Part shown: positions 1 to 64,000 of the stretch, in pieces
How positions within the stretch are numbered: position 1 is the stretch's first letter
Layout of the letters: every line of letters begins with the position of its first letter
Program-made: the position numbers and the translations under genes
Notes under the pieces: model-generated
What the model was told of the DNA's origin: nothing
Seen by the model: only the letters and a program-made list of their open reading frames with translations
Databases searched by the model: none
Assembly: GCF_040358255.1 (NCBI RefSeq)
Contig: NZ_CP132938.1
Coordinates: forward strand, 4,340,001-4,404,000
Origin: Tunturibacter gelidoferens
GTDB taxonomy: Bacteria > Acidobacteriota > Terriglobia > Terriglobales > Acidobacteriaceae
Direction: 5' to 3'
DNA: 64,000 nt

Positions 1-1010
1 TCAGGAGCCAGCGGCTTTGCCTTATCCAAGGTCTTCAGCGCTTCATCGTAATGCCCTTGTCTCCGCTCGATCTCGGAGATATGGATCTGCGACTGGGCGT
101 CCTGCGGCTCAGCGGCGACAATCCCATTCAGCACCTTGAGCGCCTCATCAAGTTGCCCATCGCCAAGCAACGCATTGGCAAGACCGCGCTCTGTATCCAG
201 ATTATCGGGCTCAGCATCGAGAGCCCGATGATAGGCAGCGATTGCGTCCTTATTTCTCTTCAGCTGCTCATAGCTCGCACCTAACGCAAACTCGACGCGC
301 GGCGAACGATCGTCGACCGGAATCGCGCTGAGCACATCGGCGGCACGCTTCGGATCTCCCTGCTCGCTATAGAGCCGCGCCATATTGAGCGCAACCTCCT
401 CCGAATTTGCGTCAATGCCCTGCGCTGCTTTGAACTGAGCCTCAGCCTTCCCCGAGTCGTGATTCAGTCCATACAGCTGGCCCAACAAAAGATGCGTCTC
501 TACGTCGTTCGGCTTCAGCTGAGCAAGCTTTTCGTACTCTGCAATCGCGAGTTGAAGCATCTGCCCCGACTGAGAGCTTTGCATATCTCCGAGCGAACGC
601 AGATAGACCTTTCCCAGCAAGGTATGAGCTTCAATATCATCAGGATTCTTGGTCACCTGATCCTGCGCAGCGGTCACAGCCTCACGAATGCGGCCAATCT
701 TGAAGTAAAGGTCGGCCAGACCATCCTGCAGAAGGCGCGAATTCGGGTCAGCATCCAAAGCCAGCTTGTATTGCTCCACCGCCTGGGTCGCATAATCCGA
801 TCGCCCCGCATTGACCGCCATATCTTCATAGAGCCGCGCCAACCCATAGTGGTAGTACGAAGACGCGCGATCAGTTTGAACCGAAGTTGCAACCAACCCC
901 TTTGAAGCGGCTGGAGCCTGAGCGATCATCGTGTGCGCAGCAAAAAGAAGTGACGCAGCCGGAATCAGCCGGAGATGGCGAAGAGACGAGGCACGTAAAA
1001 GAAGTGTCAT
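1..1010 (-). CDS. exported TPR-repeat protein, C-terminus cut by window edge
   Basis: The reading frame starts at the ATG complementary to 1008-1010 and stays open to base 1, so 336 residues are visible and the C-terminus is missing. Residues 1 to about 33 form a signal peptide (basic n-region, hydrophobic core, small residues before APAAS). From about residue 45 the protein is a string of tetratricopeptide repeats, with recurring patterns such as A-x-x-x-Y-x-x-A-L-x-x-x-P. TPR arrays mediate protein-protein contacts; no catalytic domain is visible. It lies 155 bases downstream of purH on the same strand and may be the last gene of that transcript. Its partner is unknown. Confidence 0.85.
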   Translation of the reverse strand, partial: MTLLLRASSLRHLRLIPAASLLFAAHTMIAQAPAASKGLVATSVQTDRASSYYHYGLARLYEDMAVNAGRSDYATQAVEQYKLALDADPNSRLLQDGLADLYFKIGRIREAVTAAQDQVTKNPDDIEAHTLLGKVYLRSLGDMQSSQSGQMLQLAIAEYEKLAQLKPNDVETHLLLGQLYGLNHDSGKAEAQFKAAQGIDANSEEVALNMARLYSEQGDPKRAADVLSAIPVDDRSPRVEFALGASYEQLKRNKDAIAAYHRALDAEPDNLDTERGLANALLGDGQLDEALKVLNGIVAAEPQDAQSQIHISEIERRQGHYDEALKTLDKAKPLAP

Positions 1011-1165
1011 GATGTAGTTTCCTGTGCCGACGGAATGGAAGTCGATGCTGCTCGACTAGACACTGGTTAGACGATGCCGCCTGCGGATTGGATGCAGGGG
1101 GCCCAGACTAGCCGTTTGCGCAGCATGGCGGTGATTATATCCGTCATTGGCTCAAATCCGGAAGA

Positions 1166-2782
1166 TTATCCATGCCGAAAGTGCCTGACGCCGGTAAACG
1201 CCATCGCCACGCCCAGCCTGTCTGCAGCCTCGATCACCTCGGCATCCCGCACCGAACCACCGGGCTGAATCACCGCTGTGGCACCAGCTTGCGCTACAAC
1301 TTCCAGGCCATCCGCGAAAGGGAAAAATGCGTCGGAGGCTGCAACGGTGCCGTTTAGCGGCAGTACGGCTTTCATTGCGCCGAAGCGAGCTGCATCCACC
1401 CGGCTCATCTGGCCCGCCCCGATACCGACCGTCTGGCCGTGGCCACCGCTGAAACGAGCGTAGACGATCGTGTTCGATTTGACGTGTTTGCATACTCGCC
1501 AGGCAAACAGCAAAGCACGCAACTCCTCCGCAGTGGGCGCTCGCTTGGAGACGATTTGAAGCTCTCCCTCCCTGATCCGCAACCGATCGGCATCCTGCAC
1601 CAGCATCCCGCCTGAAACCTGCTTCAAGACGCGTGGAGTATCAGCGGGCGAAATCTCAAGGAGCCTGAGATTCTTCTTCGCCCCAAAACGTTCCAGCGCC
1701 TCACTAGTGAACGAAGGCGCGACGATAGCCTCGACGAACAGCTTCGCAATCTCCTCTGCTGCTGCGGCATCCACCTCGCGGTTTATCCCAATCACTCCGC
1801 CAAAGGCCGACACCGGATCGGCCTCAAGAGCACGGCAATACGCTTCCGCAACGGTGGCTCCGGTCGAAGCTCCACAGGGGTTGGTGTGTTTGATAATGAC
1901 AACCGCCGGCTCGTCGAACTCACTTACCAACTCCCAGCAAGCGTCAAGATCCACGATGTTGTTGTAGCTGAGTTCTTTCCCTTGTAGCTGCTTAGCATTC
2001 GCCACACCTTTGTCACTGCCGTCGGTATAAAGCGCAGCCTTCTGGTGTGGATTTTCCCCATAGCGAAGCGATTTGAGAAGCACATCATTGACCCGAATAG
2101 TTGTAGGTAACTGCTCTCGCGAAAAAATAGCCTTGCCGCTCGGAGTCTCGATGCTCTCCAGCGCCGTCGCTATGCCTGCATCGTATGCTGCGGTGACCGC
2201 GAAGGCTGTCTTGGCGAGCCTCCAGCGTGTCGCGTGACTCAGACCGCCCGAGTTCGCGGCCATCTCATCCGCCAATCGAGAATAGTCCGCGACTGAGGTC
2301 ACAATCGCGACGTCCGCGAAGTTCTTCGCCGCCGACCGGACCATCGAGGGTCCACCGATATCAATATTTTCGATCACCTCCGCGAAAGCAACCCCGGGCC
2401 GATTCGCCGTCTTCTCGAACGCATACAGGTTCACCACCACCATATCGATCGGTTCTATCTGGTGTTCAGCGACCGAAGCCATATGTTCCGCGTTATCACG
2501 GATATGCAGAATCCCACCGTGAACCTTCGGATGAAGGGTCTTCACGCGGCCATCGAGCATCTCGGGAAATCCGGTCAGGTCGCTAATATCGCGCACGGGC
2601 AGACCCGCTTCTCGTAGCGCACGGGCGGTTCCCCCGGTTGAAACCAGGTCCACGCCGAACGACGCAAGAACTCGAGCAAAATCAACAAGTCCTGTCTTGT
2701 CAGTAACAGAGAGGAGAGCGCGGCGGATCTGCCGAAGATCGGTAGGAGCAGCTAAGGAAGCAACGTCGTGTTCAATCATCAC
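1166..2782 (-). CDS. purH: bifunctional AICAR transformylase / IMP cyclohydrolase
   Basis: PurH catalyses the last two steps of de novo IMP synthesis: formyl transfer from 10-formyl-tetrahydrofolate to AICAR, then ring closure. The 538 residues match the usual length of about 520-540. The N-terminal MGS-like cyclohydrolase domain shows LLSVTDKTGL, STGGTARAL and KTLHPKVHGGIL. The transformylase domain shows RYGENPHQKA, the catalytic KHTNPCG segment and GIGAGQMSRVDA, and the protein ends in the typical FTGVRHFRHG. The start ATG is complementary to 2780-2782, 36 bases below the pyrD stop, so a pyrD-purH transcript is likely. The protein is cytoplasmic and intact. Confidence 0.98.
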   Translation of the reverse strand: MMIEHDVASLAAPTDLRQIRRALLSVTDKTGLVDFARVLASFGVDLVSTGGTARALREAGLPVRDISDLTGFPEMLDGRVKTLHPKVHGGILHIRDNAEHMASVAEHQIEPIDMVVVNLYAFEKTANRPGVAFAEVIENIDIGGPSMVRSAAKNFADVAIVTSVADYSRLADEMAANSGGLSHATRWRLAKTAFAVTAAYDAGIATALESIETPSGKAIFSREQLPTTIRVNDVLLKSLRYGENPHQKAALYTDGSDKGVANAKQLQGKELSYNNIVDLDACWELVSEFDEPAVVIIKHTNPCGASTGATVAEAYCRALEADPVSAFGGVIGINREVDAAAAEEIAKLFVEAIVAPSFTSEALERFGAKKNLRLLEISPADTPRVLKQVSGGMLVQDADRLRIREGELQIVSKRAPTAEELRALLFAWRVCKHVKSNTIVYARFSGGHGQTVGIGAGQMSRVDAARFGAMKAVLPLNGTVAASDAFFPFADGLEVVAQAGATAVIQPGGSVRDAEVIEAADRLGVAMAFTGVRHFRHG

Positions 2783-2818
2783 CTGACTATTCTAAAGCCA
2801 GCAAGCGACAGCATCTCG

Positions 2819-3802
2819 TCACAGCAGAGCCGAACCAGTCAGCGAGCTTACGTGCAGAACCTGGTGCGCGACACACCAGCGCTTGAGCCCATTCGCAACA
2901 TTCTCGACGGCGCGAGGATCCGCGTAGCTGGCCGTCCCAACCTGTACCGCGGTCGCTCCAGCCATCATGAACTCAACCGCGTCCTCGGCCCGAACAACTC
3001 CTCCCATGCCAACGATAGGGATGGTCACATTCTTTGAAACCTCATGCACCATCCGCACCGCAATGGGTTTGATTGCGGGTCCGGAGAGTCCTCCGGTGAT
3101 ATTGGCGATGCGAGGCCGACGCGTCTCAACATCAATCGCCAAAGAGACGAACGTGTTGACCAGTGAGACCGCGTCCGCGCCCCCGTCCGCTGCAACGCGC
3201 GCCATTAGTCCAATATCCGTAACATTAGGTGAAAGCTTGACCATCAAAGGCCTGCGAGCCGCCGCCTTGCATCGTGCCACCAACTCCCAAAGCTGCGGCG
3301 GATCGGTTCCGAAGACCATGCCTCCATGGCTGGTATTGGGGCAACTCGCATTCAGCTCATACATCGCAACACCGGGAGCATCGTTCAGGGCTTGAATAAC
3401 CGCGACACAATCCTCGATGGTGAATCCAAAGACATTCGCAATAATGACCGTGCCCGTGATCTTCCTCAGCTTGGGAAGTTTTTCTGCGATAAAGGCGCGA
3501 ACCCCCATGTTCTGCAGCCCAATCGCATTCATCATCCCGGCGGGGGTCTCTATGATTCTCGGAGCCGGGTTGCCAGCCATCGCCTCGCGGGAGAGCCCTT
3601 TCGTGACCAACCCTCCGATGCGATCCAGAGAAACAATATCTTCAAACTCGATCCCATAACCGAACGTTCCGCTTGCCGCAATCACCGGCGAGCTAAACTC
3701 AACACCGGCGACGGTCACCCGCATGTCCGGACCTTTGGCTCGTGCAGTCGCGCTCACTGTATCGATTCCATTCCCATGCCTATCCAGTGTAGCGGTACTC
3801 AT
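2819..3802 (-). CDS. pyrD: dihydroorotate dehydrogenase, class 1B-type catalytic subunit
   Basis: This is an FMN enzyme that oxidises dihydroorotate to orotate in pyrimidine synthesis. The 327 residues include the FMN-barrel motifs ASGTFGYG, GLQNMGV, NANVFG-type IIANVFG, the active-site loop ELNASCPN whose Cys is the general base of class 1 enzymes, VKLSPN, GLSGPAIKPIA and the C-terminal phosphate-binding GMGGV and AGATAVQVGT. Class 1B enzymes usually pair with a PyrK ferredoxin-reductase-like subunit, and no pyrK is visible nearby. The first ~25 residues precede the conserved core, so the internal ATG at the MRVTVAG segment is an alternative start. It lies 46 bases after the GH105 gene and 36 bases before purH. 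Confidence 0.95.
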   Translation of the reverse strand: MSTATLDRHGNGIDTVSATARAKGPDMRVTVAGVEFSSPVIAASGTFGYGIEFEDIVSLDRIGGLVTKGLSREAMAGNPAPRIIETPAGMMNAIGLQNMGVRAFIAEKLPKLRKITGTVIIANVFGFTIEDCVAVIQALNDAPGVAMYELNASCPNTSHGGMVFGTDPPQLWELVARCKAAARRPLMVKLSPNVTDIGLMARVAADGGADAVSLVNTFVSLAIDVETRRPRIANITGGLSGPAIKPIAVRMVHEVSKNVTIPIVGMGGVVRAEDAVEFMMAGATAVQVGTASYADPRAVENVANGLKRWCVAHQVLHVSSLTGSALL

Positions 3803-3848
3803 CGCACGTTAGCATCACCCGGCCGTAGCGCCTCGATTTGTATAAGCG

Positions 3849-5099
3849 CTAGTGCTTGGACGCAGCGAGTCGATGCATCTCCGAACCCGCCATCAGGAAG
3901 CCGCCAACTCCATACACATAGCTCGCCGAAGGCTTGAACTTGCCCGGCTGCCCATCGATCGGCTGAATCGAACCCAAACGTCCATCCGCGTAGATGTGCC
4001 CAAGCATTCCCTTCCACGACTTCTCCACCACCGGAAGATACGTCTTGCGATCGAGAATCTTCTCATTGATCCCATACGCAATCGCAAACGTAAAAAACGC
4101 CGACCCCGACACCTCCGGCAGGTCATAAGACCCCGGGTCCAGCAACCCCGATCGCCACAACCCATCCGGACTCTGAATCGCCGCCAGTTTCTCGGCCATC
4201 TCACGAAACTGTGCCACATACTTCGGTCGCGAAGGATAGTCCGCCGGCATGCTCCGCAACACATTGACCAGCGCACCCATCACCCAGCCATTGCCGCGCG
4301 ACCAGAAGATCGGCTTTCCGTTCGCCTGTTTCTGCGTAAAGTAGCGGCTGTCGCGAAAGTAAAGATGCTCCTCCTGGCTGTAGAGGCTCCCCGACGTTAG
4401 CCACCACTCGTGATCCATGTAGTCGAGATACTTCCGGTCTTTCGTAATCGCATACATCCGTGAAAGCACCGGCGGCGACATGAACAGAGCATCGCACCAC
4501 CACCAAAGCAGCTTATTGGGGTCGTCTACACGCACAATCAGACGATCCATAATCGCCTTCGTGTCCGCCATCCGCACAGGTTGCGAGTCTTTGCGATAGA
4601 GGTCCATGTAAGCCTGCCCTAAAGCCTGATCATCTGCATGAGGAAACCGTGCATCGAGCAGCGTCCAGTCCGACCGCTCCGCCAGATGCAGTACAGCATC
4701 GCGATACTTCGGATCACCAGTAGTCTTCGATGCCGCAAGCAATCCGTCATAGAGCGCAGCAAACGTCCACTGCTTATTGAAGTGCGGCTCCGCATAAGCA
4801 ACCTGCCAGTCGGCAACCTTCTTTATGGCCGCATCGATGGCCTTCGGCTTCAACTCAGTCGACAGTCCTTTGGCCAGTGGCCCAGGATCATCCGGAGCAT
4901 CCCCTGCGGCATTACCGTCCACCGGCACAACCTTCGCTGTCGGAGCCACCTCCGGAGCAGTCTGCGCAAAGGCCCCCATCGAAACAGCCCCGACCAGCAG
5001 AACAAGAGCAAAGCCACGCGAAGTTCTTGCCAGCAATCCAGTTCGAGAAACCCCACCGGATCCCCACTGCAGCGTCACAACATTCGAAAAAAACATCAT
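3849..5099 (-). CDS. GH105 (YteR/RhiN-like) unsaturated rhamnogalacturonyl hydrolase, exported
   Basis: Glycosyl hydrolase family 88/105 enzymes hydrate the unsaturated uronate left by polysaccharide lyases and release it, finishing pectin-fragment breakdown. The 416-residue protein has an N-terminal signal peptide (hydrophobic core FALVLLVGAVSMGAFA, cleavage near AFA-Q). The alpha/alpha-barrel core carries HADDQALGQAYMDLY, the conserved WWWCDALFMSPPVL block with the presumed catalytic Asp, FWSRGNGWVMGAL and SGSAFFTFAIAYGI. The start lies 2 bases below the stop of the ROK regulator, so the two are almost certainly co-transcribed. GH88 proper is an alternative, but the GNGW and CDALFM blocks favour GH105. 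Confidence 0.88.
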   Translation of the reverse strand: MMFFSNVVTLQWGSGGVSRTGLLARTSRGFALVLLVGAVSMGAFAQTAPEVAPTAKVVPVDGNAAGDAPDDPGPLAKGLSTELKPKAIDAAIKKVADWQVAYAEPHFNKQWTFAALYDGLLAASKTTGDPKYRDAVLHLAERSDWTLLDARFPHADDQALGQAYMDLYRKDSQPVRMADTKAIMDRLIVRVDDPNKLLWWWCDALFMSPPVLSRMYAITKDRKYLDYMDHEWWLTSGSLYSQEEHLYFRDSRYFTQKQANGKPIFWSRGNGWVMGALVNVLRSMPADYPSRPKYVAQFREMAEKLAAIQSPDGLWRSGLLDPGSYDLPEVSGSAFFTFAIAYGINEKILDRKTYLPVVEKSWKGMLGHIYADGRLGSIQPIDGQPGKFKPSASYVYGVGGFLMAGSEMHRLAASKH

Positions 5100-5101
5100 C
5101 C

Positions 5102-6274
5102 CTAAACCAGACTCCCATTCATTACCAGTGCAACTGCACTCCGCAACCGCGCCGTGTTCCCTTCAAAGGCAGGCCGTAACCTCGGCGCCTTCGAAAGAGC
5201 ATTCTGTTTGAGTTCAGACTCAACGATCGGCCCGAACAGATACCACGCAGCCGTAATATCCCCAACGACCACAATCTCACTCGGAGCCAGGGCATTGGCA
5301 ACCATCCTCAATCCCCGTCCAAGAAACGAAGACATCTTCTCAAGAGCTTTGACCGCATTGGCATCATGGGACTGCGCCATCTTCACCAGCGCTGCAAAGG
5401 TAGGCGGCGCGCTCGCCCCACTCATCTCTTCGTAGTAGCGCAGACCCGCGCGATTCGAGCCGACAGTCTCCCAGCACCCTCGCCCCCCACACCCGCACCG
5501 CGGTCCATTCATCTCCATCTGCACATGGCCAAACTCTCCCGCCATGCCGTTTGCGCCGCGAAGCAACTGCCCATTGGCAAAGATTCCCGTTCCAATTCCC
5601 TCTGAAACATTCACCACCACCAGGTCATGCAAGCCATCGCTGTCGCCGAACCAGACCTCCGACAGCGCGCACGCATTTGCGACGTTATCCATCTCAACGC
5701 GCAGCCCCGTAGCTTTTTGAATACGCGACTTGATACTCGAGATGGGCCACTTCAAGTTCGGCGCAAAGATCGGCTCGTCGCGAAGCGGGTCAGCTCGACC
5801 CGGCAGACTGATGCCAATTCCGTCAAACGATTTGTCGCTATGCGCCGCGATCAGCTTCCGAATCGCAGAGATAATCGGCTGAATCGCCTTCTTCGGATCC
5901 TCCGGCAGCTCGACCACATTCTGCGCCACAATCTTCCCGCCAAGATCAGTCACCGCAACCGTCGTCTGCGACGGATGAATGTCCAGCGCAATCACAGCAC
6001 GCTGATGATTCAATTCGAGAAAAGTCGGTCTGCGACCACGAGGTGGCCGCCCCGTCGAACCCTCCAGAATCCACCTCTCCTTGATCAAGTCTTCGACGAT
6101 CAGCGAGACCGTGCTGCGCTGCAGACCCGAGACGCGGGCAAGATCGGCACGTGACAACGGCTGACGAGTTCGAATCAGATTGAAGACAAGGTTCCGGTTG
6201 ATCTGGCGAGGCGTTTTGTTCGACGCGCTCTGTCTGCGGGTAAAGGTGAACCGAGCCGAATGTGTGGTGGGCAT
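5102..6274 (-). CDS. ROK-family transcriptional regulator
   Basis: The 390-residue protein has a winged-helix N-terminus (about residues 20-85, including LSRADLARVSGLQRSTVSLI) fused to a ROK sugar-kinase-like domain with IALDIHPSQT, GIGISLPGRADP and GIGTGIFANGQLLRGANGMAGEFGH. The ROK zinc-binding segment PRCGCGGRGCWE is intact. ROK regulators of this NagC/XylR type bind sugars and usually repress glycan-use genes. It is divergent from the GH2 gene and directly upstream of the GH105 gene, so it probably controls both. The intervening region 6275-6532 holds a candidate operator and promoter, listed separately. Confidence 0.92.
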   Translation of the reverse strand: MPTTHSARFTFTRRQSASNKTPRQINRNLVFNLIRTRQPLSRADLARVSGLQRSTVSLIVEDLIKERWILEGSTGRPPRGRRPTFLELNHQRAVIALDIHPSQTTVAVTDLGGKIVAQNVVELPEDPKKAIQPIISAIRKLIAAHSDKSFDGIGISLPGRADPLRDEPIFAPNLKWPISSIKSRIQKATGLRVEMDNVANACALSEVWFGDSDGLHDLVVVNVSEGIGTGIFANGQLLRGANGMAGEFGHVQMEMNGPRCGCGGRGCWETVGSNRAGLRYYEEMSGASAPPTFAALVKMAQSHDANAVKALEKMSSFLGRGLRMVANALAPSEIVVVGDITAAWYLFGPIVESELKQNALSKAPRLRPAFEGNTARLRSAVALVMNGSLV

Positions 6275-6341
6275 CGTTAGCTTTCGTGTCTCATAAAATC
6301 AATAGGCGAAACCATATCAAAACATACGAACTGGGCAAAAC

Positions 6342-6364
6342 TCGAACGTCGCACTGTCGTTCGA
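6342..6364. promoter_or_regulatory. candidate ROK operator, inverted repeat TCGAAC-N11-GTTCGA
   Basis: Perfect 6-base arms (6342-6347 and 6359-6364) lie in the divergent region between the ROK regulator and the GH2 gene, about 25 bases upstream of the -35 box. A third CGAAC copy lies near 6327-6331. The spacing would place the two half-sites about one and a half turns apart. Assignment to the ROK protein is inferred from position only. Confidence 0.4.
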
Positions 6365-6387
6365 ATCAATCTTGAGCCGCCCATCGC

Positions 6388-6416
6388 TTGACATCTTTGG
6401 CGACGAGTCTTTATAT
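6388..6416 (+). promoter_or_regulatory. sigma70-type promoter of the GH2 gene
   Basis: TTGACA at 6388-6393 is separated by 17 bases from TTATAT at 6411-6416. It would give a leader of roughly 110 bases before the ATG at 6533. A GCGAAAACGTT segment, resembling half of a LacI/ROK-type site, lies in the leader near 6459-6469. Confidence 0.55.
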
Positions 6417-6532
6417 CACTGGAGATCAAGCATTTTGTAGATACTTTGAATTATTGTTGCGAAAACGTTATTAACACCCAGAAATCTTCCATTAAAACAA
6501 CGCAAACCACCAATAGGAGAACGACAGCCACG

Positions 6533-9094
6533 ATGTACTCGCGACGAAATTTTCTAAAGACTGGCGCGACCGCCGTCGCAGCTTCGTGGCTCCCTGCTCT
6601 CCCCTTACAAGCCTCCATCGCAACCCTTGGCCGCAACACCAATCCAGCGGCCGACACACCCCACACGCGTCGGCTCAGCGAAGGATGGGAGTTCCTCCAG
6701 GGCTCTCTCGGCAGCCCATGGGAGGCATGGCACAGCGAAGAGGTCGCCGTCTGGCAGCCCATCGCCATGCCCCACTGCTTCAACGCCTACGACGGCTGCG
6801 ACCCCGACATCCCCTACTACCGCGGCAACGGCTGGTACCGCAGCCACGTCCCCATCGCCAACCCCTTCCCCAACGGACGCACCCTCCTTCACTTCGAAGG
6901 AGCCGGCCAAACTAATACCGTCTATGTGGGTGAAAAATTAGCAGGAAAACACACCGGAGGCTACGACGAGTTCGTCTTCGATATCACCGACCTGCTCCCC
7001 GACGCCTCCCAGACAGCAGCAGATCCAGCTTCCGCTCCGACGAAATCAAAAGTTAAGAAGCCCGCAGGCATCCCCATCTCAATCCTCTGCGATAACTCCC
7101 GCGATCAGGACCGCATGCCCTCCGACCTCAGCGACTTCAGTCTCTACGGCGGTATGTACCGTCACGTAAGCCTCGTCTACGTTCCCGCAGTCTCGCTCGA
7201 AACAATTCACATCCGCACCGATCTGCCCACACCGACAAGTCCCGCGAAGATCACAATCCTCGGCTCCCTGCACAACCCCGCCAGTTCCTCCGAGCAACTC
7301 AATCTCTCCATAGAAGTGGTCAACGCAAAAGGCACCCTGGTCCATCAATCGGCCCACAAGCTCCCACCTTGGCACGACGCAACCGAACTCATCAGCTTCA
7401 CCATCGCAAAACCGCAGCTATGGAGCCCCTCCGACCCACAACTCTACGAGTGCCGCATCACCCTCCACGCCTCAGCAGCCAACAACGCAGACGCTGACTA
7501 CACCGCGCGCGAGACCTTCGGCATTCGCCACACCGAGTTCGTCCAGCACGGCCCCTTCAAACTCAACGGCGAGCGTCTCCTCCTCCGCGGCACCCATCGC
7601 CACGAAGATCACGCAGGCTTCGCCGCCGCCATGCCCGACGATCTCATCAACCAGGAGATGCAGCTCATCAAGGACATGGGCGTCAACTTCATCCGCCTCG
7701 CCCACTATCAGCAATCACGCCGCGTCCTCGAGCACTGCGACCGCCTCGGCATCCTAGTCTGGGAAGAGATCCCCTGGTGCCGCGGCGGCATCGGCAACGA
7801 CACCTTCCAGGAGATGGGCCGCCGCACCCTCCGCAACATGATCGCCCAACACTACAATCACCCCAGCATCCTCCTCTGGGGCCTCGGCAACGAGGACGAC
7901 TGGCCCACCGAATACCCGGACGTCAACCAGCAGGCCATCCGCACCTACCTGCAGGAGCTCAATACCCTCTCGCACCAACTGGATCCCTCACGCCTCACGA
8001 CCATCCGCCGCTGCGACTTCGCCCGCGACATCCCCGACGTCTACTCGCCCTCCATCTGGGCCGGCTGGTATCGCGGCACCTACCCGGAGTACCAGAAGAC
8101 CCTCGAAACCGAGCGTGAGCGCGTCAACCATCTCTTCCACGCAGAGTGGGGAGCCGACAGCCACGCCGGTCGCCACTCTGAAGACCCCGACAAAGTCCTC
8201 GGCAAAATTGTAACTGGTAAAGGTACAGATGAACGCGGCATGGACTATCTCCTCACGGGCGGCCAGACCCGCGTATCCAAAGACGGCGACTGGTCGGAGA
8301 CCTACGCCTGCAACCTCTTCGACTGGTACCTCAAAACCCAGGAGACTCTCCCCTGGCTCACCGGCTCCGCCCAGTGGATCTTCAAAGACTTCACCACTCC
8401 CCTCCGCGTAGAAAATCCCATCCCGCGCATCAACCAAAAAGGCCTCATCGAACGAGACATGACGAAGAAGGAGAGCTACTTCGTCTTCCAGTCCTACTGG
8501 ACCGAAGTCCCCATGGCCCACATCTACGGCCACACCTGGCCCATTCGCTGGGGCACCGAAGGCGAACAGAAGATGGTCAAGGTCTACTCCAACTGCGACA
8601 CCGCCGAGCTCTTCGTCAATGGCAAATCCGCCGGCACAAAACAACGCAGCAGCCAGGACTTCCCCGCCGCCGGCCTCCGCTGGACGACTCCCTTCGCCAC
8701 CGGCAAAAACACCCTCCGCGTCGTAGCCACCAAAGCCGGTAAAACCATCACCGACGAAATCACCTTCATCTATCAGACAGAGCCCTGGGGCGCTCCCGCC
8801 GACCTAAAACTCACCGAAAGATCCCGCACCACCATCGACGGCAAAGAGACCGTCACCGTCGAAGCAAAGCTCTACGACGCAAAAGGCATCCTCTGTCTTG
8901 ACGCCCGCAACCGCCTGCGCTTTACCATCGCCGGTCTCGGCACCCTCATCGACAACCGCGGCACCACCAAAGCCTCCCGCGTCGTAGAAATGTCCAACGG
9001 CCGCGCCGAAATCACCATCATCCGCAACAACAGCTCCTCCGTAGTCAGCGTCACAACCCCCGGCATGCAAGCCGCCTTCTACACCATCCCCTAG
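6533..9094 (+). CDS. GH2 beta-galactosidase-like glycoside hydrolase, Tat-exported
   Basis: The chosen start at 6533 follows the Shine-Dalgarno-like AATAGGAGA (6512-6520) and gives an 853-residue protein beginning with a twin-arginine signal (SRRNFLK, then a hydrophobic stretch to about residue 28). An upstream in-frame ATG at 6446 would put 29 residues before the Tat motif and is less likely. The order is sugar-binding jelly roll, immunoglobulin-like domain, then TIM barrel with RGTHRHEDH and MGVNFIRLAHY, acid/base Glu454 in GLGNEDD, and likely nucleophile Glu538 in FHAEWGAD. C-terminal beta domains follow. GH2 acts on beta-galactosides, glucuronides or mannosides; the exact substrate is not readable. 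It is divergent from the ROK gene and probably works with the GH105 enzyme on plant polysaccharide. Confidence 0.92.
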   Translation: MYSRRNFLKTGATAVAASWLPALPLQASIATLGRNTNPAADTPHTRRLSEGWEFLQGSLGSPWEAWHSEEVAVWQPIAMPHCFNAYDGCDPDIPYYRGNGWYRSHVPIANPFPNGRTLLHFEGAGQTNTVYVGEKLAGKHTGGYDEFVFDITDLLPDASQTAADPASAPTKSKVKKPAGIPISILCDNSRDQDRMPSDLSDFSLYGGMYRHVSLVYVPAVSLETIHIRTDLPTPTSPAKITILGSLHNPASSSEQLNLSIEVVNAKGTLVHQSAHKLPPWHDATELISFTIAKPQLWSPSDPQLYECRITLHASAANNADADYTARETFGIRHTEFVQHGPFKLNGERLLLRGTHRHEDHAGFAAAMPDDLINQEMQLIKDMGVNFIRLAHYQQSRRVLEHCDRLGILVWEEIPWCRGGIGNDTFQEMGRRTLRNMIAQHYNHPSILLWGLGNEDDWPTEYPDVNQQAIRTYLQELNTLSHQLDPSRLTTIRRCDFARDIPDVYSPSIWAGWYRGTYPEYQKTLETERERVNHLFHAEWGADSHAGRHSEDPDKVLGKIVTGKGTDERGMDYLLTGGQTRVSKDGDWSETYACNLFDWYLKTQETLPWLTGSAQWIFKDFTTPLRVENPIPRINQKGLIERDMTKKESYFVFQSYWTEVPMAHIYGHTWPIRWGTEGEQKMVKVYSNCDTAELFVNGKSAGTKQRSSQDFPAAGLRWTTPFATGKNTLRVVATKAGKTITDEITFIYQTEPWGAPADLKLTERSRTTIDGKETVTVEAKLYDAKGILCLDARNRLRFTIAGLGTLIDNRGTTKASRVVEMSNGRAEITIIRNNSSSVVSVTTPGMQAAFYTIP

Positions 9095-9142
9095 CAGTAG
9101 GCCTCACTAAGCCGCAAATTCGGGACCTGTTGTTGCTTCTTT

Positions 9143-9213
9143 TTGTTGTCATCCCGTAGGGATCTGCTGTTGCATTTGTCTTTTGTTGCCATCATGTAGG
9201 GATCTGCTGTTGC
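9143..9213. repeat. tandem copies of a short dispersed repeat (family A)
   Basis: Two near-identical units, 9143-9173 and 9183-9213, share the pattern TTGTTG-C-AT-(C/A)-GTAGGGATCTGCTGTTGC. They resemble the ends of the longer family A copies at 11674-11712 and 18521-18560, with the middle GCGCAGCGGAG segment missing. They sit in the space between the GH2 and lysozyme genes. Confidence 0.65.
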
Positions 9214-9230
9214 AAGTCTTTGCCGTAGGG

Positions 9231-9256
9231 GACCCCAAGGCTTTAGCCTTGGGGTC
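9231..9256. repeat. perfect 12-base palindrome between GH2 and lysozyme genes
   Basis: The arms GACCCCAAGGCT and AGCCTTGGGGTC flank only TT. A stable RNA hairpin would form on either strand. There is no following T-run, so a Rho-independent terminator is not well supported; it may be a repeated extragenic palindrome or a transcript-end stabiliser for the GH2 mRNA. Confidence 0.6.
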
Positions 9257-9348
9257 TCTCTGCGCCTCAAGACCGGTAGTGGGCTTCAGCCCTTGGCGTA
9301 TGCCTTCTTCTCCCAACCCAGAAAGTCGCGCATGCTAGCCTGAAGATC

Positions 9349-9990
9349 GTGGCGACCTACCTAGAGCAATCGCTTGCAAAGCTGAAAGAGTTCGAAGGCT
9401 GCATCCCGTGGATGTATCGCGATACGGTTGGCAAAGTCACCGTCGGAGTAGGCCTCATGCTCCCCGACGCCAAAGCCGCCGAATCCCTCCCCTTCATCCT
9501 CGGCAGCCGCCCCGCCACACTACAAGAGATCGCCGCCGAGTACACACGCATCAACTCCCTTCCCCAAGGCCGAGCCGCCGCCTTCTACAAATCCCCCAAC
9601 GGCCTCGAACTCCCCCAGCAGACCATCGACGCAAAACTAACCGCCGTCCTCCACAGCTTCGAAACCGACCTCCGCACCCACCTCCCCCACTACGACACCC
9701 TCCCCGATTCCGTAAAGCTCGCGCTTCTCGACATGACCTACAACCTCGGCCCCGCAGGCCTCTTCAAAGACTTCCCTCACCTCATCGCCGCCGTCCAGTC
9801 CGGCTCCTGGGCCGAAGCAGCAGCACGTTGCCTGCGCCGAGGCCCCAGCGCCGCCCGCAACAACTGGACACGCGAGCAGTTCCTCTCCGCCGTCGTAACT
9901 AGCATCCAGGCAGAGGCTGAGAGCCTGCTGAAGCAAATCTGGCGTGTCATACGTCAAATATGGAACGCCTTATTCGGCCCCCGGCAATAG
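9349..9990 (+). CDS. GH24-type (phage-like) lysozyme
   Basis: The protein (213 residues, GTG start) would hydrolyse the MurNAc-GlcNAc bond of peptidoglycan. Near the N-terminus it carries the GH24 signature E-x8-D-x5-T exactly: Glu16, Asp25 and Thr31 in FEGCIPWMYRDTVGKVTVGVG-like sequence. Later segments (LLDMTYNLGP, RNNWTREQF) also fit phage lysozymes. There is no obvious signal peptide; the extreme C-terminus is a Trp/Ile-rich amphipathic stretch (KQIWRVIRQIWNALF) that could bind membrane. No phage genes surround it, so it is either a domesticated endolysin or a host muramidase. Confidence 0.87.
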   Translation: MATYLEQSLAKLKEFEGCIPWMYRDTVGKVTVGVGLMLPDAKAAESLPFILGSRPATLQEIAAEYTRINSLPQGRAAAFYKSPNGLELPQQTIDAKLTAVLHSFETDLRTHLPHYDTLPDSVKLALLDMTYNLGPAGLFKDFPHLIAAVQSGSWAEAAARCLRRGPSAARNNWTREQFLSAVVTSIQAEAESLLKQIWRVIRQIWNALFGPRQ

Positions 9991-10051
9991 AGCCCGGCCC
10001 CGGGCTTCGATATAGTGGAACTCTTGACTCAAAAAAGTCTGCGGAGGGCTT

Positions 10052-11608
10052 TTGGTAAAGGTAAAACGTAGCATCGCCTCAATCGCGATCATCATCGCAT
10101 GTGCAGTCGCTCTAGGCGTCACAGCGAAGGCACAGGACCTCGCAAGCTTCGAAAAGCGCACCACCGTCAAAGTTCTCCCTAACGGCCTCACCCTCATCAT
10201 CTGCGAGCGCCCAGAGGCCCCCGTCTTCAGCTTCTACACCCTCGTCGATGCAGGCTCCGCCGACGACCCCGACGGCGCCAGCGGCATCGCGCACATGTTC
10301 GAGCACATGGCCTTCAAGGGCACCACCGAGATCGGCACCACAGACTACCCAGCAGAAAAGATCGCCCTCGCCAAAGTCGAAACCACCTACGCGGCCTACG
10401 ACGCCGAGTACCGCAAACGTGTCGGCCAGAACGCCGAAAAACTCGCACAGCTCCTCAAAGCGTTTCAGGATGCTCAGGCCGAAGCGCAAAAGTACGTCAT
10501 CCCCAACCAGTTCTCGCAGATCGCCGAAGAGAACGGAGCCGTAGGCATCAACGCCAACACCACCGAAGACTCTACCCAGTACTTCTGGAGCATGCCCTCC
10601 AACCGCCTCGAGCTCTGGGCCTACCTCGAAAGCCAGCGCATCGCCCATCCCGTTGAGCGCGAGTTCTACAAAGAGCGCAACGTCGTCCAGGAGGAGCGCC
10701 GCACACGCGTTGACTCCTCCCCCGTAGGCCGCATGGTCGAGCAGTTCCTCTCCACCGCCTATGTCGCGCATCCCTACCGCCGCCCCGGCGTCGGTTGGGA
10801 GAGCGAGATAAGCCAGGTCTCCGCCACCGAAGCCACCACCTTCCACGAAAAATACTACGTCCCCGCAAACATCGTCATCGCCGTCGTAGGCGACCTCAAA
10901 GCCTCCGAGACCATGCCCATCCTCGAGCGTTACTTCGCCCCCATCCCCGCCGCCCCGCGCCCCGAGCCCATGACCACCGTCGAGCCGCCACAAGTCGCCG
11001 AAAAATCCGTCACCATCCGCGAGGCCACCCAGCCCTTCTACATCGAGGGCTACCACCGCCCCGACTACCTCGACCCCGACGACTCCGCCTACGACGCCAT
11101 CTCCGACATCTTCTCCAACGGCCGCACCGCTCGCCTCTATCGCTCTCTCGTCCGCGACCAGTCCATCGCTGCCGAGGCCCAGGGCTTCAGCGGCTTCCCC
11201 GGCGACAAGTACCCCGGCCTCTTCGCCGTCTACGCCGTCCCTCTCCCCGGCCACACACCTGAAGAGATGCGAACCTCTATTCACAAAGAACTCGACCGCC
11301 TCAAGAGCGAAGACGTCACCGATGCTGAACTCGAACGCTTCAAGACCCGCGCCCGCGCCGACCTCCTCCGCGGCCTCGCCGACAACGAAGGCCTGGCCCA
11401 TCAACTAGCCGAGTACCAAACCCGCTTCGGCGACTGGCGCGAGCTCTTCAACCAACTCCACAAGATCGACGCCGTCAACAAAGCCGACATCCGCCGCGTC
11501 GCCAACAAGATCTTCACCGACAGCAACCGAACCAGCGCACGAATCGAATTCGTCCCACCCCAACGCAAAGCTCCTCAGGTCCAACCAACCGCCGGAGGTG
11601 CTCAGTGA
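10052..11608 (+). CDS. M16-family zinc metallopeptidase, catalytic subunit, exported
   Basis: The start is a TTG at 10052 after GGAGGGC; the product (518 residues) begins with a signal peptide (hydrophobic IASIAIIIACAVALGVTA, cleavage near AKA-Q). The inverted zinc motif HxxEH is intact as His81-Met-Phe-Glu84-His85, and glutamates near 159-160 lie at about the distance of the third zinc ligand. Pitrilysin/M16B peptidases of this kind act in the periplasm, often as heterodimers with an inactive partner. The next gene encodes exactly such a partner and overlaps this stop codon as GTGA. Confidence 0.92.
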   Translation: MVKVKRSIASIAIIIACAVALGVTAKAQDLASFEKRTTVKVLPNGLTLIICERPEAPVFSFYTLVDAGSADDPDGASGIAHMFEHMAFKGTTEIGTTDYPAEKIALAKVETTYAAYDAEYRKRVGQNAEKLAQLLKAFQDAQAEAQKYVIPNQFSQIAEENGAVGINANTTEDSTQYFWSMPSNRLELWAYLESQRIAHPVEREFYKERNVVQEERRTRVDSSPVGRMVEQFLSTAYVAHPYRRPGVGWESEISQVSATEATTFHEKYYVPANIVIAVVGDLKASETMPILERYFAPIPAAPRPEPMTTVEPPQVAEKSVTIREATQPFYIEGYHRPDYLDPDDSAYDAISDIFSNGRTARLYRSLVRDQSIAAEAQGFSGFPGDKYPGLFAVYAVPLPGHTPEEMRTSIHKELDRLKSEDVTDAELERFKTRARADLLRGLADNEGLAHQLAEYQTRFGDWRELFNQLHKIDAVNKADIRRVANKIFTDSNRTSARIEFVPPQRKAPQVQPTAGGAQ

Positions 11609-13263
11609 ACCCAAGTCTCCGCTTCTCTCACCTGTCATCGCATATCTCTCAGTTGTCATCTAGTTTTTTTTGGTTGTCATTCCGTAGCGCAGCGGAGGAA
11701 TCTGCTGTTGTCTTCGCGGCTTCAAATTCCGTCTCATCGAAAATCCCCAACGCAACCCAGAGCCACAAATCACTAAGACCAGTGCCATTCACAAAGTACA
11801 TCGCGACCATAGCCGCAGCAGCATTCCTAATACTCCCCATCTACGCCCAGACCGCAGCGCCAACAGCCCCCGCCACACAGGTACAACCGTGGAAGCAAAT
11901 CCCCATCCCACCCCTTCCAGCCTTCAAACCCGTCCAACCCCACCGCGTCGAACTAGAAAACGGCATAGTCCTCTTCCTCCAGGAAGACCACGAGCTCCCC
12001 TTCATCAACGGCACCATCCTCATCCGAGGCGGCAGCCGCGATGAGCCCAACGCCAAGGTAGGCCTCACCTCCCTCTACGGCGAAACCTGGCGCACCAGCG
12101 GCACCGCAACCATCGACGGCGACAAGCTCGACGACGTCCTCGAAGCCAAGGCCGCCTCCATCGAAACCAGCGGTGGCACCGCCTCCACCTCCATGGCCTG
12201 GTCCAGCCTCAAAGGCGACTTCGACACCGTCTTCGCCTCCACCATCGACCTCCTCCTCCATCCCACCTTCAAAGATGACAAACTCCAACTCGCCAAGCAG
12301 CAGCTCGAGACCGGCATCGCTCGCCGCAACGACGACGCCGGCAGCATCGCCACTCGCGAAGCCGCGAAGATCGCCTACGGCCCCCACAACCCCTACGCCC
12401 GCGAGCTCGAATACGCCACCGTAGACGCCGTCACCCTCGCCGACCTCAACGCCTTGCACACCCACACCGTCGTCGGCAGCAACATCATCGTCGCGCTCTC
12501 AGGCGACTTCGACTCCACCGCCATGGAAGCCAAGCTCCGCGCTGCCTTCTCGCCCATCCCACGCGGCCAGCGCTTCCAGTCCTTCAAAGCCACTTTCACC
12601 GACCCAAAACCCACCGTCAACTTCGTCTCCAAAGACGACGTCAACCAATCCAACGTCATCATCGTCGGCCTCGGTACCGAGCGCAGCAACCCCGACTACT
12701 ACGCTCTCTCCGTTATGAACCAGGTCTTCTCCGGAGGCTTCGGCTCCCGCGTCGTCCAGGACGTTCGCACCAAACTCGGCCTGGCCTACTCCGTCGAAGG
12801 CAACTACGGCGCCTCCTACGACCACCCCGGCATCTTCGTCGTCGAAGCCGCAACCAAGAGCGCCACCACCGTAGCCGCAACCAAGGCTCTCCTCGCCGAA
12901 ATCGACCGCCTCAAAACAGAACCACCCACCCCCGCCGAACTCAGCAAGGCCAAAGACCAGGTCCTCAACTCCTTCATCTTCCACTACGACTCGCCCGACA
13001 AAACGCTAGGCGAGCAAGTCACTCTCGCCTTCTACGGCTATCCAGCCGACACCCTCGAAAAATACAAATCCGGCATCGAAAAAGTCACCTCCGCCGACGT
13101 CTCCCGCGTAGCCAACAAGTACATCGACACCAGCAAACTCGCCGTCATCGTAGTAGGCAACGAGTCACAGATCACGCCATCGCTCGCCACCCTGGGTCTA
13201 GGCACCGTGAAGAATCTAGACATCACCATCCCGCCCCCACCCAACGCCAAACCAGCCGAATAA
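11605..13263 (+). CDS. M16-family peptidase partner subunit lacking the zinc motif
   Basis: This M16 homologue aligns with the catalytic partner but has SLYGETW where HxxEH should be, so it cannot bind zinc. It keeps a C-terminal domain with SRVVQDVRTKLGLAYSVEG, which carries the Arg/Tyr substrate-binding region of non-catalytic M16B subunits. The GTG at 11605 has a good ribosome site (GGAGGTG, 11593-11599) and overlaps the previous stop. However, the first ~58 residues read through a family A repeat, and a typical signal peptide (FTKYIATIAAAAFLILPIYAQ) begins only at the in-frame GTG at 11782. The mature protein is the same either way; the true start is uncertain. Confidence 0.88.
   Translation: MNPSLRFSHLSSHISQLSSSFFWLSFRSAAEESAVVFAASNSVSSKIPNATQSHKSLRPVPFTKYIATIAAAAFLILPIYAQTAAPTAPATQVQPWKQIPIPPLPAFKPVQPHRVELENGIVLFLQEDHELPFINGTILIRGGSRDEPNAKVGLTSLYGETWRTSGTATIDGDKLDDVLEAKAASIETSGGTASTSMAWSSLKGDFDTVFASTIDLLLHPTFKDDKLQLAKQQLETGIARRNDDAGSIATREAAKIAYGPHNPYARELEYATVDAVTLADLNALHTHTVVGSNIIVALSGDFDSTAMEAKLRAAFSPIPRGQRFQSFKATFTDPKPTVNFVSKDDVNQSNVIIVGLGTERSNPDYYALSVMNQVFSGGFGSRVVQDVRTKLGLAYSVEGNYGASYDHPGIFVVEAATKSATTVAATKALLAEIDRLKTEPPTPAELSKAKDQVLNSFIFHYDSPDKTLGEQVTLAFYGYPADTLEKYKSGIEKVTSADVSRVANKYIDTSKLAVIVVGNESQITPSLATLGLGTVKNLDITIPPPPNAKPAE
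11674..11712. repeat. dispersed repeat, family A, inside the 5' end of an M16 gene
   Basis: The segment TTGTCATTCCGTAGCGCAGC followed by GGAGGAATCTGCTGTTGTC is nearly identical to 18521-18560. The reading frame of the second M16 gene passes through it without a stop. Confidence 0.75.
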
Positions 13264-13295
13264 CGAGTCCGGAGTACCGCCAGAAATCCAACCCG

Positions 13296-13378
13296 CGACC
13301 AACGGGAGCACTAGGCAAAGCGGTATACAAGTCACGAAGTGACCGCCCCACGCGCAGTGGGCCCGTCCGGCAGGACAC
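13296..13378 (+). repeat. dispersed repeat, family B, single arm
   Basis: CGACCAACGGGAG (13296-13308), then GGTATACAAGTCACGAAGTG ACCGC (13322-13346) and a GGGCCCGTCCGGCAGGACA-type end match the right half of the large palindromic element at 21091-21309. It fills the gap between the M16 pair and the SnoaL-like gene. Confidence 0.75.
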
Positions 13379-13474
13379 AAGCAAGCGTAACAAGTACTTG
13401 ACTGACTCACCGTTCTTTCGCCTACCCTAAGGCAAGGAACTGTCTCGAAAGTTGTCACCTTCGAAGAGTGAACA

Positions 13475-14002
13475 ATGAAACGAATCCTGATTCTTCTATT
13501 TGCGTTCTTGGGAGCGAACAATACCGCCTCTCGCGCCAGCCAGAAGACGCCAACTGAGCCACCAGCAAGAAAGAGTTCAATGTCAAACGAGTCTGCACTA
13601 ATAAGCCTCTTCGATCGATGGGAGCGGGTTTGGCACGAGGGCCAGTACGACCTGGTACCGAGCTGCGTCGCAGAAGCCTATCTCCGACATGACCAAAAGG
13701 GCGACCGCACCGTAACCCGAGACGCCTACGCGGCGGAGATAGCCAGGATTCGCGAGGAGCGCCCGGGCATTCGAGTGGTTGTGTATGACCACACATTTGC
13801 AGGCGACCGCGCCTGGTTTCGCTTTGCATTTAAGTGGACAGATACAAAGACCGGAGAAGCGCACAGCCAGGCTGGCATGCAACTCTACCGGATCGAGGCA
13901 GGCAAGCTCGCAGAGACTTGGCTTACGATGTCGCCGCCAGGCTCGGCATGGCCGGACGCTGTTGCGCAGGAGCACTGGACAAGTCCGCCACCAGGTAAAT
14001 AG
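13475..14002 (+). CDS. SnoaL-like / NTF2-fold protein, exported
   Basis: The 175-residue protein starts with a signal peptide (KRILILLFAFLGA) and a Pro/Lys-rich linker, followed from about residue 38 by an NTF2-like domain: LISLFDRWERVWHEGQYDLVPSCVAEAYLRHD, a central helix region and the strands RVVVYDHTFAGDRAWFRFAFKW and YRIEAGKLAETW. Members of this fold are small cyclases, isomerases or ligand-binding proteins; the sequence does not show which. It is monocistronic, flanked by a family B repeat and the glutaminase-like gene. Confidence 0.7.
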   Translation: MKRILILLFAFLGANNTASRASQKTPTEPPARKSSMSNESALISLFDRWERVWHEGQYDLVPSCVAEAYLRHDQKGDRTVTRDAYAAEIARIREERPGIRVVVYDHTFAGDRAWFRFAFKWTDTKTGEAHSQAGMQLYRIEAGKLAETWLTMSPPGSAWPDAVAQEHWTSPPPGK

Positions 14003-14172
14003 CGGACTGCTTTGGGTCAGCCAAGTAATTTGCTACCCAAGCAAGCAGTTCCTAATCGAGTTCTGAGCAACAGCCCCCTCAATGGGCACGATGGCGCTAT
14101 CCTTGAAAAGCGTCATCGTCCCGGAGGTTCGTCATAAAAAACCCGCAAGAGTTCCTGCTAAGTGCTGCCTCG

Positions 14173-16197
14173 TTGCTTCTCACCGCTCTCCCCCTAGCCT
14201 CCCAGCAACGTCCTCCGGCATCGCCGCTCATCACGCACGACCCCTACTTCAGCGTCTGGTCCACCACCGACAACCTCACCGACTCCGACACCACCCACTG
14301 GACCGGCGCCCCACAACCCATCACCGGCATCGCCCGCATCGACGGCAAGCCCTTCCGCTTCCTCGGCCACAACCCCGACACCGTCCCCACCATGCAGCAA
14401 ACAGCGCATGCCATCACCCCAACCCACACCACCTACGAGTTTCGTCAAAACGGCATCACCCTCCGCCTCATCTTCTTCACCCCCGCCCTCCTCAGCGACC
14501 TCGACGTCGTCTCACGCCCCGTAACCTACCTCACCTGGACCGCCGAATCGACTGACGCCACACCTCACCAAGTCTCTATCCTTCTCGACGTAGACCCACT
14601 AATCGCCGTCAACGACCGCAGCCAACAAGTCAACTCCTTCCGCAACCAAACTTCCTCCCTCAACGTCCTCTCCACCGGCTCTCAGGATCAAAAGATCCTC
14701 AACCGCTCCGGCGACGATCTCCGCATCGACTGGGGCTACTTCCATCTAGCCGTCCCGAATGACCCGCACTACGCAACATTCCTCGCACCCCACGCAGCCA
14801 CCGCCTTCGCCTCCACCGGCCAGCTCCCCACCACCGACACCATGGACATGCCCGAGCGCGCTGACCACTCTGCCGCCGCACTCTCCGCCATCATCGACTT
14901 CGGTTCCGTCTCCTCACAACCCATCACCCGCCACATCCTCGTCTCCTACACCGACGACTACGCCATCCAGTACCTCCAGCGCAATCTCCGCCCCTACTGG
15001 CAGCGCAACAACATGCCCGTAGACCAGATGCTCGATCTAGCCGAACAGCAATATCCGGAGCTCGAAGCACGCGGCGAAGCCTTCGACAAAGAGCTCACCG
15101 CCGACCTCATCAAAGTTGGCGGCGAACACTACGCCTACATCGCCATCCTCTCGTACCGCCAGGCTATCGCCGCGCACAAACTCGTAGCCGACGCCAACAG
15201 CGACCCCATGCTCTTCGCCAAAGAGAACTTCTCCAACGGCTGCATCGCCACCGTCGACGTCCTCTACCCCTCAGCCCCCTTCTTCCTCTTCTTCAACCCA
15301 AAGCTCCTCGAAGCCCAGCTCCTCCCCGTCCTCGAGTACTCCTCCCTCGCACGCTGGAAGTTTCCCTTCTCTCCTCACGATCTCGGTCAATACCCCCTGG
15401 CCAACGGACAGGTCTACGGCGGCGGCGAAAAAACCGAAGAAGATCAAATGCCCGTCGAAGAGAGCGGCAACATGATCATCCTTGTTGACGCCGTAGCCCG
15501 CGCCGAAGGCACGCCACAACTAGCCCAACGCTACTGGCCCCAGCTCACCAAATGGGCCGAGTATCTCAACGTCCACGGTCTCGACCCCGAAACCCAGCTC
15601 ACCACCGACGACTTCGCCGGCCACGTCGCCCACAACGCCAACCTCTCCCTCAAAGCCATCGACGCCCTAGCCGCCTACGCCGACCTAGCCCATCTCCTCA
15701 AGCAGGAAGCCGTCGCAAAGCAGTACCAATCCACCGCAAAAGAGATGGCCGCAAAGTGGATCACCATGGCCAAGGAAGGCGACCACTACAAGCTAGCCTT
15801 CAACAGCCCCAACACCTGGAGCCAGAAGTACAACCTTGTCTGGGACAAGCTCCTCGACTACAACCTCTTCCCCAACAGCGTCCGCGACAGCGAGGTCGCC
15901 TTCTACCTCACCAAACTCAACCTCTACGGCCTCCCCCTCGACAGCCGCGCCGACTACACCAAGCTCGACTGGTCCATCTGGACCGCAACCCTCGCCTCAA
16001 ACCCCACGCAGTTCAACGCCATCGTCGACCCCATCTATCGCTGGACCAACGAAACCCCAACCCGCGTCCCCCTCACCGACTGGTACGACACCAAAACCGG
16101 CAAACAAGTCGGCTTCCAGGCCCGCAGCGTCGTAGGCGGCGTCTTCATCAAAGCCCTCGCCGACAAACAACTCACCACCAAGTGGCGCAGCAAATAA
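14173..16197 (+). CDS. GtaA-type glutaminase-like protein (DUF4964/5127/4965/1793 architecture)
   Basis: The N-terminus (SPLITHDPYFSVWS, GAPQPITGIARIDGKPFRFLG) is the DUF4964 block of fungal GtaA glutaminases. It is followed by a DUF5127-like beta domain, DUF4965 (LTADLIKVGGEHYAYIAILSYRQ) and a DUF1793-like alpha domain (NSPNTWSQKYNLVWDKLLDYNLF, DWSIWTATLA, VPLTDWYDTKTG). In fungi such proteins are secreted glutaminases; activity here is unproven. TTG at 14173 is the first ordinary start codon, but the frame is open further up and a fuller signal peptide (IKNPQEFLLSAASLLL) would begin at an ATA codon, 14134, seven bases after GGAGG (14122-14126). Confidence 0.83.
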   Translation: MLLTALPLASQQRPPASPLITHDPYFSVWSTTDNLTDSDTTHWTGAPQPITGIARIDGKPFRFLGHNPDTVPTMQQTAHAITPTHTTYEFRQNGITLRLIFFTPALLSDLDVVSRPVTYLTWTAESTDATPHQVSILLDVDPLIAVNDRSQQVNSFRNQTSSLNVLSTGSQDQKILNRSGDDLRIDWGYFHLAVPNDPHYATFLAPHAATAFASTGQLPTTDTMDMPERADHSAAALSAIIDFGSVSSQPITRHILVSYTDDYAIQYLQRNLRPYWQRNNMPVDQMLDLAEQQYPELEARGEAFDKELTADLIKVGGEHYAYIAILSYRQAIAAHKLVADANSDPMLFAKENFSNGCIATVDVLYPSAPFFLFFNPKLLEAQLLPVLEYSSLARWKFPFSPHDLGQYPLANGQVYGGGEKTEEDQMPVEESGNMIILVDAVARAEGTPQLAQRYWPQLTKWAEYLNVHGLDPETQLTTDDFAGHVAHNANLSLKAIDALAAYADLAHLLKQEAVAKQYQSTAKEMAAKWITMAKEGDHYKLAFNSPNTWSQKYNLVWDKLLDYNLFPNSVRDSEVAFYLTKLNLYGLPLDSRADYTKLDWSIWTATLASNPTQFNAIVDPIYRWTNETPTRVPLTDWYDTKTGKQVGFQARSVVGGVFIKALADKQLTTKWRSK

Positions 16198-16245
16198 CGC
16201 AAAGCGAGGCAGATCTTAACTCTAATTGGATATGGCGAGACGCAA

Positions 16246-16788
16246 ATGGCAGTCTATCGGAATCAACCGTTTCCCTGCTTCGGTATTCTCAAATTTCTCA
16301 TGTCGCTTTTCCTGATCTTGTACGGGGCATCTCTCTCCGCACAAACGCTTGAAATTACATTGGTGGATGGGCAGAACGGACACCCTATGGTGGGGGCGTC
16401 CTCCTATGTGAATGTATGGGTAGGGTCAGAGCGCAAAGAAGCAATCGCCATACCAACTGATGGTCACGGCGTTGCTCGGCTACAACTAACGCTCAATCCC
16501 GGTGAAATAAACATTCCAAACTCCTCGAAGGATCGCGGATCTATCGTTGTGGATCATCCTGTCGTGAACTACAACGAGTCTCTCCGAATCAACACTCCTT
16601 ACGTATCGTGTGGATCAGGAGGATCAAATTACTCGTGGTTGAGGTCAGAAAACTTCTCGACGAAGGAGATATTTCAGCATGGCTATGTTTCGCCAAACAC
16701 ATGTGGTAAAGCCACAGTTTCACCGCAGCCCGGACAGGTAATTCTCTTTGTTAGGCCATTAACTTGGTGGGAAAAATTAAAGGAATAA
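16246..16788 (+). CDS. exported protein of unknown function
   Basis: I do not recognise a family. The 180-residue product has a signal peptide ending near SLSA-Q (hydrophobic core ILKFLMSLFLILYGA). The mature part, predicted to be rich in beta strands, includes LEITLVDGQNGHPMVGASSYVNVWVG, reminiscent of carboxypeptidase-regulatory or transthyretin-like folds, and ends in FVRPLTWWEKLKE. Three cysteines are visible in the second half. Base use is less C-rich than in the flanking glutaminase-like and glmU genes, so it may be a later arrival. It stands alone. Confidence 0.6.
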   Translation: MAVYRNQPFPCFGILKFLMSLFLILYGASLSAQTLEITLVDGQNGHPMVGASSYVNVWVGSERKEAIAIPTDGHGVARLQLTLNPGEINIPNSSKDRGSIVVDHPVVNYNESLRINTPYVSCGSGGSNYSWLRSENFSTKEIFQHGYVSPNTCGKATVSPQPGQVILFVRPLTWWEKLKE

Positions 16789-17013
16789 TTCTGATCCGAA
16801 CACAGGCCAGTAATTGAATGTTTATCTACACGAAACGAGAGATTACCCTTGCAGGCAGATGATCTAGAAACCGAATTGATCTTCCTGAGAGTCAATTCAA
16901 GCAAGTGATCATAATTCCACTCGAAGGATAGCTTTCGACCAAGCAAATTTCAGACACTATCAGATAACCCTACATCTTCCGGCAACAGACCCAGCATGAG
17001 ACCATAGTCCTCT

Positions 17014-18438
17014 ATGGTCTCCAACGAATTCGCCATCGCCATCATGGCCGCCGGCAAAGGCACCCGCCTCAAAAGCAAGCACCCCAAAGTTCTTCACGAG
17101 ATCGGCGGCCGCGCCCTCCTCCTCCACGTCATCGCCGCCGCCGAAACCGTAGTCCCCGCCGACCACATCTTCTGCATCATCGGCCACGAATCCGATCGCG
17201 TCCGCACAGCCGTCGCCACCACCGGCGTCCAGTTCGTCCTCCAGCCCGAGCAGCGCGGCACCGGCCACGCCCTCCAGATGCTCAAGGCCGACTTCGAGCT
17301 CTCCGGCAGGCCAATCCCACAGCATCTTCTAGTCCTCTCCGGAGACGTCCCCCTCATCCGCCCCGAAACCATCGCCGCCGTCCGCGACACCCACCTCCGC
17401 GAGCACGCTGCCATGACCATCCTCACCGCCGTCCCCGCCGACCCCACCGGCTACGGCCGCGTCCTCCGCGCATCAGCAGATAAACCCGAAGTCACCGCCA
17501 TCGTCGAACAAAAATCTCTCCGCTCCGACCAGCTCAGCGCCCCCGAAATCAACTCCGGCATCTACTGCTTCGAAACCGCAGCCCTCTTCGCCAGAATCAA
17601 CGCCCTCACCACCAACAACACCCACGGCGAGTTCTACCTCACCGACATCGCCGCCATGCTCGTCGCCGAAGGCAAGCGCGTCGTAGCCATCAAAGCCGAC
17701 AGCGTCGACGAGGTCCTCGGCGCCAATACCATCGCCGAGATGATGCACCTCGACGCCGCCATGCGCCTTAGCACCGCCCACCGTCTCATGGCCCAGGGCG
17801 TCACCATCTTCCGCCCCGAAACCTGCGTCATCGACGCCCACGTCACAGTAGGCCCCGACACAATCATCGAGCCCTACGTACAGCTCCTCGGCAACACCCA
17901 CATCGGCAGCGACTCCCGCATCCGCTCCTACTCCGTCATTCAGAACTCGCGGCTCGGCGACAACGTCCTCGTCCGCAACGGCTGCATCCTCGATACCGCC
18001 GAAGTGGCCAACAACGCCATCCTAGGCCCCTACGCCCACCTCCGCCCCGAGAGCCGCATCGGCGAAGCAGCCCACATCGGCAACTTCGTCGAAACCAAAA
18101 AGACCATCATCGGCAGGGGCTCCAAGGCCAACCACCTCAGCTACCTCGGCGACGCCGTCATCGGCGACGGCGTCAACATCGGCGCCGGAGCCATCACCTG
18201 CAACTACGACGGCGTCCATAAGCACCCCACCATCATCGGCGACGGCGCCTTCGTCGGCTCCGACTCCACCCTCGTCGCCCCCATCACCATCGGCGCAGGC
18301 TCTTACATAGCCGCCGGCAGCTGCATCACCGAAGAGGTCCCCGAAGGCGCACTAGCCCTTGGCCGCTCCCGCCAAACCACCAAGCCCGGCTGGGTAGCCG
18401 CCCGCAAAGCCGCAGCCAAACAAAACACAAACAGCTAG
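17014..18438 (+). CDS. glmU: bifunctional UDP-GlcNAc pyrophosphorylase / glucosamine-1-P acetyltransferase
   Basis: GlmU makes UDP-N-acetylglucosamine for peptidoglycan and lipopolysaccharide. The 474-residue protein has the pyrophosphorylase signature MAAGKGTRLKSKHPKVLHEI at residues 11-30, GTGHAL, LSGDVPLI and the GEFYLTDI block. From about residue 265 a left-handed beta-helix of hexapeptide repeats carries KANHLSYLGD with the catalytic His, NIGAGAITCNYDG and SDSTLVAPI. It is intact, cytoplasmic and alone in its strand segment. The short leader has no strong ribosome site; the first ATG is used. Confidence 0.97.
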   Translation: MVSNEFAIAIMAAGKGTRLKSKHPKVLHEIGGRALLLHVIAAAETVVPADHIFCIIGHESDRVRTAVATTGVQFVLQPEQRGTGHALQMLKADFELSGRPIPQHLLVLSGDVPLIRPETIAAVRDTHLREHAAMTILTAVPADPTGYGRVLRASADKPEVTAIVEQKSLRSDQLSAPEINSGIYCFETAALFARINALTTNNTHGEFYLTDIAAMLVAEGKRVVAIKADSVDEVLGANTIAEMMHLDAAMRLSTAHRLMAQGVTIFRPETCVIDAHVTVGPDTIIEPYVQLLGNTHIGSDSRIRSYSVIQNSRLGDNVLVRNGCILDTAEVANNAILGPYAHLRPESRIGEAAHIGNFVETKKTIIGRGSKANHLSYLGDAVIGDGVNIGAGAITCNYDGVHKHPTIIGDGAFVGSDSTLVAPITIGAGSYIAAGSCITEEVPEGALALGRSRQTTKPGWVAARKAAAKQNTNS

Positions 18439-18520
18439 AGCAGAATGCGCATCGGTGTAGAGCTTTGTTCTCCTTTTCGTTTTGTCATTCGGCGCTTTAT
18501 TTGTTGTCGTTCCGCGCTTT

Positions 18521-18560
18521 TTGTTGTCATTCCGCAGCGCAGCGGAGGAATCTGCTGTAG
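18521..18560. repeat. dispersed repeat, family A, with partial copies upstream
   Basis: TTGTTGTCATTCCGCAGCGC followed by AGCGGAGGAATCTGCTGTAG matches 11674-11712 at nearly every base. Two shorter starts of the same unit (TTTGTCATTCGGCGC near 18481 and TTGTTGTCGTTCCGCGC near 18501) precede it, so the repeat has a nested, tandem character. It lies between the convergent ends of glmU and the DinB gene. Confidence 0.75.
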
Positions 18561-18621
18561 GTATCAGGGACATCGCTCTAAACAGCCAGCCCACAAAGCC
18601 CAGCGATTATTGTGAGCAGGT

Positions 18622-19146
18622 TTATTTATGAACCGGCTCCGACCACGGAGGCACCACGCCCGTCATACGCGCATAAGCGATCAGCTGCCCCATGTGCTCA
18701 TTATCGTGAACCAGAATGCGCAGATACATCCCATCCACCGTCGCCTCTTTCTTCATGATCATGACCTTGCGCTGAAGATCCCCCGGCTTCAACTGAGCAC
18801 GCGCCGTCTTCACCGCATCCAGCGACCGCTTCAGAAACGCAATGACGTCCGCCTTCGAGGTCACAGTCTTCTCCATATCCTCAGACTTGATGTCCGGCGG
18901 CATCGCAGGTCCGGTCACGCTCAGCAGATAGAAGTTAGCCAACGCGATGTGCATGTACACCTCGCTCGTCGACCTCACCCCGGGCGCAGGACGCCACGCA
19001 AACTTGTCCGCCGGCGTTGCCTCCGCAAGCGCCACCAGCTGCCGCGAAACATGCGCCCACTCTCCGTCATACCCCTCCCAGAGCCCCTCCATCTGGGCGT
19101 GCAGAGAGGTCGTGCACATCACCAGCAAAAGTAACAACGTCTTCAT
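18622..19146 (-). CDS. exported DinB-family protein
   Basis: The start ATG complementary to 19144-19146 follows a GGAGAGAG site; it yields 174 residues with a signal peptide (KTLLLLLVMCTTSLHAQ). The rest is a DinB four-helix domain, with helix motifs WAHVSRQLVALAEATP, SEVYMHIALANFYL and the terminal DNEHMGQLIAYARM holding the metal-ligand-like histidines. DinB proteins are metal-dependent, often thiol-related enzymes of mostly unknown substrate. A longer frame start at 19248 adds a hydrophilic stretch before the signal peptide and is rejected. It is convergent with glmU. Confidence 0.85.
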   Translation of the reverse strand: MKTLLLLLVMCTTSLHAQMEGLWEGYDGEWAHVSRQLVALAEATPADKFAWRPAPGVRSTSEVYMHIALANFYLLSVTGPAMPPDIKSEDMEKTVTSKADVIAFLKRSLDAVKTARAQLKPGDLQRKVMIMKKEATVDGMYLRILVHDNEHMGQLIAYARMTGVVPPWSEPVHK

Positions 19147-19367
19147 AAGTCTCTCTCCATCGCTTCTGTGACTACGGGTTGTAGTTCCAAGCATCCGGCT
19201 CTCAAGCGCATCGCCAACGGAGAAAGAGAGCAGTCCTGATGGCGCCAAAACTACATCCCCCTGTTCTATCTGTCAAAATCCACCAAAATCACACAAGGCC
19301 AAAAATAAACTCGAAGATCGTGGCGCATTTTTTCGCACCTCTCAAAACACATTCCAAAGACCACATC

Positions 19368-19412
19368 CACCACGCAAATCACCACGATCTCACCACCAAT
19401 TCACCACACCAC
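19368..19412. promoter_or_regulatory. helically phased CACCAC array upstream of the HD-GYP gene
   Basis: CACCAC occurs at 19368, 19380, 19391, 19402 and 19407. The first four are spaced 12, 11 and 11 bases, close to one DNA turn. The rest of 19147-19614 (468 bases) holds no gene; it is A/C-rich on the plus strand and includes a poly-T run at 19329-19333. The array could bind a regulator cooperatively or give the DNA a preferred bend. Confidence 0.45.
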
Positions 19413-19614
19413 TCCGGCCTTTTTCCACGAACCCCCTCCAAAAAATCCGAAAAAGATGAGAAACCGCCCCATGGCCCATATCAGGATTTTTTCCGCCGAA
19501 AGCGCCGCAACCAACCGCTCATCCAGCCGCTCGGTCTGCCGATAAAGACACAGAAGAGAAGCCGCTCGCATCTAACCAAAAGACGGCAGCGTCGCTACGC
19601 GAAAGTATCCATCC

Positions 19615-20733
19615 ATGACGCAGGAACGAATCTTGGTAGTTGACGACGAAGAACCCGTAAGATCGGTCGCTGCAGCACTTCTGACCCGCAGCGGATACTC
19701 CGTCACCACCGCCGAAAGCGCCGAAGAGGCTCTCACCCGGCTCCAGCAGGACCCCGATTATGACCTCGTCCTCTCCGACGTCATGATGCCCATCACCGAC
19801 GGTCTCACCCTCCTCGATCACCTCTGCACCGACCACCCCGGCATCCCCGTCGTCATGTTCTCCGCCATCAACGACATCTACGTCGTCACCAGCGCCTTCC
19901 GCCGCGGCGCAGTCGACTATCTCCTCAAACCCTTCGAGCGCACCGACCTCGAAAGCGTCGTCATGCGAGCCATCGAACACGGCCGGCTTCGCAAACAGAA
20001 CACCATCTACCGCCACAACCTCGAAGCCATCGTCAACACCAGAACCGGCCGCCTCCGCTCCACCATGCAGGATCTCGAACGCAGCTACGACATCACCCTC
20101 GAAGCCATGGGCGACGCGCTCGATCTGCGCGACCAGGAGACCGAAGGCCACTCCCGACGCGTCACCGCTTACACCAACACACTCGCCCAGGCCATGGGGC
20201 TGGATTCCGAAGATCTGCGAATCATCGCTCGTGGAGCGTTCCTCCACGACATCGGCAAGATTGCCACTCCCGACGCCATCCTCCTCAAACCCGGCCGTCT
20301 CACCGCCGAAGAGACCGCCATCATGAAGCAACACTGTGAGCGCGGATACGAGATGGTCCGTAAGATTTCTTTCCTCCGCGAGGCCGCCGAGATCGTCTAC
20401 GCCCATCAGGAACAGTTCGACGGAAGCGGCTATCCACGCGGCCTGCGCGGCGAGGAGATCCCTCTAGGCGCACGCATCTTCGCCATCGCCGACGCCCTCG
20501 ACGCCATGACCTCCGACCGCCCCTATCGCAAAGGAACATCCTTCGCGGCGGCCAGAGATGAGATCATCCGTTGCGCCGGAACCCAGTTCGATCCGCAAAT
20601 CGTTGAAGTCTTTCTCGCCCTCCCCCCCGAAACCTGGTTGGACCTGCGTGCCGCAACCGAATTACGATCTTCCTCCCCATCGTCGCTACGCATCAGCGCT
20701 CTCCCGGTTGCGCCGGACAAACAACGCAGCTAG
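19615..20733 (+). CDS. response regulator with HD-GYP cyclic-di-GMP phosphodiesterase domain
   Basis: Residues 1-120 are a receiver domain with acidic pair Asp10/Asp11, phosphoacceptor Asp55 (LSDVMMP) and Lys105 (LLKPF). After a helical linker, an HD-GYP domain follows (about 150-355) with GHS at 178-180, the HD pair His211-Asp212, His240 and a DGSGYP motif at 269-274. HD-GYP domains hydrolyse cyclic-di-GMP. One departure: the usual HHE before DGxGYP reads His264-Gln265-Glu266, so one metal-ligand His is replaced by Gln. The next gene starts 24 bases after the stop, suggesting one transcript. Confidence 0.92.
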   Translation: MTQERILVVDDEEPVRSVAAALLTRSGYSVTTAESAEEALTRLQQDPDYDLVLSDVMMPITDGLTLLDHLCTDHPGIPVVMFSAINDIYVVTSAFRRGAVDYLLKPFERTDLESVVMRAIEHGRLRKQNTIYRHNLEAIVNTRTGRLRSTMQDLERSYDITLEAMGDALDLRDQETEGHSRRVTAYTNTLAQAMGLDSEDLRIIARGAFLHDIGKIATPDAILLKPGRLTAEETAIMKQHCERGYEMVRKISFLREAAEIVYAHQEQFDGSGYPRGLRGEEIPLGARIFAIADALDAMTSDRPYRKGTSFAAARDEIIRCAGTQFDPQIVEVFLALPPETWLDLRAATELRSSSPSSLRISALPVAPDKQRS

Positions 20734-20757
20734 GATCGCAGGGCGAGGTGATTCTCC

Positions 20758-21048
20758 ATGAAGAAAGCCATGAATGCGACTGAGATTGAGGACGTTCTAA
20801 AAGCCCACCCCGAGTGGCATCTCAAGGGCGGCAAACTGGTGCGCGAATGGACCTTCAAGGATTTTCTCGAAGCAATGACGTTCGTCAACCGTGTCGCTGT
20901 CCTGGCAGAGGCCGCAAATCATCATCCCGACATCGATATCCGCTACAACCAGGTCGTCCTTGGATTGGTCTCTCACGACGCCGCAGGAGTTACTCAGCGC
21001 GACGCCTCCATGGCCAGCCAATTGAGCAAAGAGTTCCCTCCCGCATAA
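20758..21048 (+). CDS. phhB: pterin-4a-carbinolamine dehydratase
   Basis: The 96-residue protein has the family core from residue 10 to the end, with the signature EAANHHPDIDIRYNQVVLGLVSHD carrying the His-His-Pro active-site segment. It recycles 4a-hydroxytetrahydropterin formed by aromatic amino acid hydroxylases, or acts as a helper in pterin metabolism; no hydroxylase gene is nearby. GAGGTGA at 20743-20749 lies 8 bases before the ATG at 20758 and supports that start over the ATG three codons later. It follows the HD-GYP gene closely, probably by chance of operon packing. Confidence 0.92.
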   Translation: MKKAMNATEIEDVLKAHPEWHLKGGKLVREWTFKDFLEAMTFVNRVAVLAEAANHHPDIDIRYNQVVLGLVSHDAAGVTQRDASMASQLSKEFPPA

Positions 21049-21090
21049 GTAGTTCCCCCAGATAGAAGATGCCTGTAAGAAGCTGCCCAG

Positions 21091-21309
21091 AGACTGTCCT
21101 GCGGGACGGGCCTACTGCGCGGAGAGCGGCCACTTCGCGGCGTGTAAACCTTGTTGTGGTTAGCGAACGATGCTGGTCCTCCCGTTGGTCGGAAGAAAGT
21201 GGATCCACGACCAACGGGAGGTTCACAATCGATCGTAGCTGCAAGAAAAGGTATACAAGTCACGAAGTGACCGCTCTCCGCGCAGGAGGCCCGTCCGGCG
21301 GGACAGTCT
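21091..21309. repeat. large palindromic element, family B
   Basis: Two 60-base arms (21091-21150 and 21250-21309) are imperfect inverted copies of each other, built on GGTATACAAGTCACGAAGTG and its complement. Inside them lies a second, perfect 14-base inverted repeat, CCTCCCGTTGGTCG (21178-21191) and CGACCAACGGGAGG (21208-21221). One half of the same element occurs at 13296-13378. The whole resembles a paired repetitive extragenic palindrome or a small non-autonomous mobile element; no transposase is present in the window. Confidence 0.8.
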
Positions 21310-22111
21310 CTACTTCTAACAGGGCCTCCTCTTGCGACTCGTCATCTCGACCGAAGTCGCGCAGTCTTATCGCGCGACGCTGTGGAGAGACCCCCGTATT
21401 TTCCTTTGCCTCCCCTAATCCCGCCCATTTGACGCAAAGTCGCTCAGCCCACACTCAGCCCAGCAAAAAACTGTATTTCATAGAAAGAATTTGAACCGGT
21501 ATTTCTCGTCAAAGAAAATATGTGGAAAAAGCGTAAGTTTTTATAAGACTATGATTACAATTGCTTTACTGAAAAATCTCGGGGCAAGACGGCCCAAAAA
21601 CCGACCTCCAAACCATCAGATTTCTATGATGGAACATATTTTTCTTTCTTTCCCTCCATATTGTGGTATCTTCAATTCAACGCAGCGTGAGTCTTCCGGC
21701 GTGAAATCTCTCAGCCCGCATCATCGAAGCAAGGCTGATACAAGTTGCGTCACTGGCCTCCCGGCACGAGCAAAACACCGTTCGTGCCGCATTTTTTTGT
21801 TCTGACGTTCCCTTCCCACACTTAATGATTCCAAGCTCCCGCGTCGCTTCTTGCCCACCTTTCTCGACAGACTTAGCACGCCACCGGATCGAAAAGATCT
21901 GCCCCTATTCAAAATCTCGCCACCTGCCGTTTCAGTAGAAGACGGATGAAAAGAATCGCCATTTTTTGTTGTCAAGTCCCAAACTCTTGCAACCCAAACC
22001 ATAACAATGAGATAGCCGTGGCGCATGAGTTATCGTTCGATCGCTATAATTAACACTAATGCCCAGATTTTTTCCGGGTTAGTCCGATCTCCGACAAAAT
22101 AGCTCCATAAA

Positions 22112-22161
22112 CCATTTAGATAGAATATTTTAGACGCAACCCATTTAGATAGAATATTTTA
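22112..22161. repeat. two 21-base direct repeats, 29-base period
   Basis: CCATTTAGATAGAATATTTTA occurs, as exact copies, at 22112-22132 and 22141-22161. They lie about 200 bases upstream of the PCYCxC gene and may be operator copies. Confidence 0.65.
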
Positions 22162-22211
22162 CAGTCGTATAGTGTCTGCAAAGCTAAGAAAATAAGCAGT
22201 TTACGTCCAAA

Positions 22212-22236
22212 TACCCCCGGGGGGGAGGGGGGTACC
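22212..22236. promoter_or_regulatory. TACCCCC / GGGGGTA palindrome with long G-tracts
   Basis: TACCCCC (22212-22218) is followed by a run of seven G, one A and six G ending in GGGGGTA (22228-22234). On the plus strand it could form a hairpin or contribute to a G-quadruplex. Role unknown. Confidence 0.45.
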
Positions 22237-22359
22237 ACATGGTCGATGAACGATATCCTGACTCACTCAGACGATTAGTCCATCTAGATCGGGCGGAAAA
22301 GACGATCGCAAGCGAAGTTGATATTCGGGCGCCAGAAGAGATTGATCTAAAATACCGAC

Positions 22360-22797
22360 ATGAAGCGGATCCTCGGATGTATCGCGTTAGGTCTGGCCAC
22401 TATGGTGGCCTCAGCCCAGTGGTCAAACCCGTCGGAAGATATCCCGGCCTACAACGCATCTGCTCCGACAAAGCCCCTCCCCCCGGTGCTTAGCGGCGAT
22501 CAGCTGACTGGAGTCTACTTCTCGCATCCCTATCAGGTGACTGCTTATAAGATGGCTGCCGCCATCCCCGCCGTACTGCATCAGCAACCCTGTTACTGTC
22601 ATTGCGACCGCGAGATGCATCACAACAGTCTCCATACCTGCTTCGAAGGCACCCATGGCGCCGCCTGTTCTACCTGCATGAGAGAAGCTGTCTACGCTTA
22701 CCAGCAGACGAAAAAGGGACAGACTCCGGCACAGATTCGCGCTGGAATCGAGCGCGGCGAGTGGCAGCAGGTCGACCTCGTAAACGCAACGATGTAG
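22360..22797 (+). CDS. PCYCxC-motif (CYCXC family) exported protein
   Basis: The 145-residue product has a signal peptide (KRILGCIALGLATMVASA-Q) and then the family-defining PCYCHC segment near residue 90, followed by HHNSLHTCFEGTHGAACSTCM, giving a dense Cys/His set able to bind a metal or form disulfides. NCBI names this group CYCXC family (seleno)protein; here all positions are cysteine. Function is unknown; suggestions include periplasmic redox or copper handling. The ATG at 22360 lacks a strong ribosome site. It is followed 52 bases later by an EamA gene. Confidence 0.8.
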   Translation: MKRILGCIALGLATMVASAQWSNPSEDIPAYNASAPTKPLPPVLSGDQLTGVYFSHPYQVTAYKMAAAIPAVLHQQPCYCHCDREMHHNSLHTCFEGTHGAACSTCMREAVYAYQQTKKGQTPAQIRAGIERGEWQQVDLVNATM

Positions 22798-22849
22798 CGC
22801 CTTGCGATCTCGTGGCACAAGTTTTTTCCACCGAGGTATGCTTGCATCT

Positions 22850-23269
22850 ATGACTTGGGTCTTCTGGGCAGTTCTATCGGCAGTCTTTGCTGCGGCAACT
22901 GCGCTGCTGGCCAAAGTCGGTGTCTCGGGAATCGACTCGAACCTCGCGACAGCCATTCGAACGACGGTGATCCTGATCTTTACCTGGGCCATCGCCGTCG
23001 CCTTCGAGAAGCATCACGCACTCGCGCAGATCGGCCGGCGCAGCTGGGTGTTTCTAGTGCTCTCAGGCATCTGCACTGGCCTGTCGTGGTTATGCTACTT
23101 CCGCGCCCTGCAGATGGGACCGGCATCAAGCGTAGCGCCAGTCGATAAGCTCAGTGTGGTGCTGGTCATTCTCGGCGCGTGGCTGTTCCTCGGCGAGCAT
23201 CTGACTCCACTAAAGATCGGCGGGGCTTCGCTGATCACCATTGGCGCCGTGATCCTCGCCTTCGCCTAG
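22850..23269 (+). CDS. EamA-family small inner-membrane transporter
   Basis: The protein (140 residues) has four to five predicted membrane helices: WVFWAVLSAVFAAATALLA, TTVILIFTWAIAVAF, WVFLVLSGICTGLSWLCYF, LSVVLVILGAWLFLGE and SLITIGAVILAFA. It matches one EamA repeat, including the P-V-D-K-L-S motif. Half-size EamA proteins are thought to dimerise and move small metabolites. The ATG at 22850 is preceded by GAGG at 22833-22836; an in-frame ATG at 22838 is an alternative adding four residues. Confidence 0.85.
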   Translation: MTWVFWAVLSAVFAAATALLAKVGVSGIDSNLATAIRTTVILIFTWAIAVAFEKHHALAQIGRRSWVFLVLSGICTGLSWLCYFRALQMGPASSVAPVDKLSVVLVILGAWLFLGEHLTPLKIGGASLITIGAVILAFA

Positions 23270-23292
23270 TCTCTGCCTCGAACAGTAAGAGT

Positions 23293-23298
23293 TATAAT
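23293..23298 (+). promoter_or_regulatory. candidate -10 box (TATAAT) of ssrA
   Basis: TATAAT lies 50 bases upstream of the mature tmRNA 5' end, which would leave a leader of about 40 bases to be removed by RNase P. The -35 region is not a clear consensus. Confidence 0.4.
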
Positions 23299-23348
23299 CG
23301 CAATAGTTCTTTGTAGCGCCCAATGCAATGTTGGTGCCAGCTCCAGAT

Positions 23349-23702
23349 GGGGGCGTCACGGCTTCGACGGGATTGCTTGTGGCAGAGAGGCATGCCGGGG
23401 TGTGGACACCCGTAATCGCTCACAAAACTATAAGTGCCGAACCTCAGTTCGCTCTTGCTGCTTAATTAAATAAGTAGCCGATCGCTCAAGCTTCGCCTAC
23501 GGGCCTGTACCGATCGTCGCACAGTAGGCTGGTCTTCCCTGCTCCGTCTGAGCGGGTCGGACGAGATCAATCAGACTGGTCGTCGTCGCATCTTCGTCCG
23601 TTCTAAGCGCCGATGACGAGACAAAAATGACACGGAAAAAGCATGAAAGCTCTCTGTTGGAAGTTTTTTCGGACGTGGGTTCGACTCCCACCGCCTCCAC
23701 CA
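23349..23702 (+). ncRNA. ssrA: transfer-messenger RNA (tmRNA)
   Basis: The 354-base gene starts with GGGGGCGTCACGGCTTCGAC, a standard tmRNA 5' end, and finishes with the T-arm GGGTTCGACTCCCACC and an acceptor strand closing with CCA (23700-23702). Bases 23349-23355 pair with 23692-23698 to make the 7-bp acceptor stem. The tag frame starts at the GCC resume codon 23436-23438 and reads AEPQFALAA, then TAA (23463-23465). It rescues stalled ribosomes with SmpB. Its 3' end is a common phage/island integration site, and an integrase gene follows at once. Confidence 0.97.
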
Positions 23703-23808
23703 TCTATAAGCAATTTATTTTCAGCAACATAGCAAGTTACATCAACAAATTGTGCTAATTCCGTGCTAACCTTTTCGGGTCACCATCCCGGAGAGGCAGC
23801 ACAAGCAC

Positions 23809-25007
23809 ATGACGACGAGAGCAGTCAAAGTTTCCACCATCCCTTCAATCGACATATTCGTCCGTCACTCCGCAGTCTGTCTCCGGCGCGATGATCCCGA
23901 GTACAAGAAATGCAATTGCCCCAAACACCTCCGCTATACGCACAACGGAAAGCAGCAACGTCAGTCGGCTAAGACTCGCTCGTGGAAAATCGAAGAAGAG
24001 AGGCGACGGAAGATTGAGGCTCAGTTTGAGGCGGCTGATCCAACAAAGCCGATTAGTTCGGTCACGGTTGAATCCAAGGGTGGGACGACCATGGAGCAGG
24101 CTATTGATCTATTCGTGAGTGACAAACGCTCTCAGGGCGTGAGCGCCGAGGTCCTGAAAAGTACGAGCGTCAGTTAGACCGACTCAAAGAGTTCATGGCG
24201 AAACGTGCCAAATTATTCCCGCATGAGATAAGCGTGAGTCACCTCACGGAGTTTAGGGCTGGATGGAATGACCTGTATCCATCATCCACGACTCGCTCCA
24301 AAGTCCAAGAGCGTCTGAGAGGGTTTCTACGATATTGTCTTGCATCGAACTTCATCACACGCATCCCGATTCTCTCTTCTATTCAGGTTAAGACACCTCC
24401 TACCCTGCCACTCACGGACGCTCAATACAAAAAGCTATTGAAGGTCATCCCCGAAGAGTTCTCTGGAACGAAGGCGAAACGGGTACACGCATTCGTGCGA
24501 ATCATGAGGCATTCGGGTTTGGCTATACGGGATACGGTGACCCTCAAACGCATTGAGGTTCGTCATGACAAACACAAGGGTCTCTATCGCATTGTCACTA
24601 GTCGCCAGAAGACGGGAACACATGTAAGCGTACTGATTCCGCCTGACGTGGCAATGGAAGCCTTATCCGTGATGAAGCTGAACGAAAGTCCTAAGTACAT
24701 CTTCTGGAACTCAGGGACGGGAACGGAACGAACGGTCGTCACCAACTGGCAACACGATGTAAAGCAAACGTTCGTAGCGGCGGGGATGCCGGACGGCCAC
24801 TCGCACCAACTGCGCGATACATTCGCCGTCTCGCTTCTACAAAAGGGTGTACCAATGGAAGAGGTGAGTAAGCTGTTGGGCCACACTTCAATCAAGACGA
24901 CAGAGAAGCATTATGCGCCGTGGGTGACAGCGAGGCAGGATCGGCTCGACTCTCTGGTCGTGGCAACGTGGGTAACGTCGGAGCACGGTGCGAAGGCCGG
25001 CCATTGA
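23809..25007 (+). pseudogene. tyrosine recombinase (integrase), broken by a one-base frameshift
   Basis: The N-terminal half (23809 to about 24160) and the catalytic half (24195-25007 frame) are in different frames. At the A-run 24157-24160 one extra A would restore a continuous protein reading EVLKKYERQLDRLKEFMAKR through the junction. The catalytic half keeps the whole set expected of tyrosine recombinases: Arg in LAIRDTV, Lys in SRQKTG, HQLRD, the His of LLGHTS and the Tyr of KHYAPW. The N-terminal half carries a Cys-rich CLRRDDPEYKKCNCPKH arm-binding segment. It lies 106 bases past the ssrA 3' end, so it probably integrated an element there. Sequencing error or programmed frameshifting cannot be excluded. 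Confidence 0.85.
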
Positions 25008-25458
25008 CTCGTTACTGTCTTTTTTCTTCGTGAATATGCAGATCCATGGTCACCTACTACCGGAGAACGGCCTGATCGATTCCTTTTCCGTAATCGTTAG
25101 AATCGCCGAAGCGGGTGTCGATGGTATTGCCCCCCAGGGATTCGAAAACTTTGAAAAATCAAAGAGATATGTCGATATTCGACGATGACCCCCACAAAAA
25201 TCCCCACACAAGAAAATAAGATTTTATCCCGTGATTTCCCGCGCACTTCGTCGGATTTTTCGAGATCACTTCGGACAATCGCATCGCTCAGAAAAGCCGG
25301 GAACGCAACGAGACCAAATCCTCTCGCTGCTCGAAGCGATCATCTTTGACAACACCCGCTGCGAGGTGTTGATCAAGTAGTTAGTTCCGAATCGGCGGTG
25401 ATTCTCCCGGAACGATGTATTGTGCGAAATATCGGCTTGGTGAATGACTCGGGATTTA
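25008..25458. other. 451-base gap after the integrase, no clear gene
   Basis: No convincing gene is visible. A short open stretch near 25310-25380 reads RDQILSLLEAIIFDNTRCEVLIK then stops and may be the end of a decayed gene. I found no second copy of the ssrA 3' end here. Confidence 0.35.
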
Positions 25459-26280
25459 TCAAAACAATTCTACTGGCTGGGAGATTTCTACGAAGGGCTC
25501 AGTCTTCGCCAATCGCAACTCTGTCTTCCGAATCATCTGCAACCACAAAGAATCCGGATCAGGATTGAATATTGTGGCGGTGTCTACCGGAAAAACGAAC
25601 CACGCGCCCAATTGCACCTCGGTCCGCAATTGATCTTGCGTCCATCCGGCATATCCCAGGTAAACGTGAAAAACGTTAGGGTCAGGCCGGGCCGAAATTG
25701 TTTTTTCGAAGAGGCCTTTGTCGGAGATCAAATAAACACCACCGAAGATGTTCTCAGCTTTTTCAATCTTGGCCGAGGACTGAAAAAGTGCAAATGCAGC
25801 CGAAGGCTCCATAGGACCCCCGATATAGACCGGGTCGGAGCGGTCTTTCGCGGCATTGAGATCAAGAACTTGAGAAAGCGGCACATCGGTGCGCCGGTTG
25901 AGAATTAGTCCGACTACGCCATTTTCATCGTAGTGAACTAGCAGGATTACTGTTCCAGCGAAATGCGGGTCGCCGAGGCCGCGGCTCGCGACGAGCAACT
26001 TTCCAATACCTAAACCTTTGGGGTTCTTGAATTGAATCGGAAGAAATGACGCCGGCACCAATTCGCCTTTCCTGCGGAATGCCTTGAGCCATCGACTTAG
26101 CTTGTTTGCCGGCCAGCTGCCGTACCAAGGCAATGCCGCAGTGGCAGGCGCAGGAGCGCGCAACAACGTATTCGGCTTCGGCACATCAAATTCCGTCTTG
26201 TCAACGTTGACCCTTCCGGGCTCCGCCAAGGCAACGATCGCCAACAGCATTGCGAACAGCAACCCTTTACGCAGCGACAT
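25459..26280 (-). CDS. exported YqgE/AlgH family protein
   Basis: The 273-residue product has a signal peptide (KGLLFAMLLAIVALAEP), a spacer, and from about residue 88 an AlgH/YqgE domain: GKLLVASRGLGDPHFAGTVILLVHYDENGVVGLILNRRTD, then YIGGPMEPSAAFALF and YLGYAGWTQDQLRTEVQLGAWFVFPVD. These blocks are the conserved family core (UPF0301). AlgH-type proteins are of uncertain function and usually cytoplasmic, so the signal peptide and spacer are unusual. It is alone on its strand. Confidence 0.85.
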   Translation of the reverse strand: MSLRKGLLFAMLLAIVALAEPGRVNVDKTEFDVPKPNTLLRAPAPATAALPWYGSWPANKLSRWLKAFRRKGELVPASFLPIQFKNPKGLGIGKLLVASRGLGDPHFAGTVILLVHYDENGVVGLILNRRTDVPLSQVLDLNAAKDRSDPVYIGGPMEPSAAFALFQSSAKIEKAENIFGGVYLISDKGLFEKTISARPDPNVFHVYLGYAGWTQDQLRTEVQLGAWFVFPVDTATIFNPDPDSLWLQMIRKTELRLAKTEPFVEISQPVELF

Positions 26281-26543
26281 GATCGGGATCCTTCCCAGAG
26301 GAGATCCGATTTTTTCTGGAGATCCGACCCGAGATTTCTGTTCTCTCCCGTTTTCCGATCACTCCGGACCTCGAACCTTCTGCACGTCAGGACCTCAACG
26401 CAGGCCGTCATAGCCCTGCCCGAGCGCGTCGACAGCAATTCGCGGAAGCTTTCAATACTGTAGATCGTCATAATAGTACCGAACCGCAAGCTGCTCAGGA
26501 TTAAGGCGCATGGGGCCGCAGACCTCACCTATTGAGGATAAAA

Positions 26544-26616
26544 CCCGGATCGCGGGAGTGTTGTCGGCCAACCGGCATTACCGGAAAGGTAATGTCCGGT
26601 TGGGCGGCGATCCGGG
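26544..26616. repeat. two-stem palindromic element, family C relative
   Basis: An outer perfect 10-base stem, CCCGGATCGC (26544-26553) with GCGATCCGGG (26607-26616), encloses a 15-base hairpin, CCAACCGGCATTACC (26568-26582) with GGTAATGTCCGGTTGG (26588-26603), loop GGAAA and one bulged T. It lies between the AlgH-like gene and the TIGR03118 gene in otherwise gene-free DNA (26281-26694). Confidence 0.75.
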
Positions 26617-26694
26617 AGGAATGGTGTTACGCCTTCGGAACATTGGCCTGCAAAAGAGGTTCTGTCCGAGTAGCCGACGATCCAGCGATAACTG

Positions 26695-26997
26695 ATGAGA
26701 AGCGCGCTTGTCGTGACCTATTCCTTGGATCATCTCCGAATGGTCCGTTATTCAGAAGTCATCGCCGAGTCGCAGGGACAGCCAACATTCGAGCTGCCGA
26801 TTACGAACGAAAGCAGCCATGCGTCGATCCGTGATGCACGAATCCCGCTTCAGGAATGCTTCCAGCTGAATCTCTTGGTCTGCCTTCTCGACTCTTATTC
26901 CGAAGTTTCACAGAGAGATGACAATTCTCTGACAATCGAGGTGTTCTGCAGCAGCACCCTTGTAGGCGACAGGCCAACCATTCAGTTCAGTAACTGA
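26695..26997 (+). CDS. possible small protein, no family recognised
   Basis: An open frame of 100 codons (MRSALVVTYSLDHLRMVRYSE at its start, VGDRPTIQFSN at its end) occupies the space before the TIGR03118 gene. No ribosome site is evident and no domain is recognised. It ends 34 bases before the next ATG, which is compatible with co-transcription, but it could be a chance frame. Confidence 0.25.
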   Translation: MRSALVVTYSLDHLRMVRYSEVIAESQGQPTFELPITNESSHASIRDARIPLQECFQLNLLVCLLDSYSEVSQRDDNSLTIEVFCSSTLVGDRPTIQFSN

Positions 26998-27031
26998 AAA
27001 ACCGCCACCTGCTCTCTAAAGGAGAACCACC

Positions 27032-28051
27032 ATGTCATTTCGCTCTGTCGTTCTGACCGCGTCTTTCGCACTCACATCGTTGTCCGTCCCTAACGCTGCC
27101 TTCGCACAATATAAGGTGACCAACCTGGTCTCGAACCAGGAGAGAGCGGCAAAGGTTACAGATCCCTTGTTGGTAAATGCCTGGGGACTCACTTATGCGC
27201 CCGGCGGACCTTATTGGATCAGCGATGCCAACTCAGGCTGGTCCACGCTCTATGACTCCAATGGGACCAAAGTACCCTTGGACGTGTTGATCCCCACAGC
27301 AGGCGGAGATGGGCCCGGTTCTCCTACCGGCATCGTCTTCAACAAATCGCCAGAGTTCCAGATCAAAGGCGCTCCGGCGGCCTTCCTGTTTGCCACCCTT
27401 GACGGCACCATCAGTGGCTGGGCCCCCAGCGTAAGTTTCAACGCAGCCCTCGTTGCCGTCACCACACCGGGCGCGTCCTATACCGGTTTAGCGATCACCA
27501 GCAAGCCTTCCGGCAACTATCTCTTTGCCGTCGACAATAAAAACAACAAGGTTGATATTTATGATGGCAACTTCAAACTCGTAACTTCGTTTACCGACCC
27601 GACTGTTCCTGCTGGTTTCGCACCGTTCGGCATTCAGGACTTCGGTGGTCTCGTCTACGTCTCATTCGCCAGCGCCTCAGGAGCTGCCGGTGGATACATT
27701 GACATCTTTGCCGAGAACGGAACGCTCCTGAAACAGCTGGCCAAGGGGAAGCCGCTCAATCAGCCATGGGGTTTCGCCATCGCGCCGAAGAACTTCGGAC
27801 CATTCAGCAACACGCTGCTGGTCACGAACAATACCAATAGCGGGACCATCAACTCTTTCAACGCAGTCACGGGCCAATTTGTTGGCACGCTGACCAACAC
27901 CCTCGGCGAGGTCATCCACATCGACCAGCTCTGGGGAATTGAATTTGGGGATGGAACCGGCAAAAATGGTGCCACCAATCAGCTCTTTTTCACCGCTGGC
28001 CCGGACAATAATTTCACTGGACTGTTCGGGGTAATCGCCTTCGAGAAATAG
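27032..28051 (+). CDS. TIGR03118-family exported protein
   Basis: The 339-residue product begins with a signal peptide ending at AFA-Q (residue 25/26) after an ideal ribosome site (AAAGGAG, 27018-27024). The body (YKVTNLVSNQERAAKVTDPLLVNAWGLTYAPGGPYWISDANSG; GDGPGSPTGIVFN; FLFATLDGTISGWAP; GFAPFGIQDFGGLVYVSFA; QPWGFAIAPKNFGPFS; LWGIEFGDGTG) is that of the TIGR03118 family, predicted to be a beta-propeller-like secreted protein common in Acidobacteria and Planctomycetes. Its function is not known. It appears to be transcribed alone. Confidence 0.9.
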   Translation: MSFRSVVLTASFALTSLSVPNAAFAQYKVTNLVSNQERAAKVTDPLLVNAWGLTYAPGGPYWISDANSGWSTLYDSNGTKVPLDVLIPTAGGDGPGSPTGIVFNKSPEFQIKGAPAAFLFATLDGTISGWAPSVSFNAALVAVTTPGASYTGLAITSKPSGNYLFAVDNKNNKVDIYDGNFKLVTSFTDPTVPAGFAPFGIQDFGGLVYVSFASASGAAGGYIDIFAENGTLLKQLAKGKPLNQPWGFAIAPKNFGPFSNTLLVTNNTNSGTINSFNAVTGQFVGTLTNTLGEVIHIDQLWGIEFGDGTGKNGATNQLFFTAGPDNNFTGLFGVIAFEK

Positions 28052-28379
28052 AGAGCCTCGAGCACGAAAAGATGGTTGAAGCAAAGAGCGCACGAGTCTG
28101 CATTCAGGCTGAAGTGACATGCGATGCCCCGGGATTCTGGGGTATCGTTTTTGTTGGGAATGAATGTGTGCCGCGCAAAAGGAATCAGTAGTCCGCAAAA
28201 CGGAAGTAGCGACACAGATCAATCCCTGCAAAGTCGGCTTGTGGGAAGGAAATCAGTAACTCCCGGATCACGGGCAAACAAGAAGTTATCGCGGCGGGGA
28301 GTCCAACTTCCGGGTGGCTAGCGAAACGCTCACGATTCAACATGCCCGCTGTAAGTAAGTATGCCACTGGGGTGATTCG
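28052..28379. other. 328-base gap with a fragment of repeat family C
   Basis: No gene is supported. CCCGGATCACGGGCAAAC (about 28261-28278) matches the start of the family C core. Confidence 0.4.
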
Positions 28380-28601
28380 ATGGAGTTTTCACCGTTCGTG
28401 CGATATCGAACAATCAGACAGCTCGCCTTCATCTTCGGCGTGGGTATGATGCCAGGTGCTGTTCTCTGCGCTGACCAAACAACGAAGGATGCTAAGAGTG
28501 CGCAAGAGATTGGGTTCACTCTCGATCGCACCAAGCAGCCGACGCTTCGGCAACAATTGCTTAAGGGGACACCTCACGAAACGGAAATTCATGTACGCTA
28601 A
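28380..28601 (+). CDS. possible small exported protein
   Basis: The 73-codon frame starts with a plausible signal peptide (RQLAFIFGVGMMPGAVLCA), after which 40 hydrophilic residues follow (DQTTKDAKSAQEIGFTLDRT). A GGGG-like ribosome site lies just upstream. I do not recognise a family. It could also be the remains of a longer secreted protein, since the frame ends soon after the signal peptide. Confidence 0.35.
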   Translation: MEFSPFVRYRTIRQLAFIFGVGMMPGAVLCADQTTKDAKSAQEIGFTLDRTKQPTLRQQLLKGTPHETEIHVR

Positions 28602-28742
28602 GGCAAGCTGCAGCCTTCCTACGGTCGAGCGCAGCAGAGTAGTCAAAAATGTTGTTCGTTTTGATCTCGTCGGTATATCTTCGGCGTGTTAGTTCACCTT
28701 TGAGCTTTCGCCATGCAAGTTCGTCCCCGCGCGGTGTAGGAC

Positions 28743-30800
28743 ATGCGATCACGTATTGTATCGAAGAGGTATTTCGAGGTGGTCTCGGTGGCTTTCCTCC
28801 TGCTTGTTCTCGTGGCCGAGTTAGGATTTTTCGCGCGTCGGCAATCACAAACGATCGATGAGGCGGACCACATCTTCGCGGGTTATCGCTACTGGCAATG
28901 CGGCGATTTCGGCGTCAATCCCGAGCATCCACCCTTCGCGAAGCTCGTCGATACCCTCCCACTAGTTTTCGACCGGCCGAAAAATCCCGGCGCGCCCTGC
29001 GCATCATACAAGACGGGCCAATCCGCCGATTTCTTACACGGGCACGATTTTCTTTATTCGAACGACGCGGGAAAAATCCTGGCAGAGACTCGTTTCTTTG
29101 CTGCGTCGTTCACGCTCTTGCTGGCCGTGTTCGTCTTCGTTGCAGCGCGGAAGATGTTCGGCGGGGGCGCGGCGCTTCTCGCTTTGGTGCTGCTCGTATT
29201 TGAGCCGACAATTCTGGCGCACGGCGCGATCGTAACCACGGACTTGCCCGTGACCTGTTGGGCTTTCGCAGCCGTCTACGCCTTTTATCGCTACACTCAG
29301 CAGCCGACGCTGACACAGATGATTATCTGCGCTCTGGCTACGGGCCTGGCGCTCGCGGCGAAGCATTCCGGCATCCTGCTGCTTCCAACTCTTGCCATCT
29401 TAGCGATGGCGGACTTCTGGACGCGCCGGCGAACCCATGCCCCCGCAGGTTCCGGTGACCCTCGCAGCGAATGGAAGGAATTGCTGATTAGCCGTGCAGT
29501 GCCTCTTGCGGTAATTGTTGCCCTAGCCATCACCATTCTCTGGGGATTTTATCTCTTTCGCTACTCCGCGAGGCCTCCGGGTCACGAGATGTCGGATTCC
29601 ATCTCCGCTTACATTCAGGATGCCATCCAGAACGGCGGCGTCCACAGCGTGTTGCTGTCAAAGGTAATTCCGCGGCTGACCTCGCTGCTGCCTGAGTCCT
29701 ATCTCTACGGTATGGCCAACGTTACAATCGCCTCAGCTGGCGGCCGCCAGACGTTTCTTCTGGGCCATCTCTATCCCACGGGGCAGTGGTTCTACTTTCC
29801 GGTTGCATTTGTGATCAAGAGCACTCTGGGCTTTCTGCTACTGCTCCTCCTTGTAGTTGTTGCAGGTCCATATCTATGGCACGAGAAAAAGCGCGAGACA
29901 CTTTTCCTTACGGTCCCGGCAGCTGTGTTTTTCAGTGTGAGCCTGACCTCGCGGCTCAATATCGGTATACGGCACATTCTGCCGATTTTTCCGTTCCTGA
30001 TTGTGTTCGCCGCAGGTGCGGCGTGGCGGCTGGCTGGGCGCAAGCGTGCCTGGATGTATGTCGTGGTCGCCCTTGCGGCTCTTCATTGCGTTTCTTCACT
30101 AAAAGCGTTTCCTAATTATCTTTCCTACTCTAATGAAATCTGGGGAGGTCCGCAGGAAACGTATCGTTACCTGTCCGCCTCGAACGTGGACACCGGAGGC
30201 GGGCACATCGATGAAAGAAACTATCTTGCACGTAACCGAATCACCGATTGCTGGATTGCTTCCTTCGGCACAGCCGACCTGGATTACTACGACGTACCCT
30301 GCAAGTCATTTCCGGGCGCTTCTGCCTTTACGTCCAATCGATTTGCCATCGTTCCAAGCCCGGTGGAAGGGACTCTCTTAATTTCCACGTCGCAATTGTC
30401 TGGGATGATCTGGGGTCCTCCAGAGCTTAATCCCTATGGCCCACTGTGGCACGTAAAGCCGGTAGCCAACTTGGGTGGACATACCCTCATCTTTCAAGGC
30501 CGTTTCGATCTACCGCCGCTTTCCGCAGCGAGCCACTCTACCGAGGCGCAGGTCCTTGCGTCTCAGGGGCGTTTGGACGAAGCACTGGCGGAAGCCCGCA
30601 CTGCGGTTGAGATGGCCCCACAAAGAATGCAATGCCATCTCACGCTGGCGCAGGTCTTGGCCAAGAGGAAACAGCTTCCCCAAGCGCGCGCCGAATACCG
30701 CGAAGCCATCCGTTTGGCGGAATTAGGAGAACCCGGCTACTACCGTATCCCCTTGTGGACCGCACGGAGTGAGCTCTCAGCGCTTGAGTCTCCGCGTTGA
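28743..30800 (+). CDS. membrane glycosyltransferase (GT39/PMT-like) with C-terminal TPR
   Basis: The 685-residue protein has a first membrane helix (VVSVAFLLLVLVAELGFFA), then the luminal loop with the acidic motif IDEADHIFAGYRYWQCGDFGVNPEHPPFAKL, typical of dolichyl/polyprenyl-phosphate-sugar dependent GT-C enzymes (GT39). Several further helices follow up to about residue 450. The last ~90 residues (TEAQVLASQGRLDEALAEARTAVEMAPQRMQCHLTLAQVLAKRKQLPQARAEYREAIRLAE) are TPR repeats. It probably transfers a lipid-linked sugar to protein or glycan at the cytoplasmic membrane. Acceptor and donor are not readable. Confidence 0.82.
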   Translation: MRSRIVSKRYFEVVSVAFLLLVLVAELGFFARRQSQTIDEADHIFAGYRYWQCGDFGVNPEHPPFAKLVDTLPLVFDRPKNPGAPCASYKTGQSADFLHGHDFLYSNDAGKILAETRFFAASFTLLLAVFVFVAARKMFGGGAALLALVLLVFEPTILAHGAIVTTDLPVTCWAFAAVYAFYRYTQQPTLTQMIICALATGLALAAKHSGILLLPTLAILAMADFWTRRRTHAPAGSGDPRSEWKELLISRAVPLAVIVALAITILWGFYLFRYSARPPGHEMSDSISAYIQDAIQNGGVHSVLLSKVIPRLTSLLPESYLYGMANVTIASAGGRQTFLLGHLYPTGQWFYFPVAFVIKSTLGFLLLLLLVVVAGPYLWHEKKRETLFLTVPAAVFFSVSLTSRLNIGIRHILPIFPFLIVFAAGAAWRLAGRKRAWMYVVVALAALHCVSSLKAFPNYLSYSNEIWGGPQETYRYLSASNVDTGGGHIDERNYLARNRITDCWIASFGTADLDYYDVPCKSFPGASAFTSNRFAIVPSPVEGTLLISTSQLSGMIWGPPELNPYGPLWHVKPVANLGGHTLIFQGRFDLPPLSAASHSTEAQVLASQGRLDEALAEARTAVEMAPQRMQCHLTLAQVLAKRKQLPQARAEYREAIRLAELGEPGYYRIPLWTARSELSALESPR

Positions 30801-30848
30801 TTGTCACGGATGAGAAAAGCTCCCCTTATCATCATCCGCACATAGATC

Positions 30849-32066
30849 TTGCCTAGCACGGTAGAGTGTACCGATCTACCGCCAACTCTTGGATGGTCGG
30901 CAAACAAGGGGGCTCAAGCTCAAGAAGATACAAAGTTTCTATCCCCCTCGGAGGCATATAAAGCTGCTCTGTTGCCCCTCAATGCAGCCAGAGCCCAGCA
31001 AAACGATCTAACCGAGGCGGACAAGTTTGCACTAGGTGTTGGTATAGGCATGGCGTCTCGTGACTGCCTCGCACTTTCGGCGGATGTATCCGCCCTCACA
31101 ACTAACGCCAAAGAACTGCTTTCTTTGGGCGAGTTGTGTCTCTTCGGGCAGCAGTTCGAACCGGCGCGTGCTTCTCTAACAAAATATCTTGTGCTTCCCG
31201 ATGCATTAAATAAAAGACAAGCTCTGATCCTGCTTGTGCGCGCGCATCTCGGTCTAAACCAACCGGCTTCTGCAGCGGCAGAGATTAGGTCGCTTTTGAG
31301 TGACTATCCGTACGATGCGCAGATCCACTTTGCCATCAGTCAAGTGATCGATGCTGCTGAGGGCGTAGATGCCACATTCGACAAACTGGCTTTGCACCTG
31401 TGTGAGTCGCAAAGTGCCATCACACTTCCTCTCCTTGTCAGCGGAAAGGCGATTGAAGGCAAAGACGTAGGTGCCTCCTCAAGCGTTTTGTTCTCGGACG
31501 CGGTACGGTGCGCCGCCCTTTCAGAGAAGTCGGCCAAAGGCGCTACCCCAGCCGTCCTGCAAGTGCTAATCGAAGTTGCGCAGCAAAAGAGTTGGATGGG
31601 CACTGCGGATCTCGCGCCAATGCAGGCTGCTTTGGCTCGGCAAACGATGGTCGGATCAAAGGTGCCATTGAACTCGTTACATGGACACGCAATCAGTAAA
31701 AACACGCTTGTTCCTCGTACGGTCCGACTGGCAAACGGCACAGTGATCTTTCTTCCTTTCACCCTTTGGTCCCCAGGTGCGCCCAGTGTTGTGCGGGATC
31801 TGGCAAAATATTCTGCGCAACACCGGATCTATGCAATCACCTCCTGGAGCGCCAACACGGGACGGGAGGATATACCTTCAGACCAGATACGTGACGCTTT
31901 GCGTGAGTGGCAACGGACGCTGCCGCCGACTGTGTCCGTTCTGGTGGTACCTGAATCAGAATTGAACATCTTTCATGCCGATTCGTTTCCTGCTGGGATC
32001 GTAATTCGAGATGGTGTCGTGCGCTCCAATGCTGTTCTTCCACACAAGGTTCGGAAAGATTGCTGA
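30849..32066 (+). CDS. TPR protein with degenerate thioredoxin-like C-terminal domain
   Basis: The frame (405 codons from a TTG) shows helical repeat sequence from about residue 30 to 270 (LLSLGELCLFGQQFEPARASLTKYLVL; LILLVRAHLGLNQPASAAAEIRSLL). A C-terminal domain from about residue 290 runs NGTVIFLPFTLWSPGAPSVVRDLAKYSAQHRIYAITSW, which follows the TlpA/thioredoxin pattern but has Ser-Pro-Gly-Ala-Pro-Ser in place of the redox Cys-x-x-Cys. The N-terminus has no signal peptide and no good ribosome site, so the true start is uncertain or the 5' end is damaged. The family assignment is inferred from pattern only. It lies 48 bases after the glycosyltransferase gene. Confidence 0.55.
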   Translation: MPSTVECTDLPPTLGWSANKGAQAQEDTKFLSPSEAYKAALLPLNAARAQQNDLTEADKFALGVGIGMASRDCLALSADVSALTTNAKELLSLGELCLFGQQFEPARASLTKYLVLPDALNKRQALILLVRAHLGLNQPASAAAEIRSLLSDYPYDAQIHFAISQVIDAAEGVDATFDKLALHLCESQSAITLPLLVSGKAIEGKDVGASSSVLFSDAVRCAALSEKSAKGATPAVLQVLIEVAQQKSWMGTADLAPMQAALARQTMVGSKVPLNSLHGHAISKNTLVPRTVRLANGTVIFLPFTLWSPGAPSVVRDLAKYSAQHRIYAITSWSANTGREDIPSDQIRDALREWQRTLPPTVSVLVVPESELNIFHADSFPAGIVIRDGVVRSNAVLPHKVRKDC

Positions 32067-32163
32067 TTGGCGCGATTGCAAACCGTGTTGAGCGTATAGA
32101 GAAGCCCTAAGAAGAGTATCGAAGGGGTGTTCTTGCCGAGTGCGTGGGAGGATGGTTGACGTC

Positions 32164-33210
32164 ATGAGAGTTCCAGGAAGATCCCTTCTAAAGGCGGCTT
32201 GCTCACACCTCGGCCACAATCCGCTTCTTATGGGTGCTTGCGTAGCTCTTCTGTTGTCCGCTGGGTCAACGGCCAGAACTCAAATTACGAATCAATCGAA
32301 GCCTCTGCCCCTAGGCACTCTCGTCGACGTAGGAGGCTATCGGGTGCATTTGTACTGCATCGGCGAAGGGAGCCCAACGGTGATGATCGTGGGCGCGGCT
32401 TTCTCCTTCGATTGGGGACTGGTTCAACCTGAAGTCGCGAAGTGGACGCGAGTGTGCACCTTCGATCCATCAGGGAACGCATGGAGCGACCCTTTCCAGA
32501 CCCCAACATTGATTCCCTCGTCCCAGGCCTCCGATCGAACGCCTGCAGCAAAAGCGACACCGACATGCACGGATAGAGTCGACGAGATCCATAGGCTTCT
32601 TACAAAAATGCCTATCGACGGTCGTTATGTCCTCGTCGGGTTTTCCGTAGGCGCCCTTTGGGAGCGAATCTACACCGCCCGTTACCCCGACAATATCGCC
32701 GGGATGATCATCGTGGACCACGCATTTCTCTCCGGTGTCGGCAAAGACGTTCCGCCTCATGTTTCGCCTTCCCATGGTTCGTCACGTGGCTATAGTCCGC
32801 CGGTGCTTCTTTCCAAGGCACCTATCGTTCTGGGCTTTGAAGACGATTCAAACTTCAGCAAATTGCCGGCACGTGATCAGGAGCTTCATATGTGGGCTCT
32901 CTCTCAGCACCCGGTTCGGCCTGGTCCGGAGATGGCAGCTGATTGCTTCGCCCTTATAAACAAGGTGACAGGTGGACACCAATACCCTCTGGGAGATACG
33001 CCCCTATGGGTTATTAATACGTCAAACGACTGCCAGGATTACAGAGCATTCCAAAAGGATCTCTTGGCGTTGGCACGAACGAGTGAACAGATCATAGCGT
33101 GGAACAGCTCGCATATGGTTCCTATCGATGAGCCCGACTTGATCACAAGAGCGATCCGCGAAGCAATCGAACGGGAGCGAGAACGCGTAAGAACGTTCCA
33201 GAAACCCTGA
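32164..33210 (+). CDS. exported alpha/beta-hydrolase
   Basis: The start at 32164 lies 12 bases after GGAGG and gives 348 residues with a signal peptide (hydrophobic LLMGACVALLLSAGSTA). The core has the oxyanion strand GEGSPTVMIVGAA, CTFDPSGNAWS, the nucleophile elbow VGFSVGALW with the catalytic Ser, and the late His in NSSHMVPIDEPDLI. This is the general alpha/beta-hydrolase order (Ser, acidic residue, His). Substrate unknown; many acidobacterial relatives are annotated simply as hydrolases. ATG 32152 is an alternative start. Confidence 0.82.
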   Translation: MRVPGRSLLKAACSHLGHNPLLMGACVALLLSAGSTARTQITNQSKPLPLGTLVDVGGYRVHLYCIGEGSPTVMIVGAAFSFDWGLVQPEVAKWTRVCTFDPSGNAWSDPFQTPTLIPSSQASDRTPAAKATPTCTDRVDEIHRLLTKMPIDGRYVLVGFSVGALWERIYTARYPDNIAGMIIVDHAFLSGVGKDVPPHVSPSHGSSRGYSPPVLLSKAPIVLGFEDDSNFSKLPARDQELHMWALSQHPVRPGPEMAADCFALINKVTGGHQYPLGDTPLWVINTSNDCQDYRAFQKDLLALARTSEQIIAWNSSHMVPIDEPDLITRAIREAIERERERVRTFQKP

Positions 33211-33809
33211 ATACGTCCCTGATTGTGTCCCAACGAAAATACCCTTGCCGGTTTGGGGATAAATCGGCCTGGCACTCAGTGAGCGTTCGTGAAAGCTCAG
33301 ACTGAACGCGAATCCGGCTTTGTTGGCGGATTACGGGCAACCCGCACCTTACCGGTCGTATTCCGTTAGCCGACGGGTTAATTGACGAGTTGCCGACGAT
33401 CTGACCGGAACCGGCGATTTGACCTTCAGCCCATCTGGATGAGTGCCTCGTCCTGTTAGCACAAGTCCACGAGCAGCAGATGAGGCATCGCTGGACACTG
33501 GCCGACATAGGGACTAATCCTTCACAATTCCTCTAAGTGCTTCCAGATTCGTCATGCGGCTCCGGCTAAAACCCCGGCGCGGCCGCGGGGCCGCCCAACG
33601 ATAGATTCGCCTTTGGCGCGTTCTCGTCGCGTTGGGGCCAGATTACCCGGTATACGAAATGGCCGAAGATATGCGAACGAGGTTGCGGAGAGAAGATATC
33701 TCACAAAATCGACATTTTTGGAGATATCATGTCGGCAACGCATCGATAGTCCCCTATCGCGTTCCCTGAAGCAATATCCAGTCGCTAGTCTAGTTCGTCT
33801 GGGGGGCCC
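33211..33809. other. 599-base gap with family C repeat and a GC-rich hairpin
   Basis: No gene is supported. The family C core lies at 33325-33352 and an inverted partner (GACGAGTTGCCGAC) near 33383-33396. A very GC-rich palindrome built on GGCGCGGCCGCGGGGCCGCC lies near 33579-33598. The promoter of the following sigma factor should be in the last 150 bases. Confidence 0.5.
33325..33396. repeat. dispersed repeat, family C
   Basis: GGCGGATTACGGGCAACCCG continues as CACCTTACC and matches 39169-39196 nearly base for base. An inverted half follows at its right end. Confidence 0.65.
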
Positions 33810-34388
33810 ATGCCACGAACCGATTTGCCCGAAGTTGATGAACTCCTGGCCAAGTGGGGCGCGGGAGACCGGGAGGCCCTTCGGGCACTCATACCGCTGA
33901 TCTACGAGGAACTTCGCAGGGTTGCCCGCCAGCAACTGCGACGGGCCCCATCGCCGCATACGCTGCAAACCACGGCACTGGTTCACGAGGCCTACATGCG
34001 CCTCCATCATCAGTTCCGGGGCCAATTTCAGAACAAGTCGCATTTCATTGCCGTCTGTGCGTTGCTGATGCGCCAGATCCTGGTCGGCTACGAGCGGGAG
34101 AAGCGAGCGGCGAAGAGAGGCGGTGGCGTGAGGAACTGTACCCTCGAGGATGTTCATGCGGTCATGCAGGGCCGGCCCGTGGATCTGCTCGATCTGGACC
34201 GTGCATTGACCGAACTCTCTAATCTGGATGCGGAACAAGCCCGAATTGTGGAGCTGCGCTTCTTCGGCGGCTTTTCGATCGAAGAGACGGCCGAGGTAGT
34301 CGGTATTTCACCGGCAACAGTGAAGCGGCACTGGTCGACCGCGCGGGTCTGGCTGTACCAGCAACTTTGCGGAAAAGCCCACGCATGA
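33810..34388 (+). CDS. ECF-type RNA polymerase sigma factor
   Basis: The 192-residue protein fits the Sigma70_ECF family common in Acidobacteria. Region 2 includes [19 protein letters not shown] and [12 protein letters not shown] with [22 protein letters not shown]; region 4 includes [44 protein letters not shown], a clear helix-turn-helix. A GGGGGG tract lies just before the ATG. Its stop overlaps the start of a Ser/Thr kinase gene as ATGA, so the two are translationally coupled; kinase-linked ECF factors of this type are thought to be controlled by phosphorylation. Confidence 0.93.
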
Positions 34389-37222
34389 CTCCGGAACGCT
34401 GGCAGATGGTTCGCGGGGTCCTGGAAAGCGCCATGGAACTGCGTCCAGCGGACCGGGCTGCGTTTCTTGACCGCGAATGCGCCTCCGATCCGTCGCTGCG
34501 TGAGGACGTCGACGAGATGCTCTCCATCGAAGGCAAGCTCGATCCGAACTTTCTGGAGTCTCCGGCAGCACAGCAGGTCGCACTCCCCGGGTCGACTGCC
34601 CCGGGCAACACCATGCTGGAGGCGGGAACTCGACTCGGGCCGTACGAGGTTCAGGCTCTCCTGGGTGCGGGAGGCATGGGCGAGGTGTACCGCGGGCGAG
34701 ATACACGGCTCAATCGCACCGTTGCCATCAAAGTGATCCCGCGTGCGTTGTCTTCCGATTCATTTCGCCAGCAGAGATTCGAGCGGGAGGCACGGGCGAT
34801 CTCGGCTCTTCAGCATCCCAACATTTGCACGTTGCATGACGTCGGTCAACAGGACGGAACACCATTCCTTGTAATGGAGTATCTGGAAGGTCAGACGCTC
34901 GCGAGGCGATTGCAGAAGGGCAGGCTTTCACTTGAGCTGACTCTCCGCTACGCGGCAGAGGTCGCCGATGCTCTTGAAGCCGCGCATCGGCGAGGCATTG
35001 TGCATCGCGACCTCAAACCGGCGAACGTCTTCGTCACGACCCACGGCGAATCGAAGGTACTGGACTTCGGACTAGCGAAACTGGACGAGTCGGGCCCCGA
35101 GTCGGATACGTCAGCCGAGACCGCAAGGGACCAGAAAATACTGTCAACGCCGGGCGTCGCGATGGGAACCGCGCCTTACATGTCGCCTGAACAGGCGAGG
35201 GGCGAAGACCTCGATGCACGGACAGATATTTTCTCCCTGGGTGCGGTGCTCTACGAGATGGCTACGGGAAAGATGGCGTTCCACGGCAAGACCACGACCC
35301 TGGTACACAAGGCCATTCTCGACGAAACACCACCTCCACCATCGAGGGTGGTTTCCGCTCTTCCGAAAGCCCTGGATCATGTCGTCAGCAAGGCGCTGGA
35401 GAAAGACCGCGATCTGCGCTACCAGAGCGCCGCCGACCTGCGCGCCGACCTGAACCGGCTCAAGCGCGACACTGGTTCGGGCAAAGTCGTGACGACAGAC
35501 CCAACTCCAAAACCGGGTTCACAGGCAAAACGCAAAATGCTTTTGAGTTGGCTGCTGCCGGGCGCCGCCGTGCTCGTCAGCGTGGTCATCGCAGTCTGGT
35601 ATATGCATCGCCCGCCTCCTCCGCCTCGAATCTCGGAATACACGCAAATGACGTTTGATGGTCACGGAAAGCGAGCGGGCGGGACCGACGGGATCAGACT
35701 GTATTATTCCCTGGACGAACAAGGCGGCATTCAGCAGATAGCTTTGTCAGGTGGAGTAAGCGAGCCGATCTCGGTTGAATTACAAAATGCCGTTCTATTG
35801 CCGGGCTGCCTCTCGCCGGATGGGTCCAGAATGCTTGCCTGGCCGTTTGGTGTATGGGACAAGAAGCCGACCAAATCGGTATCGATAGTTCGGGTACCCG
35901 GAGGCTCGGTTCGCTACCTGACAGACGCTGTAGCCGTGACCTGGTCGCCCGACGGAGAATCAGTGGGCTACTCTACGGCGGACGGCGATATAAACCTGAT
36001 TCGAAGCGACGGAACAGGAGTTCGAACGCTGGCCCGCGTGGGTGGCAGCGGGATCGATGGACTCAGTTGGTCTCCCGACGGCAAAACGATGAGGTTTTTC
36101 AAGGACGGTCGGCCCTGGGAGATGTCCTCGAACGGCTCCAACCTTCATGAGTTGCTCCACAATTGGCGTCCCTCTTACGCGAGTTGTTGTGGTCAGTGGA
36201 CCCCAGATGGCGAGTTTTTCATATTCATGGCTGGCGACCAGCCATCCGGCCACCAGATTTGGGCTCTCGACGATCGCCTGGGTCTGTTTCGCCAGCATCC
36301 CGCAGAGCCGGTCAAATTAACTTCAGGCCCACTTTATTGGGGAGATCCTCTTCCCAGCAGGGACGGAAAGAAGATCTTTGCGGATGGTTTCACTTTCCGC
36401 GGCGAACTTGTCCGGTTCGACTCGAAGTCCGGTAAGTTTGAGCCCTTCCTTAAGGGCATCTCAGCTCAGTTCGTTGACTTCTCCAAGGATGGCAAATCAG
36501 TTGTGTACGTTTCCTTCCCGGAAGGCGTCCTGTTGAGAGCTAACCTGGATGGCACCAAGCCGGTGCAACTCAGCGACCCTCCCATGTATCCCGTGCTGCC
36601 GCGCTGGTCGCCTGACGGCTCCCAAATCTTGTTTATGGCGGACACTCCGGGTGGCCAGTCTGAAGCTTATATCATCTCTTCTTCCGGCGGCACACCCCGG
36701 CTTCTCCTCCCCGAGGATAAGGGAGCGCAGGATGCTCCGAATTGGTCACCGGATGGACGGAGAATCGCATTCTCACGTGGGCCGGATAGGAATGTTCCAG
36801 GCATGATATACATCCTCGACCTCGCCACCCATCATGTGAGCACACTACCCGGATCGGAGGGGTTCTCCGCTCCACAGTGGTCTCCAGACGGTCGCTTCGT
36901 CGAGGTACAGGCGGACGACGCGCTCGGCCTGAAGATCTTTGATCTCGTGACGCAGCAAGCTTGGGTGCTGCAAATCGGTAGGGAAGCGATCTGGCACGTC
37001 TGGTCAAGGGATAGCCGATTCATCTTTTTTGTGAGCCTGCATGGCAATCCAGGCGTGTTTCGAATCCCTTTGAAGGGTGGAATGCCGGAACTAGTAATTG
37101 ACCTGAAAGATTTCCGCTATGCAAGGGGCCCTTGGATGGCGCTTGACACGACAGATGCGCCTCTGATGCTTCGATACTCGGGGACCGACGATATTTATGC
37201 TCTCACTCTGGAGAAGAAATGA
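34385..37222 (+). CDS. membrane Ser/Thr protein kinase with WD40-like (TolB) sensor domain
   Basis: The ATG at 34385 overlaps the sigma-factor stop, giving 945 residues. An N-terminal ~60-residue module ([31 protein letters not shown]) typical of these kinases precedes the kinase domain: glycine loop [10 protein letters not shown], Lys116, HRDLKPAN with Asp209, DFG at 227-229, and PYMSPEQ. A single membrane helix spans about 385-407. The extracytoplasmic part contains repeated SPDG blades ([50 protein letters not shown]), a TolB-like propeller. The layout suggests a transmembrane sensor kinase acting with the sigma factor. Confidence 0.95.
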
Positions 37223-37691
37223 ATACATCGGAATCATTCGCCGAAGTGAAATCATTCGCTCAATGAGTCGCCAAACTCAGAAATGTATCTGCCTTCCATA
37301 ATCCCGGTACGCAAGCTGTGTAGGTAAGTGGTTACGTAATGCATGCCAGATCGGGACATGAGCGCCCGCTATGGCCTTAGCCAATCTGCGGCTGGGTGCT
37401 CGTTAAGGACTTCTGACTCCGCTAGTCTCTCTCCTGGATTGGTCGGTAGCCTTTACTGAGTCCGCTTTGTCCTCCTTGGTTGCAAGCCCGAAAAAGATCG
37501 GGCACCGCTGAGCCGAATTCTCTCGGAATTTCCTTTTACTTAGTGAGAGCGCGGCTTCCTGTAACCTGCGGATCAATCGACCACAGCCCACAGGCTAAGG
37601 TGCTGCGAGAACAGTCGGAAGACCGAGTGCTAGGCCGATTCCAGCGCCGGATTCCGTTTGCTTCCAAGTCTCTTTCGAGGAGGATGTCACC
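37223..37691. other. 469-base leader region, left copy of a duplicated segment
   Basis: No gene is supported. GCCCGA-AAAAGA-TCGGGC forms a hairpin at 37486-37503. The part from about 37475 to 37570 resembles 38775-38870, including AGCCGAATT, GGAATT, ACTTAGT/ACTCAGC and AGAGCGCG blocks in the same order. Confidence 0.5.
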
Positions 37692-38594
37692 ATGTTCGGA
37701 AAATCACTCTCAGGAAAAAACCTGCTATCGAATGGCTTGTGCCTGTTCATCGCGTTAGCAATGACAGGTGTTCTACCGTCCAAAGGCGTCCTGGCGGCGA
37801 CTCCCGCGGCTGATGAAGACGATCAAACCAGACATGTCTTCTATACTATTGCTTCTCCTCCTGGAGTGAGGGAAATGTGGGCGATTGAAGTGACCGGCGG
37901 GAAGATCACCACGACCGACATTGGACCAATCAAAACGGGCTGCGCCACGCTGGCGATGTCGCCCTCCGGGACACCACTCAGCATGTGCGGCAAACTTTTT
38001 GGGACCCAGCAGCTCACCAGTTTCGATAAGAAAACCGGACTGGCCACGCTGTTCGGTGTTCCCGTTCCCGGGCTCGCCGTCATGGCCATGGCTTTCGGTC
38101 CCGATGGGACTCTATACGCGGTTGGAGGTTGTTACCCGAACGGTGACCCGAACGATCTGAACACCGACTGCTCCGGCTCAGACCCGAATTTCAACTCGCT
38201 GTATAGGGTCAATGAGTTTACCGGGGACTTTACCCGCATCGGTCCAACGGGCGCTCCTCAATACTTTATGGGCCTAGCATTCGATCGTCACGGGAACCTG
38301 TACGGTGTGACGACCACTCTCAACCCTTCTTATGTTCCTGCGATCCTGTATCGCATCAATCCCGAAACCGGCGCAGCCACGAAGATCGTTAATCTGGTGG
38401 GAAGTAACACCGTGATGGGGTTGGCTTTCGCCCGGGACGGCAAATTGTATGCGACCGACTTCACTGGTGCCTCCGGTCTTTATGTGATCGATCCCAAAAC
38501 AGGTTTTGAGAGTGCGGTCGCCGCCATGCCCTTTGGTCTTTCCACCGGTCTCGTGTTGGCGGACCCACTTCCCCAGCCGGAAGATCGTAACTGA
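37692..38594 (+). CDS. exported propeller-like protein of unknown function
   Basis: The 300-residue product starts after GAGGAGG (37677-37683) and has a signal peptide ending near VLA-A (hydrophobic LSNGLCLFIALAMTGVLP). The remainder is built of repeated blades: LAMSPSGTPLSMCGK, MAFGPDGTLYAVGG, LAFDRHGNLYGVTT, LAFARDGKLYATDFTG, each with an x-G-x-L-Y core. This pattern is that of NHL/SMP-30-like beta-propellers. Four cysteines in the mature part could form disulfides. Role unknown; it follows the sigma/kinase pair but is separated by 469 bases. Confidence 0.68.
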   Translation: MFGKSLSGKNLLSNGLCLFIALAMTGVLPSKGVLAATPAADEDDQTRHVFYTIASPPGVREMWAIEVTGGKITTTDIGPIKTGCATLAMSPSGTPLSMCGKLFGTQQLTSFDKKTGLATLFGVPVPGLAVMAMAFGPDGTLYAVGGCYPNGDPNDLNTDCSGSDPNFNSLYRVNEFTGDFTRIGPTGAPQYFMGLAFDRHGNLYGVTTTLNPSYVPAILYRINPETGAATKIVNLVGSNTVMGLAFARDGKLYATDFTGASGLYVIDPKTGFESAVAAMPFGLSTGLVLADPLPQPEDRN

Positions 38595-38774
38595 CAAGTG
38601 GCTTGGCACAGCGGCAGCGTGCGTTCTCTTCGTCCGACTTTCGAGCGTGAACGCTGCGGCAAAGGTCATTACCGCCAGCGCCAAAATTACCAGACGTTGC
38701 GGAGTGAAGCCCCGGTAGAACGCGTACACGCTGGGAGACGGACCGGGCTCCACTCCAACCTGCGTCTCTTCCTC

Positions 38775-38870
38775 TGGTTGCAAGCTCCACAAAAAAAGAT
38801 TGCGCCACGCTTAGCCGAATTATTTTGGAATTCCTATTACTCAGCAAGAGCGCGCGGCCTCCGGTGATCG
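38775..38870. repeat. right copy of the duplicated leader segment
   Basis: It resembles 37475-37570 (blocks TGGTTGCAAGC, AGCCGAATT, GGAATT, TTACTCAGC, AGAGCGCG in order). Like the left copy it precedes a signal-peptide-encoding frame. Confidence 0.6.
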
Positions 38871-38954
38871 CGACTTCAACACGCAACACCGTAGCAGCCG
38901 AGTCTCACGCCAGGAAGACGCGCGCCATATGACGGAGGAAATGAGGAGACAATC

Positions 38955-39020
38955 ATGACGAGACTATTGGCATCCTGCGCGTTAGCTGCAATCACGTTTG
39001 CTGTGGTGCCAACCGAATAG
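38955..39020 (+). pseudogene. signal-peptide remnant of a secreted protein
   Basis: A 21-codon frame, MTRLLASCALAAITFAVVPTE then TAG, follows the ribosome-site-like GGAGGAAATGAGGAG (38935-38949). It looks like the intact front end of a secreted protein whose body has been lost. The upstream DNA is a copy of the leader of the exported protein at 37692, so this is probably a decayed paralogue. Confidence 0.5.
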
Positions 39021-39168
39021 CGCTCTAACTGATTTAGCCAACTGAACAGCGGCCACGGTATTAGTCACGATAGACGGAGTTCGCTTCAGCGAACCTCGAC
39101 GAGTGGTAAATCGCCAACGCACTCAGGGAACACTGCGGGCCGAGAAATTTCAGGACTTCGGAGTTCTG

Positions 39169-39300
39169 GGCGGATCACGGGCAACCCGCACCTTACTCTC
39201 GTCAGTGGGGGCTGCTGCAGCCGTGCCCGCGTCTGTCTTGACTGCCGCTCGGAAACTCAAATATTCGTGGATCCTGCGGCGTTTGTGGGGAGTAATTCTG
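39169..39300 (+). repeat. family C repeat with attached coding remnant
   Basis: GGCGGATCACGGGCAACCCG continues as CACCTTAC (39169-39196) and is followed by a stretch translating as VPASVLTAARKLK. The same combination, inverted, is at 54412-54555, where the translated part reads WVLTAARKLKGLVDPAAFVR. The rest of 38595-39553 holds no convincing gene. Confidence 0.65.
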
Positions 39301-39553
39301 ACAATCACGCGTAGCCGGCTAACAATGAGGGCTTTGGCCTTGTATTCGATATTGCTTTTGTTCTGGAAGCGGCCCTACGCTTAGGTGAAGATGTCTCTCG
39401 GTCCACAGCGCGCATCTCCTGAAGACTGGAGGCCAGCGTCTTCGAAGACAGTGAGACGAGCATGGCCGTCTCCGCATCTGAGGCTGCAAAAAGTCGACCA
39501 TGTGGGTACCGACAATGCAACGGTGAGGAATATCTGCGGCAACAAGCGGACGT

Positions 39554-39955
39554 TTATTCACGCTTCGTTTCCGGCGTGATCCGCACTGATCTGTGAAGCA
39601 GATACACCACGAAGAATTGGAGGACGGCGATAAAGAGCGGCCCAGCGCATTTCCCAAGATCATGCTCAAACAGACCGATTCCGGCATCCAGCAATTGCAT
39701 GGCGCCGGCGAGCGCACCTAGGATCAGCAACGCAGAAGTCGCCTGCTTGTAGATCGCCCCCAATGCGAACAAGGCCAGGGGAATTGTGCGCGCCGCCGCG
39801 TACATCGCCAATATCAACGACGCCTGCGTTGGAACGTATCCCGCAGGGACCAGGTATTGCGGACGGATGATCCCCACGATGGAAAAGCAGCTCGCGACCA
39901 GGACATTGATTGCCGTGACCACCGAAGCTAGCCGAATCGTCTTTATTGTTGTCAT
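39554..39955 (-). CDS. small integral membrane protein
   Basis: The 133-residue protein has four predicted membrane helices: ASVVTAINVLVASCFSIVGII, ASLILAMYAAARTIPLALFAL, ATSALLILGALAGAMQLLDAG and GPLFIAVLQFFVVYLLH. Between helices one and two lies RPQYLVPAGYVPTQ. It resembles small uncharacterised DUF-type membrane proteins often found near oxidoreductase genes, but I do not recognise an exact family. It is 138 bases from the MDR oxidoreductase gene, on the same strand downstream of it. Confidence 0.6.
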   Translation of the reverse strand: MTTIKTIRLASVVTAINVLVASCFSIVGIIRPQYLVPAGYVPTQASLILAMYAAARTIPLALFALGAIYKQATSALLILGALAGAMQLLDAGIGLFEHDLGKCAGPLFIAVLQFFVVYLLHRSVRITPETKRE

Positions 39956-40093
39956 TGATTCCTCTGAGTAAGCTCGTCCGAGTGTAGTTGGGTTGATTTG
40001 ACAACTTGTGTCCGCACTACGCCTGCGCGTAGTGCGAACCTCGCGCCAATTGCGGGAGCGGGATACCTGTTATGTTTCCCCCATCAATTGTCG

Positions 40094-41065
40094 TCAGACT
40101 GTGAGAACTACCCTCCCGAAGGGGCGGCCTTCAACGAGATAACGCAGAGCCTCAGTAGCTTCGGCCAGAGGGAACGTCTTAGCCACGATCGGTTTGATCG
40201 CACCCGGTCTAAGCAGAGAGGCAGTAGATTTCCAGGCGTCAGCAACGATCGCCTGCGGCTGAGAGAACATATTGAAACCCCGGATGCTGGTCTGCGACAC
40301 AATGAGACTTGTCACGTCAATGGTGGTCTTGCGGCTTGCGGAATACCCCAGCGTTATGAGGCTTCCTCCCGGCGCAAGCGCTTTGACGGCTTCGCTCGAC
40401 ACATCGCCGCCGATCCCGTCGATGATGATGTCTGCGCCGTAGCCGTCTGTGATACGACGTACGCCGTCAGTTAACTTTTCCACGGAGGTATCGATTACCT
40501 CATTGAATCCGAGTGCCTTCGCCTGCTCGGCTTTCGCATGATTGGTCGTGCTCGATATAGCGTGCTTTGCTCCAAGAGCGCGGGCCAATTGCGTTACAGC
40601 GTTGCCGACCGATCCCCCGATCGCTGGTGCCAGAACAGTCTTGCCGCAACGAAACCCTGCCAGAGAAAGAGCCACTTGAGCTGTGAGATATGCGACTGGA
40701 ATGCCAGCAGCACTCACGTCATCGACATTGTCAGGAATCAAGCAGAGGTCTTCCTTCCGTACAGCAATCCACTCGCAATAGGTCCCATCTTCAAAAGCGC
40801 CATAGGTGCCCCAGAACATCACACGCGAGCCAGTGGGAAAATCCGCTCCGCCTCCCTCCTCCACCACGCCCGCTCCTTCGTTGCCCAAGATGAGCGGCCT
40901 CTCCGGGATGTGAAAATCGCCGACGAGAATCGTATGATCGAGCGGCGTGACACCTGCAGCAGTGATTCGCACGAGTACCTTCCCGTCGGTGACCGTTGGT
41001 TTTGGAAGCTCTACGAGCTTCAACGCTTCATAACCGCTAAATTGCTCTGCTCTCATTGCACGCAT
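40094..41065 (-). CDS. zinc-independent MDR oxidoreductase (quinone-reductase type)
   Basis: The start at 41065 follows GGGAGA by about 7 bases and gives 323 residues. The protein shows the medium-chain dehydrogenase layout: GroES-like part (KLVELPKPTVTDGKVLVRITAAGVTPLDHTILVGDF, LILGNEGAGVVEEGG) and NADPH-binding Rossmann part (VLAPAIGGSVGNAVTQLARALGA). The catalytic-zinc cysteine is not present, as in quinone/enone reductases. It is divergent from a TetR gene, with two palindromes between them, so its expression is probably TetR-controlled. Substrate likely a quinone or unsaturated carbonyl; this is inference. Confidence 0.9.
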   Translation of the reverse strand: MRAMRAEQFSGYEALKLVELPKPTVTDGKVLVRITAAGVTPLDHTILVGDFHIPERPLILGNEGAGVVEEGGGADFPTGSRVMFWGTYGAFEDGTYCEWIAVRKEDLCLIPDNVDDVSAAGIPVAYLTAQVALSLAGFRCGKTVLAPAIGGSVGNAVTQLARALGAKHAISSTTNHAKAEQAKALGFNEVIDTSVEKLTDGVRRITDGYGADIIIDGIGGDVSSEAVKALAPGGSLITLGYSASRKTTIDVTSLIVSQTSIRGFNMFSQPQAIVADAWKSTASLLRPGAIKPIVAKTFPLAEATEALRYLVEGRPFGRVVLTV

Positions 41066-41195
41066 TTTGGTTCTCCCTTTTCCCGTCACTCCTGACCTGC
41101 GTCGCTAGGTCGCAACTCCGGAGATTATTAGTGTCGATCGAGACCACCAGCAGATCCCGAATAGCTTGAGTCCTTGGCCTTCGTCTTGCACTGTG

Positions 41196-41238
41196 GATTA
41201 TTGCTATAATCCTCATTACCGGATTAGATTCGTAATCC
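41196..41238. promoter_or_regulatory. two TetR-type operators, GGATTA-N6-TAATCC
   Basis: Perfect copies lie at 41196-41213 and 41221-41238, 25 bases apart, in the divergent region between the MDR oxidoreductase and the TetR gene. The first copy contains a TATAAT box (41206-41211), so binding would block transcription. Confidence 0.75.
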
Positions 41239-41273
41239 TGATTCGGTCGCAGATTATTTTCGGTGAGGTTCAG

Positions 41274-41846
41274 ATGGGTTATTCCCAGGCGCAAAAGGAG
41301 AAGACGCATAAGCGCATCGTTGCCATTGCCTCAAAGAGATTCCGTGAAAAGGGCCTTGCGGGATTTGGAATTGCGGAGTTGATGAAGGAAGCGGGCCTGA
41401 CGGTAGGCGGCTTCTATAAGCACTTCGACTCTCGTGACGAACTCGTGGCGGAGGCACTCGGCGATGCATTCGGTGTCTGGCAGCGACAAAAGGAAGCTGG
41501 CGCATCCAGCGGGCAGCCGCTCTCCTTCGAGAAGCTTATCGACGATTATGTGAGCGATGCGCACCGCAAGAATCCCGGTGCAGGCTGTGCCTTCAGTGCA
41601 TTGGCCCCGGAAATCGCTCGCAGCGATAAGCGGACTCGTGCGCTCACCTCTGATCAAGTCGAGGCCGATCTTGATTTGCTTGTCGGGTTGCTGCCAGGTA
41701 GGGATAAGCGCGCGGCAAGATCGAAGGCGATCCTGACGTTCAGCGCTCTTGTCGGAGCGATGTCGCTGGCCCGCGCCGTATCGGATGAGGCGCTTTCGCA
41801 CGAAATCCTGAAGACGGTGGCCAACCTTCTAAAGCATCCCGCCTGA
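41274..41846 (+). CDS. TetR/AcrR-family transcriptional regulator
   Basis: The ATG at 41274 follows GGTGAGG (41261-41267); 190 residues. The N-terminal helix-turn-helix reads RIVAIASKRFREKGLAGFGIAELMKEAGLTVGGFYKHFDSRDELVAEAL, a clear TetR signature. The C-terminal ligand part includes GCAFSALAPEIARSD, as in TetR proteins that respond to electrophiles or quinones. It most likely represses itself and the divergent oxidoreductase through the two palindromes. Confidence 0.92.
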   Translation: MGYSQAQKEKTHKRIVAIASKRFREKGLAGFGIAELMKEAGLTVGGFYKHFDSRDELVAEALGDAFGVWQRQKEAGASSGQPLSFEKLIDDYVSDAHRKNPGAGCAFSALAPEIARSDKRTRALTSDQVEADLDLLVGLLPGRDKRAARSKAILTFSALVGAMSLARAVSDEALSHEILKTVANLLKHPA

Positions 41847-41884
41847 ACGTGACAAGGCAAGGTATTCGGTGCAGCGTGCGTTGA

Positions 41885-42622
41885 TCAGACTTGCCCTCTG
41901 CCGCCATCGACGAACAGCTCGATACCCGTGACGAAACTGGAATCATCGGACGCCAGAAAAAGCGCGGCTTTAGCAATTTCATCGGGTCGTCCCATGCGTC
42001 CCATGGGGATGGTGGACACGATTCGTGCAATTGCGTCTGCAGGTTGCCCATCGATAACCGGCGTATCGGTCGGTCCTGGACTAATGACGTTGGAACGAAT
42101 ATGACGGTCCTTGAGATCCGAGGTCCAGGTTCGGACGAAAGAACGGAGAGCTGCCTTCGTTGCGCCATAAACGCCGAAGGCGGCCGTGCCTTTCACGCTC
42201 GCGACTGAGCCGTTGAGAATAATCGAACCACCATCGTTCATCAGCGGTAACGATTTCTGCACAGTGAATAGCGTTCCCTTGACGTTGATGTCGAAGAGCT
42301 TGTCAAAATGCTCTTCAGTGATTTTGCCGAGTGGAGCAAATTCAGCGACGCCGGCATTCGCGAAGACGACATCGATCCTTCCCTTGGCCGCGACAGCCTC
42401 ATAGAGACGATCAAGGTCCGTTAGTTTGGCAATGTCTCCCTGAACGCCAGTGACATTGCTGCCAATTGCTTTCACTGCCTCGTCGAGTTCTTTATGGCGG
42501 CGGCCTGTTATGAAGACATAGGCGCCCTCTTTTACAAAGAGCTTCGCCGTAGCCAACCCGATCCCGGTTGTGCCACCAGTAATCACTGCTATTTTTCCTT
42601 GCAGCTTCTTATGTCCGCTCAT
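41885..42622 (-). CDS. short-chain dehydrogenase/reductase
   Basis: The internal ATG complementary to 42620-42622 ([10 protein letters not shown]) gives 245 residues and a normal SDR N-terminus; the longer frame adds 20 non-conserved residues. Visible motifs: cofactor loop GGTTGIG (16-22), NAG (FANAG), catalytic Ser near 139, Tyr152 and Lys156 in VYGATKAAL, and [10 protein letters not shown]. It is the third gene after OYE and SnoaL-like genes on the same strand, 60 bases downstream, and probably belongs to that operon. It converges with the TetR gene at 41274. Confidence 0.92.
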
Positions 42623-42682
42623 CAGCAGGCGTCCTCTGTCTCCGTTGCGCTCAGTTGTCCCCGAAATGTGAATGCCGAACAC

Positions 42683-43084
42683 TTACGAAGGGAATGTGTC
42701 CCCAAACATGGGAAGGCCGCTGACGGACTCTGCCTGTGTGGCTTCGTCTTGCAATACATCCCAGTGCTCGGCCAAGAGACCGTCTTCGAATCGGACAACG
42801 TCGGCGGCAATCCAGGCTGCGGGCCTCCCCATCCCGGTGAAACGGCCGTGCGCGATGACATAGTCTCCTTCTGCGACGATGAGTTGGTTTTCATAGCGCA
42901 GCGTATCTGGGGTCGCGCGGACAAGAGTAAAAAGCCCTTCGCGTCCCGGAGCGATGTGCGCGCTGTGCTGAATGTACTTCGGTGACCAGAAGCGTTCAGC
43001 TGCGGCGTAGTCGCGTTTATTGAAGAGAGTATCGAAGGCTTCGAGAACGATCGCCTTGTTTTGTTCGGGTGTTGTCTTTGGCAT
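42683..43084 (-). CDS. SnoaL-like NTF2-fold protein
   Basis: The 133-residue protein starts at the ATG complementary to 43082-43084, 2 bases after the OYE stop, so it is co-transcribed with it. The fold shows the pattern AIVLEAFDTLFNKRDYAAAERFWSPKYIQHSAHIAPGREGLFTLVRATP, then EGDYVIAHGRFTGMGRP and ADVVRFEDGLLAEHWDVLQDEA. This HWD-type end is typical of SnoaL-like proteins. It probably acts as a small hydrolase, isomerase or binding protein for the substrates of the neighbouring reductases; unproven. Confidence 0.85.
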   Translation of the reverse strand: MPKTTPEQNKAIVLEAFDTLFNKRDYAAAERFWSPKYIQHSAHIAPGREGLFTLVRATPDTLRYENQLIVAEGDYVIAHGRFTGMGRPAAWIAADVVRFEDGLLAEHWDVLQDEATQAESVSGLPMFGDTFPS

Positions 43085-43086
43085 GT

Positions 43087-44205
43087 TCAGCTCCGTGTGA
43101 GTTCTGATGGCTGGTAGGTTGGGTAGTCGGAATAGCCACGCGGCCCCGAGCCGTAGACTGTGTCCCAATCAACCTCAGCGAGAGGGACGTTCTCTACAAA
43201 CCTCTCAACCAGGTCGGGATTTGCGATGTAGGGACGGCCAAACGCGATCAGGTCGGCCAATCCTTCTGAGATAAGCCGGTTCCCGCGCTCGCGATCCATA
43301 TTCACGTTGGCGATCAACGTCCCGTTATAGAGAGGGCGGAAATGCTGGAACATACCATCCCCGGCCAACTTTTCGAGTGGAGTTCCGGAGAAGTCGGTGG
43401 TATTGCCCATGAGCAACAAGTGCGAAAGATTGTAGGTACTCAGCTTCCGAATTGCATATTCGGTGACGGGCAGAGTTTCGGCGTTGGCCTGAAATGCACC
43501 GCCTTCGTGCATCGGGCTGATCTTGACTCCAACCTGTTGTGCATCGACCTCACCCAGGACCGACTCAACGACCTCGAAGAGAAAGCGCGAACGATTTTCC
43601 TGGCGCCCGCCATACTCGTCTTGACGCAGGTTGGTGGTGGCATTTAGAAACTGTGAGATCAAATAGAGATAGTTGGCGAGGATCTGGACACCATCGAAGC
43701 CGGCTTCCATCGCGTTTCGAGCAGCTCGCCCGAAGTCCGCAACCGTGACTTGAATCTCCTGCTTTGTCAGGGGCCGCGGTGTTACCGTAGGCTTCCTTCC
43801 GGTCCGCGTGACCGAGATCTGGCCTGGATCGACGTTGGATGCGGACACGGGCTGCGCGCCGTCCCGTAATTCCGGATGCGAGATTGCGCCGGTGTGCCAA
43901 AGTTGCGCAATGATGCGACCACCGGTCGCATGGACGGCCTTCGTGACGCGTCGCCATCCGCGGACCTGCTCTTCCGTCCACAGTCCCGGCGTATCGGCCC
44001 AGCCAAATCCTTCCGGGCTAATCGCGGTGGCCTCGGCGATGATTACTCCGGCTGAAGCACGCTGCGCGTAATAACCCGCCTGCAACGCAGTAGGCACATG
44101 ATCGTGTGATTGCGCGCGCATCCGAGTAAGAGGGGCCATGACGATGCGGTTAGGAAGATCCAGGTCTCCCATCCGATATGCTGTAAAAAGCGGCTGATTC
44201 GACAT
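43087..44205 (-). CDS. Old Yellow Enzyme-family alkene reductase homologue with altered active site
   Basis: The 372-residue protein (ATG complementary to 44203-44205, 8 bases after GGAG) has the OYE barrel: NRIVMAPLTRMRA, AEATAISPEGFGW, QLWHTGAISH, TTNLRQDEYGG, LIAFGRPYIANPDLVERF. In OYE1-type enzymes a His-x-x-Asn-x-Tyr segment binds the carbonyl and donates a proton. Here this reads Leu176-Ala-Asn-Tyr179-Leu-Tyr181, so His and Asn are replaced while the Tyr is kept. It may still bind FMN and reduce other substrates. It heads an operon with the SnoaL-like and SDR genes and is divergent from a TetR gene. Confidence 0.92.
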   Translation of the reverse strand: MSNQPLFTAYRMGDLDLPNRIVMAPLTRMRAQSHDHVPTALQAGYYAQRASAGVIIAEATAISPEGFGWADTPGLWTEEQVRGWRRVTKAVHATGGRIIAQLWHTGAISHPELRDGAQPVSASNVDPGQISVTRTGRKPTVTPRPLTKQEIQVTVADFGRAARNAMEAGFDGVQILANYLYLISQFLNATTNLRQDEYGGRQENRSRFLFEVVESVLGEVDAQQVGVKISPMHEGGAFQANAETLPVTEYAIRKLSTYNLSHLLLMGNTTDFSGTPLEKLAGDGMFQHFRPLYNGTLIANVNMDRERGNRLISEGLADLIAFGRPYIANPDLVERFVENVPLAEVDWDTVYGSGPRGYSDYPTYQPSELTRS

Positions 44206-44249
44206 CACATGAACTCCGGCATCGGGCTTATTCGACCTTGCGTACGGTT

Positions 44250-44318
44250 TAGAACCGTTTAGTTCTATACGATGACGATGGGGCGGCGAGGATGCAGAGA
44301 TATTGAACTATTTGGTTC
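44250..44318. promoter_or_regulatory. TetR-type operators, GAAC-N6-GTTC, two copies
   Basis: TAGAAC-N6-GTTCTA at 44250-44267 is a perfect palindrome. A second copy of the core, GAAC-N6-GTTC, is at 44305-44318, 20 bases before the TetR start. Both are in the divergent region between the OYE and TetR genes. Confidence 0.68.
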
Positions 44319-44337
44319 GTTATCAGATAATACTGCT

Positions 44338-44888
44338 ATGGGACGTCCAAAGCGCTTTAGCCGGGAAGTGCTGGAGAAGGCGATGCCCGTCTTCTGGAAG
44401 CATGGGTTTGCGGACACGAGTCTCCAGGAACTGGAACAAGCCACAGGCGTGAACAAGTCAGGGCTGTATACCGAGTTTCGAGACAAGGAAGATTTGTTTG
44501 TAGCGTGTCTTCAGCACTACCTTGACACCCAGGAGAAGAGGGGGCTTCTTACCACTCAACCTTTTGGCTGGAACAACGTCGAGACGTTCCTCAAGCAGGG
44601 TCCCTACAACAAGGGAGACCAGCAGGGCTGCTTTTCCGTCAACTCTATGCGGGAACTCGCCATCCTACCCGGTCAAACCGGCGAGATGATGGCGGAAGCT
44701 CGAACACTGCTGCAGCGCCTTCTCGCTATGAATATCAAGCCGAAAAAACCAGGATGGCTCCATCCGCAATTGCGGAGATGGTGCTGTCCTTCTTTTCCGG
44801 ATTATGCATCGAGCGCAACTTGAAATCCGGCAAAGTCTCGTCGACCCGCAAAATCGAGAACTTTATGGCAGCCCTTCGTACCCTCTAA
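44338..44888 (+). pseudogene. TetR/AcrR-family regulator, frameshifted near its C-terminus
   Basis: The first ~135 codons are a good TetR gene: KRFSREVLEKAMPVFWKHGFADTSLQELEQATGVNKSGLYTEFRDKEDLFVACL, then GCFSVNSMREL. After AMNIK (about 44741) the frame turns to unlikely sequence (PKKPGWLHPQL). One missing base there would restore AEKTRMAPSAIAEMVLSFFSGLCIERNLKSGK and a proper end at the TAA 44886-44888. The DNA-binding part is whole, so a truncated product could still bind. It is divergent from the OYE operon. Confidence 0.85.
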
Positions 44889-44922
44889 TCAAGCAATGAG
44901 TTCCCTGAAATCAGCTCGCGCC

Positions 44923-45315
44923 TTACGATATGACTTCGATTGCGTCGACACGCGAGGGATAAAACGCCAGATGCTCTTTAATGTCGGCGACTGCTTCGTA
45001 AGGCTTTTCGTAGGTCCAAACGGCATATTCTGACTTCGCTCCACCACTGGGAATGCTGTAGTACGTGCAATCACCTTTATACGGACAATAGGTGTAGTGC
45101 GTTGTCCGAGCGAGAAGCGACATGTCCGCATCGTTGCGCGGCAGGTAGTAGACGGGTGGGTACCCCTTCTCCTCCAGCAGAAGTGCTCGTGTCGATTCAG
45201 CGACGATCTTCCCGGCAACCGTTATACGGACCTTGCCCTCAGTAAGAGAAATTGTGATGGGATGGTCAGGCCCGGGAATCTTGACATCTTTACCTTTACT
45301 CGACTTGGTATCCAT
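44923..45315 (-). CDS. DUF427 domain protein
   Basis: The 130-residue product starts at the ATG complementary to 45313-45315. It matches DUF427 throughout: ITISLTEGKVRITVAGKIVAESTRALLLEEKGYPPVYYLPRNDADMSLL, HYTYCPYKGDCTYYSI and AVWTYEKPYEAVADIKEHLAFYPSRVDAIEV. The family is small, cytoplasmic and of unknown function, and is often found beside oxidoreductases, as here. It lies 20 bases downstream of the SDR gene at 45336 on the same strand, so the two are probably co-transcribed. Confidence 0.9.
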   Translation of the reverse strand: MDTKSSKGKDVKIPGPDHPITISLTEGKVRITVAGKIVAESTRALLLEEKGYPPVYYLPRNDADMSLLARTTHYTYCPYKGDCTYYSIPSGGAKSEYAVWTYEKPYEAVADIKEHLAFYPSRVDAIEVIS

Positions 45316-45335
45316 TGCGCTCCTCACGTTGCCGG

Positions 45336-46103
45336 TTAAAGCTTCGAACCACCATCCACGGGAATACTGGCACCGGTGATCCAGCGCGCCGCATCGGACG
45401 CCACAAAGGCGACGACATCGGCGACATCCTCGGGTTTACCGAGCCGCTTCAGCGCCTGCATCCCCAGCGCAGCCTCGCGTCCCACTTCGGTCTTGGTGAA
45501 ATTCGACATATCCGTGTCGATGACCCCTGGAGCGACAGCATTTACACGAATGCCGCCCGGCCCGAGAATAGCAGCCCAGTTCTTGACCAGAGTCTCCAGG
45601 GCCCCTTTGGTCGCGGCATAGGCAAGAATGGAAGGATTTTCCAACGCAGGCTTACCGACCACTGTACGGGCTACAGCAGAAGAGATAACAACGATGTTCG
45701 AACCCTCGCCTAGAACGGACAGGAGTTGCTGAACCACGAAGAACGGACCTCGGACGTTTGTCGCAAAGAGGTTGTCAAAATCCTCTATCGTGTGATCCTC
45801 GATGCGGGCAAGCTTGCTGATTCCGGCGTTGAGTACAAGCACATCTAGTCGATCGCCGATGATGGAGCGCACCTGTTTGGTGAGAGACGAAGCACCGTCC
45901 GGAGTTCCCAGATCCGCTGAGATAGCATCTGCACGGCCGCCCTTAGCTTGAATCGCGGCCACGAGAGACTCTGCTTCCTGTTTTGAGCGGCTGTAGTGAA
46001 CCAGGATGTGTGCCCCAGCCTCAGCAAGCGCCAGTGCTGTCGCGCGCCCAATTCCTCTCGATGCGCCCGTCACGAGCGCCGTTTTGTTTTGAAGTGTAGT
46101 CAT
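45336..46103 (-). CDS. short-chain dehydrogenase/reductase
   Basis: The 255-residue protein is a classical SDR: cofactor loop GASRGIG (residues 13-19), LVLNAGISK, catalytic Ser in VISSAVAR, YAATKGAL with Tyr and Lys, VNAVAPGVIDTDM and the C-terminal GASIPVDGG. The HILVHYSRSKQ end of strand two suggests NADP preference. It leads a small unit with DUF427. Upstream, at 46160-46187, is a strong palindrome. Confidence 0.93.
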   Translation of the reverse strand: MTTLQNKTALVTGASRGIGRATALALAEAGAHILVHYSRSKQEAESLVAAIQAKGGRADAISADLGTPDGASSLTKQVRSIIGDRLDVLVLNAGISKLARIEDHTIEDFDNLFATNVRGPFFVVQQLLSVLGEGSNIVVISSAVARTVVGKPALENPSILAYAATKGALETLVKNWAAILGPGGIRVNAVAPGVIDTDMSNFTKTEVGREAALGMQALKRLGKPEDVADVVAFVASDAARWITGASIPVDGGSKL

Positions 46104-46159
46104 TGTTCTCTTTCGCTATGCAGGTGCCTCACGAGTGCACCCTCAGTTGAAAGTGAGCA

Positions 46160-46187
46160 ACCAGATATGCGAGGTGACATATCTGGT
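46160..46187. promoter_or_regulatory. palindromic operator, ACCAGATATG-N8-CATATCTGGT
   Basis: The 10-base arms are perfect (46160-46169 and 46178-46187). The site lies 57 bases upstream of the SDR gene that starts at 46103, between two SDR genes on the same strand. No regulator gene is directly adjacent; its binder is unknown. Confidence 0.7.
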
Positions 46188-46215
46188 CGCGTCTGGCCTG
46201 AATGCAGGTGCTGAT

Positions 46216-46956
46216 TTAGGCATTCATTCCGCCATCAACGGTCAGATTTGCACCGGTGATGTAAGAGGATTCAGGACCGGCGACGAACGCCACCATTGCG
46301 GCGATCTCCTCAACGTTCCCATAGCGGTCGAGTGCTGTGGCGGCCTTCTGCGGTACCGCCCAATCACCCGAGGCGGGATTCAAATCCGTATCGATCGGAC
46401 CCGGCTGCACGTTGTTGACCGTGATGCCCCGGCTGCCGACCTCTCTGGACAGCGCCTGAGTGAACATTTTGACGGCTCCCTTTGTGGCCGCGTAGGGCAC
46501 AAGACCGGGTGCAGCGGCACGCTCGCCCACGCACGAACCGACGTTGATGATTCGGCCACCGTCACCCAAGTGCTTAAGCGCCGCCTGAGTCGCGGCGAAT
46601 ACACCACGGATGTTGATGTTGATCACGAGGTCCATCTCTTCCAGAGTCGCCTCTTCGAACGATTTCGGAATGGCCGTGCCAGCGTTGTTCACAAGTACGT
46701 CCAACCGGCCGAAGGTCGCGACGGTCTTTTCGACCGCGGCTTTGACCGCTTCGACTTTAACAGCGTCTGCTTGGATCGCGACGGCCTTTCCACCGCCGAG
46801 CTCAATCGCCTTGACTACAGCCGCGGCCGCACCAGCGTCCTTGGCGTACGTGAAGGCTACGTTTGCTCCATCTGCAGCCAGACGTTTCGCAATTGCTGCG
46901 CCAATACCCCTGGAACCGCCGGTAACAAGTGCCACTTTGTTTGCTAACTTAGACAT
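46216..46956 (-). CDS. short-chain dehydrogenase/reductase
   Basis: The 246-residue protein is a classical SDR close to 3-oxoacyl-ACP-reductase-like enzymes: GGSRGIG (13-19), LVNNAGTAIP, VGSCVGERAA with the catalytic Ser, PYAATKGAVKMF with Tyr and Lys, VNNVQPGPIDTDLNP and GANLTVDGGMNA. The TYAKDAGAA segment suggests NADPH use. Its promoter region (46957-47120) shares two sequence blocks with the promoter of the PRISE-like gene at 48251, pointing to common control. Confidence 0.93.
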   Translation of the reverse strand: MSKLANKVALVTGGSRGIGAAIAKRLAADGANVAFTYAKDAGAAAAVVKAIELGGGKAVAIQADAVKVEAVKAAVEKTVATFGRLDVLVNNAGTAIPKSFEEATLEEMDLVININIRGVFAATQAALKHLGDGGRIINVGSCVGERAAAPGLVPYAATKGAVKMFTQALSREVGSRGITVNNVQPGPIDTDLNPASGDWAVPQKAATALDRYGNVEEIAAMVAFVAGPESSYITGANLTVDGGMNA

Positions 46957-47033
46957 GGATCTCCTTCGTTTTCTGAAAATGTTTGATCGGTTCGCTGATC
47001 AACTGACCGCCAGCGCATCCTGCTGCCAGACAT

Positions 47034-47094
47034 TCATCTGATGTGTGAGTTCTGAATCAGATTTGGCAGCATCAGGAATACCGACTATTCCTGA
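47034..47094. promoter_or_regulatory. shared box and palindrome upstream of an SDR gene
   Basis: TCATCTGATGTG at 47034-47045 and the perfect palindrome TCAGGAATA-N5-TATTCCTGA at 47072-47094. The same pair of elements, in the same order and at a similar distance, lies upstream of the PRISE-like gene. A further inverted pair, ATCTGAT (47036-47042) and ATCAGAT (47056-47062), overlaps. Confidence 0.65.
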
Positions 47095-47165
47095 AAGGAA
47101 TGGGAAACTGGTGCGATGTGGGAGAGTGACCCCCCGCATCTTCTAACGCACCGCGAAAGCGCAAT

Positions 47166-48251
47166 CTACGGGATGATTCGTTGTTCCCGAAGCTTCGTCA
47201 GTTGTCGTCTGAAACTTTCATGCGTGTCGATGCAATCAGCGAAGCCGGCTTTGCGAATCTTGATTGTGCTTAGGGTTACCTCTTCGCCGAAGTTGAGCAT
47301 CCAGTCCACGAAGTGCCAGTTCGCGATCTGCTCGTACGGCGTTGCATGCAGTCCATAGCGAGCTACTATCGAATCCCACAACGAACCCTTCTCACTCATC
47401 TCCGAAACTGTAGACAGAGCAAGAGGCTCTGCCACGGGAAGATCATAAAAAAACGCCAACTCGTTCCAAAGCTGCCGCCAACGGTAGAGGTCCCCGTTGG
47501 ACACATTGAAGATCTCGTTACGTGCCTTGTCTTCGTCGAGCGCCCACAGGGTGGCCCGTCCAAACAACTCTGCATCGGTGGTTTCTTGAAGTGTGTTCCA
47601 TCCTTCGCGGCGGCCTGGAAACCGCAACGGAATTCCAAGTTCGCGGCTCATCGCAGCATAGGTAGCTAGGCTCGTGACAAGATTCATCGGCGAATTTAAG
47701 CTCGGCCCCATCACGAGATGCGGGCGCAAGACCGTCCAGGTCGCTCCATTCTTGCTGGACCAAGCGGCAACGATGTCCTCCTGTTGGTGATAGTGGATCG
47801 GTGCGATAAGACGGGGTTCAGTTTCTTTTGCGGGAGCGTTGAACGAGCCTAGACTGAATCCATAAGATTTGGCCCCGCCCGCCAGAACGATGTGTTTGAG
47901 AGGGATATTCCGCGCCGCAAGGGCTTCAAGTGTGTTTGTCAGCATCCTGGCATTGGGTGCTACGGTTTCGGCCATCGTCGGCTTCTCAACATAGGCCGCG
48001 TAAACCAGATCGGTCACGGTATCCAGATTCGAGAAAGCCTTGATCGTGCTGTCACGATCCATAAGATCGACGCTAATGTGGCGGGGTGGGATTTGGGCGC
48101 GATATGTCGGCGCAGGCCGGCGCGCTGCTGTAGTGATACGCCAGACCGGGTTAGCGGCAACAGCGTCGATCACTCCTGTTCCAAGCACGCCATATGGACC
48201 AACGAGCAGGATTTCACGGTCCGAAGCTGACTCTTTAGAGGTCGGGGTCAT
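47166..48251 (-). CDS. PRISE-like extended SDR (progesterone 5-beta-reductase/iridoid synthase type)
   Basis: The 361-residue protein begins with the cofactor motif LLVGPYGVLGTGVIDAVAANP, a G-x-x-G-x-x-G variant. It continues with TAARRPAP, ISVDLMDRDST and VYAAYVEKP, and a central HIVLAGGAKSYGFSLG block with the YGF/Tyr region of PRISE enzymes, then WTVLRPHLVMGPS and NEIFNVSNGDLYRWRQLW. PRISE enzymes reduce conjugated enones with NADPH. It is divergent from the LysR gene, whose product likely controls it. Confidence 0.83.
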   Translation of the reverse strand: MTPTSKESASDREILLVGPYGVLGTGVIDAVAANPVWRITTAARRPAPTYRAQIPPRHISVDLMDRDSTIKAFSNLDTVTDLVYAAYVEKPTMAETVAPNARMLTNTLEALAARNIPLKHIVLAGGAKSYGFSLGSFNAPAKETEPRLIAPIHYHQQEDIVAAWSSKNGATWTVLRPHLVMGPSLNSPMNLVTSLATYAAMSRELGIPLRFPGRREGWNTLQETTDAELFGRATLWALDEDKARNEIFNVSNGDLYRWRQLWNELAFFYDLPVAEPLALSTVSEMSEKGSLWDSIVARYGLHATPYEQIANWHFVDWMLNFGEEVTLSTIKIRKAGFADCIDTHESFRRQLTKLREQRIIP

Positions 48252-48294
48252 CGAGGTTTCCTTCCATGTCGTGTTGAGTGGTATTAAGCGACGC

Positions 48295-48353
48295 TCATCT
48301 GATGTGCCATTCCTGCAAGAAGATATGGTGCTTCGAGGAATTCAAGCAATTCC
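48295..48353. promoter_or_regulatory. shared box and palindrome between PRISE-like and LysR genes
   Basis: TCATCTGATGTG at 48295-48306 and the palindrome GGAATT-N5-AATTCC at 48337-48353. Compare 47034-47045 and 47072-47094: identical 12-mer and a palindrome of the same core (GGAATW-N5-WATTCC). A LysR binding site is the likely explanation. Confidence 0.65.
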
Positions 48354-48431
48354 AGATGGGAATACTCACTCAAGACGTGAATCCTTCTCTAGCAAAATAC
48401 AATCCATTCCACAGAGGAATAGGGAGGCTGT

Positions 48432-49340
48432 ATGGACCGATTGGATGCGATGCAAGCGTTCGTCCGAGTGATTGAGAAAGGGAGCTTCTCCGCAGTTGCG
48501 AAAGAACGTGGAATTGGTCAGCCTGCTGTTAGCAAACAGATTTCCTCCCTTGAAGAGGAACTCGGCACCGAGTTGATTCACCGCACTTCTCGTTCCATTG
48601 CTCTGACTGAGGCAGGCCGCGACTTTTACGAGTCAGCCTTGCGCATTCTCGACGATTTTGAAAACGCGACTTCGCGAATTGGTCGAGGCCAGACCGCCCC
48701 GAAAGGCCTCATTCGAGTAGCCGTTCCTCCCACATTCGCCCGCCTCCATATGGTGTCAAAGCTGCCTGCATTTTTTACTGCCTACCCTGATATAGCGATC
48801 GAGATGTCCACATCGGAAAGTCCCGCAACAATCATCGAAGACGGATTCGACTTGGCAATCCACTCCGGTGACCTCCCGGACTCCACCCTGGTTGCGCGAA
48901 GACTGGGGCAGACGATGACCGTTCTCGTCGCGACCCCCCAGTACCTCGCACGTTACGGAGCACCGGAATCACCTGAGGATCTTAGCCGCTTTCGATCCGT
49001 CGTCTTTGTCGAACGAGGTTCCATACAGCCGTGGAGCTTTGGCTCTGGACAAGATGTGAAGCGTGTTGTCCCCACAGGAGTCTTTAGAACCGACGATATT
49101 GAACAGATGAGGATGGGTGTCCTTGAGCATTTAGGTATTGCTCAGGCGCCGGCATGGCTCTTCGCTGCAGAGCTCAGAGAAGGTACAGTTGTACGTCTTC
49201 TCACTCCGTTTGAACGGACAGTGCCGATCCTTGCTGTGCGGCCGGCGAGCCGCAGGATGTCTGCCAAAGTTCGCATCTTCATAGAGCACCTAGAGAAGAC
49301 TTTTGCACTTTGTTTCCAGTTCAATCCACGACCCAACTAG
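48432..49340 (+). CDS. LysR-family transcriptional regulator
   Basis: The 302-residue protein has the LysR winged helix at the N-terminus (DAMQAFVRVIEKGSFSAVAKERGIGQPAVSKQISSLEEELGTELIHRTSRSIALTEAG) and a periplasmic-binding-like effector domain (GLIRVAVPPTFARLHMVSKLPAFFTAYPDIAIEM, DLAIHSGDLPDSTLVARRLG). GGGAGG precedes the ATG. It is divergent from the PRISE-like gene, the usual arrangement for a LysR protein and its main target. Confidence 0.93.
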   Translation: MDRLDAMQAFVRVIEKGSFSAVAKERGIGQPAVSKQISSLEEELGTELIHRTSRSIALTEAGRDFYESALRILDDFENATSRIGRGQTAPKGLIRVAVPPTFARLHMVSKLPAFFTAYPDIAIEMSTSESPATIIEDGFDLAIHSGDLPDSTLVARRLGQTMTVLVATPQYLARYGAPESPEDLSRFRSVVFVERGSIQPWSFGSGQDVKRVVPTGVFRTDDIEQMRMGVLEHLGIAQAPAWLFAAELREGTVVRLLTPFERTVPILAVRPASRRMSAKVRIFIEHLEKTFALCFQFNPRPN

Positions 49341-49533
49341 TACTGTGACGGGATCTTCGGCCATCAAGACAAGGAACTGCAACTCAACTCCGCGGGTGAT
49401 GACGAATCATTACTTCCGAGAAGAGCGTTTTACAGGACTAATATTCCAACGTTGCTCAATGAGTGCGTTGGCCTGTGACGGTCGGGTTGACCGGCTGCGA
49501 AGGCGCGCCGAAAATGGCATACTGGTTGGCACT

Positions 49534-50613
49534 ATGGGGAGGCGCCTGGTACCTTCGCAGAGCTTTGGGTCTGGCTGGTTATGGCGGGTATGGCTAGGTT
49601 TACTGGGTGCGGGTTGCGGATGGGCTCAGCAGACTTCGCCCGCGAACGACGCACCCATAACGACGCTGCATGTGTATACGAACCTGGCGCAGGTTCCGAC
49701 ACTTGTGTTGACGAAGAGGCACAAGGAGATGACGCCGGTGCCGCCTGCGCAATTTCGGCTGAGCCTTGACTCGGGACCGGCGGTTCCACCGACTTATGTG
49801 CGGATGGAGGGCGACGACCCGATCTCGATGGCGATCCTGATCGACACGATGGTACCGAAGAGCGAATTGCTGCCCCGAGTGCAAGAAGCGGTGACGGGGT
49901 TAGCGCGTGGGTCCCTGGGCCCGCAAGACCGGGTATCCATCTATGCGATGGGCTGCGACCTCACCCTTGTAGCCGACCAGATTACGCCAGATGCGAAGTC
50001 TCTGGAGAACGCGATGAACACTGCGATGGCGGCGTGGGCGATCCGGCAGAGGACGGGTTCAGGCGTTACGGTTTCAAATGCACATTCCAGGGCTTGCAAG
50101 CCCCTTTGGGATGCACTGTCGTATGTGACCGAGAAACTCCATCAACAGCCGGGGCGGAGAGTGCTCGTCACAATCTCTGATGGGGCGGACTCGGGAAGCA
50201 ACAAGGCAACGTGGTGGACGGTGCAGGAGCGTGGGCAGATAGAGTCGGTGGCCATCTTCGGGGTGCTGACGACCGGGAGCGCGGACCCAGAGGACCCGTT
50301 CGACATTATTTGTGAACTGACGGGCGGCGTGGAGCTGTTTGCGACCAAACGGACACTGGACCAGACGCTTCAAGAGCTGGTAACCATGGTGCGCCAACGG
50401 TACATCCTGGAGTTTCCGCGAAGCGACGATTTCAAGCCGGGGCATCACAGTATCGCAGTGTCCATTTTGAATGGTAAGGCGTATATCCGAACGACGGGAG
50501 TGACCTTCCCGGTCGCGAACCCGAAGGTGCTTGCCGACCCGACTACGCTGCACCCGGAGGTGGAGGCTCCGAAGCCGGGCTCGCGGAGGGTATTGCCGCC
50601 ACCTCCGAACTAG
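49534..50613 (+). CDS. exported VWFA-related acidobacterial domain protein
   Basis: The ATG at 49534 gives a signal peptide (SGWLWRVWLGLLGAGCGWA-Q) and a 359-residue protein. The domain is the VWFA-like fold of the acidobacterial TIGR03436 type: LVLTKRHKEMTPVPPAQFRLSLDSG, PISMAILIDTMVPKSELLPRV, GPQDRVSIYAMG, LWDALSYVTEKLHQQPGRRVLVTISDGADSGS and YILEFPRSDDFKPGHHSIAVSI. The metal site begins with Asp-Thr-Met rather than Asp-x-Ser-x-Ser, so metal binding may be lost. The longer upstream frame runs into the LysR gene and is rejected. Role unknown; probably periplasmic adhesion or assembly. Confidence 0.83.
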   Translation: MGRRLVPSQSFGSGWLWRVWLGLLGAGCGWAQQTSPANDAPITTLHVYTNLAQVPTLVLTKRHKEMTPVPPAQFRLSLDSGPAVPPTYVRMEGDDPISMAILIDTMVPKSELLPRVQEAVTGLARGSLGPQDRVSIYAMGCDLTLVADQITPDAKSLENAMNTAMAAWAIRQRTGSGVTVSNAHSRACKPLWDALSYVTEKLHQQPGRRVLVTISDGADSGSNKATWWTVQERGQIESVAIFGVLTTGSADPEDPFDIICELTGGVELFATKRTLDQTLQELVTMVRQRYILEFPRSDDFKPGHHSIAVSILNGKAYIRTTGVTFPVANPKVLADPTTLHPEVEAPKPGSRRVLPPPPN

Positions 50614-51113
50614 GCGGTAGGCATGCAACAACCCGGCACCGTCGTCAGCATCGGCTTGTCGGACAAGATGAGTGCTGCCAACCCTTCTCGTTATGGATTT
50701 TTCAATAGTGTGATGGATCGCCAATGGACTCAGCGACACCTGATAAGTAACGATAGGTCGGCTTTTGGGAAGTAGTAACCTGATTCCTTGAAAACGGCGT
50801 TATGACAAACTTCGACCTTGAACTTGCCGCAAACACTGGTGGTCTCAATGGGTCGACGCAACACTCAGCTCAGACCCACATTCATTGAAAACAAAATCTA
50901 AAAGCGCTGGCTAGGGTTAGATCAGCCGGAACCTACCCTGGCTAGGTTTTGGCCACATCAGCCAAACAGATCGATTCTTCAGGGTAAGCATTTTGCGGAT
51001 CAGCTGATTAGATAGTGTTGCATCGACCGGTTGAGCTGGCACTGACTTTCGAGGAACGGGCGGACCCGAACCTTGCACGGGCTCGGGATTGGCGTCATCA
51101 TTTTGCTATCGAG
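50614..51113. other. 500-base gap without a gene
   Basis: Nothing coding is convincing. A short direct repeat CTGGCTAGG lies near 50908 and 50938. Confidence 0.4.
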
Positions 51114-51438
51114 ATGCTTTGGTGTTGGCGATGCAAAGCTGACGTGCCGAGCCTCGATGAGGCTGAGTACGCTCAGGTGGCCCAACTCTACAGTGAGTCG
51201 ATCAAGGGCACGAAGAGAATTCGAGGAGATCATTCGCTGCCGCTGGCCTCTACAAGAGCTATTCGCGCAGGTACGGAATCGTTACGAGCAATTGACCGGG
51301 ATGAAGGATTGTCATGAGAACGCGGTGATGCACCACCGGCTATCGCTTTATGGTCCCCCGTGTGAGCGGTGCGGTAAACCTTTACGAACCCCGCTCGCCA
51401 AGCTGTGTGGAGGCTGCATGTTTCCCGTGAGTCGCTGA
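51114..51438 (+). pseudogene. zinc-ribbon protein, broken by a frameshift
   Basis: The front, from the ATG at 51114, reads [34 protein letters not shown]. From about 51215 the sensible sequence continues in the next frame: [71 protein letters not shown]. Together they make a known small-protein layout with an N-terminal WCWRCK motif and a C-terminal CxxC-CxxC zinc ribbon. One surplus base (or two missing) in CGAAGAGAATTC explains the break. No function is known for the family. Confidence 0.75.
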
Positions 51439-51739
51439 AGTTGCCGAAAACCTGACTTCACAGGCACAACCGCGTAACTTCCGGTTTGCCCGTCAACCGG
51501 GAGGAACTAGGTAGTTGGAGGGCCGAACCGGGGATCACTTCCGCTATGCCGACTTGGTTACTAAATTCGCTGTCACGCGCGGAAAACTTTGGGACGGATA
51601 GAACTGCAATGGTTGCAATCGCCTACTAAAGCGTATACGGCATCTAAATGCCGTCCGGTTTGGAGACTGTCAGCGAAGACTCCTTTTCGGACATGGCTCC
51701 GCAACCCGGCCTTGACCGTTTCGCATCTCAAGTCCATAG
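51439..51739. repeat. family C fragment in a 301-base gap
   Basis: TTCCGGTTTGCCCGTCAACC followed by GGGAGG at about 51479-51504 is a diverged, inverted form of the family C core. No gene is seen in the rest of the gap. Confidence 0.4.
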
Positions 51740-54319
51740 ATGAAAGTTCTGAAAGTTGCGGTCTGTCTTCTCGCCATGTCTTTCACGGCGGCTCTTCGAG
51801 CTGACGACAAAGCACGCTTTGACCTGGCCGGTCCTACGATCGACATCCGCGTGACGCGAGGAGGTTCGACGCTGCCCATCGCCCAGATCCCAAACCTTCA
51901 GCCAGGCGACAAGATATGGATCAAGGCTGATCTTCCGCCGAGCCAGTCGAACCATTTGATACTGATCGTTGCCTTTCTTCGCGGCACGACAAATGAGCCT
52001 CCTGACAATTGGTTCACTGAGATCGATACATGGGAAAAGAAAACTGCTGAAGGCACAACCATCACCGTTCCGAAGGAAGCTGAGGAGGCCTTGCTTTTTG
52101 TCGCGCCTGAGACCGGAGGCGACTTCAAGACGCTTCGCTCCGCCGTCAAGGGCAAACCTGGCCTGTTCATTCGCGCCGATGCCGATCTTAATGAAGCATC
52201 CTTCGAGCAGCAGCGCATCGAGCGCTATCTCGCCGCCATGAAGACGGTCCCGCAAGATGACCCGAAAGCCATTGAGGAACATTCCGCCAAGCTTGCCGCC
52301 ACACTAGCACTCAAGCCGAACGCTGATTGCTTCAAACAGCCCGTCGATCAACAGGTAATCTGCCTGACCCAGGCCAGCGCTCCAGTTCTCCTCGATGATG
52401 GGCATGGGCAGAGCATTGCAGAGGCGATATCTGCCGGTCCATCCTCTGACTTTATCAACGCAGCTTCCTATACACAGCCTGTCGGAGCTGGGCTCTACTC
52501 GGCGTATGTCGGCGCAGTTGTCGATCTCGTTCACCTCGTCGGCATGCTGCGCACGGCGCAGTACCAGTACATTCCCGGACTCAGTTTCCCGGAAGGCGCG
52601 TCACTCAGCTTGAGGCTCAACGCGCCGCCCTCCTTCCACAAGCCCGAATCGGTCATCGTCATGGGTCTGCCCGCCATTCAGAAAGCCAAGCTGCCGCTGC
52701 TTCATCCCCACGATCCCAACCAGGTCGCCTGTTTGTTGCAGCCTAAGATAACTATTCCTCTGGAGGGCGCGCCGCTTGTTTTTTCGAGCAGCTTCGCGCA
52801 CGGTCTGGTTCTGCACCTAAACCGAACTGGTGCGTCTACGGATATACCCCTGACGCCTGATGCGTTCGAAGGCGGACTTGTCGGGGCGAAAGAAGAGAAG
52901 AGTGAGCCACTGAAAGACCCGCAGCCTCAAGGCGATAACATGCTAGCCGCGAAACCAGACGTCAAGATCGGCGCGACAACCGATTTGACCATCACGGGAA
53001 CCGTCCGTGGCTATTGGGGCTTCGATTCCTTCGAGGGCCCCACGATTACAGTCCAGCAGATCAAAGGCAAGGATTGGAAGATTGTGGACAGCACCCAGCT
53101 GCTGGCCGGGCAGGACAATCACCTTTCGCTTAGAGCTGACGGCAGCGCCTGCGTCCAGCACATTGCCCTTGCGAGCGACAACGCGAAAGATGTAAACGTC
53201 TCCTTCAAGCCTGCCGCAGGCAAAGATGCGAAAAACACGCTTGCTTTGGACGTTTCGCTCAAGACCGTTCAACCTGGCGGTTATTCACTTGCTATCCAAC
53301 AGTACGGCGACTCGGATAGAGACAAGGTCCCGCTCACCGCGTACACCGCCGGCATCCAGCTCGATGACCTTAAGATCCACGGCGGCGACAAGATAGCCGT
53401 ACTGACCGGGGAGGGCCTCAAGGATGTGGTCTCTGTCCAAATCGGCAAGCAGACCTTCACGCTCAGCGGCGAAGGTAATGACGACAAGACGATACATCTT
53501 CAGGCCGACACCGGTGTCTCGCCCGACAACGGCTCCAACGCGACGGCGAAGCTGAAAGACGGCCGCACGATGCCCGTCAGGATCTCCGCCGAAGCTGCGC
53601 GCCCGGAGCTGACGTTGCTTTCGTTCAAGGTCACATCAGCCCAGAAGGATGGCGGGCTACCCGTCAGCGTTGGTTCAAAGGACGACATCCTGCTCGAGGG
53701 TAAACTCACCTTTGTAGTGCAAACGAAGGACGTCTTTCTCCGTACACAGACCATTGAAGTCTCTGCCACCGATGGCTCAGTACACAGCACCCTCTCTCTT
53801 GCTACAAATGACCTCGTGCTCCAGGATGACCATACAGCCGTTGCCACGTTGGATCTTTTGAAGGCGTTCGGTCAATCAGCCTTTGGCAAATTGCAGATGC
53901 GTCCGGTCGCGGCAGACGGAACGCCGGGAAACTGGACGCCGCTTGGCATTCTCGTTCGCGCGCCGCAGATCACAGCAATCCTCTGCACCTCCGCAGACGC
54001 TCCTACCTGCACTGTCGAAGGGAACAACTTATTCCTGGTGCAGTCGTTTGGCGCAACAAAGGATTTTGCCAGGACGGCCGATGTACCCACTGGCTTTGCC
54101 GAAAATAACTTCACCGTGCCGACGCCGGCTGACGGAGCAACGTTGTATCTCAAGTTGCGCGATGATCCCAGTGCGGTCGCTACTGTAACTCTGCTAACAC
54201 CCGTGCAGGAACCGACATCGTCTGCCACATCAACAGCTCGGACTGCAACCCCAGCACCTGAAGCAGCACCTGCGGCACAAGACACAACAACGGCACCTTC
54301 ATCCAAACCTGACCGATAA
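51740..54319 (+). CDS. large exported protein of unknown function
   Basis: I do not recognise the family. The 859-residue product has a signal peptide (KVLKVAVCLLAMSFTAALRA-D). Residues 25-190 include GDKIWIKADLPPSQSNHLILIVAFLRGTTNEPPDNWFTEIDTW and a helical QQRIERYLAAMKTV segment; a middle part has ASYTQPVGAGLYSAYVGAVVDLVHL. The C-terminal half consists of beta-rich repeats (LTFVVQTKDVFLRTQTIEVSATDGSVHSTL) like IPT/TIG or Ig-like domains. The last ~40 residues are Ala/Thr/Pro-rich and low-complexity. It looks like a periplasmic or outer-surface structural protein. It stands alone. Confidence 0.68.
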   Translation: MKVLKVAVCLLAMSFTAALRADDKARFDLAGPTIDIRVTRGGSTLPIAQIPNLQPGDKIWIKADLPPSQSNHLILIVAFLRGTTNEPPDNWFTEIDTWEKKTAEGTTITVPKEAEEALLFVAPETGGDFKTLRSAVKGKPGLFIRADADLNEASFEQQRIERYLAAMKTVPQDDPKAIEEHSAKLAATLALKPNADCFKQPVDQQVICLTQASAPVLLDDGHGQSIAEAISAGPSSDFINAASYTQPVGAGLYSAYVGAVVDLVHLVGMLRTAQYQYIPGLSFPEGASLSLRLNAPPSFHKPESVIVMGLPAIQKAKLPLLHPHDPNQVACLLQPKITIPLEGAPLVFSSSFAHGLVLHLNRTGASTDIPLTPDAFEGGLVGAKEEKSEPLKDPQPQGDNMLAAKPDVKIGATTDLTITGTVRGYWGFDSFEGPTITVQQIKGKDWKIVDSTQLLAGQDNHLSLRADGSACVQHIALASDNAKDVNVSFKPAAGKDAKNTLALDVSLKTVQPGGYSLAIQQYGDSDRDKVPLTAYTAGIQLDDLKIHGGDKIAVLTGEGLKDVVSVQIGKQTFTLSGEGNDDKTIHLQADTGVSPDNGSNATAKLKDGRTMPVRISAEAARPELTLLSFKVTSAQKDGGLPVSVGSKDDILLEGKLTFVVQTKDVFLRTQTIEVSATDGSVHSTLSLATNDLVLQDDHTAVATLDLLKAFGQSAFGKLQMRPVAADGTPGNWTPLGILVRAPQITAILCTSADAPTCTVEGNNLFLVQSFGATKDFARTADVPTGFAENNFTVPTPADGATLYLKLRDDPSAVATVTLLTPVQEPTSSATSTARTATPAPEAAPAAQDTTTAPSSKPDR

Positions 54320-54411
54320 CACCAGACAGTTTCGCTCAGTAAGCCCTCAAAACAGTTTGGCCGCTCTTTGCGTATTCTTGGGGATCGACGATCAATCCGG
54401 AATCGGTGCTA

Positions 54412-54555
54412 CTTGATACGGATTAGTCCTCACAAACGCCGCAGGATCCACCAACCCTTTGAGTTTCCGAGCGGCGGTCAAAACCCACGCGGGCGCGGCT
54501 GCTGCCAACACTGACGGGAGGAAGGTGCGATTTACCCGTCATCCGGGAGCAATGA
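54412..54555 (-). repeat. family C repeat with coding remnant, inverted copy
   Basis: On the minus strand the order is CCCGGATGACGGGTAAATCG, CACCTTCC, then an open stretch PSVLAAAAPAWVLTAARKLKGLVDP ending AFVRTNPYQVAPIPD and a stop. It matches the segment at 39169-39300 on the other strand. The remnant looks like the C-terminal end of an oxidoreductase, but this is unsure. Confidence 0.6.
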
Positions 54556-54574
54556 GATCTCTACGCCTGGCGTT

Positions 54575-55950
54575 CTATCCGATTTTGAATCCGTACTTCG
54601 AGGCCTGGGTCTGCAGATCTTTCCACCTCGCCGTTTTACTCGAACCTGACGGGCCAGCTCCGCTGCTGACTTGCACCGCGCCGAACACGCTACCCACATT
54701 CTGAAGGCAAGGGGTCGGGATCGCGGGCGTGTTCGGTTTGGGCAGGCCAGGGACTGCCGTCTGCGGCTCATTGAAGTTCAGAGCGTAGGCCAGGTTGTTG
54801 ATGTCGCCACTCGCATCTCGTGGTGTCAGCGGCGCAAGGCCCCAGCGCCATTCAATCAGCTTGAGCACGGATGTGTGGTCGAAGACGAGCGAACTGATCC
54901 GTGGATTTTGGGCATCGCCGCGGCTGAACGGAGACGCGATCACAACCGGCAGGCGAAATCCGAGCAGCGTCTTACCACCTATGATGTCGATATCGACTGC
55001 GTTTGCTGCCTCCGCTCGCGGCGGGGGGACGTGATCGAAGAATCCGCCCCACTCGTCGAAATTGACGACGAGCACGGTGCTTGACCAGGCGGGTCCGTTG
55101 GCTACGGCCTCGAACACGTCATAAAGAAAGCGATCGCCTTCGCGAATATCAGCGTGGGGATGGTCGTCATTGCCGGTCCCATCGTCCAGGACTGTGTAGG
55201 TCGGGTCTATGAAGGAGACCGCTGGCAAGGTACCATCGCTCGCCTGCGCAAGAAAATCACTGTAGAGCTTCGAAATGCCAAGGTACTGGTCGGCCCAGAG
55301 TGTGACGAAGGGCAAGTTGGAGTAATAGTAATTGTGGCTCACCTTCGCGTCCGCGAGCCGGTCCAAGATCGTCGGCAGCGAACTGATGGCGACGCTATCG
55401 TCAGTGCGATCCGTCTGGCCCGCGTACAGGAAAATCCTGTTTGGAAAGGTCGGGCCGAGTATTGCAGCGAAGTAATGGTCGCAGGTCGTGTAGTTGCGAG
55501 CCAGGGCCGCATAGAAGGGAATGTCCTTCTCCTCGTAATAGCCAATGCTGAAGAGGTCATTCGATCCGGCACGGAGAAAGCCGTCCATCATGCCGCGGTC
55601 GTAGGCGACGCGCGACCCGTCGTAGGAGTGATCGGATCGGACTGTGGGCAGCCTGTGAAGTCGCCGGAGAGAGAGTGGATCAGACGCGATGCGCCGCTCT
55701 TGTCGGTGAAGTTCAACCCTGCTTGTATGCCCGCCGCGTTAGGCAGCCAGCCCAGAAAGTGGTCAAAGCTGCGGTTCTCCATCGTGACAACGACAAGATG
55801 TTCGAGGCCGGAAGATGCCGGGGGAGGCAGGGTTGGATAGGTCGGCGAAGCGATCGGTGCAATCGATTGAACACGGGTTGAGCAACCCAGCACAGCCGAT
55901 CCGCCAGCCAGAAACGCGTGCTTCGTGAAATCTCTGCGATTCCATTGCAT
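54575..55950 (-). pseudogene. Tat-exported phosphoesterase (phospholipase C/acid phosphatase family), frameshifted
   Basis: The N-terminal part (from the ATG complementary to 55948-55950) has a twin-arginine signal, NRRDFTKHAFLAGGSAVLGC, with a lipobox-like Leu-Gly-Cys, and the family motif ENRSFDHFLGWLP. The rest lies in another frame from about 55635: DHSYDGSRVAYDRGMMDGFLRAG, PTFPNRIFLYAGQT, VVNFDEWGGFFDHVPPP and RLPVVIASPFSRG, all typical of the phosphoesterase family PF04185. One base missing after a CC near 55634-55636 explains the break. Functional relatives release phosphate from lipids or nucleotides in the periplasm. Confidence 0.88.
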
Positions 55951-56025
55951 AGGGTCGACCTGAAGGTCTTCGAATTGCCAATTCGAACCTCTCCCGTATT
56001 CCTATGAGATGTCATGGTCGATTCC

Positions 56026-56106
56026 CGGGTGGTCGGCAAACCTTCCATTTCTCGCCCGATTAGCCAATGACGGGCAAGGTGCGGGTTGCCCGTCACCCGG
56101 GCGGTT
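56026..56106. repeat. dispersed repeat, family C, palindromic pair
   Basis: GGTGGTCGGCAAACC (about 56031) is followed by GGTGCGGGTTGCCCGTCACC CGGGCG (56078-56103), the complement of the family C core. The two halves face each other across about 30 bases. Confidence 0.65.
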
Positions 56107-56258
56107 GGTTTCAGATCTGAAGTGTTTGGCGAGGGTGGTATTCTTTGCAGCGCGCGATCTTTGCGGGAAGCGCGCCATAAGAGGCAGATTGCGAGGCAAT
56201 TGGCTTATTGAGAGGAATGTCGTTCGTTGCCTGTCCAGTTCTTATTGGTCATAGGAAA

Positions 56259-56444
56259 TCATTCGACATGAATTTGCTTCGCAGCCAGCCGTAGTCGCAA
56301 CTCTTCATTCTCGATAAGCAAGTCACAAATAATGCACTGAAGAGACTCAATGCGTCGTTGCAGATCGGCTTCCTTCAGAAGTGTCTGCTCAGTCAGTTTG
56401 GGGTCTCCGGGTACGGTCGATGGGTCTGACCGATTGTTTTGCAT
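56259..56444 (-). CDS. small coiled-coil protein
   Basis: The 61-residue product starts at the ATG complementary to 56442-56444, 5 bases after AGGAG. The C-terminal two thirds, LTEQTLLKEADLQRRIESLQCIICDLLIENEELRLRLAAKQ, follow a leucine/isoleucine heptad pattern and should form a coiled coil. Two adjacent cysteines lie in its middle. No family is recognised. It lies downstream of the exported-protein gene at 56479 on the same strand, 34 bases away, and may be co-expressed with it. Confidence 0.5.
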   Translation of the reverse strand: MQNNRSDPSTVPGDPKLTEQTLLKEADLQRRIESLQCIICDLLIENEELRLRLAAKQIHVE

Positions 56445-56478
56445 CACATCTCCTGAAGGAAATACCGTCTGCGAGTTG

Positions 56479-57360
56479 CTAGTTGTCTCCTGTCCACCAG
56501 ACCGGAGGCGTCGGTATATGGGGCAGATGTATCTTTTTCAGGAATTGGCCTAGTTCCGGGGAAAACTCCTGCAGAACATTCTGAGCAGCGATGCCACCGA
56601 AGGCGATGGCGGATCTCTGCCCCGCATGGGTCAGGTTGTCGAAGCCGGCCGGAAGGTAGGCATTGCCAACAAAACCGCCGGCTGCGGCGCCGGTGAAGTT
56701 TGAGATCGCAACGGTGGGATGACCTCCGTCGGTCCTATCGATGAAGGTGAAGATAAAGGCATGGCCCAGGCGTGCAGGAAAGAAGGTGCTTTCAGAGCGT
56801 CGATAACGAGGGTCTTCGTGCAGCAGAACGGCAGCGGAGAAACGCCCAATGCTTTCAGCTCCAGTCCGGGCAAAACTGTCTCCATAGTTGCGTCCAAATG
56901 CCTCGGCACCAGCGTGCCATTCATGAGGGTAGTTCTTGGGGGGATTTGCCATGCGTATGCCGGTACTGAAAGCGTTCGTGAAGAAGCTGCGAGGGCCAAA
57001 CGCGGGCTCCACCAAATATTTGAACTTGTCTCCAACGTCCATCGATTGATAGATAGGCCGGCTAGACAGTGTCGACAGCAATGGAATGGTTGGCGGGGAG
57101 CTTTGTTGAGGAGTTGGCGAAGGTGACGGAGCATCGGGCAGGTCCGGTTCCGCGGGTGCAGAGGAGGAAACGTATGCGGAAGCAGTCTGAGCGTGCGCAT
57201 GCAAAACCGATCCTGTTGAAAGAACGATAAACAGCGGGCCCAACAGCATCACACCGAAAAAGATAAACAACGTCTTTTGCAAAAGGAGAAGCGATATGGA
57301 TACTGCGCCGCGGGATCGTTTCCAATAAAGTTTCGTCAAACTAACACCGGTCTGTGCCAT
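56479..57360 (-). CDS. exported acidobacterial protein of unknown function
   Basis: The start at 57360 (MAQTGVSLTKLYWKRS) follows GAGGG and gives 293 residues; a longer frame from 57429 would cross the GTCAAG boxes. An N-terminal hydrophobic stretch (SISLLLLQKTLFIFFGVMLLGPLFIVLS) is a signal or anchor, followed by a Pro/Ser-rich linker with the PDLPDAPSPSP motif common in acidobacterial exported proteins. The body carries GDKFKYLVEPAFGPRSFFTNAFSTGIRM, GFGRNYGD-like AFGRNYGDSFARTGAESIGRFSAAVLLHEDPRYRRSE and NFTGAAAGGFVGNAYLPAG. It may be an outer-membrane-associated protein. It is divergent from the CpxR-like gene. Confidence 0.7.
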   Translation of the reverse strand: MAQTGVSLTKLYWKRSRGAVSISLLLLQKTLFIFFGVMLLGPLFIVLSTGSVLHAHAQTASAYVSSSAPAEPDLPDAPSPSPTPQQSSPPTIPLLSTLSSRPIYQSMDVGDKFKYLVEPAFGPRSFFTNAFSTGIRMANPPKNYPHEWHAGAEAFGRNYGDSFARTGAESIGRFSAAVLLHEDPRYRRSESTFFPARLGHAFIFTFIDRTDGGHPTVAISNFTGAAAGGFVGNAYLPAGFDNLTHAGQRSAIAFGGIAAQNVLQEFSPELGQFLKKIHLPHIPTPPVWWTGDN

Positions 57361-57413
57361 CCTGCCCTCGATATGAAGTTGGATTTCGTTCTGTTGTTTT
57401 GACTGGCGAGGCA

Positions 57414-57461
57414 GTAAAATTTGCGTCAAGTTCGGTCAAGCGATCGTCAAGGCCTGTCAAG
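57414..57461. promoter_or_regulatory. five helically phased CpxR-like half-sites
   Basis: GTAAAA at 57414 and GTCAAG at 57425, 57435, 57446 and 57456 are spaced 11, 10, 11 and 10 bases, one DNA turn each. E. coli CpxR recognises GTAAA-N5-GTAAA, so this looks like a row of OmpR-family half-sites. It lies between the exported-protein gene and the CpxR-like gene, with a TTGACA box at 57479-57484. Confidence 0.7.
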
Positions 57462-57575
57462 ACGAGATGCGGACTGACTTGACATTTCTCGACACCGCCC
57501 GTGATCGAGAGACCTACAATGAATGATTGGCGGAGAAGTATCTGGAGCGGAGTACTGTTGGGCACGAGCGTTGTA

Positions 57576-58313
57576 ATGGATCGCAAATTGGAGTCAGTCG
57601 CGGGACATATCTTGGTTGTCGACGACGACGCGGAGCTATGCAGGCTGGTGTCGCGCTTTCTGGGAGCGGAAGGATACTCGGTACAGACAGTCCAAACCAG
57701 TGGACTGGGTGTCGATCGTGCGCTGTCAGGAAGTTACGATCTGGTTGTCCTGGATGTGATGCTGCCGGAGATGGACGGCTTCGAAGTGCTCCGGCGAATC
57801 CGAACGAAATCCAATATGCCTGTCCTGATGCTCACGGCACGGGGCGATGACCTCGATCGAATCTTAGGTTTGGAGATGGGAGCTGACGATTACCTGCCAA
57901 AACCGTTCAATACTCGCGAGCTCTCCGCGCGCGTTCGCGCCATTTTGCGCAGGGCAAGCTCGACGAATACCAATGCCGCTCTCTCCGAGACCGCTTCCAT
58001 TCGGGTTGGCGATTTGGAGTTGAATGCCGGGGCCAGGACCGTACGCTGTGGAGACGAAGCGCTGAATCTAACGACGGTTGAATTTGATTTGCTTCAGAGG
58101 TTGTTGCGATCGGCAGGATCAGTTGTGGGGCGCGAAGAGCTGACAAAAGATGTGCTCGGGCGAGAGTTCTCGCCGTTTGACCGGAGCATCGACACCCACG
58201 TCTGGAGCCTTCGCAGGAAGGTGGGAAACGCTTTGGATGGCACCGAAAGAATCAAGGGCATCCGTGGCGTCGGATATCTCTATGCCTTACCTGATCGGTC
58301 CGGAGGCGAGTAA
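57576..58313 (+). CDS. OmpR-family response regulator (CpxR-like)
   Basis: The start at 57576 gives 245 residues with a receiver domain beginning directly at HILVVDDDAEL: Asp16-18 cluster, phosphoacceptor Asp60 (LVVLDVMLPEMDGFE) and Lys109 (YLPKPF). The C-terminal winged helix (NLTTVEFDLLQRLLRSAGSVVGREELTKDVLGREFSPFDRSIDTHVWSLRRKVG) is CpxR-like. An in-frame ATG at 57519 is possible but overlaps a TACAAT box. The gene is 5 bases from the sensor kinase gene and likely autoregulated through the upstream half-sites. Confidence 0.92.
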   Translation: MDRKLESVAGHILVVDDDAELCRLVSRFLGAEGYSVQTVQTSGLGVDRALSGSYDLVVLDVMLPEMDGFEVLRRIRTKSNMPVLMLTARGDDLDRILGLEMGADDYLPKPFNTRELSARVRAILRRASSTNTNAALSETASIRVGDLELNAGARTVRCGDEALNLTTVEFDLLQRLLRSAGSVVGREELTKDVLGREFSPFDRSIDTHVWSLRRKVGNALDGTERIKGIRGVGYLYALPDRSGGE

Positions 58314-58318
58314 GCAAA

Positions 58319-59689
58319 ATGCGAAATCTGTTTCTGAAGATATTTCTCTGGTTTTGGATGACATTTCTGATTGTTGCGGTGACGCTGGCCGCGGTAACGG
58401 TGATCACTCGCTCGAATGAGACGATGATCGCCAGGCTATCGCTTTATCTGCCTCTTGAAGCGAGGCATGCCGCGGACATTTATGAACGTGAAGGCAAAGC
58501 CAGTCTGAGGCATCAATTCGATCAAATTATAGAGAGCGGGTCCATCGCGCCTTACCTGTTAGACGAAAACTGGAAGGATGTGCTGGGCCGCAATCCGCCT
58601 GCGGGTGCGGTCGAGTTCGCAAAGACCGCGAGGGAGGATGTACCTGTCATCAGCAAACTCTCACGATGGAACGGATTTGCGGCGCAACAAGCGATTGGAG
58701 CAAGTGGGCACAGATACACTACGCTGGTTGTGGCGCACGGGCCATCGGTTGCTGATCTAATCAAAGGACTTAGCTTCAGCACGTTGTTCGGCCTGTTTGC
58801 GATTCTGTTGATTGGAGGAGTTTTTTGCTTTTGGCTCGCCCGTCATATCGCCGGTCCAGTCGTGCAACTGAGCGAAGCCGCGGGCCGAATTGCAGACGGC
58901 TGGCTTGATACGCGGAGCGAGCAAAGTATTCGACTACGGCGTGATGAGATTGGGCGCCTGGGTGTGAGCTTCGATCGAATGGCGGAGCGAATCGAATCCC
59001 TGGTTTACGGGCAGCAACGGCTCTTCGGAGATGTTTCTCATGAATTGCGTTCTCCTCTTGCCCGTCTGAGTGTGGCAGAGGGATTGCTGCGGCAATGTCC
59101 CCCTGACGAGCGGCCGGAATATCTGGACCGGATCGCTCTCGAAGTGGAACATCTCGATCAATTGATCGGCCAGCTCCTGACGTTGGCTCGAATCGACAGT
59201 GGTGCCGACTCGAGCCGCACAGAAAGGGTTGAGTTGAGTAGTCTGATTCAGGAAGTTGCCGTCGATGGAAACTTCGAGGCCCAGGCCAAATACTGTTCCG
59301 TCAAGGTCGATTCCATGGAGGCGTGCGCGACGACGGGCGCAAGGGAACAACTGCGTCGAGCGATCGAGAACGTTGTACGCAACGCCATCCGGTATACGCA
59401 GCCCAGTACCGACGTGGAAATCACCTTACGCAAACAATATGCTCCCGCGCTTTTCAGGGCCGTCATTCAAATACGCGATCATGGTCCGGGCGTGACCAGG
59501 GAACACCTTGAAAAGATATTTCTCCCTTTCTATCGGATCCCAACGATCCATAGTGAACCTGCAGTCGGCGCGGGACTGGGCCTCGCGATCACCGAGCGCA
59601 TTGTGCAGACATATGGCGGAAGTGTCAGCGCAACGAATGCCCCAGATGGTGGTCTCATCGTGAACCTGGAACTGTTACTCACTGACTGA
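58319..59689 (+). CDS. membrane sensor histidine kinase (CpxA-like)
   Basis: The 456-residue protein has membrane helices at about 6-29 and 152-175, separated by a periplasmic sensor loop of ~120 residues, then HAMP (about 176-230). The H-box is FGDVSHELRSPLARL with phosphoacceptor His241. The ATPase part shows ENVVRNAIRYT (N-box), RDHGPGV (G1) and GAGLGLAIT (G2). The layout and the linked regulator match CpxA. In enterics Cpx senses envelope stress; the same role here is inference. Confidence 0.92.
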   Translation: MRNLFLKIFLWFWMTFLIVAVTLAAVTVITRSNETMIARLSLYLPLEARHAADIYEREGKASLRHQFDQIIESGSIAPYLLDENWKDVLGRNPPAGAVEFAKTAREDVPVISKLSRWNGFAAQQAIGASGHRYTTLVVAHGPSVADLIKGLSFSTLFGLFAILLIGGVFCFWLARHIAGPVVQLSEAAGRIADGWLDTRSEQSIRLRRDEIGRLGVSFDRMAERIESLVYGQQRLFGDVSHELRSPLARLSVAEGLLRQCPPDERPEYLDRIALEVEHLDQLIGQLLTLARIDSGADSSRTERVELSSLIQEVAVDGNFEAQAKYCSVKVDSMEACATTGAREQLRRAIENVVRNAIRYTQPSTDVEITLRKQYAPALFRAVIQIRDHGPGVTREHLEKIFLPFYRIPTIHSEPAVGAGLGLAITERIVQTYGGSVSATNAPDGGLIVNLELLLTD

Positions 59690-59735
59690 ACAGGCATCGC
59701 ATAGCTAGACCGCGCTTGGCGAACCATACATCCTG

Positions 59736-59792
59736 ATGGTCGGCAACCCTTACCTTGGGATTAATTCCGGGTTGCCCGTGACTCGGGAAGAA
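59736..59792. repeat. dispersed repeat, family C, hairpin form
   Basis: GGTCGGCAACCC (59738-59749) pairs with GGGTTGCCCG (59768-59777) across TTACCTTGGGATTAATTCC. ACTCGGG follows. It is just after the CpxA-like gene. Confidence 0.65.
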
Positions 59793-59976
59793 CTCGTCGA
59801 CTGACTGGAGGCTGACTTCCCAGACGCCGATTTCTGGGTGTCAGCGAGATTTCGCTTGATTGCATAAACAGAGTCGGCTTCTTCCTGCCGAGCCGTGGTA
59901 GTCGATAAGCCACAATCTGCCCTGGCCGGGGGAGCCAGCATTCTGATGCAGTCATCTGAAAACTTGACTTGTCCCG

Positions 59977-60375
59977 TCACTTGGGGGCGAGGCCTTCGAC
60001 GATAAACATGCGGCCCTTTGACGAGCTTAGCCGGATCGGCTTGATCGCCTCATAGGCTGGCGAACCATACCAGCCACGCGCTTTCTCCACGCTGTCGAAA
60101 GCGATCACTACGATGCCCTTTGGCGGTTCGCCATCGAGGGCCTGTGTCTTGGCACCTCCACTAACGAGAAAGTGATAGTGGCCATTGAAAGGCGCCAGCG
60201 TCGCCGGGACCTTCTCCCCATATTTCTGTAAGTCAGTGAGGTCCATTGCATCGACTTCCGAGATGACGTAGACAGGCGGCGGCATAACTTGCCGCGCATG
60301 CATCGCCTTGGCGCCAGCAACGCCGATCGAGACGCCGGCCGACACTGCGAGCGCCAGTTTGTGGTTCGTCTTCAT
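59977..60375 (-). CDS. exported DUF1330 protein
   Basis: The ATG complementary to 60373-60375 gives 132 residues with a signal peptide (NHKLALAVSAGVSIGVAGAKAMHA). The rest is the DUF1330 core: YVISEVDAMDLTDLQKYGEKVPATLAPFNGHYHFLVSGGAKTQALDGEPPKGIVVIAFDSVEKARGWYGSPAYEAIKPIR. DUF1330 is a small dimeric alpha-beta-barrel domain of unknown function. The signal peptide is common in acidobacterial members. Confidence 0.9.
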   Translation of the reverse strand: MKTNHKLALAVSAGVSIGVAGAKAMHARQVMPPPVYVISEVDAMDLTDLQKYGEKVPATLAPFNGHYHFLVSGGAKTQALDGEPPKGIVVIAFDSVEKARGWYGSPAYEAIKPIRLSSSKGRMFIVEGLAPK

Positions 60376-60456
60376 GGGTCCACTCTCCTCGGTGTGCTTT
60401 TGCGAACAAGCACTAACCAGTACAACCTGAATGAGGTTCCACATACTAAGTCTGCG

Positions 60457-60549
60457 TTAAGATATTGCAGACTCGTCTGTACCTGTTGCCGGTAGTATGG
60501 TCAAGACTGCTAATCCCAAGGCTGTCCCGAATGCCAGCTTGGTTTTCAT
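60457..60549 (-). pseudogene. signal-peptide remnant beside the DUF1330 gene
   Basis: The 30-codon frame MKTKLAFGTALGLAVLTILP followed by ATGTDESAIS and a stop begins like the neighbouring DUF1330 protein (MKTNHKLALAVSAG). It lies 81 bases upstream of that gene on the same strand. It may be a truncated tandem copy that kept only the signal peptide, or a short leader. Confidence 0.4.
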
Positions 60550-60664
60550 ATTAGATCCGACGACAAGTTGGAATCTCGGATTGGATGCCGCTTGCTCTCC
60601 TAGGCCGGCTTCTGGGAACTTGCTAAGGCTTATCACGCGGGGGGCAGAGAAGTCGAACGATTCT

Positions 60665-60695
60665 GGTCGAGTTGTCGGCAAACCGCACCTTACGC
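60665..60695. repeat. family C repeat, half copy
   Basis: GTTGTCGGCAAACCGCACCT TACGC closely follows the family C core. It overlaps the end of the upstream gap. Confidence 0.55.
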
Positions 60696-60726
60696 TTGAC
60701 GCCCTCGCAGATTGCGTCGGTACTCC

Positions 60727-61398
60727 TCAAGTGATAGCCAACCGTGTAATCGCATCGACATGAATGCCCGCACAGTCGACCAACGGGAATTCGGCAGTCT
60801 GTTCGTTGAAGGCCAACGCGAGATCGGTACCCCCAAGCATGATCGCCTCCGCGCCCTGGTCCCAGAGCAAACGGTGGCTCGCGGCATTGAAGATCGAACG
60901 CTGATCCTCAGTCACAAAAACCGACGCGGCCATCGAAATGTATGCTTGATGCACATCGTCCAAGTCCGGTTTGCTTGGCGGAACGATCTCCGCACTGGCG
61001 ATGCGTCCGTAAAAGCGTGTCTCCATCACGGTGCGAGTTCCAATAATTCCGATCCGTTTGAGCCCGCGCGTTTCGATGGCCAGGCTCACTTCGGCGATCA
61101 TATCAACGACGGGAAGCGGAGATACAGCCTTGAAGTCGTCGATGCAGAAATGTCCCGCAATCGATGTCACGCCGACACATTCGGCCCCTGCCGAAACAAG
61201 GCGGTTCGTGAGTCGGGTATAGATCGCGGTCTGCGCGACGGCGTCATTCTTGGCCAGATTGCTCAAGAGCGTTGGCGTGTCGGCGTGCACAATGGTCAGC
61301 TCGAGCGTCGCGTTCTTCCTGGCGAACGTGGAAATCAATCGCCTGTAGTAAAAATCCGTTGCTCCAGGGCCGATCCCTCCAATAAGGCCGATGTGCAT
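60727..61398 (-). CDS. aspartate/glutamate-racemase-family protein lacking the usual cysteines
   Basis: The 223-residue protein starts MHIGLIGGIGPGATDFYYRRL and follows the Asp/Glu racemase fold: LTIVHADTPTLL, IETRGLKRIGIIGTRTVMETRFYG, then AEAIMLGGTDLALAF. The family uses two cysteines, one in an (I/P)-C-N-T-x-H segment and one in G-C-T-E. Here the first segment reads VGVTSIAGHF and the second LGGTDL, so both cysteines are replaced (Ser79 or Thr78; Gly190). It may be inactive, or use different chemistry. Monocistronic. Confidence 0.85.
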   Translation of the reverse strand: MHIGLIGGIGPGATDFYYRRLISTFARKNATLELTIVHADTPTLLSNLAKNDAVAQTAIYTRLTNRLVSAGAECVGVTSIAGHFCIDDFKAVSPLPVVDMIAEVSLAIETRGLKRIGIIGTRTVMETRFYGRIASAEIVPPSKPDLDDVHQAYISMAASVFVTEDQRSIFNAASHRLLWDQGAEAIMLGGTDLALAFNEQTAEFPLVDCAGIHVDAITRLAIT

Positions 61399-61477
61399 TT
61401 CGCCAACCTCCATCACCGATCATATAGAGTTGAGCGCTGCTCGATGTGTTTAGACGTGGTGGCCGGATAGTTTCCGA

Positions 61478-61500
61478 GTGGTCGGCAACTCGGAAGTTAC
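61478..61500. repeat. family C repeat, diverged copy
   Basis: GTGGTCGGCAACTCGGAAGT TAC resembles the left half of family C, upstream of the racemase-like gene. Confidence 0.45.
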
Positions 61501-61620
61501 GGCGGGGCTCTCGGTGAATGATAAATCGCCAAGTCACTGATCGAGGCAAGATAGAGGGAGGCAGCAATTTTGGAGCCTCTGTCTTCTATCCCCACAAATA
61601 CGAATCGCCAACGCAGACAG

Positions 61621-62961
61621 TTACACGGGTACGGCAACGCCGGAGACGTAGCTGAGCTGATGCAGATCATCTTGATGGACCGAAATCACCTCACCGATCC
61701 CGTGGACGCCGGCCAGAAGCACGTACTGATTGTCATTTCGATCTAAGTAGCCGCATAGTAGATCTGCGCCTCTACGGAGTGCATAGACGCGGCGGCTCCA
61801 ACCCGTCTTCGTCGTTTCGCTCTCGATTTCAGGAAGGCCGGGGATCTCCTCCAAAAGAATGAGTGAGCCCGGAGAGATTGGCGGATCGATGCCTTGGAGG
61901 GCGCGCCCTTGCGGAAGCCGCACAATCCGTTCGTCCAAAGACCGGAGTTGCGGGAACCGCAGCGATAGCAACATTGGCCACTCAACAAACTCTTTACGGA
62001 GTGCCATCCACCGATCTCGCGGGACGGGTACGTGAGGCCTGCGAAACGTTCCTGATAAATCCGCAAGGTGTCTTGTGTTGAGAAGCGTGTCTAGAGAATA
62101 CCTTCCCCTGTCGGAGAGCAGAGGTCTTTGCACACGGAGCGCATCGGTGTAGCGCGTCAGATGGGTCACCGTCAGTTGGATCAGTGCATCGACATGGGGC
62201 ACCGATGACGTAGGCCGGCGATAGCGCCGCTCCGTCCTGCCACTGAGTTTCGTATGGAAGATCGACTCCATTGTCTCCTGAATGCGCGGGACGTCCTGCC
62301 GTGGTCTCCGAAACCGGCGATGCTTGGTCGTAAAAAGACGATCCATAGAGGAATGCTCCCAGGGCAAGACCAGCGGTGCGCCGTGTTCAGAGGTTGGAAG
62401 GGAATGCAGCAACGGATAGTCCGGCAGCGGAAGCGCGGACGCGAACATCCGTATTCGTCCTGCGATCCGTACGTCTTTGGGATAAGCAAACTCATGGGGC
62501 CCGGTGTATCTTCTGCCAGAGACTAACAATAGGAGTTTGCCTCGGGTGACGACGCAGCGACTGCAGCGGTATCCGTTGCCGAACTGAAGCAAGTAAATCG
62601 CTCTCGGATTCGGGCGCAGTCGTTCTGCTTCGTCAACCGGTACTACGAGAGTGACCGCCCCCGGCGGCAAGCTAGAGCCCAGACTGTCTTCTGTCCCTAC
62701 GTGCACATAAAATGCGCCCGGTTGCCGCCAATCAGCATCCTCCAAGGCGCGGATCGGGACATTTCCTTGCCACTCCGGGACAAGATCGTGCAGGGTGGAA
62801 CTCCTGGCAAAAGTCTCATCACCACCGAATTGAGACGGAAGATCTACCGGCAGATCGCGCTCAAACGGGTACGTCTCGATAATGTGTGTGCGGCCGGCAT
62901 TCAACTTTAGGTCATACTCTCGAATGCGCTCCAACTCGTATCCAAAGTCGGTGAGCACCAT
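61621..62961 (-). CDS. protein of unknown function, 446 residues
   Basis: No family is recognised with confidence. Visible parts: SLIVVPVDE-like AVTLVVPVDEAERLRPNPRAIYLLQFGNGYRCSRCVVTRGKLLLLVSGRRYTGPHEF, and near the C-terminus a similar block IDPPISPGSLILLEEIPGLP with GADLLCGYLDRNDNQYVLLAGVHG and GEVISVHQDDL. The two blocks resemble LexA/S24-type peptidase-like beta folds used in regulators. A middle Arg-rich, helical part (RLFTTKHRRFRRPRQDVPRIQETMESIFHTKLSGRTERRYRRPTSSVPHVDALIQLTVTHLTRYTDAL) could bind nucleic acid. The ATG is 10 bases after the stop of the small gene at 62972, suggesting translational coupling. Confidence 0.6.
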   Translation of the reverse strand: MVLTDFGYELERIREYDLKLNAGRTHIIETYPFERDLPVDLPSQFGGDETFARSSTLHDLVPEWQGNVPIRALEDADWRQPGAFYVHVGTEDSLGSSLPPGAVTLVVPVDEAERLRPNPRAIYLLQFGNGYRCSRCVVTRGKLLLLVSGRRYTGPHEFAYPKDVRIAGRIRMFASALPLPDYPLLHSLPTSEHGAPLVLPWEHSSMDRLFTTKHRRFRRPRQDVPRIQETMESIFHTKLSGRTERRYRRPTSSVPHVDALIQLTVTHLTRYTDALRVQRPLLSDRGRYSLDTLLNTRHLADLSGTFRRPHVPVPRDRWMALRKEFVEWPMLLSLRFPQLRSLDERIVRLPQGRALQGIDPPISPGSLILLEEIPGLPEIESETTKTGWSRRVYALRRGADLLCGYLDRNDNQYVLLAGVHGIGEVISVHQDDLHQLSYVSGVAVPV

Positions 62962-62971
62962 CGAGCGTCAA

Positions 62972-63178
62972 TTAAAAGGCATCCGCAACCTCCAGAACGG
63001 CGTGGAGGGTTGGGTGTTCCTTAGTGCGAGAGAAATTCGAAAGTAGGTTCTTTGTCAGAATCTCTCGCTTCTCTTGCGCGCGAACGTCCTCTTCGCTGGA
63101 GAGCGGGAGTGCGCGGAAGAGCCCTCGGAGATGAATCAGCGTATCACCGATTTGCTCGCGTGGAACGAAGTTGTACAC
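62972..63178 (-). CDS. small protein of unknown function
   Basis: The GTG start complementary to 63176-63178 has a very good ribosome site, GAGGAGG, 9 bases away. The 68-residue product (MYNFVPREQIGDTLIHLRGLF, then helices to VLEVADAF) is predicted helical and shows no known motif. It ends just before the 446-residue protein begins. The two might be parts of one ancestral protein, but both alternative frames have stops between them, so a single frameshift does not join them. Confidence 0.45.
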   Translation of the reverse strand: MYNFVPREQIGDTLIHLRGLFRALPLSSEEDVRAQEKREILTKNLLSNFSRTKEHPTLHAVLEVADAF

Positions 63179-63764
63179 AATGAGCAGCCTCCTCGAAAAG
63201 TCTCAGAACGGGAGTCGCAAGAGAAAAACAACAAAACAGGAGCTACAGCTTTCTAGCTGCTTGCCAGTTCAGAACGAGCGATCAATGGGTTTCAAGACAT
63301 ATGCGTAGCATACAAGGCAACGATCTTACGTTATTCGCTGCTTTGCAGGTGAGAGATGCTCCGCAACGGCACTCCGATGCGCCGACTTGATCCTCCAACG
63401 CCTGAGCCAAATACTTTTTGTGTATTTAGAGAACGGTAAGCTCTTTTGTTCCTGCACAAAATTGCGGTAGAGGCTTTGCCTGATATTTTTTTGGTATCAC
63501 CCGATAACTGAAAAGTATTGGACGGAATCGCCAATAAGCCGGAATCTCAAAACAGTCCTAGCTTGGTAGAAAGTCGCGGGCCTCACGGGATGTTGTGATG
63601 AACTCGCATCCAAGAATGCGGTTAGCCAGTAAAGCTCATTACAAATGGCCGCACTCTAGACGGCGAGAGAATCGCAGGCTCGTCACAATCAAAGTTCAGA
63701 GGGTCGGCTGACAAGCCACAGCTGTCGCAGGGCGCGTCTACGACCGCCAGAACTGGAGTTAGAG
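63179..63764. other. 586-base gap without a clear gene
   Basis: Nothing coding is convincing on either strand. Confidence 0.4.
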
Positions 63765-64000
63765 ATGGGAACCTATCTGCCACAAGAGAGAACTCAACTT
63801 GCCTCGCTCGAAGCTCCCCCTAAATTCCGGCCGGGCTCCGTGACTGCGCTTGAAAGGCACTATTTGTGGCTGAGATCGCAAGGCTGTGGGGTTTGAGCGA
63901 AAGCACGATCCGGCGGCTCTTCATCGATGAACCAGGGGTCCTGAAGATTGCTCATGAGGAGACGAGATTCAAGCGGCGCTATATCTCCCTAAGAATCCCG
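63765..64000 (+). pseudogene. helix-turn-helix (excisionase-like) protein, frameshifted and cut by window edge
   Basis: An ATG at 63765 after GGAG (63755-63758) starts MGTYLPQERTQLASLEAPPK FRPGSVTALER. The continuation ALFVAEIARLWGLSESTIRRLFIDEPGVLKIAHEETRFKRRYISLRIP is in another frame from about 63855; one missing base after AG would join them. The second part is a MerR/excisionase-like helix-turn-helix found in small DNA-binding proteins of mobile or accessory regions. It runs off the right edge. Confidence 0.7.

Follow-up and report, generated by a model that had tools for sequence, protein, structure and literature searches.

A long CpxR-type array of half-sites with an adjoining inverted pair as the probable autoregulatory region of a CpxRA-like gene pair

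Background

In Escherichia coli the cpxP gene lies divergent to cpxRA. The consensus of the CpxR binding site is given in the available text of PMC12802237 as GTAAA-N5-GTAAA, and also as GTAAA-N(4-8)-GTAAA, and GTCAA-containing motifs are described there as being enriched in vitro (HT-SELEX) with the CpxR of Pseudomonas aeruginosa. In a table of the same source muxA, yceJ and PA3965 appear with two CpxR pairs each, at positions differing by 11, which we take to mean three consecutive half-sites. According to the accessible parts of two further reports, the orientation of its site makes no difference to the action of CpxR (PMC5063474, which is also a source of the consensus), and E. coli cpxP has three CpxR-P sites (PMC9753035).

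Multi-repeat sites have been published for ArcA, 92 of 158 sites having three to five direct repeats with a predominantly 11-bp spacing, and at dctA a weaker two-repeat ArcA site on the opposite strand follows a 24-bp repeat-free region (available text of PMC3798270). The OmpR boxes at ompF and ompC and the tandem PhoB boxes, as cited in the same text, likewise comprise several repeat elements per promoter. In the accessible part of a report on KdpE (PMC3264566), two half-sites are occupied non-cooperatively by the DNA-binding domain on its own, and caution is therefore needed when cooperativity is deduced from the layout of sites alone.

Results and discussion

Position, phase and chance expectation of the array

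The DNA analysed here is a 64-kb stretch of the Tunturibacter gelidoferens genome (the window). The original prediction had placed a row of one GTAAAA and four GTCAAG motifs upstream of a CpxR-like gene in this stretch, and all five were found at the predicted positions (Table 1). The motif starts follow each other in steps of 11, 10, 11 and 10 bp (mean 10.5), i.e., as direct repeats of GTAAA/GTCAA that recur at roughly every helical turn, which is the layout of the CpxR-type box.

Table 1. Coordinates of the features of the locus within the window
Feature	Position	Strand	Remarks
Divergent protein, 293 aa, no Pfam family	56479..57360	-	hydrophobic N-terminus (by eye)
Distal half-site GTAAAA	57414..57419	+	read in sequence; T seen in window only; 3/6 columns invariant (four-way alignment)
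Half-site 2 GTCAAG	57425..57430	+	5/6 columns invariant (window + 3 orthologs)
Half-site 3 GTCAAG	57435..57440	+	5/6 columns invariant (window + 3 orthologs)
Half-site 4 GTCAAG	57446..57451	+	5/6 columns invariant (window + 3 orthologs)
Half-site 5 GTCAAG	57456..57461	+	6/6 columns invariant (window + 3 orthologs)
Inverted pair GTCGAG-N4-GTCAAG, 10-bp spacing	57478..57493	-	9/12 half-site columns invariant
TACAAT, candidate -10 of regulator promoter	57515..57520	+	6/6 columns invariant; distance to inverted pair constant within 1 bp
OmpR/PhoB-family response regulator, CpxR-like	57558..58313	+	Response_reg + Trans_reg_C; start inferred from orthologs
CpxA-like sensor histidine kinase	58319..59689	+	HAMP, HisKA, HATPase_c

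With respect to chance, the spacing of the array is far above expectation. In a half-site chain scan of the window, the score of which favours half-sites at a spacing of 10 or 11 bp, the array reached 44.2 and all chains scoring more than 17 ended at it, while the best chain in 100 windows resampled from a first-order Markov model scored 21.3 (mean 15.2, sd 1.6). Over the entire 5.58-Mb genome, the array is the sole place matching GTMAA-N5/6-GTMAA-N5/6-GTMAA (three overlapping matches as against none for the reversed-pattern control) and the sole place matching GTCAAG-N4/5-GTCAAG (three matches as against one in the control). Slippage can generate short tandem repeats, and the array might accordingly be looked upon as a functionless product of slippage or of chance; however, given the distance between its score and those of the resampled windows, and given that across genomes of three genera the spacers have diverged and the half-sites have been kept (see below), next to no credence can be given to such an origin.

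Conservation in orthologous loci

Close orthologs of the regulator were found in the genomes G126 (87%), G256 (85%) and G012 (78%) by searching sets of 61 and 299 genomes. The kinase is present in all three as well, and so is the divergent gene, which is 77% (L111 in G126), 59% (L112 in G256) and 68% (L005 in G012) identical by tblastn. In a four-way alignment of the window with these three loci, half-sites 2 to 5 are in register and 21 of their 24 columns are invariant, as opposed to 5 of 13 in the three spacers among them; the corresponding counts are 2 of 16 for the stretch between the array and the inverted pair, 3 of 16 for the stretch past that pair, 5 of 33 for the leader (57525-57557) and 20 of 53 for the region left of GTAAAA. 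None of the three orthologs keeps GTAAAA, its T being absent from all of them. Because of this difference in column conservation, four of the half-sites appear to be under selection whereas the status of the fifth is uncertain, and the distal GTAAAA is probably weak or dispensable.

The inverted pair and the candidate promoter

The predicted row of five motifs is present but is not the whole element, as an inverted pair of half-sites on the minus strand, which starts 16 bp past the array, and a candidate -10 hexamer further downstream had been missed. Scored alone, the inverted pair of the window was reached by 1.3% of 300 shuffles of its region. Minus-strand pairs with a 10-bp spacing also precede the regulator in the loci L027, L028, L029, L030, L033 and L115. 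When scored alone, such pairs were reached by less than 3% of 300 shuffles in the window, L111, L005, L027, L028, L029, L033 and L115, the values being 48% in L112 and 32% in L030.

The distance from the end of the array to the hexamer TACAAT is 53, 53, 45 and 53 bp in the four aligned sequences, the shorter one belonging to G256, in contrast to 36, 37, 36 and 36 bp when measured from the TTGAC of the inverted pair. It is therefore the inverted pair that holds the promoter distance more strictly. TACAAT is likely to be the -10 element of the regulator promoter. This assignment is not certain, since an ATG at 57519 lies partly within the hexamer and is, in some of the orthologs, the start of a short ORF (by eye); a short leader ORF would be another reason for the conservation of the hexamer. 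In L028 and L029, TATACT or TATAGT was seen by eye about 23 bp downstream of the minus-strand pair. The word TTGACA (57479-57484), which is identical in the window and the three orthologs, was considered as a sigma-70 -35 element of the regulator and rejected, as no -10-like hexamer was seen by eye 16-18 bp downstream of it; it is read here as a minus-strand half-site.

The inverted pair sits at the -35 region and is oriented away from the regulator gene, and repression from it is therefore possible. It might, in this case, be mainly a negative-feedback operator that blocks the regulator promoter once the protein is abundant, the direct array serving to activate the divergent gene. However, the candidate -35 element, 17 bp upstream of TACAAT, reads ACACCG and is thus poor, and poor -35 elements are more usual at activated promoters. 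Together with the stated indifference of CpxR to the orientation of its sites, this makes a mainly repressive role unlikely.

The regulator and its kinase

The protein encoded downstream of the array has the receiver and the winged-helix Trans_reg_C domain of the OmpR/PhoB family, PF00072 and PF00486 both being above cut-off. The expectation that it would be CpxR-like was borne out in that CpxR (NF008199) was the best of 96 NCBIfam models, albeit with 222.6 bits and thus below the cut-off of 341. For the kinase, the two best models were those of CpxA, NF007007 and NF045900, with 229.7 and 269.7 bits, respectively, and cut-offs of 486 and 800. As both best models are those of CpxR and CpxA and both proteins stay below the cut-offs, the pair is referred to as CpxRA-like and not as CpxRA. 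The closest named relative of the regulator is encoded on a Candidatus Acidiferrales contig (61%).

Translation of the regulator probably starts at TTG 57558, at the place of which a start codon is found in three of the four sequences including the window, L112 having an ATG 9 bases further on; ATG 57576 is a possible alternative. The mechanically assigned GTG 57501 was discarded as a common start on account of in-frame stops in two orthologs.

In an alignment of 22 regulators, the recognition-helix region of the window and the three orthologs reads DRSIDTHVW(S/N)LR(R/K)KV, the W of THVW being replaced by S in all 18 others. Position 3 of the half-sites is a C in the same four loci and mostly an A in relatives, and the apparent co-variation of the helix W/S change with the C/A change in the half-site may serve as a lead.

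Recurrence of the array before CpxR-like genes

For a survey that did not depend on the motif, 107 CpxR-like loci, the window included, were picked by similarity of the regulator alone, provided that at least 200 nt of upstream sequence were available, and up to 300 bp were scanned; kin sequences were counted separately, so that the counts do not represent independent events. Coding-strand GTHAA words show spacing peaks at 10 bp (29), 11 bp (23), 20 bp (10), 21 bp (15) and 30-33 bp (22), all other spacings from 6 to 40 bp occurring 0-3 times each. The longest run at 10/11 bp comprises five half-sites in one locus (the window), four in three, three in 10, two in 18, and none or one in 75. Runs of at least two were thus seen in 32 and runs of at least three in 14 of the 107 loci; at the control spacings 6/7, 8/9, 12/13 and 15/16 bp, runs of two occurred in 1, 1, 0 and 0 loci, respectively, and on the opposite strand runs of two at 10/11 bp were found in 10. 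As the window has the longest of these runs, its array marks the upper end, in length, of a CpxR-type box that recurs among these loci.

Runs of three extend to the gammaproteobacterial loci L044 (Porticoccus), L046 (Alteromonas), L052 (Amphritea), L055 (Microbulbifer) and L083 (Teredinibacter). With a chain score that is less strict, two half-sites are counted in the enteric-type loci L050, L051, L053 and L056 and three, the first of them weak, in L054. The scanned upstream stretch of 34 of the 107 related genes does not contain any GTHAA, and some relatives therefore use other sites. In a protein-free pattern search, GTNAAG triples were found in 65 of 299 family genomes, with 118 matches, some simple repeats among them, as against 25 for the reversed-pattern control. 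Thirty loci, one of them the window, were fetched from this search; in 20 the pattern is followed by a same-strand CpxR-like gene, and the fetched stretch of the other 10 contains none.

Further tandem words were seen before other CpxR-like genes. GTAACG/GTTACG words in 10-bp steps occur in L018 and L026 (reached by 0.3% and 15% of shuffles, respectively) and perhaps represent a further specificity class. L135, L138, L140 and L141 have arrays of four half-sites, mostly alternating between GTTAAG and GTGAAG (11, 10, 10), and the divergent protein of L138 and L140 resembles an efflux adaptor by eye.

According to the original prediction, five half-sites in phase suggest a protein filament. In such a model, a seed site would start the polymerisation of the regulator over the array, and an all-or-none switch would result. 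Five in-phase half-sites with the inverted pair close by, the longest run among 107 loci, and the cooperative binding of ArcA-P reported for multi-repeat sites (available text of PMC3798270) would be in line with this model. However, the four conserved direct half-sites can be filled by two tandem dimers, runs of three and four recur before CpxR-like genes, and more than four half-sites were found at no other locus of the 107. In addition, the same text on ArcA states that the outermost repeats set the length of the footprint, and since three to five repeats per ArcA site have been published there, a row of five half-sites does not need a filament. With conserved half-sites that fit two dimers and with runs of three to five both in relatives and at ArcA sites, the filament was given up as the leading model and is considered quite improbable.

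The divergent protein

The divergent gene codes for a protein that is probably exported or membrane-anchored, as suggested by its N-terminus. It has no match in Pfam or the PDB, and its three orthologs have none in Pfam, so that the LTXXQ family of CpxP and Spy, as expected at a cpxP-cpxRA-type locus, is represented by 0 matches in all four proteins; a structure model from the single sequence had a mean pLDDT of 44.7 and was unusable. In order to survey the corresponding slot elsewhere, the longest divergent ORF was taken at every locus selected by protein that has a run of at least two (32 loci), a mechanical choice that may miss the true divergent gene at some loci. An ORF of at least 90 aa was present in 29 of the 32, and in 25 when the window and the three orthologs are left aside. 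LTXXQ was above cut-off in 12 of these 25 (L010, L028, L032, L044, L046, L052, L055, L078, L083, L113, L114 and L115), and in three (L021, L023 and L034) LTXXQ or Metal_resist was matched solely below cut-off; one ORF (L048) codes for an animal-type haem peroxidase, and nine have no match. Among the loci with runs of at least three, the share of LTXXQ is 9 of 12. Given 12 matches in 25 and none in the window and its orthologs, the protein of the window occupies a slot that is often, though not always, that of CpxP/Spy.

Among 150 genomes, 21 homologs of the exported protein were found, the window included. The array is present in all three that have a close regulator adjoining, again with the window counted. 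A 44% homolog (L170 in G169) has a degenerate chain just upstream with 10, 11 and 10 bp spacing and a raw score of 19.9; a CpxR-like gene lies near this chain (L170:2440-2476 / L187). No chain above 14.7 was found within the stretch fetched for the other 17 homologs. One of the homologs (L169 in G176, 57%) has neither a regulator match within the fetched stretch nor an array. As homologs without a close regulator are thus mostly without an array, the array follows the regulator.

The same observation bears on an explanation in which the regulator has no part. Read on the minus strand, GTCAA is TTGAC, and the half-sites could be stacked -35 elements of the divergent gene. However, no conserved -10 element was seen by eye at 16-18 bp on the divergent side, the array is missing where the divergent gene has no adjacent regulator (L169, G176), and in many relatives the half-sites are GTAAAG, which does not read TTGAC; stacked -35 elements are therefore a highly improbable explanation.

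Regulon search and extent of the locus

A search for shorter arrays had been proposed in order to define the regulon, and with GTCAAG, GTMAAG and GTCRAG-GTCAAG pairs no convincing second target was obtained in the genome of the window. All three GTCAAG pairs and all four GTCRAG-GTCAAG pairs, one of the latter being the inverted pair, lie at the array locus; GTMAAG pairs number four, one of them elsewhere, with two control matches. The GTCRAG-GTCAAG matches compare with the control as 4 versus 1 in G000, 1 versus 3 in G012, 6 versus 3 in G126 and 2 versus 6 in G256. All of them are at the locus in G000, G012 and G256, and in G126 three of six are outside, which equals the control count.

Comparison of the DNA between 54400 and 62000 of the window revealed that the exported gene, the array, the regulator and the kinase form a block common to G012, G126 and G256, the main match beginning at 56480 in two of them and at 56294 in the third and ending at 59673-59680. 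In G309, which is labelled as the same species, there was no match to the regulator at an E-value of 1e-82 or better, and within 56480-59680 the sole match was one of 52 bp inside the regulator gene. Its absence from this genome suggests that the block is an accessory cassette.

Two further features flank the locus. Right after the kinase, a 951-bp stretch (59735-60685) holds a DUF1330 gene, and a copy at 100% identity was reported at a second place in the genome of the window (G000:C2:5122085-5123035); the 155-aa DUF1330 protein is identical at both copies, although a letter-for-letter script search of the fetched locus did not recover the 951-bp stretch. At 54575-55950, a pair of overlapping ORFs on the minus strand has the look of a single gene of the phosphoesterase type that is read in two frames.

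Proposed mechanism

What the computation shows, namely the sites with their phase and conservation, their association with the regulator gene and the restriction of close matches to this locus, is best explained, with high probability in our view, if the array region serves as the control region through which a CpxRA-like system regulates itself, two tandem dimers sitting on the array, another dimer on the inverted pair, and the divergent gene being under joint control. The kinase would phosphorylate the regulator, presumably the protein that binds here, and phosphorylated dimers would bind head-to-tail, two of them on the conserved half-sites 2 to 5 (57425-57461). The third dimer would sit on the inverted pair, where the -35 region has its upstream edge, and might help or gate the polymerase at the promoter with TACAAT as its -10. 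Occupancy would raise transcription of the regulator-kinase operon, and one nucleoprotein complex would also control the divergent exported protein, which stands where many related loci have CpxP/Spy. We infer in this the identity of the binding protein, the need for phosphate, the positive sign, the number of dimers and the control of both genes. Strong autoregulation, and possibly a joint control that extends to the divergent exported gene, had been put forward in the original prediction, and both are reasonable readings of the sequence.

Against autoregulation of this kind stand the 8-bp shorter gap between array and promoter in G256, which is not a whole helical turn, the relatives that lack GTHAA, the pattern-fetched loci that lack a CpxR-like gene, and the missed CpxR and CpxA cut-offs.

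Beyond this, the locus could represent a dedicated branch of CpxRA in which CpxP was swapped for an unrelated exported protein, the specificity shifted from GTAAAG to GTCAAG, and a region of seven half-sites came to act as a steep single-locus switch, the three genes travelling as a mobile cassette. We regard this extended scenario as tentative and rather less likely to be true than false.

Comparison with known systems

A limited literature search, by which absence from print is not proved, retrieved no paper joining CpxR with GTAAA direct-repeat half-sites and none on the binding motif of the CpxR response regulator in Acidobacteria. If the proposed autoregulation holds, a CpxR-type autoregulatory box that usually has two half-sites is extended here to a graded series of two to five across several bacterial groups. 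The series would offer natural variants for relating the number of half-sites to the steepness of a two-component switch, and the divergent protein may be regarded as a candidate replacement of CpxP.

Compared to ArcA, the sequence motif of which differs from that of the window, the multi-repeat array is alike, and the opposite-strand site described at dctA much resembles the inverted pair; however, ArcA is a global regulator, and close sites of the window's type were found at the regulator's own locus only. Several repeat elements at one promoter are also a feature of the OmpR boxes at ompF and ompC and of the tandem PhoB boxes.

The closest match is the CpxR box of E. coli and P. aeruginosa, with which the locus shares a direct GTMAA repeat per helical turn upstream of cpxR and an exported protein encoded divergently. 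It differs from this box in that four direct half-sites are conserved, that an inverted pair is added to them and that position 3 is a C, and from the E. coli cpxP-cpxRA locus in that the divergent protein does not match LTXXQ and that no second close site was found in the genome. Taken together, the arrangement is a well-supported, longer variant of the known CpxR-type design.
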